Assembly: GCA_023270155.1 (NCBI GenBank)
Contig: JAGLTB010000118.1
Span: 1-40,187, forward strand
Source: Candidatus Heimdallarchaeota archaeon
GTDB lineage: Archaea > Asgardarchaeota > Heimdallarchaeia > Heimdallarchaeales > Heimdallarchaeaceae
Direction of reading: 5' to 3'
DNA length: 40,187 bases
Shown here: positions 1 through 40,187 of the stretch, in pieces
Layout: each line of letters starts with the position of its first letter
Numbering within the stretch: the first letter of the stretch is position 1
Position numbers and translations under genes: made by a program
Notes under the pieces: model-generated
What the model saw: the letters and a program-made list of their open reading frames with translations, nothing else
What the model was told of the DNA's origin: nothing
Databases searched by the model: none

Positions 1-164
1 ATGACGCGAATTCCGTAACCTCGATCATTATAAATTCCAGCAGATTCTACTTCCCCATCTCTTGTTGAAGTATTTTCATATTTATACCCAAATACTCTTA
101 CCTCAGCAAAGGATGCTCCTCCCTTTTCTGCTTTTTCTAAACCTTTAGCTATAAAATCGTCCAT
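1..164 (-). CDS. TldD/PmbA family protein, N-terminal fragment (truncated by window edge)
   Basis: Manual translation of the minus strand from ATG at 164: MDDFIAKGLEKAEKGGASFAEVRVFGYKYENTSTRDGEVESAGIYNDRGYGIRV..., which resembles the TldD/PmbA N-terminus (A-x-EVR ... DG-x-VE ... RG-x-GIRV). The frame stays open upstream to about 275 with no ATG. Confidence 0.6.
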   Translation of the reverse strand, partial: MDDFIAKGLEKAEKGGASFAEVRVFGYKYENTSTRDGEVESAGIYNDRGYGIRV

Positions 165-303
165 ATATTTCAGAATAACCTTTATCGTTCTATTTAAATT
201 TGTATCGAAAAGAAGATAACTGGTTTTTTTATTCTGTATAAAGTAAACAACTCTTTTAAATATCTCAGAATCCTTTCATAAACCGAGTTATGGGGAATTA
301 AAT

Positions 304-1661
304 TTGTCAGTAAATGCTACTATTCAAGAAGACGATACTAAATTCAAACAATACATGTTCTTTTGGGGAGGCCAATTATTTAGCATGTTAGGATCAAATA
401 TAGTTCAGTTTGTTCTTATCCTCTGGATTTCATTTGAAACAGAGAGTGAATTGATGCTAGGTCTCTCTTCTCTCGTTGCTTTTGGACCTTTTCTAGTTCT
501 TGGTCCGATAGCTGGTGTATTAGTTGATAGATTAAACAAGAAATTAATTATATTTTCAGCTGATGCAACTATAGCTATCACAACAGTTGCAGCAATAATA
601 CTATTTTACACAAATTACATGACTCTGTATTGGTTTTTTATAATAATCGCAATCCGTGGAATTGGTGATACTTTCCATTATACAGCTGTAGGTGCAATGA
701 TGCCAACCATGGTTCCTCAAAAGCATCTAAGCAGAATGAACGGAATTAATTCTCTAGCAAATGGTGTTGTCAGAATAATAGGACCTGCAATAGCTGCAGG
801 TTTTCTTGCAATTGGTGGAGGGGGTCTATTACGACACGCTCATCTTCTTTGGATGGACATAGCTACTTTTGCAATAGCGATAGTACCTTTAATAATGATA
901 ACAATTCCCAAAGTTTCATCAGCATTAGAAAAAGGAGAAAAGATCTCATTCTTCAAGGATTTCAAAGATGCTCTCCTCACGATTAAAGGAATAAATGGTT
1001 TATTCCCACTTCTAATTATGTTTATGTTTGTGAATTTCTTTTTTACACCATTCGGGACACTATTACCACTCTTTGTTGTAAAAACTCATTTTGGTTTTGA
1101 AGCAGATTATGCAATTGTTGTTGCCTTTTTACAAGCTGGAACAGTTATTGGAACTTGATAATGACTTTCTTCAAAGGTTTCAAAAAGAAGGCATTAAGTA
1201 GCTATCTTGCAATAATGTGGGCATTTTCAATCTTTACTACCTTGTATTTTCTACCTTCCAATGAACTATGGATGGTAAATGGGAAATTCTGGATTATGGG
1301 GGCAATAACCTTCCTCATAGTTGTTGTACTTCCAATGATTAATGTATCACTGATTACAGCTTTTCAGATAATAATTCCTCAGGAAAAACTTGGGAGAACA
1401 ATGAGTGTACTTGGCACTTTATCTTCAGCAATTCAACCAATAGCTATGTTGTTATCTGGAGTAATTGGAGAATATACAGGAATTCCTATTGTCTATCTAG
1501 TATCTGGAATACTGGGGGTAGTTCTCTGCTCAATATTATGGTTTACAACCAAAGCGTCATCTTTGGATCAGACATTGAATGAGCGAATGGATGAAATGAA
1601 GCAATTGAGTTTAAGCTCTATACCGGAAACACCACAAACATCAAGTGTTCAGGAAAATTAA
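304..1661 (+). pseudogene. MFS transporter (MFS_3/EntS-MefA-like), split by a frameshift near 1155
   Basis: ORF 304-1158 (GPFLVLGPIAGVLVDRLNKK..., TM helices) and ORF 1155-1661 (continuing TM helices) together form one MFS protein. Joining gives ...LQAGTVIGT-LIMTFFKG..., the expected mid-protein sequence. The frames overlap at 'ggaacttgataatg'. Confidence 0.75.
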
Positions 1662-1714
1662 TTTGGAATAAAAATATCGAATACACATAGATTTTGTAAA
1701 ACCAGAACAATTAA

Positions 1715-2074
1715 ATGAAGAATAAAAAATCCTTGACTATGCACAGAGTATTTTTGATTTTGAGTACAGCTGATACAGTAGTTCATGAAGAATTAAGTTT
1801 TCCTTATGCTATGAATTCTAAGAAACAAGGATGGATGGATGAGGTTAGAGTAATTCTTTGGGGACCAACTGAAAAACTAGCAGTTGAAGATAAAGATTTC
1901 CAAGATTTGATTAGTATGCTAATGGTAGCAGGTATAGAGGTAATTGCTTGTAAAGCATGCAGTGATAATTTCGGTGTAAGTGATGAATTAGAGCAAATTG
2001 GAGTTAAAGTGCAGTACGTTGGCACTCTAGTATCCAAAATGCTGAAAGATGGTTGGTATCAACTAACATTCTAA
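1715..2074 (+). CDS. DsrE family protein
   Basis: 119 aa; VFLILSTADTVVHEELSFPYAMNSKKQGWMDEVRVILWGPTEKLAVED...GIEVIACKACSDNFGVSDELEQIGVKVQYVGTLVSKML resembles the DsrE fold with a conserved Cys. Confidence 0.7.
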   Translation: MKNKKSLTMHRVFLILSTADTVVHEELSFPYAMNSKKQGWMDEVRVILWGPTEKLAVEDKDFQDLISMLMVAGIEVIACKACSDNFGVSDELEQIGVKVQYVGTLVSKMLKDGWYQLTF

Positions 2075-2084
2075 CTGTAGTTTA

Positions 2085-2735
2085 TTACTCCAACAAAGCT
2101 CCTTGAAGAATACCTTCAGTAGTAACTGTTCGGACACCCTTTTCCACCCATTCTTTTATCAGATTTTTTGATTTTTCTTCTTCGATTCCTTCTACTGCAT
2201 CAACTACTAAAAAAATATCTTGATCCTTAAGATTAAGAAAACCATCAATTGCACTTTTTACACAATAATCTATTGCTACTCCATAAACTACAATTTTCTT
2301 AGGTTTTAATGTTTTGATTATAGTTGTAGAGTTAGGATTACTAAATGCATCAAAGTTATCTTTTCTAAAGAAAATAGGACCTTTACTGGAAACAATTTCC
2401 TTAATCTTTTTTTCAGAATATTCAACAGAATCAATCCAATTTGCTATATCAGATCGAGTTTCGATTATCTTTTCTTGTCCTGAAGAATTCTGCATACAAT
2501 GAGGAGGAAAGGTTTCACTGTAATCCGGTTTTTCTGGTTCAATTTCGGAATCTTCAAGTGAATGAAAATCAACAGATCCCAAGATTCTTATATCTTGCAT
2601 TCTTGCATACTGTGTTAACTTTCCTAGATTTTCTTTAATACTTTCAGCTCCTGAAACATAGAGTTTCCCATCCGGATTCATAAAATCATTCTGTGTATCT
2701 ACATCGAAAAATATGATTTCTTCTTTTGTAGTCAT
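2085..2735 (-). CDS. Isochorismatase/nicotinamidase-like cysteine hydrolase
   Basis: FFDVDTQNDFM..., ...FRKDNFDAFSNPN..., ...KKIVVYGVAIDYCVKSAIDGFL matches the D-K-C arrangement of the isochorismatase family. Confidence 0.85.
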   Translation of the reverse strand: MTTKEEIIFFDVDTQNDFMNPDGKLYVSGAESIKENLGKLTQYARMQDIRILGSVDFHSLEDSEIEPEKPDYSETFPPHCMQNSSGQEKIIETRSDIANWIDSVEYSEKKIKEIVSSKGPIFFRKDNFDAFSNPNSTTIIKTLKPKKIVVYGVAIDYCVKSAIDGFLNLKDQDIFLVVDAVEGIEEEKSKNLIKEWVEKGVRTVTTEGILQGALLE

Positions 2736-2798
2736 TTTAGTCCAATTATAACATAAGATTCCCTACTTAAAAATATTCTACTCAAACAGAAAAATTCT

Positions 2799-3464
2799 CT
2801 AAACCTCAAGATTGTTTATAATTCGCTTTAATTTCTCTATTGGAAGAGAACCCACCCTAATTACCGATGGTGGTTCAGTAACCAAACTAACTATTGTAGA
2901 TTCTTCTCCTATTTCTGAAACACCACCATCCAATATTAGTGGAATTTTATCTTCGAAATTTTCAAGAATCTGATTCGCATTTGTTATACTTGGTCTTCCA
3001 GAAATGTTCGCACTAGTAGTGGCTAATGGTTTATCTATCTCACGAATTAATCTTAGAGTTACATCGTTATTAGGCATTCTAACACCTATTGTACTCATTC
3101 CATTTGTCAGTATACTTGGGATCTCACCTCTTTTATGAAGAATGAGCGTAAGATCACCTGGCCAAAATTCTCTGATTACTTCATGAACAATAATAGGAAT
3201 ATTTTCTGCAACATATGAAAGTTGTTCAATTGAACCGATTAAGACATTTATTGGTTTTGTAAAACTTCTGTTTTTAATTTCAAACAGATTTCTGATTGCC
3301 GACTCATTGAAAACATTACAACCTAATCCATAGAGTGTATCAGTTGGGAAAGCTATTATCTCCCCTTCATCAATCATTTCAGTTGCAAGTTTTATCGCTT
3401 TTTGAATTGAACTTTCTGAAGACAATTCTATGGTTTCTGTTTGCAAATCCTTCATATCCGGCAA
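2799..3464 (-). CDS. Sua5/YciO/YrdC family threonylcarbamoyl-AMP synthase
   Basis: EGEIIAFPTDTLYGLGCN...IKNRSFTKPINVLI...WPGDLTLIL...VRMPNND...LATTSANISGRPS: the YrdC domain signature. Confidence 0.9.
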   Translation of the reverse strand: MPDMKDLQTETIELSSESSIQKAIKLATEMIDEGEIIAFPTDTLYGLGCNVFNESAIRNLFEIKNRSFTKPINVLIGSIEQLSYVAENIPIIVHEVIREFWPGDLTLILHKRGEIPSILTNGMSTIGVRMPNNDVTLRLIREIDKPLATTSANISGRPSITNANQILENFEDKIPLILDGGVSEIGEESTIVSLVTEPPSVIRVGSLPIEKLKRIINNLEV

Positions 3465-3581
3465 TATCTGTCTTGTAACTCTTTGTATCTTTTTTCCTTA
3501 AATATTGTGATGAGGAACAACATAAATTTGGTGAAAAGAAAGTTTTAATTCTCTGTTCTATAATGTTTCTTTGATAATTTT

Positions 3582-4352
3582 ATGCAGACTAAAGATATTG
3601 AAACGATTCTTATAGCAGCTCCTGGAAGTGGAATCGGTAGAGAGATTACAAAGAACCTTCTGGAGGATGGTTATAGGATCCTAGGTATAGGAGGGGAAAT
3701 GAGTAGAAAGTATTCGGAATCACTAAAAGAAGAAAACTATCTGATTGATTTTATCAAATGTGACTACAATTCTGAAAGTAGTATAGTAAATGCTTTTGAA
3801 AAAGCTAAGACTATAGTAAAAAAAATTACAGGGATGATCAATTTTGTAGGAGGTAGCTTGATGAGTAAAGCAATTCAAGACATTTCTTTGGAAGATTTTA
3901 GAAAAGTACTCAATCTGAATCTTGATTCAGCTTTCGTTATTGCTCGTGAAACTTACAAATGGATGAAAGTAAAAGGAGGGGGGAATATAGTGTTCTTTGG
4001 GTCAACAACTGGCTTTAAACCCTCAAATAAGAAATTACCGTATGGTGTAGCAAAAGCTGGTGTTCATGCAATGACTTGGTTCTTTGCACATGAAGGATCA
4101 CAATATAACGTAGTAACAAATACTATATCTCCTGGTTATGTAATGACTGAAAGACATATTGAAGAAATAGAAATTAAAGCGAAATCAGAAAAGATATCTT
4201 TTGATAATCTAATTCAGAAATACCGAGAGAAGAATCCTCTGAAACGAGTTCTTTATCCTAAAGAGATTTATCCTCTTGTAAAGTTATTACTAACTACAAA
4301 TCATATGCAAGGACAAATTTTTAAAATAGATTCTGGCCAAATTCTGGGATAA
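3582..4352 (+). CDS. Short-chain dehydrogenase/reductase (SDR)
   Basis: N-terminal AAPGSGIGREI nucleotide-binding loop, INFVGG, and YGVAKAG (YxxxK) followed by NTISPGYVMTE. Confidence 0.8.
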   Translation: MQTKDIETILIAAPGSGIGREITKNLLEDGYRILGIGGEMSRKYSESLKEENYLIDFIKCDYNSESSIVNAFEKAKTIVKKITGMINFVGGSLMSKAIQDISLEDFRKVLNLNLDSAFVIARETYKWMKVKGGGNIVFFGSTTGFKPSNKKLPYGVAKAGVHAMTWFFAHEGSQYNVVTNTISPGYVMTERHIEEIEIKAKSEKISFDNLIQKYREKNPLKRVLYPKEIYPLVKLLLTTNHMQGQIFKIDSGQILG

Positions 4353-4361
4353 GAAGCTTCC

Positions 4362-5261
4362 TCATTCAGCGCTTTTTCCACATACAGGACAAGAAAGACC
4401 ATATTTGAAGAATGTTTCATGATCTTTTTCACAATCTGCGATCTCTCTCTCAAAGTCATTTTTGTCAGATATTTCTTGTAATCTTTCTTCGAATTCTTCT
4501 CTATTTAACCATTCATTTTCTAACATATCTTCAGTATAGGGCATAAATAGAAGGTAAGAAAATAGTACAGGTAATACACCTTCAGCTTCATCTTCGTCAG
4601 TATAATTGTCTCTATTTTCTTCCAACAATTCTGTGATAACAGAGAGAATTCTAATCATATCTTTCTTTTTAAACCTATAAATTACTCCAGGTGTAACACT
4701 GGTATGACTCAATTGAATTGGATCTAACCATTTCTTATACCAGTCTTGAACCTCTAAAGACTCTTCCTTTATTAAGACTCTATCTCTATTCATAAGAGCA
4801 GCATAATGAGATAAAATTCCTCTGATTTTCAATAAATTGAAGAAGGTGAATTCCTTGTGAGGAGGTAAGAATCCAGTATCTTGAAGATCATCATATATTG
4901 TTCTATATTCAGTATAATATACTTGGGGAATGCTGAAGACCTTTTGTGTTATTCTTCTCCCCTTTTCGTTGTAACCTATAAGATTTTCAGTCTCAAGTAA
5001 GTCAACATCTTTTGCTTGTAGAATCTTTAGATTATGGTAAACTGAACTCAAATGCATGTTCAAGATAGTTGCAATATCACTCGCAGTTATCCCTATCATC
5101 TTTCTCCTGTCAATATTATGGTAAGTTCTTTTCGAAAAAACAGCATCAAGAATTATCGCCCAGACATCTACAGCTGTGGTGTATCTTCTATCTTGAGCTA
5201 ATTTAAAGATACGATCCATATACCAACGCTTTTCTTCGGCTGGGAACTCATCTGAGGACAT
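4362..5261 (-). CDS. Winged-helix transcriptional regulator-like protein with C-terminal Cys/His cluster
   Basis: HTH-like ITASDIATILNMHLSSVYHNLKILQAKDV; C-terminus CEKDHETFFKYGLSCPVCGKSAE suggests a zinc knuckle. Confidence 0.6.
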   Translation of the reverse strand: MSSDEFPAEEKRWYMDRIFKLAQDRRYTTAVDVWAIILDAVFSKRTYHNIDRRKMIGITASDIATILNMHLSSVYHNLKILQAKDVDLLETENLIGYNEKGRRITQKVFSIPQVYYTEYRTIYDDLQDTGFLPPHKEFTFFNLLKIRGILSHYAALMNRDRVLIKEESLEVQDWYKKWLDPIQLSHTSVTPGVIYRFKKKDMIRILSVITELLEENRDNYTDEDEAEGVLPVLFSYLLFMPYTEDMLENEWLNREEFEERLQEISDKNDFEREIADCEKDHETFFKYGLSCPVCGKSAE

Positions 5262-5369
5262 TCTAACACTCCTTTTCTTCTAGCATGTTTAAGTATTTAG
5301 GTGATTATTTATCTTTTTCTCAAACAAATTGCTTCTAGACAAAACAGATACTATTGATTATTAGTTGAT

Positions 5370-5486
5370 TCAATTAATCTTTCTGTCTGTGTATTTTAAC
5401 ATCCACACTACAATGTAGGTTATGATGGCATTGATAAGTAGAAATGCTATCGACAAAAGTGATGCTTGAGTAATTGGACCTATCAT
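5370..5486 (-). CDS. Putative single-TM small membrane protein (38 aa)
   Basis: Manual translation, below the ORF-track cutoff: MIGPITQASLLSIAFLLINAIITYIVVWMLKYTDRKIN; one hydrophobic helix plus a basic C-terminus in an otherwise long intergenic gap (5262-5608). Confidence 0.35.
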   Translation of the reverse strand: MIGPITQASLLSIAFLLINAIITYIVVWMLKYTDRKIN

Positions 5487-5590
5487 GATATGTAATAATT
5501 GAAGAATTCTTTCTTATAATCTTTTCTTCTTGATTCAAAGTTTCTGAATACTTATTTGACTAGAAACTTTTTTATTGACTAATAGGTGGG

Positions 5591-5597
5591 ATATATA
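5591..5597 (+). promoter_or_regulatory. TATA-like box upstream of the ThiR-like gene
   Basis: ATATATA centred about 24 nt upstream of ATG 5618, which starts MRFPCEFI; consistent with a leaderless archaeal transcript. Confidence 0.45.
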
Positions 5598-5617
5598 GTG
5601 CACATATTGTGATTACT

Positions 5618-6529
5618 ATGAGATTCCCCTGTGAATTTATTGCATCATCATTTTTGCCTGGATTAAGGATAAGAATTGCTCATCAACTTAGAGATAAAGG
5701 AAAATCGCAAAACGAGATTTCTCAACTTCTAGGAGTAAAACAACCTGTTGTTGTTTCCTACCTTCAAAAGAAAATAGCGGATACTGGTAATGAGAAAATA
5801 AATCATCACCTAGATGCTCTTTCTATAAGTATCTCAAATATGTTATCCTCTAGAGAAGAAATTAATATTGTTATGAGAACCGTTTGTACAAAATGTAAGT
5901 CACTTAGAGTGAATGGACCAATTTGTTCTATTCATAAAAAAACACTCCCACAATTAACAACTTACAAAAACTGCAATATTTGTTCAGGATTTGATGGTTT
6001 ACCTTCGATGGAAGGTAGGTCTGAGATTCTCCGATATTTAGAAGAATCCTTGATAAATCTTAAAGATATAGAAGACTTCTATGAATGGATCCCTGAGATT
6101 GGATCACAATTAGCAGCTTGTGATGAAAATGCTTTGGATTTGGACGATGTTGCTAGTTTTCCAGGTAGAATCATAAAAGTAAAAGGAACAATCATGAATG
6201 TAAGTTCTCCTGAATTTGGATCATCTCGAACTATGTCCTCTCTGTTGCTTTGGATTAGAAAATATCAGCCTTCAATTAAGTGGATAATCAGTATTAAAAA
6301 CAAATCCGATCTGCTAAAAAAACTCCAAAAATCAAATATACCTTTTGATGAAATAATTGATTTGGATTTGAAATGGGAAGAATGTTTGTCTGAATTAGGT
6401 AAAAAGAAATCGGTTAAAGAAATCAAAGCTATTCTAGACAAGGGAAGCTTAGGTTATGAACCAATAGGTTATATCTTTGGAATTTCTCAAACTGATTTGT
6501 TAAGTAGAATTAATCAAATTATATTCTAA
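5618..6529 (+). CDS. thiR: ThiR-like transcriptional regulator: N-terminal HTH, central Cys-rich region, C-terminal ThiN domain
   Basis: MRFPCEFIASSFLPGLRIRIAHQLRDKGKSQNEISQLLGVKQPVVVSYL (HTH); FPGRIIKVKGTIMNVSSPEFGSSRTMSSLLLWIRKYQPSIKWIISIKN...LGYEPIGYIFG (ThiN domain). Sits next to thiBPQ. The track starts at GTG 5609; ATG 5618 is preferred. Confidence 0.8.
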   Translation: MRFPCEFIASSFLPGLRIRIAHQLRDKGKSQNEISQLLGVKQPVVVSYLQKKIADTGNEKINHHLDALSISISNMLSSREEINIVMRTVCTKCKSLRVNGPICSIHKKTLPQLTTYKNCNICSGFDGLPSMEGRSEILRYLEESLINLKDIEDFYEWIPEIGSQLAACDENALDLDDVASFPGRIIKVKGTIMNVSSPEFGSSRTMSSLLLWIRKYQPSIKWIISIKNKSDLLKKLQKSNIPFDEIIDLDLKWEECLSELGKKKSVKEIKAILDKGSLGYEPIGYIFGISQTDLLSRINQIIF

Positions 6530-6537
6530 TCATGAAT

Positions 6538-6552
6538 TATAGGCCTCCTATA
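6538..6552. promoter_or_regulatory. Perfect inverted repeat TATAGG-CCT-CCTATA, candidate ThiR operator
   Basis: 6-bp arms with 3-nt spacer, just upstream of the thiB-like gene and of an AT-rich box (aaaatttaaat, 6563-6573). Confidence 0.4.
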
Positions 6553-6594
6553 TAGCCATACTAAAATTTAAATTCTCCCATGCAGTAATTTTCT

Positions 6595-7818
6595 TTGAGT
6601 ATTATGAGGAGATTAGCATTAACATCGATATTTTTGTGTTTATTTATATCAATATTGAATTCTCAAGTATCATTAGTTTCTGTAACAGCTCAGGATAATG
6701 AATTAGTAATTTACACCTATGAATCTCTCTTAGCTGATCCAGGATATGATTTTGTCGAGGGATTTTCCAATTATAGTGGAGTTCCAAAAGAAAATATCCG
6801 TTTAGTTTTGTTAGATGATGCTAACACAGTAGTAACACAAGCTGTATTGGAAAAAGATAATCCAACTGCTGACGTACTTATTGGTATTGACAATGTTCTA
6901 GTTCATACTGCAAAGAGAGAAGGTATTCTAAAACCATATTCTCCAACTACTCTCGAAAATATAAGTTCTGATTTAATAGCAAATTTAGATCCTGAAAATT
7001 ATGTTGTTCCTTATGATTATGGAATAATTGCACTTTGGTATGATAGAAGTAGAATTAATGATTCTTCAAATCCTGAATTAGCCTCTCTTACACTTCAGGA
7101 TATCTTAGATTACAATCTCGATGAATTGTTAATCGTAGAGGACCCAACACTCAGCTCTCCTGGATTAGGTTTTCTTTTATGGACTATTGCTGTTTTTGGA
7201 GATCCAGAGATTAATTTTGATGGTCTTCTTGCAGAAGATTGGAGAAATTGGTGGAGGGAAGCTTCTGATGATCTGCGAATAGCAGCTAGTTGGGGAGCAG
7301 CTTTTGACTTATATGCTACAGAGGAAGAAAATCGACCAATTATGGTTTCTTATGGAACTAGTCCTGCTTATGATGTATGTCATCCTTTATGGGGTGTTGG
7401 TTATGGTAATTCACCACCGTCAAAAGCAATTGTTTCGCATGAAGAAGAGATGGAAAATGCTTGGTTACAAATAGAAGGGATTGGACTTGTAAAAAATGCT
7501 CCCCATGAAAATGTCGCAAAGCAATTCATTGATTGGTTCTTGAGTACTGATCTTCAAGATAATATTGCTATGAATAATTGGATGTATCCAGCAAACATAA
7601 ATGCTGATGTATCTACTTGCTTTTCTGAAATTGCAATAAATCCTAATGATGTTGATATCCTAAATGATTTGCTTCAACCATCAATGATTGAGGAAAATTT
7701 AGATGATTGGAAAAGTGATTGGGAAGCAGAGATTGCTCCTTTCAGTTCTTTATTCGCATTGATTCTATCATTGGTTTTCGCAGCAACAAGCTACAGTTTG
7801 ATAAAACAAAGAAAATAA
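6595..7818 (+). CDS. thiB: Thiamine ABC transporter substrate-binding protein, ThiB-like, with signal sequence and C-terminal TM anchor
   Basis: VIYTYESLLADPG, ADVLIGIDNVLVHTAKREGILKPY, VPYDYGIIALWYD, DPTLSSPGLGFLLWTI, SYGTSPAYDV, NNWMYPANIN all parallel ThiB motifs. C-terminal SLFALILSLVFAATSYSLIKQRK is a TM tail. ATG at 6604 may be the true start. Confidence 0.82.
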   Translation: MSIMRRLALTSIFLCLFISILNSQVSLVSVTAQDNELVIYTYESLLADPGYDFVEGFSNYSGVPKENIRLVLLDDANTVVTQAVLEKDNPTADVLIGIDNVLVHTAKREGILKPYSPTTLENISSDLIANLDPENYVVPYDYGIIALWYDRSRINDSSNPELASLTLQDILDYNLDELLIVEDPTLSSPGLGFLLWTIAVFGDPEINFDGLLAEDWRNWWREASDDLRIAASWGAAFDLYATEEENRPIMVSYGTSPAYDVCHPLWGVGYGNSPPSKAIVSHEEEMENAWLQIEGIGLVKNAPHENVAKQFIDWFLSTDLQDNIAMNNWMYPANINADVSTCFSEIAINPNDVDILNDLLQPSMIEENLDDWKSDWEAEIAPFSSLFALILSLVFAATSYSLIKQRK

Positions 7819-7842
7819 GAAAAGAAGTAGGCAGAAAAGTAA

Positions 7843-9594
7843 ATGATGTTGAATAAATTCAAAGAGAAGTACTCAAGAGATGAATTCACAAATTCATTTA
7901 TTATAATTCTTGCAGTAATAATATTAGGGACTTTTCTTCTATCGTTATTTTTTATTCCTTTGTTCCGTATATTACAATATGCGTTTTATTCAGATTCACA
8001 GTTCTCTTTCAGTATGTTTTTTTCTACAATTTCAAATTCAACAAATCTGATTTTTCTAGCAAGGGACACATTAGCTCAAGCATTGATTTCAACGGTCTTT
8101 TGTCTGCTAATCGGAATACCAGCTAGCTACTTCTTTGCAAAATATGATTTTAAAGGAAGAAAAGTTATAATAAATCTTCTAACTGTACCTTTTGTTCTTC
8201 CCCCAATAGTTGTACTATTAGGATTCATTGTTGCATACGGAGAAGGTGGGTGGGTCAATGTTATCTGGAGAAATATATTCAATACAGAGAACTCGCTCAT
8301 TTCAATATTCGGAACCTACCAGGGGATTATATTTGCACATGTTTTCTACAATCTATCTGTTATTATAAGAATGACAATCCCAGCTTGGGAAAGCTTGGAT
8401 TTTGATCAAATTGAAGTAGCAAGATCTCTAGGTGCAAGTAATTGGAGAATCTTTAGAAGGATTATATTTCCACAGATAATTAATTACATTATTTCAGCAG
8501 CTCTTCTTGTTTTTGTTTATACGTTCAACAGTTTCGCAATTGTATTGTTTTTGGGTGAAGCAAGATTTCAAACACTTGAAGTAAGAATTTTCAAACAGAT
8601 GAAAGATTCTTTAAATTTTTCAGGTGGAGCTTCCTTGGCAATAATACAGTTATTAGTTAACACCTTAATCATAATACTCTATCTTTGGTTTGAGAGAAAA
8701 ACCCGTCAAATGGCATTAGGAAAAGAAAAAGGTTTACAAAAAACTAAGCTTAGATTCTCAAAAAGAAACTGGAAAATTAATCTAAGAACTACAGGAATTA
8801 TTCTCTTCATTATACTAATAGGCTTGTTTACGTTCGCTCCAATTTTTGCTGTAATAATTGAATCATTCATACCTTTCTCTGAAGGAGTTTCATCTCTTTG
8901 GGGTTACAAACAATTACTATCAAATGAACATATGAATATCTTAAACAATTCACCATTAAGATTATTGCTTAACACGCTTCTGTTTGCTGTGGTTGCTACC
9001 ATAATTACTCTGATTCTATCTTTACTGATCGTACTTGTTTTACGTAATAGATATGAGAGCTTAAGAAAATACAGGAAACCTCTAGCAGAAGGTCTCATCT
9101 CATACATGATTATTCTACCTATGGCTACATCATCTATAACATTAGCAATAGGTCTATTTCTTCAATATAGAAATACAATAATTTACCAATCAGCAGTTTG
9201 GCTTTTTATTATACTATCACATGTTTTGATTAGTATACCTTTTGCAACCAGATCAATATTATCAGCTTATAATCGAATAGATATAGAATTACTAAATGTA
9301 GCATCAACCTTAGGGGCTTCCAGACTAAGAATTTTTAGAAAAATCGAATTGCCTATGATGATGCGAGGAATTTTGGTTGGAGGGATTTTTTCTTTTGCGA
9401 TAAGTTTGGGAGAATTTGGTGCAACTAATTTCTTAGTAAGAGACGTATTTGGAACATTATCAATTGGAATATCAAAATTAATAACCTCACAAACATTACA
9501 ATTACCAGCAACTATGGCAAGTATTTTGATAATTATTACAGTGCTCTGTTTTCTGATTATTCAGAAAATAGGAGAAGTCGAATTGAAGGTGTGA
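7843..9594 (+). CDS. thiP: Thiamine-type ABC transporter permease with two fused permease domains (ThiP-like)
   Basis: 583 aa with many TM segments and two EAA loops (VARSLGASNWRIFRRIIFPQI and VASTLGASRLRIFRKIELPMM). Confidence 0.8.
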   Translation: MMLNKFKEKYSRDEFTNSFIIILAVIILGTFLLSLFFIPLFRILQYAFYSDSQFSFSMFFSTISNSTNLIFLARDTLAQALISTVFCLLIGIPASYFFAKYDFKGRKVIINLLTVPFVLPPIVVLLGFIVAYGEGGWVNVIWRNIFNTENSLISIFGTYQGIIFAHVFYNLSVIIRMTIPAWESLDFDQIEVARSLGASNWRIFRRIIFPQIINYIISAALLVFVYTFNSFAIVLFLGEARFQTLEVRIFKQMKDSLNFSGGASLAIIQLLVNTLIIILYLWFERKTRQMALGKEKGLQKTKLRFSKRNWKINLRTTGIILFIILIGLFTFAPIFAVIIESFIPFSEGVSSLWGYKQLLSNEHMNILNNSPLRLLLNTLLFAVVATIITLILSLLIVLVLRNRYESLRKYRKPLAEGLISYMIILPMATSSITLAIGLFLQYRNTIIYQSAVWLFIILSHVLISIPFATRSILSAYNRIDIELLNVASTLGASRLRIFRKIELPMMMRGILVGGIFSFAISLGEFGATNFLVRDVFGTLSIGISKLITSQTLQLPATMASILIIITVLCFLIIQKIGEVELKV

Positions 9595-10676
9595 AAATGG
9601 TAAATTTGAAACTTGAAGATATCTCGATGAAGTATGAAAAAAAATACATTTTAGAGAACCTTAACCTTGATGTAGAACACGGAGAACTGCTTGTGTTATT
9701 GGGTGAAAGTGGATGCGGAAAAACCACTCTTCTCAAAATAGTTGCTGGTATAATTGAACCTGAAAAGGGAAAAGTACTGATGGATAATTCTGATGTTACA
9801 CATTTATCTCCACAACGAAGAAGAATCGGATATGTTCCTCAGGCTCAAGTTCTTTTCCCTCATATGACTGTAAAGAAAAATATCTCCTTTGGATTAGAGT
9901 CTCAAAAACTATCTAAAGAAGAGATTGAAGAAAAAATTCAATGGATTTCTGAACTTGCACATCTAGAAGAATTAATGGAAAGATACCCTAGTGAAATCAG
10001 TGGGGGTCAAAAACAAAAAGTAGCTCTTGCTCGAGCAATGGCTATTGAACCCCATCTTCTTCTTTTAGATGAACCCCTTTCCAGCATAGATGCTATGGGA
10101 AGAGAAGAACTTGCTTTAACTATTAGACGGATACAGAAAGAAACAGAGACTACTGCTTTGTATGTTACTCATAATCAAGAAGAAGCGCGTTTAATCAGCG
10201 ATAGAGTCGGAATTATGTATGATGGAAAGATTCAGCAATTGGGAAACGTTGTTGATATTGATTCATCTCCTCATAACTATCTCATTGCGAAAATTATGGG
10301 AACACCTAACATCTGGTCTGTTGATTTCATTGAGGAAGAATCCAATGCTACTGTTTTATCTACTAATTTGGGGAAAATAAAGATACCTGCTAAAATCCAA
10401 AGAAAGGTCACAGGTATCAATATCCCCCCTACAAGCTTCAAAATAAGTTTCAAGTATAATGAAATTTCCAAAGAAAAAGATTCATTTTTTGTCAAGGGAT
10501 ACATTAAATCTGTTATTCAGATAGATGAAAAAACAGATAGATTTGTGGTAGAAATAGTTTCAAACACTATAGAATATGCTAAAATAGATGTAGAAAAAAC
10601 TTTAATTACTGCTGATATATCTCCAAATCAAGAAATTTTCCTTAATGTAGATCCCCTGGAGATTCGAATACTATGA
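9591..10676 (+). CDS. thiQ: ABC transporter ATP-binding protein (ThiQ-like)
   Basis: Walker A GESGCGKTTLL, signature SGGQKQKVALARA, Walker B LLLLDEPLSS; overlaps the permease stop by 4 nt. Confidence 0.88.
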   Translation: MKMVNLKLEDISMKYEKKYILENLNLDVEHGELLVLLGESGCGKTTLLKIVAGIIEPEKGKVLMDNSDVTHLSPQRRRIGYVPQAQVLFPHMTVKKNISFGLESQKLSKEEIEEKIQWISELAHLEELMERYPSEISGGQKQKVALARAMAIEPHLLLLDEPLSSIDAMGREELALTIRRIQKETETTALYVTHNQEEARLISDRVGIMYDGKIQQLGNVVDIDSSPHNYLIAKIMGTPNIWSVDFIEEESNATVLSTNLGKIKIPAKIQRKVTGINIPPTSFKISFKYNEISKEKDSFFVKGYIKSVIQIDEKTDRFVVEIVSNTIEYAKIDVEKTLITADISPNQEIFLNVDPLEIRIL

Positions 10677-11464
10677 TTAATGATTCCTTGAAACTGGAAA
10701 TTGAAGTTGAAGTAATGAAAAAATATAACTTCATGCCGGAATTGATTTGGTCAAAATTAGAAAAGGGGTTTACAAATACTAAATATCTTATTACTACAAA
10801 GTCCCAAAAACGTTTAGCTGTTTGTAAGGTATATAGTGATACTGATATAATTCCTCCTGTCATTCGATTTAAGAGGGAAAAACTAGCCTTGGAGCTTTTT
10901 GGAGGAGACATCGCACCAAAAATAATTTGGTCGAGTAATGCTAATATCCTTGTTTATGAATATGTTCAAGGAAAAGAATTCTTGAAAATGGATTTAGATC
11001 AAGAAAAGAAAGAATTACTAGAAAAAACATTAGATCATATACATGATAAAGCTAGAATAGCTAAATCTCCTTTAAAACAAGATGTTATGGACTTCTATAA
11101 TAGATTGATAGAAGAGTATGAAAATTCACCAAAAAATTATCCCCCTGAATTGATTGAAGAATTAAAGAAAATAACAAAGATACATGGTAAAATATTAGAT
11201 TCTAATGAAGAAAATCTAACTTATATTCATGGAGATTTAGTTCCACCTAATCTTCTATTTCAAGAGAAGAAACTTATGTTGATAGATTGGGAATATTTTA
11301 GACCGGAATTACCCTGTTTTGATAGCAATTATCTAAATTATTATTCAAAAGCTCACAAAATCCCATTTGAAATGATAGTTGAGAAGGAAAGAAGGGATCA
11401 ATATATTCAACTAATTGATACTTTAGAAAAACTATGGTATCATGGATATAAGAAGAAAAAATAA
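10673..11464 (+). CDS. ChoK/APH-family kinase; candidate thiamine kinase
   Basis: YIHGDLVPPNLLF (HxDxxxxN) and LMLIDWEYFRPELPCFDSNYL; start overlaps the thiQ-like stop (ATGATTAA region), implying an operon. Confidence 0.75.
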   Translation: MINDSLKLEIEVEVMKKYNFMPELIWSKLEKGFTNTKYLITTKSQKRLAVCKVYSDTDIIPPVIRFKREKLALELFGGDIAPKIIWSSNANILVYEYVQGKEFLKMDLDQEKKELLEKTLDHIHDKARIAKSPLKQDVMDFYNRLIEEYENSPKNYPPELIEELKKITKIHGKILDSNEENLTYIHGDLVPPNLLFQEKKLMLIDWEYFRPELPCFDSNYLNYYSKAHKIPFEMIVEKERRDQYIQLIDTLEKLWYHGYKKKK

Positions 11465-11598
11465 GCGTTTTTTGCGAACATTGATAATTCATTCAATAGT
11501 ATCAGTTCAATGGATTCTTCTTCTCTCAAATTCTAGTGAAAAAGGTTTTAAATCCCATTGTTTTAGTGATAATATTAGTATGATGAAAAAGTGATTGA

Positions 11599-12378
11599 AT
11601 GAGCTATCAATATGTTGAACCAATTGGAAAAATCAAAGCTGATATTCATCGAAATGCTAGACATATAGCTCTAATAATTATCACATTACCTCTCTCAGTA
11701 ATATTAGTTATACCTGCGTTGTTTGTTGGAATTTACCAACTTATGTGTATCTACAGACTCGGTAAAGCTTTTGAACAATTAGGCATCTATTATGCTGGTA
11801 TTGCACCTTCTGCAAAAAAAGCTGGAGAGTACTTGAAGATAGGTTTAATTCTAAATCTAGTAGGATTGCCAGGAAGCATTTTGATGATTGTTGCATATTT
11901 TAAAATTGCTGAATCATTTGATCAACTTCAGAAAAATAGAATTTTTCCAAAACCAGGAAATAAACTCATTTTATATTCAATGCTTGTTTCAATGGTTGGT
12001 GCAGTTTCATATTCAATAACAATTTTCTACTTTATGTTTTCATGGGATTTTGTGGGACCCATTATTTTAGCTGTTATTTCAGGTTTAATCTTGCTAGGAG
12101 CTATTGTTATAAATGTTAAGGGATTTCTCGAATTGAGCAAGGATGCTCTGCTTATTGTAGAGAGAGAACCTATAATGCAGATTCCACAAATTACTTATCA
12201 ACCTCAACAACCTGCTCAATATTCTCCTACAGCTGTACAATATGAACAAGCACCTTCATCCAAAATTGAACAATTAACTAATACAAACGTAATTTATTGT
12301 ACTGAATGTGGTCAGCAGCTTGAAAAAGATACAAGATTCTGCCCAGATTGCGGAAAAAGTTTACTAGGTTCCAAATAA
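11599..12378 (+). CDS. DUF996-like multi-TM protein with C-terminal zinc ribbon
   Basis: Several TM segments; C-terminus CTECGQQLEKDTRFCPDCGKS is a CxxC...CxxC zinc ribbon. Confidence 0.65.
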   Translation: MSYQYVEPIGKIKADIHRNARHIALIIITLPLSVILVIPALFVGIYQLMCIYRLGKAFEQLGIYYAGIAPSAKKAGEYLKIGLILNLVGLPGSILMIVAYFKIAESFDQLQKNRIFPKPGNKLILYSMLVSMVGAVSYSITIFYFMFSWDFVGPIILAVISGLILLGAIVINVKGFLELSKDALLIVEREPIMQIPQITYQPQQPAQYSPTAVQYEQAPSSKIEQLTNTNVIYCTECGQQLEKDTRFCPDCGKSLLGSK

Positions 12379-12439
12379 CTAGATTAAATCTATATTACTA
12401 TTTTACAATGAGGTTATTTGTGAAAATAACTATAAAACA

Positions 12440-13504
12440 TTACTTTTCTTCTTTCAAAGCTTCAACTGCTAAATCATAAAAGTAATCTTGCTTTAAAGCG
12501 ATTGTTTTTTCAACAATTTCAATTCCATCTAAGAATCCTTCCATATTCGTTTCTCCTTCCTCTAATCCATGTGTAAGATTATGATAACAACGCCAAGCGA
12601 AATAAAAATATTGAACATATCCTCTAGCTCTATAAAAAAGAGGAATTATTTTTAACTCTTCAATGGATAATCCCGATTGGTTTAGGTATGGTACAATGAA
12701 TTCTTTGAAATGATTTTTATGCTTAGGTTTCTCTAATTCTGTATACATTACCCATGTTCCAAGATCTCCCATCAGATACCAATATCCACCCCCAAAATCT
12801 AGTATCCCTGTGAGTTTATCCTCATTAACAAAAAATGCTCCGGGAAACAAATCCCCATGTACTATGCCTTTTGAAAGAGTTTCCTTTTCTATGGTTTCTT
12901 CAACAGTGTCAATCCACTGTTCATAACTTTTCAAGATTTTCTCATTTTTCTCATGATTAGGTAATATTTTGTCAGCTTCTTCATATCTTTCCATTACCCA
13001 ACTACCTTGTAAACTATTATCATGAATCTCCTCGTGTTTGTAATGTTCTTCAATTTTGGAATGAGGGATAGATTTTGAGATTCGATGATATATTCCTATT
13101 TGCTTACCGAAAAATTTCATGTGTTTGAAATGCTCTCCTGTTTCCCTAAATGCAATTGGTTTACCTTGAATAAATGATGTTACCATAATAGGAATGTTTG
13201 TTTTATAGATAGCATAGTATTCATTTTTGATTGTTTTGATTGGTTTTGGTGCTTTTACTCCATGTGATGTTAACAAATCTAAAGCTACCATCTTTCTCTG
13301 AGCGCTTTCTTCATCATGATATAATAATTTTATAGCAAATTCTCCTCTATCAGTTTCTACTTTGGAATTATCGCTTTCGTGTCCCTCTTCTAGATGAGTA
13401 ATAGATTCAATTTTCCCAATATCATAATGATTATTGAGTATTTTTCTGATTAGTACTTCTGATAGCTTCTCTTTTTCTCTTTCCCCAACAGCCATAGAAT
13501 TCAT
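12440..13504 (-). CDS. APH/homoserine-kinase-II-like protein with altered catalytic loop
   Basis: IVHGDLFPGAFFVNEDKLTGILDFGGGYWYLMGDLGTW: APH-like HGD loop and DFG motif, but the Mg-binding Asn position is Ala. Confidence 0.75.
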   Translation of the reverse strand: MNSMAVGEREKEKLSEVLIRKILNNHYDIGKIESITHLEEGHESDNSKVETDRGEFAIKLLYHDEESAQRKMVALDLLTSHGVKAPKPIKTIKNEYYAIYKTNIPIMVTSFIQGKPIAFRETGEHFKHMKFFGKQIGIYHRISKSIPHSKIEEHYKHEEIHDNSLQGSWVMERYEEADKILPNHEKNEKILKSYEQWIDTVEETIEKETLSKGIVHGDLFPGAFFVNEDKLTGILDFGGGYWYLMGDLGTWVMYTELEKPKHKNHFKEFIVPYLNQSGLSIEELKIIPLFYRARGYVQYFYFAWRCYHNLTHGLEEGETNMEGFLDGIEIVEKTIALKQDYFYDLAVEALKEEK

Positions 13505-13624
13505 CCATTAATTCTTTCTATTCTTCTTCATTCAGATCTCCTTTCGTAGTGAATCTACATGATGACTTTCCATTTCAACAATATTCTATTTATGATTGAA
13601 CTAGAATTTAACTCTTTTCGAGAA

Positions 13625-15601
13625 TTAGATTTTTAAGGAAAAAAGCTTATTACCAACAATTTGTTGCTCTTGCTTAATATCTGCCAATCTCTCTTTTTTA
13701 ATATCAGTTACTGTTTTATTTATTCCAATGATTTCCATTCTTTTTGATAAAGATGAATCCATTTCTGCTAGTTCAGCAATTTGTTCTGTTTTTCTTTTAA
13801 ATTCCTTTTCTTCAAAGGAGATTTTCTTATCTAATCTTACTAATCCCTTCTCTTTTGCCATTAAATTTGCTTTAGATAAGAGTTTTTGAGCTTCTTCAAC
13901 ATCTGCTTCTATAAGTGATATTTGCGACTGTAACCATAATGTTTCAACAATCAATGGATAAGCATTATTTGATTCAGCAAATTCTAATAATTTTCTAATA
14001 TATGTAATTAACTTTTCCAGAATCTCTTTATCATTGGTTTGTAATAATTGTTTGATAAGAATTTCACACAGACAAAGTAAAGAATCAATAAGTAATCTGT
14101 AATTAGTTTCTTCTTTTAATAGCTGTTCAAGTAAAACTTCAGCTTGAATTAAATCATTAATTTTTGTGCTAAGTTTAAGAACTAGAGCTTGTAGATATCT
14201 GAAATTTTGTTCAATTAGTTTTGTGTTCAATTCATCAACAAGAGGTCTTATCTGTTCTAGATGGTCTGTAGCTAATACTGAATCATTTGATTCAACTGCA
14301 AGAACAGTAATTTGATAATGACTATAATATATCCCCCATTTTAGATTTTTCTCCTCTCTTAACTTCAAACTTTCCTGTGCGTATTCTAAAGATTCTTTCA
14401 ACATTCCTTTATGCAAATACACATCGGCTATAGCAGCTAAATAAGCTGATATAGTAAATATATTCCCATATTTTTTTGCTTCTTCTAAAACTTCTTCTCT
14501 TATCTCTAAAGCTTCGTCTAGTTCACCTTTGAGAAGATGAACTTCACTAATACTCCATAGAATATATGGAATTTTATGCTCTCCTAACTCAACATATATT
14601 CTGTATGCTTTTGTATAACATTCTAGCGCTTTTTCTAATTTACCCCATTGTAAGTACATGATATCTCCGATGCTAGAATAACACCCTGCAACCATTTCTC
14701 TGTTATTTACATCTAAAAAGAACTTCAAACATTCCTCAAATAACTTCAAAGCTATTTCCCTTTCTCCCTTGTGTGAATGATGAAGACTTGTGTAATATTT
14801 TATCTGATACAAACCTCTTTTACTATCTAATTCTTGGTATAGATTACTTGCCTTTTGAAGAAATTCTGTTGATGAGTCAAGATCCCCTCTTCGCGAATGA
14901 ATATCACTCATATATCTATAAACAAAAGCAAGTATGTACTTGTTACCAAATTCAAGACTTAGCTTTAAAGCTTTTTCCCAAAATTCTAGAGACTTCTCTA
15001 AATCCCCTTTTATCTTATAACATATAGCTAATTGTCTATAGTTATAATTTAGATCATCGTCATTTCCAAGTTCTAAATTTAGTTGCATACTTTGTTCAAT
15101 TGATTGAATCATTTCATCTGTTGTTGTTGAAGAGACTTCCATCCCCAATTTTAGTCTAAATTGGCTCAGAAGACCTTTCATTGTCAGAAATTGTGCTTTT
15201 CTTTGTTTGAATTCAGAGGGAAAAGATGATTCAATCAAGTTAAGTAGTTTACTTAATTCTTCAAAGAAATCATTATATTCCTTATACTTATTTAAGTCCC
15301 ATAGAGGTAAATACATCTTATAGATGGATTCAAACTCCAACAATTTATTGTTAATTTTCTTGCTTTCATTATATGCTTCTTTCAAAATAGCCAAAGATGA
15401 AGTAGAATAGTCTCTCTTGTAATCAAACCAAGCTATATGGAATAAAATTCTTCCTTTAAGGATCTTAGCTTTTATTTTTTCCTCAGTTGAGCCTTCTGAT
15501 TTTTCTAATATTTTATCCAACTGATCTAATACTTCATAGTATTGACCACCTAGAAACATCTTAGATAGTTCTTCTAGTTTTTCCTCTATTTTTGATGCCA
15601 A
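13625..15601 (-). CDS. TPR-repeat protein
   Basis: Repeated helix pairs of TPR type, e.g. GDLEKSLEFWEKALKLSLEFGN, GDLDSSTEFLQKASNLYQELDS, GKLEKALECYTKAYRIYVELGE, GELDEALEIREEVLEEAKKYGN, GMLKESLEYAQESLKLREE. Confidence 0.9.
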   Translation of the reverse strand: MASKIEEKLEELSKMFLGGQYYEVLDQLDKILEKSEGSTEEKIKAKILKGRILFHIAWFDYKRDYSTSSLAILKEAYNESKKINNKLLEFESIYKMYLPLWDLNKYKEYNDFFEELSKLLNLIESSFPSEFKQRKAQFLTMKGLLSQFRLKLGMEVSSTTTDEMIQSIEQSMQLNLELGNDDDLNYNYRQLAICYKIKGDLEKSLEFWEKALKLSLEFGNKYILAFVYRYMSDIHSRRGDLDSSTEFLQKASNLYQELDSKRGLYQIKYYTSLHHSHKGEREIALKLFEECLKFFLDVNNREMVAGCYSSIGDIMYLQWGKLEKALECYTKAYRIYVELGEHKIPYILWSISEVHLLKGELDEALEIREEVLEEAKKYGNIFTISAYLAAIADVYLHKGMLKESLEYAQESLKLREEKNLKWGIYYSHYQITVLAVESNDSVLATDHLEQIRPLVDELNTKLIEQNFRYLQALVLKLSTKINDLIQAEVLLEQLLKEETNYRLLIDSLLCLCEILIKQLLQTNDKEILEKLITYIRKLLEFAESNNAYPLIVETLWLQSQISLIEADVEEAQKLLSKANLMAKEKGLVRLDKKISFEEKEFKRKTEQIAELAEMDSSLSKRMEIIGINKTVTDIKKERLADIKQEQQIVGNKLFSLKI

Positions 15602-15769
15602 CTCTTATCACTAAACAATATACATATGAAATATTAACTTTTCTTAAAACAAATATAAAAAACTAAATTTCTTGAAAATAGCTTATTAATTCACAATTAT
15701 GTTCTGTTACTCATTTTTTTGTAACATGTTAAGCTTTAAAAGAAATTTCACGTACGTTTACTTACCAAA

Positions 15770-17134
15770 ATGGCTTCTTTTAGAGTTAGAATACACAGGG
15801 TAATATCCTGGAGTTTAGTTATTGCATTCCTTACAACTATTATCACAGGATATGCTCAAACACAAAACTGGTTTAGAGATCAGTATTTATTATCCAAATT
15901 ACATAGAATCTTCGAATGGATTTTTCTACCATTACTGATATATCATACAATCTATGTTATGTTTTATGTAAAAATAAAACTAGAAAAACTCGTGACAAAA
16001 ATCAAACAAAGAAGAGGAACTACTATTAATTCTCTAAGACTTGTTCAGAAGTTGTCAAGCTGGTTGATTCTTGTTATCGCTGCATTAATTATCCTTTCAG
16101 GGTTAAACGGTTATGTTTGGTATGCTAATACTTTCGGTGAAATAATACCTTTTTCCTGGCATACAACTCTTGATGCTTTGCTTACTATATCCATTTTTAT
16201 TCATATTGCAGTCGGTCTGAAATTCTTCCTTATGAGAAGAAGAGTAAGAAAGAAGATTGTCAATTATACCATTGTTCTTGTAACAGCTGCTCTTATAGCA
16301 GGTACAATTTACTTGCAGATACCAAGTCAAGGGGTTTTAGGACCACCTCCAAGTCCTGATGAAAAGACTGTTACAGTAAATATAGCTTATGAAGATTATG
16401 AATTTTATACTTCTGAAGTTGAAACTGTAAGACCTGATATCTTCCAATCTGGATATTTCTCTATGTTTGATGTTCTTGTTCATTTAGATACGAAAAATTC
16501 TATCGACCTTGAATATTATTTTGATGAATCTATGAATACGCATGTAATTGATTCGCTGAATGGACAGACTGGATGGTGGTATAATGCGTTCTATAGTGGC
16601 GGTTGGAGAGAAATCAATGCATTTAGGATGGATCACTATCCTTGGAAGAACGGTACTACTTTGGAAATTGTTAGTGCTACTGATAAATTCTTAGACAAAG
16701 TTTACAATGTTTTTAGGGAAGAGGTTATTCGACATGAAGCTAACAACGGTGACTTAATCATCCCCTCAGTGACAATAACAGGAAGGTTTGGGAGCAATAC
16801 TTTCCATGACGTAGAAATTTCTGCACACAATCTTCGAAATGATACATTCCAACTTGGTGTAATCACAGCAATTGATGTAATAATGTCCATGGGTGAACAA
16901 GGCTTACTAAACTATACTCTTGCTTGGTATGATTCTATTGGTAGTGCGAAAATAGTAAGAAACTACTGGGTTGAAGGAATTAACGATGATATTGCAACTG
17001 GAACTTGTGGTTTTGTTTATGAGAGTGGAAGCTATGATTTTGAATTCTTTGCAGGAAACCATATTCACATTCCTCAAGATCATCGTCCTTTGAATTCTCC
17101 CGAATACTACTTGACTTTCTGGATATGCCTCTGA
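15770..17134 (+). CDS. Membrane cytochrome-b-like 4-TM domain fused to a large extracytosolic domain of unknown type
   Basis: TM hairpins with paired His (H45/H59 and a second pair 14 residues apart), then an additional TM (IVLVTAALIAGTIYLQIP) and a C-terminal beta-rich, Trp/Tyr/His-containing domain (GQTGWWYNAFYSGGWREINAFRMDHYPWKNGTTLEI). Confidence 0.6.
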   Translation: MASFRVRIHRVISWSLVIAFLTTIITGYAQTQNWFRDQYLLSKLHRIFEWIFLPLLIYHTIYVMFYVKIKLEKLVTKIKQRRGTTINSLRLVQKLSSWLILVIAALIILSGLNGYVWYANTFGEIIPFSWHTTLDALLTISIFIHIAVGLKFFLMRRRVRKKIVNYTIVLVTAALIAGTIYLQIPSQGVLGPPPSPDEKTVTVNIAYEDYEFYTSEVETVRPDIFQSGYFSMFDVLVHLDTKNSIDLEYYFDESMNTHVIDSLNGQTGWWYNAFYSGGWREINAFRMDHYPWKNGTTLEIVSATDKFLDKVYNVFREEVIRHEANNGDLIIPSVTITGRFGSNTFHDVEISAHNLRNDTFQLGVITAIDVIMSMGEQGLLNYTLAWYDSIGSAKIVRNYWVEGINDDIATGTCGFVYESGSYDFEFFAGNHIHIPQDHRPLNSPEYYLTFWICL

Positions 17135-17182
17135 TTTAATTAGAACTTATTTTAAATTCTGCAAAGAGTTTAAAAGTGTCTT

Positions 17183-18145
17183 TTGATGCTATTGACTGTA
17201 ATAAAAATGAAAAAGATAAAATTCGGAAAATCAGATTTAGAAGTATCAGAAATTGGTCTAGGTACCTTAACATTCGGTCATCCTACAAAAGGAATTCAAG
17301 ACTTTGATGAAATAAAAAAAATTCTTAATTATGCTCTTGATAATGGGATGAATTTTCTTGATACTGCAGAAGAGTATGCAGGAGGGTTATGTGAGAAGTA
17401 TATTGGTGAGATAATAAAGGAGCGAGGAGATCGTGAAGATGTTATTATTGAGACTAAAGCGGCACCCCCACATATTGGTTATAAGGAATTAAAGAAGGCA
17501 TGCGATAAGAGTTTGGAGAGACTTCAGACAGATTATATAGATGTATATCTTTTACATTGGCCATGGTGTTATTATCCAGCAAATGAGAGTGCAAAAGCTT
17601 TAGATGAGTTGATTAAAGAGGAAAAAGTAAGATATGTGGGAGTCTCAAACTATCACAATCCCTTAGTTGATGAATTAATGAGTTACTTGAAAAATGGAGA
17701 AGTAATTACGAATCAGCTCAGTTATAGCTTAATAAGCAGAAGTATTGAGCAAGAAATTTTACCTTTTTCAAATAAGCATGAGATCCAAATCACAGCCTGG
17801 GGACCTTTAGAAAGTGGTTTTCTAACAGGAAAATACAATGAAAATAGTGAGTTTGAAAAAAAAGATTTTAGAAACAGAAAACCATTGTTCCAAACTAAAG
17901 ACAATTTTATTCAAACTAAACCTCTGTTTAAACTGATGGAAAATCTTGCTGAGAAATATAATGCAAAACCAGCTCAAATAGCTTTGAATTGGATTATTAA
18001 TAAAGATAAAATTATACCAATTCCTGGTGCAAAGAGTATTGAGCAAGTTGAGAGTAATATAAATGCAACTAATTTTAGACTTAAAGATGAAGAAATTAAT
18101 GAGCTTTCGGATTTGACACAAAACATGGATCTTTGGAAACTTTAG
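17183..18145 (+). CDS. Aldo/keto reductase
   Basis: GLGTLTFG, NFLDTAEEYAGG, ETKAAPP, YIDVYLLHWP, KVRYVGVSNY, IIPIPGAKSIEQVESN. Confidence 0.92.
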   Translation: MMLLTVIKMKKIKFGKSDLEVSEIGLGTLTFGHPTKGIQDFDEIKKILNYALDNGMNFLDTAEEYAGGLCEKYIGEIIKERGDREDVIIETKAAPPHIGYKELKKACDKSLERLQTDYIDVYLLHWPWCYYPANESAKALDELIKEEKVRYVGVSNYHNPLVDELMSYLKNGEVITNQLSYSLISRSIEQEILPFSNKHEIQITAWGPLESGFLTGKYNENSEFEKKDFRNRKPLFQTKDNFIQTKPLFKLMENLAEKYNAKPAQIALNWIINKDKIIPIPGAKSIEQVESNINATNFRLKDEEINELSDLTQNMDLWKL

Positions 18146-18203
18146 ATTTAAGAACAATCCTAGTTATCTAAATAAGGTGTCCTCCTCCAAGAATCGACAA
18201 ATC

Positions 18204-18211
18204 TTAAATAA
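18204..18211 (+). promoter_or_regulatory. TATA-like box, leaderless promoter geometry
   Basis: TTAAATAA centred about 24-25 nt upstream of ATG 18232. Confidence 0.4.
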
Positions 18212-18231
18212 ATTCGTAGCTCATAGAGATT

Positions 18232-19047
18232 ATGTCTTCTTTGGGCAATTATGAACTGAAAGAATTTTCTTCAGTTAGAAGAATTTTAAGCGAGCTTTAT
18301 GATGAGACTCCTACAAAATCTCACATGATCGGTTTAATTGAATTAAATGTGAATGAAGCAAGAATTCTCATAAAGAATTATGAAGATAAAACTGGCTTAA
18401 AATTGTCCTTTACTGGATGGTTGATTAAATGCATAGGAAAAGCAGTTTCTGAAAATAAAAAGGTTCATTCCTATAGATGGGGAAGAAAGAAAATCATTAC
18501 TTTAGATGATGTTCATGTAAGTACAATGATTGAAAGAACTTCTTCTGAAGGGAAGAAAGTACCTATTACTTATGTAATAAGAGAAGCTCAGAACAAATCA
18601 GTTTTGGAAATATCTGAAGAGATTCGTTTAGTTCAGGAAAGGGAAATAGGGGAGAAAGATCAATTTGTGGAAGGAACTTTTAAATTCCTAGTGAAGTTGT
18701 ATCCATTGATTCCTAAATTTATAAGAAAAATGATAATAAGAAGAACGCTACGTAATACGAAGTTTTTCATTGAAAATGCAGGAACTGTTAGTGTAACAGC
18801 GCTTGGGATGTTTGGAAAAAATCTTTCTGGTTGGGCGATTCCATTCAGTTCTAATACTCTTAGTGTTGCAGTTGGAGGAATAAAAAAGAAACCAATTTTT
18901 GAAAATGGTAAGATCTTTAATCATGATTTCCTGAATATTTCCATTCAAATAGATCATAAAATTGTCGACGGTGCTCCAGCAACACGTTTTGTTTCTAGAT
19001 TTGCAGAATTAGTTGAAAGTGGTTATGGTCTTGATAAATTTAAATAA
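18232..19047 (+). CDS. 2-oxoacid dehydrogenase E2-type acyltransferase catalytic domain, stand-alone
   Basis: FTGWLIKCIGKAVSENKKVHSYRWG ... AGTVSVTALGMFGKNLSGWAIPFSSNTLSVAVGGIKKKP ... IDHKIVDGAPATRFVSRFAELVE (DH-x-x-VDG catalytic motif); no lipoyl domain. Confidence 0.82.
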   Translation: MSSLGNYELKEFSSVRRILSELYDETPTKSHMIGLIELNVNEARILIKNYEDKTGLKLSFTGWLIKCIGKAVSENKKVHSYRWGRKKIITLDDVHVSTMIERTSSEGKKVPITYVIREAQNKSVLEISEEIRLVQEREIGEKDQFVEGTFKFLVKLYPLIPKFIRKMIIRRTLRNTKFFIENAGTVSVTALGMFGKNLSGWAIPFSSNTLSVAVGGIKKKPIFENGKIFNHDFLNISIQIDHKIVDGAPATRFVSRFAELVESGYGLDKFK

Positions 19048-19077
19048 TCCCTTTTAATCTTGAAATTGAAAAAAAAA

Positions 19078-19350
19078 CTATGAAAGAGTACCTTTATGCA
19101 ACATAATTTCATAGAGAGCTTTTTCTTCTTGTTTTTTTATCTGGCTATTCAACAGATAATTTTCATATATTTTTTTGCTTTTAGAATCAGAATTTGAGTA
19201 TTCAGAATTAGCTATTGTTTCAGCTAATTGTTGAATTATAGTATATAGAATTTCCTCATCATTGGAATGAATTTTGAAGTACTCTTTCAATGTTCGGTAT
19301 AAATTTACCATTTCATCTTTTATGTGATTTCTTCTTGTTATCAGTTTCAT
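19078..19350 (-). CDS. Hypothetical protein (90 aa)
   Basis: Open reading frame in an otherwise unassigned gap; helical, charged; no family recognised. Confidence 0.45.
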   Translation of the reverse strand: MKLITRRNHIKDEMVNLYRTLKEYFKIHSNDEEILYTIIQQLAETIANSEYSNSDSKSKKIYENYLLNSQIKKQEEKALYEIMLHKGTLS

Positions 19351-19445
19351 GAGCTAAGAATCTTCCATGTTTATAAGTGACTTAGTCGAGGAACAAGAAA
19401 ATACCAGTATTCAGAAAGAAATGAACAGAAGAACTTGCTGGAAAA

Positions 19446-20546
19446 CTATTCCGTTTTCGTAGCTTTTTCTACTTCTTCTTCTGCTTTTTCTTTATTGAGC
19501 TTCTTCTTCTTTTCCATTTCTCTAGCATTTACAAATGAAAGAACTGAAACTGCTGCAAAGAGAATTCCTGCACCTATTGCTTGGAATCTGTTTAATCCCC
19601 AGCCTAAGAAATAATAATTAACGAATATTGCTAATAAAGGAAATGCTAATTCAGCTATTCCAGCAATTGCTGCTCGTGTTCTTTTGAGTCCAAAATAATA
19701 AAGAGCTAATGGGAGTACTCCTCCTGTTAAAAGAGCAAAATAGATGATACAAACACCAATTGGTAATTGCCATCCCCAATCTGCTTTGAAAATAGTGACG
19801 TTTTCAGCTAACATACTGAAATATTCACCTTTATAGGTAAACAATACTACATTAAATACAACTAAAAAAATGAAACCACCGATATATCTTAATAGAGTAA
19901 GATCCCAGAAATCCACTTTTTTTGTTAATATTCGACCAAATACTGTAGAACCTCCCCAAAGAGTAGCAGCAAGAAGAGAGCACAAAATTGCAATAAGACC
20001 TGTATAATCAAATGTTTGAACACTAGCTTGAATATCAGGAGTTACAATAAAACCAATTCCTACAATCGCTAAACCGAGAGTTGACCAAAAAAGAATAGTT
20101 GGTCTCTCCTTAAGGATAAAGAATGCAAAAATGAGAGTTATCAGAGGTTGTGCTTTCTGCAACAAAATTGCTATTGTTGGATTTCCTAGAGCAAATGATA
20201 TTAGAAAGAAGAAAAGTCCTAAAGCTGAACCACCAAAGGATATGAAGAAAACTGCAAACCAATCTCTTTTGTTAAAACTTTTAACAGCTTCTTTCAAATT
20301 CTTGAATCCTCTGGTTATCCATAAAATTGGAAATAGAATCAAGAATCCAAACAAATGCTCTATCATCGCTATAAATGATGACATTCTTGGAAAAGCCATC
20401 GTACCTGCTAATCCTTCTTCCCACAGATGAGGAGCTTTGAAAAGAACAGGATATCTTACAGGTGCATCAAAAGCTCTTGCTGCATTCGCTATAGAAATAA
20501 TAGCTGGACCTAGAGCTTGTCCCTTTAACTTCTTATCTTCACTCAT
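19446..20546 (-). CDS. DMT superfamily transporter (EamA-like)
   Basis: About ten TM segments; NPTIAILLQKAQPLITLIFAFFILKERPT...LAIVGIGFI and GIAELAFPLLAIFVNYYFLG repeats typical of EamA. Confidence 0.85.
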   Translation of the reverse strand: MSEDKKLKGQALGPAIISIANAARAFDAPVRYPVLFKAPHLWEEGLAGTMAFPRMSSFIAMIEHLFGFLILFPILWITRGFKNLKEAVKSFNKRDWFAVFFISFGGSALGLFFFLISFALGNPTIAILLQKAQPLITLIFAFFILKERPTILFWSTLGLAIVGIGFIVTPDIQASVQTFDYTGLIAILCSLLAATLWGGSTVFGRILTKKVDFWDLTLLRYIGGFIFLVVFNVVLFTYKGEYFSMLAENVTIFKADWGWQLPIGVCIIYFALLTGGVLPLALYYFGLKRTRAAIAGIAELAFPLLAIFVNYYFLGWGLNRFQAIGAGILFAAVSVLSFVNAREMEKKKKLNKEKAEEEVEKATKTE

Positions 20547-20653
20547 ATAATCACATATAGTTTTTGGGAATATTGTAATTGCGAACAGATATTCAGTTAC
20601 TCATTTAATAAATATTGTTATCCAATAATTTGTAACAAAAGAATTTTAGAATT

Positions 20654-22483
20654 CTAGGAAGAACTAGCTGTAACATCCTTTGATATGAATTTATCATATA
20701 ATTCTTGATAAATCGAAACCAATGTTTCTGTAGCTATTTCCTTTTCAAAGAGTCTTTTTTCTTTGTTTTCAGGTTTTCTTCTTTCGAATAATTTTACTAA
20801 TCTTCTGTAAATTGATTTCATTAAAGACCAAAGTAGAACTGCTGGTAATAGAATGATTTTAAGAAGTACTTTTCCAACTCTTCTAAAGAATTTTCGAAAG
20901 TCAATATTATGCTCTTTTCTAACATCGGGTTTCTTTCCCTTCTCTTTTAATGAGAAATAGGTTTCTGTAAATATGGTTCTTATTTCTCTGAATCGTTTTA
21001 TTATAATCTGTACTATATACTTAATTTCCCAAATAGCTAAAAATGGAGCTATCAGAGGTAAAGATGCATATCCTACATATTTCATTGCGTCCATATCTTC
21101 TAATGATTTGATATAACGTTTGATGGGAGTTGCAAATAAAATCTTGTAAAGATAGAAAATTAAATGCTTTATGTAGAGAAGTAATGAGTATAATATTATC
21201 AACAACGGGAGAGAAATCCCTAAGAAGAAGAATCCAATAAATTTGAAGATCCTAACATATTTGTTCATAGGTCTGAAAGTATCAGTTATATACTGTTGTG
21301 AGCCCAAAGCAAGCGATAGAGCTAATTTCTGATATTCGATATCAGATATTATCTGCTTGTATTTCTTCTCTTGATTTGATATTCCTTTCAATGCCCCAGT
21401 TACAATTACAGATTTATAGAGAAGGTCAGTAATTACTCCATCTCTAATCCTTTGGATTATTGAATTTAAAGCAATTTTCACATCATCATCAGAGAGTTTG
21501 TTTTTATTTTTAAATTTTTCAAAAGCTTCTTTTCTTCTCCAATAGAAGAATGAAGATTCCTTACTCCAAATCAACAAAGCAAACGATCTCGCAGTTTGTT
21601 CAGTTACTTTGGTAAGATCAAACCCTTCTAATGGAACTTCAACTCTTTTTAGGAGCACTTCAAGCATTTCTTTTGATCTGTCAGGGACATTATTTGCATC
21701 TAGTGCCAACAAGCCTTTAACCTTCGCTTTTATCGTAATAAATTCATCAGTCAAATCTAATTTGAATTCCTCATATGTTTCTGAGGAAATAGGAGGTGCA
21801 TCAAAAAAATTAAAGCTACTGCGTCCTAGATAATAAGGAATTGAGAATAAATTCTCTATATCCTGATATAAAGCTGCCCAGCGATATGCTCCTAATCTCA
21901 TGAAAATCTTACTTGTATTATGAAAAACAACATAAAGAGGACCAAAAACTGTGATAATCCACGATATAATCAACATAATGGTTCCTAATGCTAACCCAAT
22001 TACGATTGTTGGAATTTCTGGCCATTTATTACTGATCATAACAACTATTTTTTCTCCCCAAATAGCAGAGGGGATGACAATGAGTAAAATAGGAGTGATA
22101 CCCATACTAATTGCTTGGCCTATAGTTCTTCGTAAAGGATAAGCTTTTTTCACTTTTTGTCCTTTAAGTTCAAGCTCTTCTAATTCTTCTTTAACCTCAA
22201 CAACTTCTTTTGATTTTTTTCCAGCAAACATTTCCGAAGCTGCTGTTGTTGATTTTCTTACCATTTCAAAGAATGGAACATATTCCCTCAGTGATTTTGG
22301 AATTAAGAAATCAAAAATGATTAAGAATAACTTTGCTCCAACAAAAACTGTAGTAAATAAACTAGTCAGAAAGGACACAGAAATGCTTGTAGCTCTTGTG
22401 AATTCCTGTTTTTTATCTATGACTTCAGCATTCTCAACTTCATCATTTTGCTCTATTTTAGAAGTTTCACTATCTGATGACAT
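20654..22483 (-). CDS. Large multi-TM protein of unknown function, paralogue of 38128-39840
   Basis: Shares KAYPLRR, GAYRWAALYQ, SFNFFDAPPISSETYEEFKLDL, TGALKG...SDIEYQKLALSLALGSQQYI and a C-terminal FEKEIATETLVSIYQELYDKF with the 38128 protein. Confidence 0.85.
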   Translation of the reverse strand: MSSDSETSKIEQNDEVENAEVIDKKQEFTRATSISVSFLTSLFTTVFVGAKLFLIIFDFLIPKSLREYVPFFEMVRKSTTAASEMFAGKKSKEVVEVKEELEELELKGQKVKKAYPLRRTIGQAISMGITPILLIVIPSAIWGEKIVVMISNKWPEIPTIVIGLALGTIMLIISWIITVFGPLYVVFHNTSKIFMRLGAYRWAALYQDIENLFSIPYYLGRSSFNFFDAPPISSETYEEFKLDLTDEFITIKAKVKGLLALDANNVPDRSKEMLEVLLKRVEVPLEGFDLTKVTEQTARSFALLIWSKESSFFYWRRKEAFEKFKNKNKLSDDDVKIALNSIIQRIRDGVITDLLYKSVIVTGALKGISNQEKKYKQIISDIEYQKLALSLALGSQQYITDTFRPMNKYVRIFKFIGFFFLGISLPLLIILYSLLLYIKHLIFYLYKILFATPIKRYIKSLEDMDAMKYVGYASLPLIAPFLAIWEIKYIVQIIIKRFREIRTIFTETYFSLKEKGKKPDVRKEHNIDFRKFFRRVGKVLLKIILLPAVLLWSLMKSIYRRLVKLFERRKPENKEKRLFEKEIATETLVSIYQELYDKFISKDVTASSS

Positions 22484-22547
22484 AATAAAACGTAGGAATC
22501 ATTGAATTTTAATATTTTGTAAGTGCTAATGCATAGAATCTATTGAA

Positions 22548-24500
22548 TTATTTTATCAGATGGTTGGAGATGTGATCCTCTATAGTATTGATTTCTTCTT
22601 GAGTACAGTCATATATTTGATAAACTAGCTCATCTATTTTCTTATCAATTTCCTCGTCATATTCTGTAAGCATTTGATTAACATATCCTTCTAATAACCG
22701 TTGATTTGATTCAGAAGGAATAAGAAACGGTAGGTCATGAATAAACGTTGGTAAATAATGAAGATATTTACCCATGATTTCTGAACCTGAGAACATTATA
22801 TTATGCATGTAACTAAACAATTTACTATTCAATAGTCCTAAAATGCATTCTAACGAAAGATTTAGTAGTTTTCCAATATCTCGTAGGTGTCCTAAAAGAA
22901 AAATATCTTTACACGCGTAACCTTGCTTATCTATAGTTGCTCTCATTCTCAAAGCGTGTTGACAAATGATGATCTTTTTCTCCTTGAAGTATTTCAAATC
23001 TTGAAAATTATTTTTAAGAGCTTTTGATTTTTCTCTATCGTAATCTAGCCAGAAACCATTCCACGTTACTTTATATCTCTCAACTTCTCTATTTCCACCA
23101 AAAGGTTTACCCCCCAGTAATTTTTGTGGATTTACTCCTTTTGGAGTTTTGGAAACAAATTGCTCCCTTAATCCTTTCCTATGAAAAGAGATAGCCCATC
23201 TGAATCTTACGATATCCCCAAGAGAGTGTTGAGATTGAGATAATGTTCTTTCCAAGAAGGGGAAAGCAATGTTCTGAGGGAAGTAGATGGTTTTATTTAT
23301 TGTTCTTTCGAAAAATTCAGGACAAATATACTCAGCTCTAGTATGTAGATCAGATGATGAAATTTTTTCCAACTCAACGTTTGTGAGCATTTTAATTGGG
23401 TCTTCTTTCTTTCTTTGTTTATTCAGCAGTAAAATTATAGGATATACAGCTGGTTGGAAAACTTTCTGATGAGCTAAATTCAGGATTTGAGAGATAAGGT
23501 TCTCCTCTAGAAATCTTTCCCTGAATCGTCTTGCGAATTTGGATATAAGGAATTTATTAGGAATTATATATCCTAATTTACCTGTATCTTTTAACATACT
23601 TGCTCCTAATACTAGGAATAATGCGTAAATATCATAATGTCTCCTAGCGTCTTCTGGAAAATTCTCTTGGCAAATTTTCTTTGTTCTTGTATCCATTTTC
23701 TTCGATTCTATATATGGAGGATTTCCTACCACATAATCGAATTTGCTTGTCTTGATCTCTTTAATTATATCAGAGTCAGAATTGCCTTTTCGAACCATCG
23801 AATTTGTTTTGTGTACATTTATTGTTATTGGATTTTCTAAAGGATAATCAGCTTTGAGAGTTTCTATTAGCACCATTACTATGTTGATCTTTGATAATAA
23901 TACAGCAATAGAATCTATATCAAATCCAAAAATTGTTTTCTCCGTAAACCTAACAATTCTTTGTGGAGATAAATGTTGTTTCTTACCTAAAGCACATATT
24001 CTCCTTGTTGCTCTAGATAAAAACAATCCGGATCCACATGCTAAATCTATTAATTTCGCTGACTTTGAATTCTCAATTGATAATGGATAGTTAAGCTGTT
24101 CCAGAATATAATCAATAATTGGTAGTGGAGTGAAAACTATTCCTCTATTCTGTTTTTTTGTTTCTGATATGATTTGTTGATATAGTAAACCAAAAGGGTC
24201 ATCCTTTTCATTGAATTCTTTTGAAGCGAAAATATCTCTTAATTCTTGATAGAATGCTATGTACTTTCCATCAAATTTCTTTGAAAAAATTCCTGAGAAG
24301 TGACGTTTAGCTTTTTCATATTTTTCTGTTAAATTATTAGTATTTTTTAATAATCCGTTTTTATCAGCAATATGAATTAAGAATAACTCCCCCAAGATTT
24401 GAAAATTCCTAAAAACAAGATTTCGACCATTAAGATTGTTATTTGTATTATAATAGTTTATTTTATTATATGTAACTAAAAGCTCAGAGGTTATATCCAT
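22548..24500 (-). CDS. N6-adenine DNA methyltransferase, Eco57I/TaqI-C-like, solitary
   Basis: GIVFTPLPIIDYIL, LIDLACGSGLFLSRATRRI (SAM motif I), VVGNPPYIESKK (motif IV NPPY), C-terminal specificity-type region ending IDELVYQIYDCTQEEINTIE. Confidence 0.88.
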   Translation of the reverse strand: MDITSELLVTYNKINYYNTNNNLNGRNLVFRNFQILGELFLIHIADKNGLLKNTNNLTEKYEKAKRHFSGIFSKKFDGKYIAFYQELRDIFASKEFNEKDDPFGLLYQQIISETKKQNRGIVFTPLPIIDYILEQLNYPLSIENSKSAKLIDLACGSGLFLSRATRRICALGKKQHLSPQRIVRFTEKTIFGFDIDSIAVLLSKINIVMVLIETLKADYPLENPITINVHKTNSMVRKGNSDSDIIKEIKTSKFDYVVGNPPYIESKKMDTRTKKICQENFPEDARRHYDIYALFLVLGASMLKDTGKLGYIIPNKFLISKFARRFRERFLEENLISQILNLAHQKVFQPAVYPIILLLNKQRKKEDPIKMLTNVELEKISSSDLHTRAEYICPEFFERTINKTIYFPQNIAFPFLERTLSQSQHSLGDIVRFRWAISFHRKGLREQFVSKTPKGVNPQKLLGGKPFGGNREVERYKVTWNGFWLDYDREKSKALKNNFQDLKYFKEKKIIICQHALRMRATIDKQGYACKDIFLLGHLRDIGKLLNLSLECILGLLNSKLFSYMHNIMFSGSEIMGKYLHYLPTFIHDLPFLIPSESNQRLLEGYVNQMLTEYDEEIDKKIDELVYQIYDCTQEEINTIEDHISNHLIK

Positions 24501-24572
24501 TATATGTCTTCAGTATAATTTCATTAAAAAATCTATCTTGTAAGTACAAATATTTTTAGCAATCATCAGCTT

Positions 24573-25745
24573 ATGTATACTATGGTATCACGTTTTCTTC
24601 TCTGTACAGATATAGAAAAGAAAGCGGAAGAAGATCTTTTGTCAATCTTAATCTCTGATAATCCTGATCCAAAACTTTTCAATTATTCCCCCTATATCCT
24701 GAGGAGAGTAAATGAAAAATTGTTAGAAGAGGGAAGATCAATAGGATTAGGATACATATCTGATAGAAAAATAGTTGATTCATATTGGGAATCCAACCCA
24801 TATGAAATGAAAAATGATTTAGAAATACGAATAATTTATGGTTCTCATGTAGAATGTCCAGATGAAATTCTTCTTTTTCTAAAGGATAACACTGTAAGAA
24901 ATAAATTGCTCTCAGATCTGGAATCTATACCAAAACTAAGAGTTCGAAATAATTTTCTTTTTAGATTTAGAACACCTTATAGAGATAGTACACTTGATGA
25001 TATCTGCGAACAGATTAGAAGTTTAGCAGTTGAAAAGAATCTGAAAACTGAAACAGAAATTTTCTATTTAGAAACTGAAATAACTGAAACTGATAACTTT
25101 CTAATACGCTGGAATATTCCTGAGAAATTCTCATTTAAATGTTTAAAATGTAATTTCTGTGAATATCCTAGCAATTTTTCTGCTAATCCAATACCTAACA
25201 ATCTAGGAAACACTGAGGAATTCTTAATTACTTTCGGAAATAAAATTTGCTTTCCATGTAACTTGCCTTCACTTAGTTATTCAGAAGCTATGAAAATATC
25301 GGAAGAATACAACTACTCTCTTAATGATATCTCAAGACCTATTTTTGGTAAAGAAAGAGTAAATACTGATAAAATGGAAGTTGGTTTGTGTATAAAACAA
25401 AACGATGGATTATGTATCTTTCAAGAAATAAAGACTAGAGAATGCAAGATATACAACCATGCACCTTTTAATTGTAAATTTTATCCTTTTTTGGTTTCAA
25501 AAGTAAGTGATAATGAGATAAGTGTAGACTTAGATTTTCCATGTCCAGGAGTTGGAAAAGGTAGTAGTGTTAATATGGAAAAAAAACTCTCCCAATTACA
25601 AGCACATCTAAACAAAACTACACAACAATTCGAGACAAGTATGGATGAAATTAATAATATGTGGGGGAAACAAGCAATTTGGAGAGAAGGAGAGAGAGTC
25701 ACAGATGAAGATGTAAAATATTCAAAAACTGCTTTCTTCCCATAG
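24573..25745 (+). CDS. YkgJ-like zinc/iron-chelating domain protein with N-terminal extension
   Basis: CLKCNFCEYPSNF...ICFPCNLPSLSYSEAMKI...GLCIKQNDGLCIFQEIKTRECKIYNHAPFNCKFYPF: Cys pattern of the YkgJ/CxxCxxCC family. Confidence 0.65.
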   Translation: MYTMVSRFLLCTDIEKKAEEDLLSILISDNPDPKLFNYSPYILRRVNEKLLEEGRSIGLGYISDRKIVDSYWESNPYEMKNDLEIRIIYGSHVECPDEILLFLKDNTVRNKLLSDLESIPKLRVRNNFLFRFRTPYRDSTLDDICEQIRSLAVEKNLKTETEIFYLETEITETDNFLIRWNIPEKFSFKCLKCNFCEYPSNFSANPIPNNLGNTEEFLITFGNKICFPCNLPSLSYSEAMKISEEYNYSLNDISRPIFGKERVNTDKMEVGLCIKQNDGLCIFQEIKTRECKIYNHAPFNCKFYPFLVSKVSDNEISVDLDFPCPGVGKGSSVNMEKKLSQLQAHLNKTTQQFETSMDEINNMWGKQAIWREGERVTDEDVKYSKTAFFP

Positions 25746-25750
25746 ATTAT

Positions 25751-26242
25751 TTACATATATCTTAATTTTAATCGATTGTATTTTGCACTGCAAGTAGAAC
25801 AGAGGGTTGATGGTTTGTTAATCAATACTTCAAAGCTTTCTGCGGAATGCATTATACATTCATTTCTACAGGCACTCAATCCCAAAACTATTCCAACAAA
25901 ATATGCAGCTGCTTTGGCAACCAAAGTTCTAGTAGCCATTTTTGCGGAAGAAACAACACTCCCTTTTAACAGTTCTGCATAACCAAAAACTGATTTTTGA
26001 TCTAAAGAAATAGGTACAGTGATTAACCACAAGAAAAATGATAATCTTTCTGCTACCATCTGATCAAGAAGATTACGAACATCATATGCATTTGTAAGAT
26101 CATCCCAAGCATTTACTCTAGGAATATGAACTCCTACTGAACGAAACTGCAGATCATACAAATCCCTGAGTACATTTTCTACATGTTCAGAGATTTCATC
26201 TGCAATTTTTTCACAATAATATATCTTGAAATCCTTGGGCAA
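25751..26242 (-). CDS. Archaemetzincin-family protein, predicted catalytically inactive
   Basis: IPRVNAWDDLTNAYDVRNLL, VFGYAELLKGSVVSSAKM, then YFVGIVLGLSACRNECIMHSAESFEV...PSTLCSTCSAKY aligns with the archaemetzincin HExxHxxGxxHC...CxM...CxxC region. Confidence 0.75.
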   Translation of the reverse strand: MPKDFKIYYCEKIADEISEHVENVLRDLYDLQFRSVGVHIPRVNAWDDLTNAYDVRNLLDQMVAERLSFFLWLITVPISLDQKSVFGYAELLKGSVVSSAKMATRTLVAKAAAYFVGIVLGLSACRNECIMHSAESFEVLINKPSTLCSTCSAKYNRLKLRYM

Positions 26243-26315
26243 ATGTAATCAGTATCAAACTTGTTTTTAACACTAATAATATTTATGTTAATCTCAATCA
26301 GATTTAATTAGAGAT

Positions 26316-26786
26316 TCATTTTTCTTTCATACGATAAATTGCCTTAGAGATCAGTTTAGCTTCTTTTCCCATTTTAAGTAAAATTTCTATCTCACCATCA
26401 TCTATCTTAAGTTTAAAATCTCTCTCTATTTTCATATTGGGAGGAAGATTATAACCAGAATAGAAAGAACTTGTCATTTTGAGAAGTTTAGTTCTTTTTG
26501 ATGAGATTAGAGAATTAATCTCAATATATCCTTCTTCATTAAATACAAAGTGCTTTAATTCATCTTTTAATTTATCAAAAAAGAAGAAACCTGTTTCAAG
26601 GATTCTTTCTTCGTTTCCAAGATTAATTTTCTGCTTATACTGTATAATATCTATTCCATGATGAGTGAATATAATAGTCGATGTTGTTTTTTTTCCATCT
26701 TTTTCTATATTCCCTTCCCACCTTCCGATCAAGTCAGACATATCATGTATTGGATTATAGAATTCCATTCTATTTTTCTCAAACAA
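26316..26786 (-). CDS. Hypothetical protein, possible lipocalin/nitrobindin-like beta-barrel
   Basis: LIGRWEGNIEKDGKKTTSTIIFTHHG then alternating beta-strand pattern; only the LxGxWxG start suggests the fold. Confidence 0.45.
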   Translation of the reverse strand: MFEKNRMEFYNPIHDMSDLIGRWEGNIEKDGKKTTSTIIFTHHGIDIIQYKQKINLGNEERILETGFFFFDKLKDELKHFVFNEEGYIEINSLISSKRTKLLKMTSSFYSGYNLPPNMKIERDFKLKIDDGEIEILLKMGKEAKLISKAIYRMKEK

Positions 26787-26829
26787 ATGAATTTAAAAAC
26801 TCTCGCTTTGATTTGAATCTATCCTTAAT

Positions 26830-27558
26830 GTGAGATTTATGATTGATTTAGAAAGAAACACTGTAAATGGCTGGGAAATCGAAAATGATCTTCTAATCGA
26901 AGCTCTTACACATCCAAATTTAACTAACATAAGACCTGAACAGGATAATTTTGAGAGATTGGAATTCTTGGGAGACGCAGTATTGGATGTTTTTACTGCA
27001 GAATGGTTGTACAAAAATCTAGAAGAGGATGTGGGGATTCTATCGAAACTCAGGTCTCTTCTAGTTCAAACTGAAAGTTTAGCTGAGATAGGAAAAGAAA
27101 TTAATTTACACAAGAAACTAATAGTTCGTCCCAAATATACAATCACAACAACTGATATAGAAGATTGTCTGGAAGCAATTTTCGGAGCAGTTTACCTTTC
27201 TAAAGGGATTGATATTGCAAGAGAATTTTTCGATCAACTTTTTCTTGGAGATTTGGAAAAGTTTCGTAAAGATCTCTCAGATACAAAGAAAAGAAAAAAA
27301 TTATTAAAATTAGCTGTCTGTGAAGTTAATCCAATTAATCTATTGCAAGAAATTTGTCAAAAGAGAGGATATGAACTTCCTACTTACAGACTTCTAGCAA
27401 AGAAAGGAAAAGAACACGAACCCCTCTATATTATGGAGTGCATAGTAAAAATAGATGCTGTTGAATATAAAGGGGAAGGGAAAGGTAGAAATAAGAAACA
27501 AGCAAGAATGGAAGCAGCTGAAGTTATTAACAAGCAATTAAAGATTAAAAGACGATGA
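26830..27558 (+). CDS. rnc: Ribonuclease III with C-terminal dsRBD
   Basis: NFERLEFLGDAVLDVFTAEWLY (signature), DIEDCLEAIFGAVYLSKG (second catalytic D/E), C-terminal NPINLLQEICQKRGYELPTYRLLAKKGKEHEPLYIMECIV...GEGKGRNKKQARMEAAEVINKQL (dsRBD). Confidence 0.93.
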   Translation: MRFMIDLERNTVNGWEIENDLLIEALTHPNLTNIRPEQDNFERLEFLGDAVLDVFTAEWLYKNLEEDVGILSKLRSLLVQTESLAEIGKEINLHKKLIVRPKYTITTTDIEDCLEAIFGAVYLSKGIDIAREFFDQLFLGDLEKFRKDLSDTKKRKKLLKLAVCEVNPINLLQEICQKRGYELPTYRLLAKKGKEHEPLYIMECIVKIDAVEYKGEGKGRNKKQARMEAAEVINKQLKIKRR

Positions 27559-27589
27559 ATTCACTTGATTTTCTTATTGTCTCACAAGG

Positions 27590-27598
27590 TTTAAGTAA
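27590..27598 (+). promoter_or_regulatory. TATA-like box
   Basis: TTTAAGTAA centred about 26 nt upstream of ATG 27620. Confidence 0.35.
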
Positions 27599-27619
27599 TT
27601 TCTTATACAATTATTATTG

Positions 27620-28447
27620 ATGAACGAAATTAGCTTTGATATTCAAAAAGCTATTAATTATGTATCGGAAAAATGTAAGAAAACTGATAAGTATAAATTA
27701 CATTTACTACTGGATGAACTTGAAGATGCTGAATTAGAAGTGAAAGAACTCTTGTTGATTCAGAATGAAGATGGGGGAATGCCATATAGATTCGAAAGAG
27801 ATTCAATTAGTACGATTAGCTCAACAATTATGTTCTTTAAAGACATCTTACTTCTAAATCAAGACTCACTAGTAACGGAGGAGTTAGAGAAAGCAATACA
27901 ATATCTCCTATCCCTACAAAAAATAGATGGTTGCTTTGAGGAACCGTCAGAAATTGGAAAACTTGACTGTGCTGTTTGGGAAGCCCCTGGTTTTGAATCT
28001 ACACAATTATATTGTACTTCTGTTGTGATTAATTTTCTTTGTGGAACAAATATGCAGAATGTAGAAGATGCAATTGTGTGTGGTTTGAATTTCTTATCAA
28101 AGAAATGGGATGATGATAAAGGATTCAGGAGTTATCCCCATTCTCTCTGGAATGCAATACCAGTTTTTATTAGTAAAAAGGGAGAAAATGATTCAATTTC
28201 TAGAAGAGGAGCTGAAATGCTTGAAACTTTACAACTACGAAATTATCCTTCCTCCTCATTAGTATCAATGATAGAAGCTTTTATTCATGCTAACCTTGAA
28301 AATCACAGTTTTGTGAACAAATTATTCGAAATTCTATCAACACGTCAACTACCAGATGGAAGATGGACATCAGAAGATGGAGAGGAATTTGATCTAGCAA
28401 CCACTCTGACTATGCTAATGATTCTAAAGAGATTAGATAGAATATAA
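27620..28447 (+). CDS. Terpenoid-cyclase/prenyltransferase alpha-alpha toroid-like repeat protein
   Basis: Repeats ELLLIQNEDGGMPYRFERDSIST, AIQYLLSLQKIDGCFEEPSEIG, GLNFLSKKWDDDKGFRSYPHS, LFEILSTRQLPDGRWTSEDGEEFDLATTLTMLMIL are squalene/prenyl-type. Track start is TTG 27617; ATG 27620 preferred. Confidence 0.7.
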   Translation: MNEISFDIQKAINYVSEKCKKTDKYKLHLLLDELEDAELEVKELLLIQNEDGGMPYRFERDSISTISSTIMFFKDILLLNQDSLVTEELEKAIQYLLSLQKIDGCFEEPSEIGKLDCAVWEAPGFESTQLYCTSVVINFLCGTNMQNVEDAIVCGLNFLSKKWDDDKGFRSYPHSLWNAIPVFISKKGENDSISRRGAEMLETLQLRNYPSSSLVSMIEAFIHANLENHSFVNKLFEILSTRQLPDGRWTSEDGEEFDLATTLTMLMILKRLDRI

Positions 28448-28471
28448 CATATAGAATAGATTCAAAAAAGC

Positions 28472-28478
28472 TTATATT
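28472..28478 (+). promoter_or_regulatory. TATA-like box
   Basis: TTATATT centred 25 nt upstream of ATG 28500. Confidence 0.45.
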
Positions 28479-28499
28479 TCTTACATATCTTCATCAAAT

Positions 28500-29426
28500 A
28501 TGATTATTGATGGGCATATTGATGTTCTATTTGCTCTACAAAGGCAACAAAGATCATTTTCAAAGGAATCAGAAGTAGGTCACGTAGATTTACCTAGAAT
28601 GAAGAGAGGGGTTGTTCTTGCAGCTTTTTTTGCTATATACCCTACTGCTAGTAACTATTCAATTTCTAGAGGAGTTGATTATTGGTTTCAACTTGTTAAT
28701 GATCCTGAAAATGAATTGATACACATTAAAAAAATCGAGGATTTTGAAAAGTGTAAAAGAGAAGATAAGGTTGGAGCAATTCTTCATTTTGAAGGCTCAG
28801 GAGGATTGGAATCAGAGTTCCATAATCTAAGAAATTATCATAAACTAGGTCTAAGAAGTATGGGATTAAGCTGGTCCAATCTAAACAAATTTGCAACTGG
28901 AGTAGGAATGGATGAAAAAAGAGGATTAACATCTGAAGGGAAACAGCTTGTAGAAGAGATGGAAGAATTAGGGATAATTGTAGACGTAAGTCATTTGAAT
29001 GAGAAAAGTTTTTGGGATGTTATTGAGTGTTCATCTAAACCATTTATTGCTTCTCACAGCAATGCTTATTCTCTTTGCGATCACATTCGAAATTTAAAAG
29101 ATGAACAAATGAAAGCAATAGGGGAGTCCAATGGTACTATAGGAATAAATTTCTGTGTAGGTTTCCTTTCTTCAGAGTTAGATAAAGATGAAATTACTCT
29201 TGAAACCATTAAGAATCATATAGATTATGTTGTTGATAAAGCTGGAATTAATCATGTAAGTCTAGGTTCAGATTATGATGGGGCGACGGTACCTACAGTT
29301 GTAAAAAATATCAGTTTTTATCCAAAACTTCTAGAATATTTAGAAGAAAATGGATATAATAAAACAGATTTGAACAAAATCAAACATGAGAATTTTATGC
29401 GTGTTATGAAAGCCTGTTGGATATAA
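28500..29426 (+). CDS. Membrane dipeptidase (peptidase M19)
   Basis: MIIDGHIDVLFAL, AILHFEGSGGLES, LGLRSMGLSWSNLNKFATG, GIIVDVSHLNEKSFWDVIECSSKPFIASHSNAYSLCDHIRNL, VSLGSDYDGA. Confidence 0.92.
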   Translation: MIIDGHIDVLFALQRQQRSFSKESEVGHVDLPRMKRGVVLAAFFAIYPTASNYSISRGVDYWFQLVNDPENELIHIKKIEDFEKCKREDKVGAILHFEGSGGLESEFHNLRNYHKLGLRSMGLSWSNLNKFATGVGMDEKRGLTSEGKQLVEEMEELGIIVDVSHLNEKSFWDVIECSSKPFIASHSNAYSLCDHIRNLKDEQMKAIGESNGTIGINFCVGFLSSELDKDEITLETIKNHIDYVVDKAGINHVSLGSDYDGATVPTVVKNISFYPKLLEYLEENGYNKTDLNKIKHENFMRVMKACWI

Positions 29427-29436
29427 TTCGGAAAAA

Positions 29437-30093
29437 TTAGAATGATAAGTAACCAAAAATATGTGGATAAATTATCTGCTGTTGCCATCTAATTTGCATC
29501 CTGAATGACAGAAGTAATCCAGATACTTTATTTCTTCTCATTATCAGATTAGATTCCGAATTGTTATTTTTGTTTTGATAAAAAGGTATTGTAAAGAAAT
29601 CACTTCCTTGAACATCAAAAGTTTTATTCCCTTGACTAGTTTCTGCAACTATTTCTCTATCAAAGTAGAAATGAATTGCAGAATACTCATCTTCTGGAAG
29701 AGAAAAACTTGCATACAAATCGATTGTATTATTTATCGTTTTTAGATCAATAATTTTTGGGTAGTCAATCAAATCAATAAGAATGTCTTGACCTTTGCTT
29801 TTCATCTTTAATGCAGTTATTATTAGATACATATGAAGAACTTGATAAGAAGGCATTGATGATTCTAAGGTAATTTCTGGATCTGTAGAAGCATTTTCAG
29901 ATATATCTCCATCTACATACAACAACAGAGTGCCATCATATCTTGAATCTGTCCAATTAAATGGATTTTCTCTAAAATCTTGTATGTCAGAAACAATTAA
30001 ACTAAAATCCTTTACAGTGATTAATGCTGCAACTGTGGCTCCTGATATCATCATAATCAGAAGTATTAGTGTAATTTTATTCCTGCCATTCAT
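29437..30093 (-). CDS. Membrane-anchored/secreted hypothetical protein
   Basis: N-terminal TM ITLILLIMMISGATVAALITV followed by extracytosolic beta-rich domain with several N-x-S/T sites. Confidence 0.6.
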   Translation of the reverse strand: MNGRNKITLILLIMMISGATVAALITVKDFSLIVSDIQDFRENPFNWTDSRYDGTLLLYVDGDISENASTDPEITLESSMPSYQVLHMYLIITALKMKSKGQDILIDLIDYPKIIDLKTINNTIDLYASFSLPEDEYSAIHFYFDREIVAETSQGNKTFDVQGSDFFTIPFYQNKNNNSESNLIMRRNKVSGLLLSFRMQIRWQQQIIYPHIFGYLSF

Positions 30094-30166
30094 TGTAATT
30101 CCTTCACATTGTCTTTCTCTTAAGCTTTTTTTATCCTTCTTATTTAATTCTTTAAAGTCATTTTTT

Positions 30167-30985
30167 CTATATTGTAATCATAAGGTAAATGTAATCAATT
30201 ATTATCAGGACACCAGCTATCAACACAGCTTGATACTGCTTGCAGTTGGTTGATAAGTAAATTCCCTGCGAAACAAATATCGCTGATATTATCTTTACAA
30301 TTGCAAAAATTATATTCATCAGAATCAATAGCCAGCCTTCCATACTTGTATTAGTATAATGAATAATCCCTATGGGAATTAAGTAAATAATATATGGGAT
30401 GATTCCAACAAAGATTCCTACCCATAATTCTTTGAAATTCAAATCCTTTTTTATAGACTTAAAGATAAGGAAAACTATTGTCAGATAAAGATACCAATGT
30501 GTGATAGAGATTAATCCATTTATTATTGCTCCTCCTTCAAGAATGGATTCTAATGAGCTGAAATAAGTGTTTGATACTCCAAATAACCAAGCAACAACTA
30601 CAAGAAATATATTCAGTTCAATGAGACTTCTAACTGGATCTCCAAAGAAGTAATGATATAATTCGCGAATAGCTATTTTATCCAAAAACCATGATTTTCT
30701 TTCTTCTTCTGTTTCAGGGAGTGTTACTTTGTGAATGATATCTTCAACAATTTTTTTGCCCTTTTCATTAAGTTGATAGAAACTTTGTTGATCCTTTTGA
30801 ATATATGAATCCAAGTTTTTAAGATGATAAAATAGACTACCATCAGTCAGTTCCAATTCTTCCCTAATTGCTGTAAAGGAAATTGATCCTTGTTCAGCTA
30901 TTAGTTTAAGGATTCTCTGTCTTATAGGATTGGATAGAATTTTCATTTGAGTACTACTACTAATCTCTCCTATCTGAGAATCCAT
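30167..30985 (-). CDS. ArsR-like winged-helix regulator with C-terminal multi-TM domain
   Basis: MKILSNPIRQRILKLIAEQGSISFTAIREELELTDGSLFYHLKNLDSYIQK (wHTH), followed by about five hydrophobic segments. Confidence 0.8.
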   Translation of the reverse strand: MDSQIGEISSSTQMKILSNPIRQRILKLIAEQGSISFTAIREELELTDGSLFYHLKNLDSYIQKDQQSFYQLNEKGKKIVEDIIHKVTLPETEEERKSWFLDKIAIRELYHYFFGDPVRSLIELNIFLVVVAWLFGVSNTYFSSLESILEGGAIINGLISITHWYLYLTIVFLIFKSIKKDLNFKELWVGIFVGIIPYIIYLIPIGIIHYTNTSMEGWLLILMNIIFAIVKIISAIFVSQGIYLSTNCKQYQAVLIAGVLIIIDYIYLMITI

Positions 30986-31019
30986 TAACTACTATACATT
31001 ATTCTCACCTATATAATTT

Positions 31020-31054
31020 TAACTTTAAAACTATACTTTAGAAAATTAAAGTTA
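31020..31054. promoter_or_regulatory. 9-bp inverted repeat TAACTTTAA-N17-TTAAAGTTA in divergent intergenic region
   Basis: Arms at 31020-31028 and 31046-31054, between the membrane wHTH gene (-) and the secreted protein gene (+). Confidence 0.4.
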
Positions 31055-31088
31055 CATCTTCAGAGAGTTAAATGAACACGTATTAAAT

Positions 31089-32114
31089 TTGTGGGGAGAA
31101 GTAGTTATCGGTGAAAAAATGACTAAAAAACTCACTCTAATTGGTTTAGGCTTGATTGCATTGATGTTTATAACAATGGGATCTCAAGCAGCGCCTGAGC
31201 AAGGTTTAGAATACGAATGGAAGAATGGAATTGCAACAGTTGAAACAGAAAATGTTACAATAAGTGTCAATACTTTTGGTAATTTACCTGGTTTCCATTA
31301 TAAATTAGCTTCAGGCTTGAATTATACTGTTATCTTCAAACAGCTTGTTGAATATGAGGATCTTAATGAAGATGGAGTATTTCAATCAAATGAATCTCTA
31401 ACTGGAATGCCATTTTTGACATTAACCAGTATTAGCTGGATATTCAGTGATTTTGATGTTGAAGAAACTGAAGGACTAATTACTGCTATTCATTTCAACT
31501 TTACAGCTGGTGAGATAATGGGTATACTGTATGATGATTTAGATATTACTATCGCCATGCATCTTTATCTAGAAGATCAAATTATAGACGGTTATGAGCT
31601 CGTTGGAGGAACTGAACTCAAATTTGATCTCTATATAAGCGGATGGCCTTGGGAAGCTGATACTAATTTACTAGCACTTCGATTTGATATCATTCTTAGT
31701 GAAGGAATGCAAGTCAGAAATCAGTTGAATCAACCAATTGACACAACAGTTGATAATTCAGGCAACGAGAAGAAACTGGAAAACAAAGCTGGAGAACTAA
31801 AGCAAGAAATCGCTTTCCAAAACGAAGAAAAAACTGCTTTCTTTGGATATTCAAGTCAAGCGCAAATTAGAAACCAAACTGAATCCCAATTTAGATATGG
31901 TGATGTTAGTGCTTCCTATTGTGTTACTGGAGACAATTTGATAAAGATATACTTATCTTTTGAACACTTCGACTATCTAATTTATGATCCTTCGCTAGGA
32001 ACATATGATTCTGGTGAATCAACTGGTGTTCCATTTGCTTGGATCAGTGCGATAATAGCTCCTATAGTTCTAGTAGCTGCAATAAAAACTTCAAACTACT
32101 TCAGGAAAAAATAA
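31089..32114 (+). CDS. Secreted hypothetical protein with signal peptide and C-terminal TM anchor
   Basis: N-terminal KKLTLIGLGLIALMFITMGSQAAPE; C-terminal GVPFAWISAIIAPIVLVAAIKTSNYFRKK; beta-rich body. ATG 31119 (MTKK) is a likely alternative start. Confidence 0.65.
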   Translation: MWGEVVIGEKMTKKLTLIGLGLIALMFITMGSQAAPEQGLEYEWKNGIATVETENVTISVNTFGNLPGFHYKLASGLNYTVIFKQLVEYEDLNEDGVFQSNESLTGMPFLTLTSISWIFSDFDVEETEGLITAIHFNFTAGEIMGILYDDLDITIAMHLYLEDQIIDGYELVGGTELKFDLYISGWPWEADTNLLALRFDIILSEGMQVRNQLNQPIDTTVDNSGNEKKLENKAGELKQEIAFQNEEKTAFFGYSSQAQIRNQTESQFRYGDVSASYCVTGDNLIKIYLSFEHFDYLIYDPSLGTYDSGESTGVPFAWISAIIAPIVLVAAIKTSNYFRKK

Positions 32115-32116
32115 TT

Positions 32117-32145
32117 CTCTTTTCTTTTTTTTTTATTTTTTTTCT
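32117..32145 (+). terminator. Poly-T archaeal terminator
   Basis: tctcttttctttttttttttattttttttctt-type T-rich tract immediately after stop 32112-32114. Confidence 0.5.
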
Positions 32146-32597
32146 TCATCTAATGGAACTAATTCTAATTGTCTCCCATATCCAGTATCAATTTCCTGTA
32201 TTATTCCTTCTTCAATTAATTTATCAACTCTTTCTCTAATGATTCTTCTGGAGGCTGATCCTCTTTCCTTTCTAACTTGTTCTGTTAGTTGTGAAATATT
32301 TAGTCTCTCTTTTCTTTCAAGTGATGAGATTATTGCTTTCGAAATCTCATCATATTTAAAATCAGGAAATCTTTCAAGAATTCTCTCCTTCAGAGAAAGG
32401 GTTTGTGAAATTACTGCAAAAGGAGCCTTGGAAACCTGTAAGGTAGAAGTTAATATTTGTAGCAGACCCATCATCTGTTTCAGTTCAGGATTATCTTCTG
32501 TTACCTTGTGTTGCAGATTGTTAATCTGTAGAATAACATAATTGATTTTTTCCTCCAGTTCATTTATTCTACTTTCTAATGATTCTTCTTCTGACAT
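32133..32597 (-). CDS. Coiled-coil protein with C-terminal winged-helix-like domain
   Basis: ESRINELEEKINYVILQINNLQHKV coiled coil; RLNISQLTEQVRKERGSASRRIIRERVDKLIEEGIIQE wHTH-like. Confidence 0.6.
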   Translation of the reverse strand: MSEEESLESRINELEEKINYVILQINNLQHKVTEDNPELKQMMGLLQILTSTLQVSKAPFAVISQTLSLKERILERFPDFKYDEISKAIISSLERKERLNISQLTEQVRKERGSASRRIIRERVDKLIEEGIIQEIDTGYGRQLELVPLDEEKK

Positions 32598-32655
32598 AGG
32601 AAAATCACTGAATTAATTATTTAAGGTGTGTTGAAGTGTCCCAAGATAATTAGTC

Positions 32656-32946
32656 TTAGTTGCTTCCTAGTTTGATTGTGAACCCTTTACCTTTTGAAAT
32701 TTTTTGTAAATCAGCTAGTTTCAACATTCTTCCAAGACTTAAAGTGTTGGAATACGATTTTATTAGTTCCCTACGAAGGCTTCTAGGTACACCATCTTTT
32801 TTGAGATTATTACCTATCATTACTTTATTTCTTGATTTTTTCATAGAGTTTAGAAATAAGAGATATAGCATAAGATAGGGAAAAATGCCAGCTAAGTAAG
32901 TAATGTGCAATGTTACCCAGAAAATTGCCCACATTGTTTTTGTCAT
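32656..32946 (-). CDS. Small membrane protein (96 aa), unknown
   Basis: N-terminal TM MWAIFWVTLHITYLAGIFPYLMLYLLFL followed by basic tail; same strand, close spacing with neighbours. Confidence 0.55.
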   Translation of the reverse strand: MTKTMWAIFWVTLHITYLAGIFPYLMLYLLFLNSMKKSRNKVMIGNNLKKDGVPRSLRRELIKSYSNTLSLGRMLKLADLQKISKGKGFTIKLGSN

Positions 32947-32971
32947 TTTTTCACCTATCTTTTACTGAAGA

Positions 32972-33337
32972 TTAATCTTCATCATCTGATTTCTTCTTAG
33001 AGATTTTTTCATCAATATCCTGAGGTATTGCCTTCATTGCGTTTCCTAAGACATCAAATGATTTTGAAAAGTTCATGACTATTTCTCTAATCATATCTTC
33101 AGGTAATCCTTGTTCTTTTAGTTCCTTATACAAAGAACCAATGCCTTTCGCATAATTTCCAGCTATTGAAGGATCATATATTGATTGAAAGATATTTTTG
33201 ATTAACTCAGGAACTTCTGATGATACTACTCCAAGTATTTCTTTTACTTCCGCTGCATCAGAAGATTTACCTTTAGATTTCTTTACTTCTTTTTCGATTT
33301 TTTCGTTCAATTTATCACCCAATTCGTTTATATCCAA
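32972..33337 (-). CDS. Hypothetical helical protein (121 aa)
   Basis: Charged helical MDINELGDKLNEKIEKEVKKSKGK...LPEDMIREIVMNFSKSFDVLGNAMKAIPQDIDEKISKKKSDDED; first gene of three-gene cluster. Confidence 0.6.
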   Translation of the reverse strand: MDINELGDKLNEKIEKEVKKSKGKSSDAAEVKEILGVVSSEVPELIKNIFQSIYDPSIAGNYAKGIGSLYKELKEQGLPEDMIREIVMNFSKSFDVLGNAMKAIPQDIDEKISKKKSDDED

Positions 33338-33362
33338 TTTGTTTCACCTAAGTATTCTTGAT

Positions 33363-33403
33363 TGGTCACTTATTTTGAGGGTGGTGGTCACAAATTGGTC
33401 ACA
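33363..33403. promoter_or_regulatory. Three direct repeats TGGTCAC / GTGACCA upstream of the 33337 gene
   Basis: Copies start at 33364, 33386 and 33397 (spacing 22 and 11 bp). Confidence 0.5.
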
Positions 33404-33431
33404 TTTAATACTTTTATGATGTAATTCTTAC

Positions 33432-34712
33432 TTAGTTATCATTTAAGTTTTCCTTCTTGACTTGAAACTTTCTCCTAATTAAAAAGAAAAGAACTATTGA
33501 AATTACTAATGTAATGATCGCATAAACCAGAGAATATCTCAGCATAATAAAAATCCCAAGTGGAGATGTATCTGCTAAAACTCCTAAAATGAGAATTCCT
33601 ACTGCCACGCCAGATATACTTATCGAACCAAATATACCATATGCAGCAGCTCTTCTCTCTTTTGACGTGAAATTAGCTACTAATGTATACATTGAAACTG
33701 CATAAAATGGATATAGCGGTACACTATAGAGAACCAACCCTAAAATTGCATTTCTAGGGAAAATCGTCATAAAGAGAAAAACTAAATTTTGAATGAAAAT
33801 ATATCCTACTGCAGTTTTAATAATTGCTTTATTTGTAGATATATTTCCAAAGAAAATAGAGATTGGGATGGCGATCATCGTTGTTGCAATCAAAAAAATA
33901 GAATAATGGATTCCTTTAACACTAAGAGTTTCAATGAAATATATGGAATTATAGGCCCAAAATCCTCCCATTGTACTCTGCAAGAAAAAAGCTAACACGA
34001 CTGTTATAGTGAATAATAAAGGAAAAGTTGCTATAGGGGGTGTTTTTCGATCTATTTTTTGATCATTGGTTTCTTGTTTTCGTTGTCTATTTTCCTTTAC
34101 TAAACTTGCTAAAATTACAGCAACGAGAAGACCAATAGAAGCTATTATTAGCTGAATATCCATAGCAGAATCACCAAACTTATCATAAATAGTGCCTGAA
34201 ATTGGGCTCATTATTATCCAAGCAACGCTAGTTATTGCAGTAATCTTTCCTAGAATTACTTCTTTCGGTTTATTTGTTACAGTCGTACCTAAGGCATAGT
34301 AATTAGCTGATTGAGCAGAACCAAAAAAATATCCTACAAAAATCATAACAAGAAATAAAGTTGGATTAGCTGAAAAAATCAAACTAAAGTACATCAATCC
34401 CATAAAAACTAATCCTCCAACAACAAACCACTTCATACCAAATTTATCAGCTAAAAAACCCCACAATAATGTTCCAATGATTATCATTGCGTTTGGAATT
34501 ACATTTACCAATCCTATTATTACAAATGATTCTACTTCGAATATTTGATTTAACCACAATGGAGCATATGGTGCAAAATTAGCTAAACCGATGTGATAGA
34601 AAAACATGCTAAAAATGACTAAAAACTCACTTCTCTCAAAACTCAGCCATTCTAAGATTTTTCTTTTTGTTTTATTATTTTCTTTATGTTCAATCCTTGA
34701 ATGGGAGTCCAT
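33432..34712 (-). CDS. MFS transporter
   Basis: 12-TM pattern; LLWGFLADKFGMKWFVVGGLVFMGLMY and FTSKERRAAAYGIFGSISISGVAVG motifs. Confidence 0.88.
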   Translation of the reverse strand: MDSHSRIEHKENNKTKRKILEWLSFERSEFLVIFSMFFYHIGLANFAPYAPLWLNQIFEVESFVIIGLVNVIPNAMIIIGTLLWGFLADKFGMKWFVVGGLVFMGLMYFSLIFSANPTLFLVMIFVGYFFGSAQSANYYALGTTVTNKPKEVILGKITAITSVAWIIMSPISGTIYDKFGDSAMDIQLIIASIGLLVAVILASLVKENRQRKQETNDQKIDRKTPPIATFPLLFTITVVLAFFLQSTMGGFWAYNSIYFIETLSVKGIHYSIFLIATTMIAIPISIFFGNISTNKAIIKTAVGYIFIQNLVFLFMTIFPRNAILGLVLYSVPLYPFYAVSMYTLVANFTSKERRAAAYGIFGSISISGVAVGILILGVLADTSPLGIFIMLRYSLVYAIITLVISIVLFFLIRRKFQVKKENLNDN

Positions 34713-34824
34713 ACTCCTTTTTAATGTAAGTACTTCTTAACTTTTATTTATACAAAATGATTAAAAAGCGAAAAGTTGATATTTATACAAGAATAAATCT
34801 TTCTGAAAGAGTGTTCGATCATCA

Positions 34825-36000
34825 ATGAACAGTGAAGAACCTGATAGTGTTAAAGACATCTTAATAGAAATGAAAACGCTCTCTGAGATATGTGTAGATT
34901 TAGCTTTTGCATCTCTCTTATATTCAGATAGAGTTGTAGCTGAACAAGTATTAGTTTTAGAAGAAAAAATCGATGATCTGTATAAGAAACTTCTAGACTA
35001 TTTATCCATGTCAATAAAGAGTCGGAGCCAAGCAGAACAACTTAGAATTTATTATGTTATAGGAGAAGCTAGCAACATAATTTCCGATTCAGCAGCAGAT
35101 ATGGCTTCTTTGGTACTATTGGATTACAAAATAAAGGATGAAATAAAATTAGTCCAGCAACATATGGATCAAATAGTGGATCTCGTTCCTTTGGAAGAAA
35201 CATCTATTTTGTGCGGAGAATCTGAATTATCATCTTGCATTCATGATATGTTAGGAGTTGACATTGTTGGTATAATTAGACCAGATAAAAAACTCTTGAC
35301 CAATTATGATGAGATATTGAAAGCTGGAGATTTGTTAATATTTCGAGGACCTTTTGAGAATGTTAACCATTTCATCCTATTAGCTAAAGGAAAGCATCAT
35401 TCCGTAGAACAAGCTAGAAAAGCAATAATTGAGCAAGGGGAAGTTACTCCTGATAAAGAGCTAAAGTATCACCAAGATTTGCTCGTTACCATGAAAGAAT
35501 CTGCTGAATTAGTTGTAGATTTAGCTTATCTTTATGCTTTTGAAGATCTACCAAAAATCAAGACTCTCATTTTATCAACTGAAGATAAAATAGATAAACT
35601 TCAGTATGAATTAATAGAAGAGGTACTGCGACTATTCAAACAAGATATGATTGGAAAGAAGACACTTATGGCATACCTTCGAATGGCAGATTCTTTTGAA
35701 GAGATTGCAGATGCTGCAATAAAAATTGCTTTCGGAGTATCAGCAAGACATAAACCTTACACAATTCTCGAAGAAGTTGTAGACGATTCATCAGAAGCTC
35801 TGGATTATATTCCAGTGACAAAAGATTCTCCTTACGTAGGTAAGACAGTAAAGGAAGCTGAGTACCTTGATGATTTCATGCAAATACTAGCTGTCCGTCA
35901 GAAAGGACAATATTTCCTTTTCCCTAAGGATGATGCAAAGATAAAAGCAGGAGATGGACTATTAATAAAAGAATATTCAAGTCCAGAAGATCCAGAATAA
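34825..36000 (+). CDS. PhoU-like / RCK_C (TrkA-C) protein with duplicated PhoU-RCK_C units
   Basis: PhoU-like helices at both halves (IDDLYKKLLDYLSMSI..., IDKLQYELIEEVLRLFKQ...), each followed by a TrkA-C-like segment (VVGIIRPDKKLLTNYDEILKAGDLLIFRGP; ILAVRQKGQYFLFPKDDAKIKAGDGLLIKE). Confidence 0.78.
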   Translation: MNSEEPDSVKDILIEMKTLSEICVDLAFASLLYSDRVVAEQVLVLEEKIDDLYKKLLDYLSMSIKSRSQAEQLRIYYVIGEASNIISDSAADMASLVLLDYKIKDEIKLVQQHMDQIVDLVPLEETSILCGESELSSCIHDMLGVDIVGIIRPDKKLLTNYDEILKAGDLLIFRGPFENVNHFILLAKGKHHSVEQARKAIIEQGEVTPDKELKYHQDLLVTMKESAELVVDLAYLYAFEDLPKIKTLILSTEDKIDKLQYELIEEVLRLFKQDMIGKKTLMAYLRMADSFEEIADAAIKIAFGVSARHKPYTILEEVVDDSSEALDYIPVTKDSPYVGKTVKEAEYLDDFMQILAVRQKGQYFLFPKDDAKIKAGDGLLIKEYSSPEDPE

Positions 36001-36011
36001 CATTGATTCTT

Positions 36012-36842
36012 TCATAAATGAGAATTCAACCATTCCACTAAATCAGACAAAGCAGAATCTCTATTATTCTTGCCCTCTGTATACATCTCGTGTTTGCACC
36101 CTTTATAGATTTTTACTGTCTTGTCTTTGGGCTTTAAATCTGAATTCAATTCATCTAATCCAAGAACCATAGTATCAAGTTCTCCTTTCTGCATAAGCAC
36201 AGGGATTTGAATTTCACCAATCTTAGGTTTTATCTCTTTGTAATGGTCCATAAATGCTACACCCATTCCAGCTGAAGCAACTTTGTAGTTTATTAGAGGA
36301 TCATTAGTATAATCAGCAACAGATTCAGGATCAGATGAAATCTCATTTGGATCTAGGTTTGAAGCAGCTTTGAAAGAGGGATATATTTTTGCCATAACCC
36401 TTGCTAGTATTCGAAGTAAAGCTGGAATTTCCATAATATTTGTGCCTGTACCTGACAAAATCAGCCCTTGTAGCTCTTGTTGGTATTTGAGAGCATATCT
36501 CTGAGCAATGAAAGAACCCATTGAATGACCTACTATAAAAAATGGTAAATTAGGGTGTTTCTCCTTAATCATTTTAGTGAGTGTATAACAATCTTCTACA
36601 TACTCATCGAAAGACATTATGTGACTCCTTTTTCCCTCACTCTTTCCATGACCTCTATGATCATTTCCATAGACTATGAAATTCTCTGAAGTTAATCTTT
36701 CAATAAAATATTTGTATCGACCTATATGCTCGAATCCACCATGAAGAATTTGAATAATAGCTTTAGGTTCTTCAGGTATCCAAAATTTATAGAAAATCTT
36801 TAGATTTTTCAGCCCAGTAAAATAATCTTCTTTGTGTTCCAT
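36012..36842 (-). CDS. Alpha/beta hydrolase (monoacylglycerol lipase-like)
   Basis: IIQILHGGFEHIGRY, YGNDHRGHGKSEGKR, FFIVGHSMGSFIAQRYAL (GxSxG), MQKGELDTMV, YKGCKHEMYTE. Confidence 0.9.
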   Translation of the reverse strand: MEHKEDYFTGLKNLKIFYKFWIPEEPKAIIQILHGGFEHIGRYKYFIERLTSENFIVYGNDHRGHGKSEGKRSHIMSFDEYVEDCYTLTKMIKEKHPNLPFFIVGHSMGSFIAQRYALKYQQELQGLILSGTGTNIMEIPALLRILARVMAKIYPSFKAASNLDPNEISSDPESVADYTNDPLINYKVASAGMGVAFMDHYKEIKPKIGEIQIPVLMQKGELDTMVLGLDELNSDLKPKDKTVKIYKGCKHEMYTEGKNNRDSALSDLVEWLNSHL

Positions 36843-36957
36843 GCAAAATAAGATTGAATACTTATTATAAAATATTGCGTGAAAAAAGTATTTTCTGAAA
36901 TCTGTAACTTAGATATTCGGAATAGATAAAACCCGAGAAGGTAGAAATCTAACAAAG

Positions 36958-38034
36958 ATGAAGCTTATACACATAGAAACAATCATAAAGGATTCACAAT
37001 CTCTCTTATTAGGAAAGGGTCAATATTTGTCATTACGAGGTTACATTATCCGCAGAGTTCTATACATAGTACCTTTGATGTTAGGCATCACTCTGATGAA
37101 TTTCACTCTAATCAATATCTCACCAGGTGATCCAGTTATCATCAGACTTGGGCTAATTCATTGCGAATCAGAAGACTGCTATAATCGAGCGTATAACAGG
37201 GAAGCTATAAAGATGGGTTTACTGGATGAAACTTTGTATACTGTTCCTTGGTACACCAGATATTTCGACTTTGTGAGTGATTTATTACGATTCGATTTTG
37301 GAGATAGCTGGTATTATACAAAAGCAGGTAATGGAATACCAATAACCAAAATACTTGAAGATCATTTATTCTATAGCATTATACTCAATATAATCTCGTT
37401 TATTGTTTCTCTAGTATTATCAACTGCAATAGGAGTGGTTTCAGCAACCAGGATGAAATCCTTTTGGGATAGATCATTAACTATAGCAATGCTACTTGGA
37501 TATTCAATGCCTCTATTTTGGATAGCAAAGCTCCTAATGCTAGGATCTTACCAATTGTTCAATTTCACGGGGGTAACAAATAAGGATGCCTTTGTAAAAC
37601 CACTAATGCTAAATGGACAATTCTACAAATATCTGATTTTACCGACACTAGCGTTAACTCTAGGGCACCTTGTGTTTATGGCAAGACTAATGCGTTCGCA
37701 ACTTCTTGAGATTTTAAGACAGGATTATGTTGTAACAGCGAAAGCGAAAGGAGTATCAAAACGGGGAGTGGTATACAAGCATGCATTTAGAAATGGTCTG
37801 TTGCCCATTGTCACCATAATAGGCAACTCACTACCAGGATTACTGGGGGGGTCAGTTATGATCGAACGAGTCTTTGGTTGGCCTGGGATTGGAACTTACT
37901 TCCTTAATGCGGCGCTTTTTAGGGATTATCCTTTTATGATGGCTACGAATACGATCTTTCCATTTTTATTCCTAATTGCTAGGTTACTTACGGATATCAC
38001 GTATGTCTTTATCGACCCGAGAATTAAGTACTAA
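36958..38034 (+). CDS. OppB/DppB-type peptide ABC transporter permease (orphan)
   Basis: YIIRRVLYIVPLMLGITLMNFTLINISPGDPV; LMRSQLLEILRQDYVVTAKAKGVSKRGVVYKHAFRNGLLPIVTIIGNSLPGLLGGSVMIERVFGWPGIG. Confidence 0.9.
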   Translation: MKLIHIETIIKDSQSLLLGKGQYLSLRGYIIRRVLYIVPLMLGITLMNFTLINISPGDPVIIRLGLIHCESEDCYNRAYNREAIKMGLLDETLYTVPWYTRYFDFVSDLLRFDFGDSWYYTKAGNGIPITKILEDHLFYSIILNIISFIVSLVLSTAIGVVSATRMKSFWDRSLTIAMLLGYSMPLFWIAKLLMLGSYQLFNFTGVTNKDAFVKPLMLNGQFYKYLILPTLALTLGHLVFMARLMRSQLLEILRQDYVVTAKAKGVSKRGVVYKHAFRNGLLPIVTIIGNSLPGLLGGSVMIERVFGWPGIGTYFLNAALFRDYPFMMATNTIFPFLFLIARLLTDITYVFIDPRIKY

Positions 38035-38040
38035 TCCTTA

Positions 38041-38068
38041 ATTTTTTCTATTTTTCTTTTGTATTTTT
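38041..38068 (+). terminator. T-rich terminator after the permease gene
   Basis: attttttctatttttcttttgtattttt directly downstream of stop at 38034. Confidence 0.4.
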
Positions 38069-38127
38069 AATAATAAAAAGTATCAAAAAATTAAAATTGA
38101 GGAAATTTTAACCACTTTAATGTAATC

Positions 38128-39840
38128 ATGAATATGAGCATTGGTAAATTGTTTAAAATGTTCTTACTTCCTTTCTTATGGATAGGAGGTATAGTTCTCT
38201 ATCTTGCTGTTGTACTTGCTAAATTCATCTTTCAGATCTATGAGATTCTTATCCCTCGAGGTTTACGTGAGCTTGTTCCCATTCTTAATCTCTGGAGAAA
38301 ATACCTGGTTTATATTTCCAACTTATTTTCTAGTAGTGAGAAAATGGAAATGATTAAGATTGAGGAGGAAATTGATGAATTAATTATCCGAGAGGATCGA
38401 ATAAATAAAGCATATCCTATCCAAAGAGGGGTTGGTGAAACCTATGATCATGTTCTCATCATAGTTGTTATTATTGTAGCTTCTCTGGTTTTAATTCAAA
38501 GCCAAACAACCAACTTTGATGCTCTATTAGATGCTATAACCAACAGATTTGAATTCTTCCAAAGACTTGGTGAAACTGCTCGATGGTTGCTACTCGCTGT
38601 AATCGCAATTATTGGTTCTACTGTTATGGGTATTCTTTCTTTTATTGCTACTATCACTGGTCCTATTTACAGTTTATTCCACAAATCAAGCTTAAGAATG
38701 GTCAAAATTGGTGCTTACAGATTTGCTTCAATTTATCAGAAAGTTGAGGATCTTTTTGCTCTTCCGTATCTAGCAAGCAAGGCAAGTTTCTCATTTTTTG
38801 ATGCACCCCCTATATCGCAGGAAACGTATGAGGAGTTTAAAATTGACCTAATAGGTGATTTGAAGAATCTGAGAAGAAGATTTACTAATATTCTAAATTT
38901 GGATCCTACATCTTTGTCAGACAAAGCCAAAGAGGTTTATCGAAGATTTCTCTCATCTAAAACAGAAGATCGTTTGGATATGACTCAAATTGAAGATTAT
39001 ATTTCACGTGCCTTTGCTCTTGAAATATGGCAAAAAGAGACATCTATGATACCTTGGCTAAAAGAACCTGGATTGGGTGCTTTTTCAAAAAAACACAATC
39101 TCTCTTACAGAGAAGCTAAGCAAACTTTTGATTTTGTTACTGTAAAACTCAAAGATAAATTCGTCTCCAAACCATTCTACAGTTCAATTTTACTTACAGG
39201 TGCACTGAAAGGTGTAATGGCAGTAGAAAATCGTTATGATATGCCGATGAGTGATATTGAATACAATCAGTTAGCTTTCTCTTTAGCACTTGGAGCTCAA
39301 AGATATATCTTGGATCACTTCACAAAACCCAAATTCAAACGAAGCTTAAGAATCAAATTACGAAATCTTTCTTATGGATTAGTGGTTCCTTACATAGAAC
39401 TCTTCGATGCCTTCGTATCTTATGGAAAACATATAGGAAGTCATCTGAAAAGAAGATTCGCTAAAGGATGGGGTAAAAGAGCTGGTTTATTTCTTGGAAC
39501 AAGATTTGCTGAAATTCAAAAGGGATTATTTTCTATTCTTTTGGAAGAAGATGAAAAGAAAGATAAAAAAGAGAAACAAAATTTAGCAGAAGCAAAAGAA
39601 GTTCTTAAGATGCTCTGGAAAGCTTTCTTATTTTTATTCAAAGTTATCCTTGCTCTACCTTTAAGTGTCTGGTATATGCTTAAGTTATTCTTCCAAATAT
39701 TCGTTAGCATCTGGAGATATAATCAACCAGAAGCTAAAAAGAAAAGGAATTTTGAAAAGGATTTAGCCAAAGAGACAATGGTTGCTATGTACGATGAAAT
39801 ATATTCAAAATTGGTTTTAGAAACTTACTACTATACTTGA
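38128..39840 (+). CDS. Large multi-TM protein of unknown function, paralogue of 20654-22483
   Basis: KAYPIQR, GAYRFASIYQ, SFSFFDAPPISQETYEEFKIDL, TGALKGV...SDIEYNQLAFSLALGAQRYILD, NFEKDLAKETMVAMYDEIYSKL shared with 20654-22483. Confidence 0.85.
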   Translation: MNMSIGKLFKMFLLPFLWIGGIVLYLAVVLAKFIFQIYEILIPRGLRELVPILNLWRKYLVYISNLFSSSEKMEMIKIEEEIDELIIREDRINKAYPIQRGVGETYDHVLIIVVIIVASLVLIQSQTTNFDALLDAITNRFEFFQRLGETARWLLLAVIAIIGSTVMGILSFIATITGPIYSLFHKSSLRMVKIGAYRFASIYQKVEDLFALPYLASKASFSFFDAPPISQETYEEFKIDLIGDLKNLRRRFTNILNLDPTSLSDKAKEVYRRFLSSKTEDRLDMTQIEDYISRAFALEIWQKETSMIPWLKEPGLGAFSKKHNLSYREAKQTFDFVTVKLKDKFVSKPFYSSILLTGALKGVMAVENRYDMPMSDIEYNQLAFSLALGAQRYILDHFTKPKFKRSLRIKLRNLSYGLVVPYIELFDAFVSYGKHIGSHLKRRFAKGWGKRAGLFLGTRFAEIQKGLFSILLEEDEKKDKKEKQNLAEAKEVLKMLWKAFLFLFKVILALPLSVWYMLKLFFQIFVSIWRYNQPEAKKKRNFEKDLAKETMVAMYDEIYSKLVLETYYYT

Positions 39841-39870
39841 GAACTAAAATTTATGATGTGTTGTTGTCAT

Positions 39871-39887
39871 CTTGTCATATTGACAAG
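39871..39887. other. Hairpin CTTGTCA-TAT-TGACAAG, candidate right-end/omega-RNA structure
   Basis: Perfect 7-bp stem with 3-nt loop 28 nt beyond the TnpB stop codon. Confidence 0.5.
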
Positions 39888-39914
39888 AAAGTTTAATATC
39901 TTTCTTAGAGTTCA

Positions 39915-40187
39915 TCATATAGAGCAAGGAAGCTGTTCTATACTCACTCTTAGTGGATACATCACGTATCCTCCTACCCCGTTCGCTGTGCGCTTAGGCA
40001 AAGCTTTCGGATCGCTTTTAACTAGAACATTGTAAGCTGCATTTACATCAGCATTGATCATATGTCCTTGGGCAGTTCTAAATAACCCTCGATGAATTCT
40101 TTTACCAGCATACTTCTGATGAAATTGGGGGAATTCATTATCAAGAAAACTGCATTTAGAAGTATATTCTTCAGGGATTGTTTCCAC
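39915..40187 (-). mobile_element. tnpB: IS200/IS605-type TnpB (OrfB), C-terminal fragment truncated by window edge
   Basis: EEYTSKCSFLDNEFPQFHQKYAGKRIHRGLFRTAQGHMINADVNAAYNVLVK is the TnpB zinc-finger/RuvC-III region (NADVNAAYN). Confidence 0.9.

Follow-up and report, generated by a model that had tools for sequence, protein, structure and literature searches.

The reverse-strand open reading frame at 25751-26242 of the window (the whole 40,187-nucleotide stretch of Asgard archaeal DNA that was analysed) encodes a pseudo-archaemetzincin: a protein of the M54 peptidase family with all four catalytic residues replaced, the ligands of its structural zinc retained, and an adjacent partner gene coding for a nitrobindin-like β-barrel. 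We lean, with slightly better than even confidence, towards the interpretation that it is a non-catalytic protein which would form a functional unit with the barrel protein encoded upstream, following a single loss of the catalytic site. It is a clear example, from the archaea, of a former metalloprotease that has been kept as a non-catalytic protein, and some relatives have apparently lost the live copy.

Family assignment and the former active site

The frame is open over 163 amino acids from a TTG start. Pfam Peptidase_M54 (PF07998) matches the window copy with 26.5 bits against a gathering score of 24.4, and recovers all 21 members of its clade with E-values of 0.1 or better. The NCBIfam archmetzin model aligns with residues 6-154, nearly the whole length (E 1e-11), with a score that falls short of its 145-bit cut-off, as does that of the intact paralogue (129 bits). 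Among solved structures the best sequence matches are to AfAmzA (3zvs/4axq). The best AlphaFold2 model has a pLDDT of 90.7 and a pTM of 0.88, two of the five models being confident and three poor; Foldseek searches with it returned archaemetzincins as the top five matches (best E 3e-12, TM 0.82-0.86 by query length), with AmzA as the best solved match (TM 0.83). Thus, the profile and structural comparisons bear out the proposal of an earlier note, made from the letters alone, that the frame encodes an archaemetzincin scaffold, and the protein can be taken as confirmed in M54 by descent and, as predicted, by fold. Chance resemblance to the motif is ruled out by the same profile matches and predicted fold.

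The segment YFVGIVLGLSAC (residues 114-125; 25868-25903, reverse strand), delimited from the sequence and a column comparison with intact paralogues, aligns in register with the active-site motif HExxHxxGxxHC. G117, G121, L122 and C125 of the motif region are retained, and the His, Glu, His and His are replaced by Y114, F115, I118 and A124. It is followed by the Cys4 structural-zinc element and Met-turn (residues 125-151; 25790-25870, reverse strand), in which C125, C129, M131, C148 and C151 are all intact. Both the change of H-E-H-H to Y-F-I-A with G, L and C kept, and the preservation of the C-x-M and downstream structural cysteines, had been read in this manner in the earlier note and agree with the alignment. 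Its further statement that the upstream motif normally reads FGEAEL does not hold, as the intact paralogues of the family have FGLA(T/S); Y88, E90 and K93 are instead new features of this region, fixed in the clade lacking the catalytic site.

Metzincin catalysis requires both zinc and a glutamate. Since all the ligands and the base are gone, peptidase activity by the metzincin mechanism is to be regarded as excluded for this protein, as judged from its residues. A structural zinc is probably still bound by the conserved cysteines.

Conservation, selection and origin of the clade

Full-length orthologues are present in 21 of the 24 genomes searched of the window's Asgard family and none of them has stops. 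The 20 others show 45-88% identity to the window copy, the nearest (88%) lying in record JABLTJ010000007.1; one scan of contigs with the window copy had found only one close relative among the contigs scanned. Twenty of the 21 start with TTG and one with GTG. None retains any of the H/E/H/H residues at its position and hence none has an intact HExxHxxGxxH: by the ligands and glutamate that define a catalytic archaemetzincin, all 21 fall outside, with the four positions replaced throughout. The four cysteines (C125, C129, C148, C151) and M131 are invariant in all 21. The closest pairs within this clade have pairwise dN/dS values of 0.17-0.31, indicating purifying selection; the closest pairs among the intact family copies give 0.09-0.24. 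Of the differences among the clade's copies, 49% fall at third codon positions.

A decaying pseudogene or an assembly error might be suspected from residue 111 (25910-25912), which is Ala in the window copy alone and Glu in the 20 other orthologues and 17 intact paralogues. Against this, the loss is common to 21 separate assemblies, the frame is open in every one of them and selection is purifying, so that this explanation has a negligible probability and we consider it ruled out. The view of the earlier note that this is a retained non-catalytic protein rather than a decayed gene fits the purifying selection, the predicted AmzA fold and the intact paralogue in the same genome. Neither of the two outcomes that the earlier note had named as refuting its reading is observed: there is no intact motif in any of the 21 orthologues, and the profiles do assign the protein to M54. 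Residue 111 belongs to the KE that precedes the former HExxH.

The former first zinc-histidine position is always aromatic (F or Y) in the clade and the former glutamate position is occupied by H, Q or F. The columns of the former second and third zinc histidines are at the 86th and 99th percentile of entropy, among the most variable of the protein, and therefore no replacement metal ligand is held there. The zinc site thus appears not merely altered: to go by the aligned columns, nothing is kept at those positions as a metal-ligand set. At the same time 14 positions are fixed only in this clade, among them E11, D15, W46, Y88, E90, K93, R157, R161 and Y162. Y88, E90 and K93 are placed on the cleft rim and others of the new invariant residues at W46 and in the C-terminal RY, the cleft placement of some of these clade-specific residues being read by alignment with the edge strand of AmzA. 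Such residues, e.g. Y88, E90, K93 and the C-terminal RY, are candidates for a contact surface. Alternatively, E11, D15, E90 and K93, which all 21 copies share and no intact family copy has at those positions, could support a new enzymatic activity on the old scaffold; we consider this improbable because the lost site has not been replaced by a conserved His/Asp/Glu triad and two of the four former catalytic positions vary without constraint.

A search for an active paralogue, which the earlier note had proposed, found an intact archaemetzincin (HECGHILGLGHC; L001) on contig C49 of the window's genome. In a maximum-likelihood tree the 21 copies without the catalytic site form one clade (100/100) apart from the 17 intact family copies, and in the search of the phylum the clade scores 253-296 bits and anything else at most 115. 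The 60 M54 loci whose motifs were read in other Asgard families include no whole-motif loss, only partial ones: the glutamate is clearly replaced by Q (HQxGH) in L089 (G053) and L093 (G055), and the third histidine by Ala in L100 (G220). Given the single clade and the lack of whole losses in those other families, the catalytic site was most likely lost in its entirety in a single event that preceded the divergence of the two carrier genera. One of the two HQxGH proteins also lacks the first Cys.

Most carrier genomes, the window's own included, also have the active paralogue, which would suit a role of the protein in regulating that enzyme or competing with it, e.g. through substrate binding or pairing. 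However, five genomes (G010, G017, G018, G022 and G023) have the copy without the catalytic site and no active M54 in two different searches, with the clade profile and with Pfam M54. They form one clade in a quick tree (SH-aLRT 99) and are 79-92% complete; if the absences are independent, the odds that incompleteness hid an active M54 in all five are ~5e-5. The intact archaemetzincin thus seems to have disappeared from this subclade. This argues against the protein working only as a regulator of a live copy, and we deem such a role unlikely.

The nitrobindin-like partner and the parallel with CarG-CarD

The gene upstream of the pseudo-archaemetzincin (26316-26786, reverse strand; the listed start is TTG, with a conserved ATG at 26768) encodes a nitrobindin/THAP4-like β-barrel protein. 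It matches Pfam THAP4_heme-bd (E 1.2e-7), and its structural model (pLDDT 86) retrieves nitrobindins with Foldseek at TM of about 0.72-0.78, including Arabidopsis At1g79260. Its GxWxG and PPN motifs are invariant. The two genes share a strand in the carrier loci, the partner being upstream at a distance of 33-116 bp, which is 73 bp in the window; a conserved AT-rich stretch before the TTG start of the pseudo-archaemetzincin could be a separate promoter, so that the two genes make up a putative operon at most. When 231 Asgard genomes were searched with a profile, the partner turned up in exactly the 21 genomes with the pseudo-archaemetzincin, the other 210 having neither, a strict pairing that the earlier note had missed. 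This co-occurrence is limited to one family and hence shared descent explains much of the pairing. As for the members of the family without the pair, in G004 and G011 the contigs begin at or inside the neighbouring methyltransferase gene and there is no RNase III match, so that the locus is probably unassembled there. The third, the single-contig G003, lacks the pair and keeps the methyltransferase and membrane protein genes.

The partner shares, by prediction, the β-barrel of nitrobindin and the C-terminal domain of THAP4. Nitrobindins hold heme via a proximal His (PMC10094804), whereas an alignment of 19 full-length partner proteins shows no column with a conserved His, making the partner itself a candidate pseudo-heme protein. 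We would thus tentatively entertain, at a little less than even chances, an Asgard-specific two-protein unit in which a protease without its catalytic zinc and a nitrobindin without its heme ligand have been co-repurposed for binding or regulation.

A bacterial precedent is provided by CarG of Myxococcus xanthus, an inactive archaemetzincin that is an obligate partner of CarD, the product of the adjacent gene (PMC8156234, PMC9304148). Substitution of each of its four cysteines singly fails to complement (PMC3427221), and in AmzA the Cys4 zinc has been described as structural and as important for stability (PMC3427221). Like CarG, the Asgard protein is archaemetzincin-like, has no catalytic glutamate, keeps the four cysteines and is encoded next to an always co-occurring partner gene. 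They differ in that CarG (HQxxHxxExxHC) has Q for the catalytic glutamate, keeps the three histidines and has two zincs, whereas nothing of the catalytic zinc site is left in the Asgard protein, and in the nature of the partner, which is a CarD protein in one case and a nitrobindin-like barrel in the other. The NCBIfam model NF033824 (Myxo_non_zincin), which we take to represent the CarG family, has a cut-off of 250 bits that is not reached: the window copy scores 19.2 bits and the best orthologue has an E-value of 9.6e-7.

Vertebrate AMZ1 has been described as an aminopeptidase, and its activity has been questioned. Its third histidine is replaced by N, S or T (PMC3427221), so that it resembles the Asgard protein in having a zinc-site residue replaced, but at one position only. 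With AmzA (MEROPS M54; 3zvs, 4axq, 2x7m) the Asgard protein shares the predicted fold, the Met-turn and the Cys4 element (PMC3427221), but AmzA has HExxHxxGxxHC with a catalytic zinc and none of these four catalytic residues is kept here. Inactive archaemetzincins were thus already known, by the E to Q change in Myxococcus and by suspicion in AMZ1, in each case with single replacements; among the archaemetzincin papers retrieved, titles and the opening parts of abstracts describe no Asgard variant with total loss. The Asgard protein stands apart in that all four catalytic residues are gone while the structural zinc ligands are frozen, in that its archaeal host also carries an intact paralogue, and in its strict pairing with a nitrobindin-like gene. 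The case parallels the bacterial CarG-CarD system and supplies a concrete partner gene.

Under the preferred reading of a non-catalytic functional unit, an archaemetzincin duplicate would have lost the whole catalytic zinc site and been retained, with its C-terminal subdomain presumably stapled by the Cys4 zinc, as the conserved cysteines suggest. It would then most likely act by binding, together with the barrel protein, as CarG does with CarD, and from this analogy we infer a physical complex of the two with a regulatory or scaffold task.

The wider gene neighborhood

In all 21 loci the next gene on the same strand codes for an Eco57I/TaqI-like adenine DNA methyltransferase (22548-24500, reverse strand, in the window), which matches type II methyltransferases. 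This arrangement, with a gap of just 36-94 bp in 15 of the 21 loci, raises the alternative that the pseudo-archaemetzincin works mainly with the methyltransferase, as a non-catalytic accessory protein or specificity partner, rather than with the barrel protein. However, the two are ~1.25 kb apart in the window and four relatives, where an opposite-strand gene for a CxxCxxCC-like protein (24573-25745, forward strand) intervenes, a gene absent from that spot in the other carriers; another locus has a gap of 333 bp. Moreover, since G003 retains the methyltransferase and the membrane protein gene without the pair, the methyltransferase appears as a long-standing neighbor that is not tied to it. 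We consider this alternative about as unlikely as regulation of the active paralogue, and continue to favor the barrel protein as the partner.

A role in anti-phage defence was also considered and rejected: PADLOC reports nothing for the pseudo-archaemetzincin and only a weak match for the partner (E 2.8e-4), none of the annotated neighbors was identified as an endonuclease, and the methyltransferase also occurs where the pair is missing.

Conserved after the methyltransferase is a gene for a predicted membrane protein of no named family (20654-22483, reverse strand). Members of this family often occur in tandem in the relatives, and the window encodes a second copy at 38128-39840 on the forward strand.
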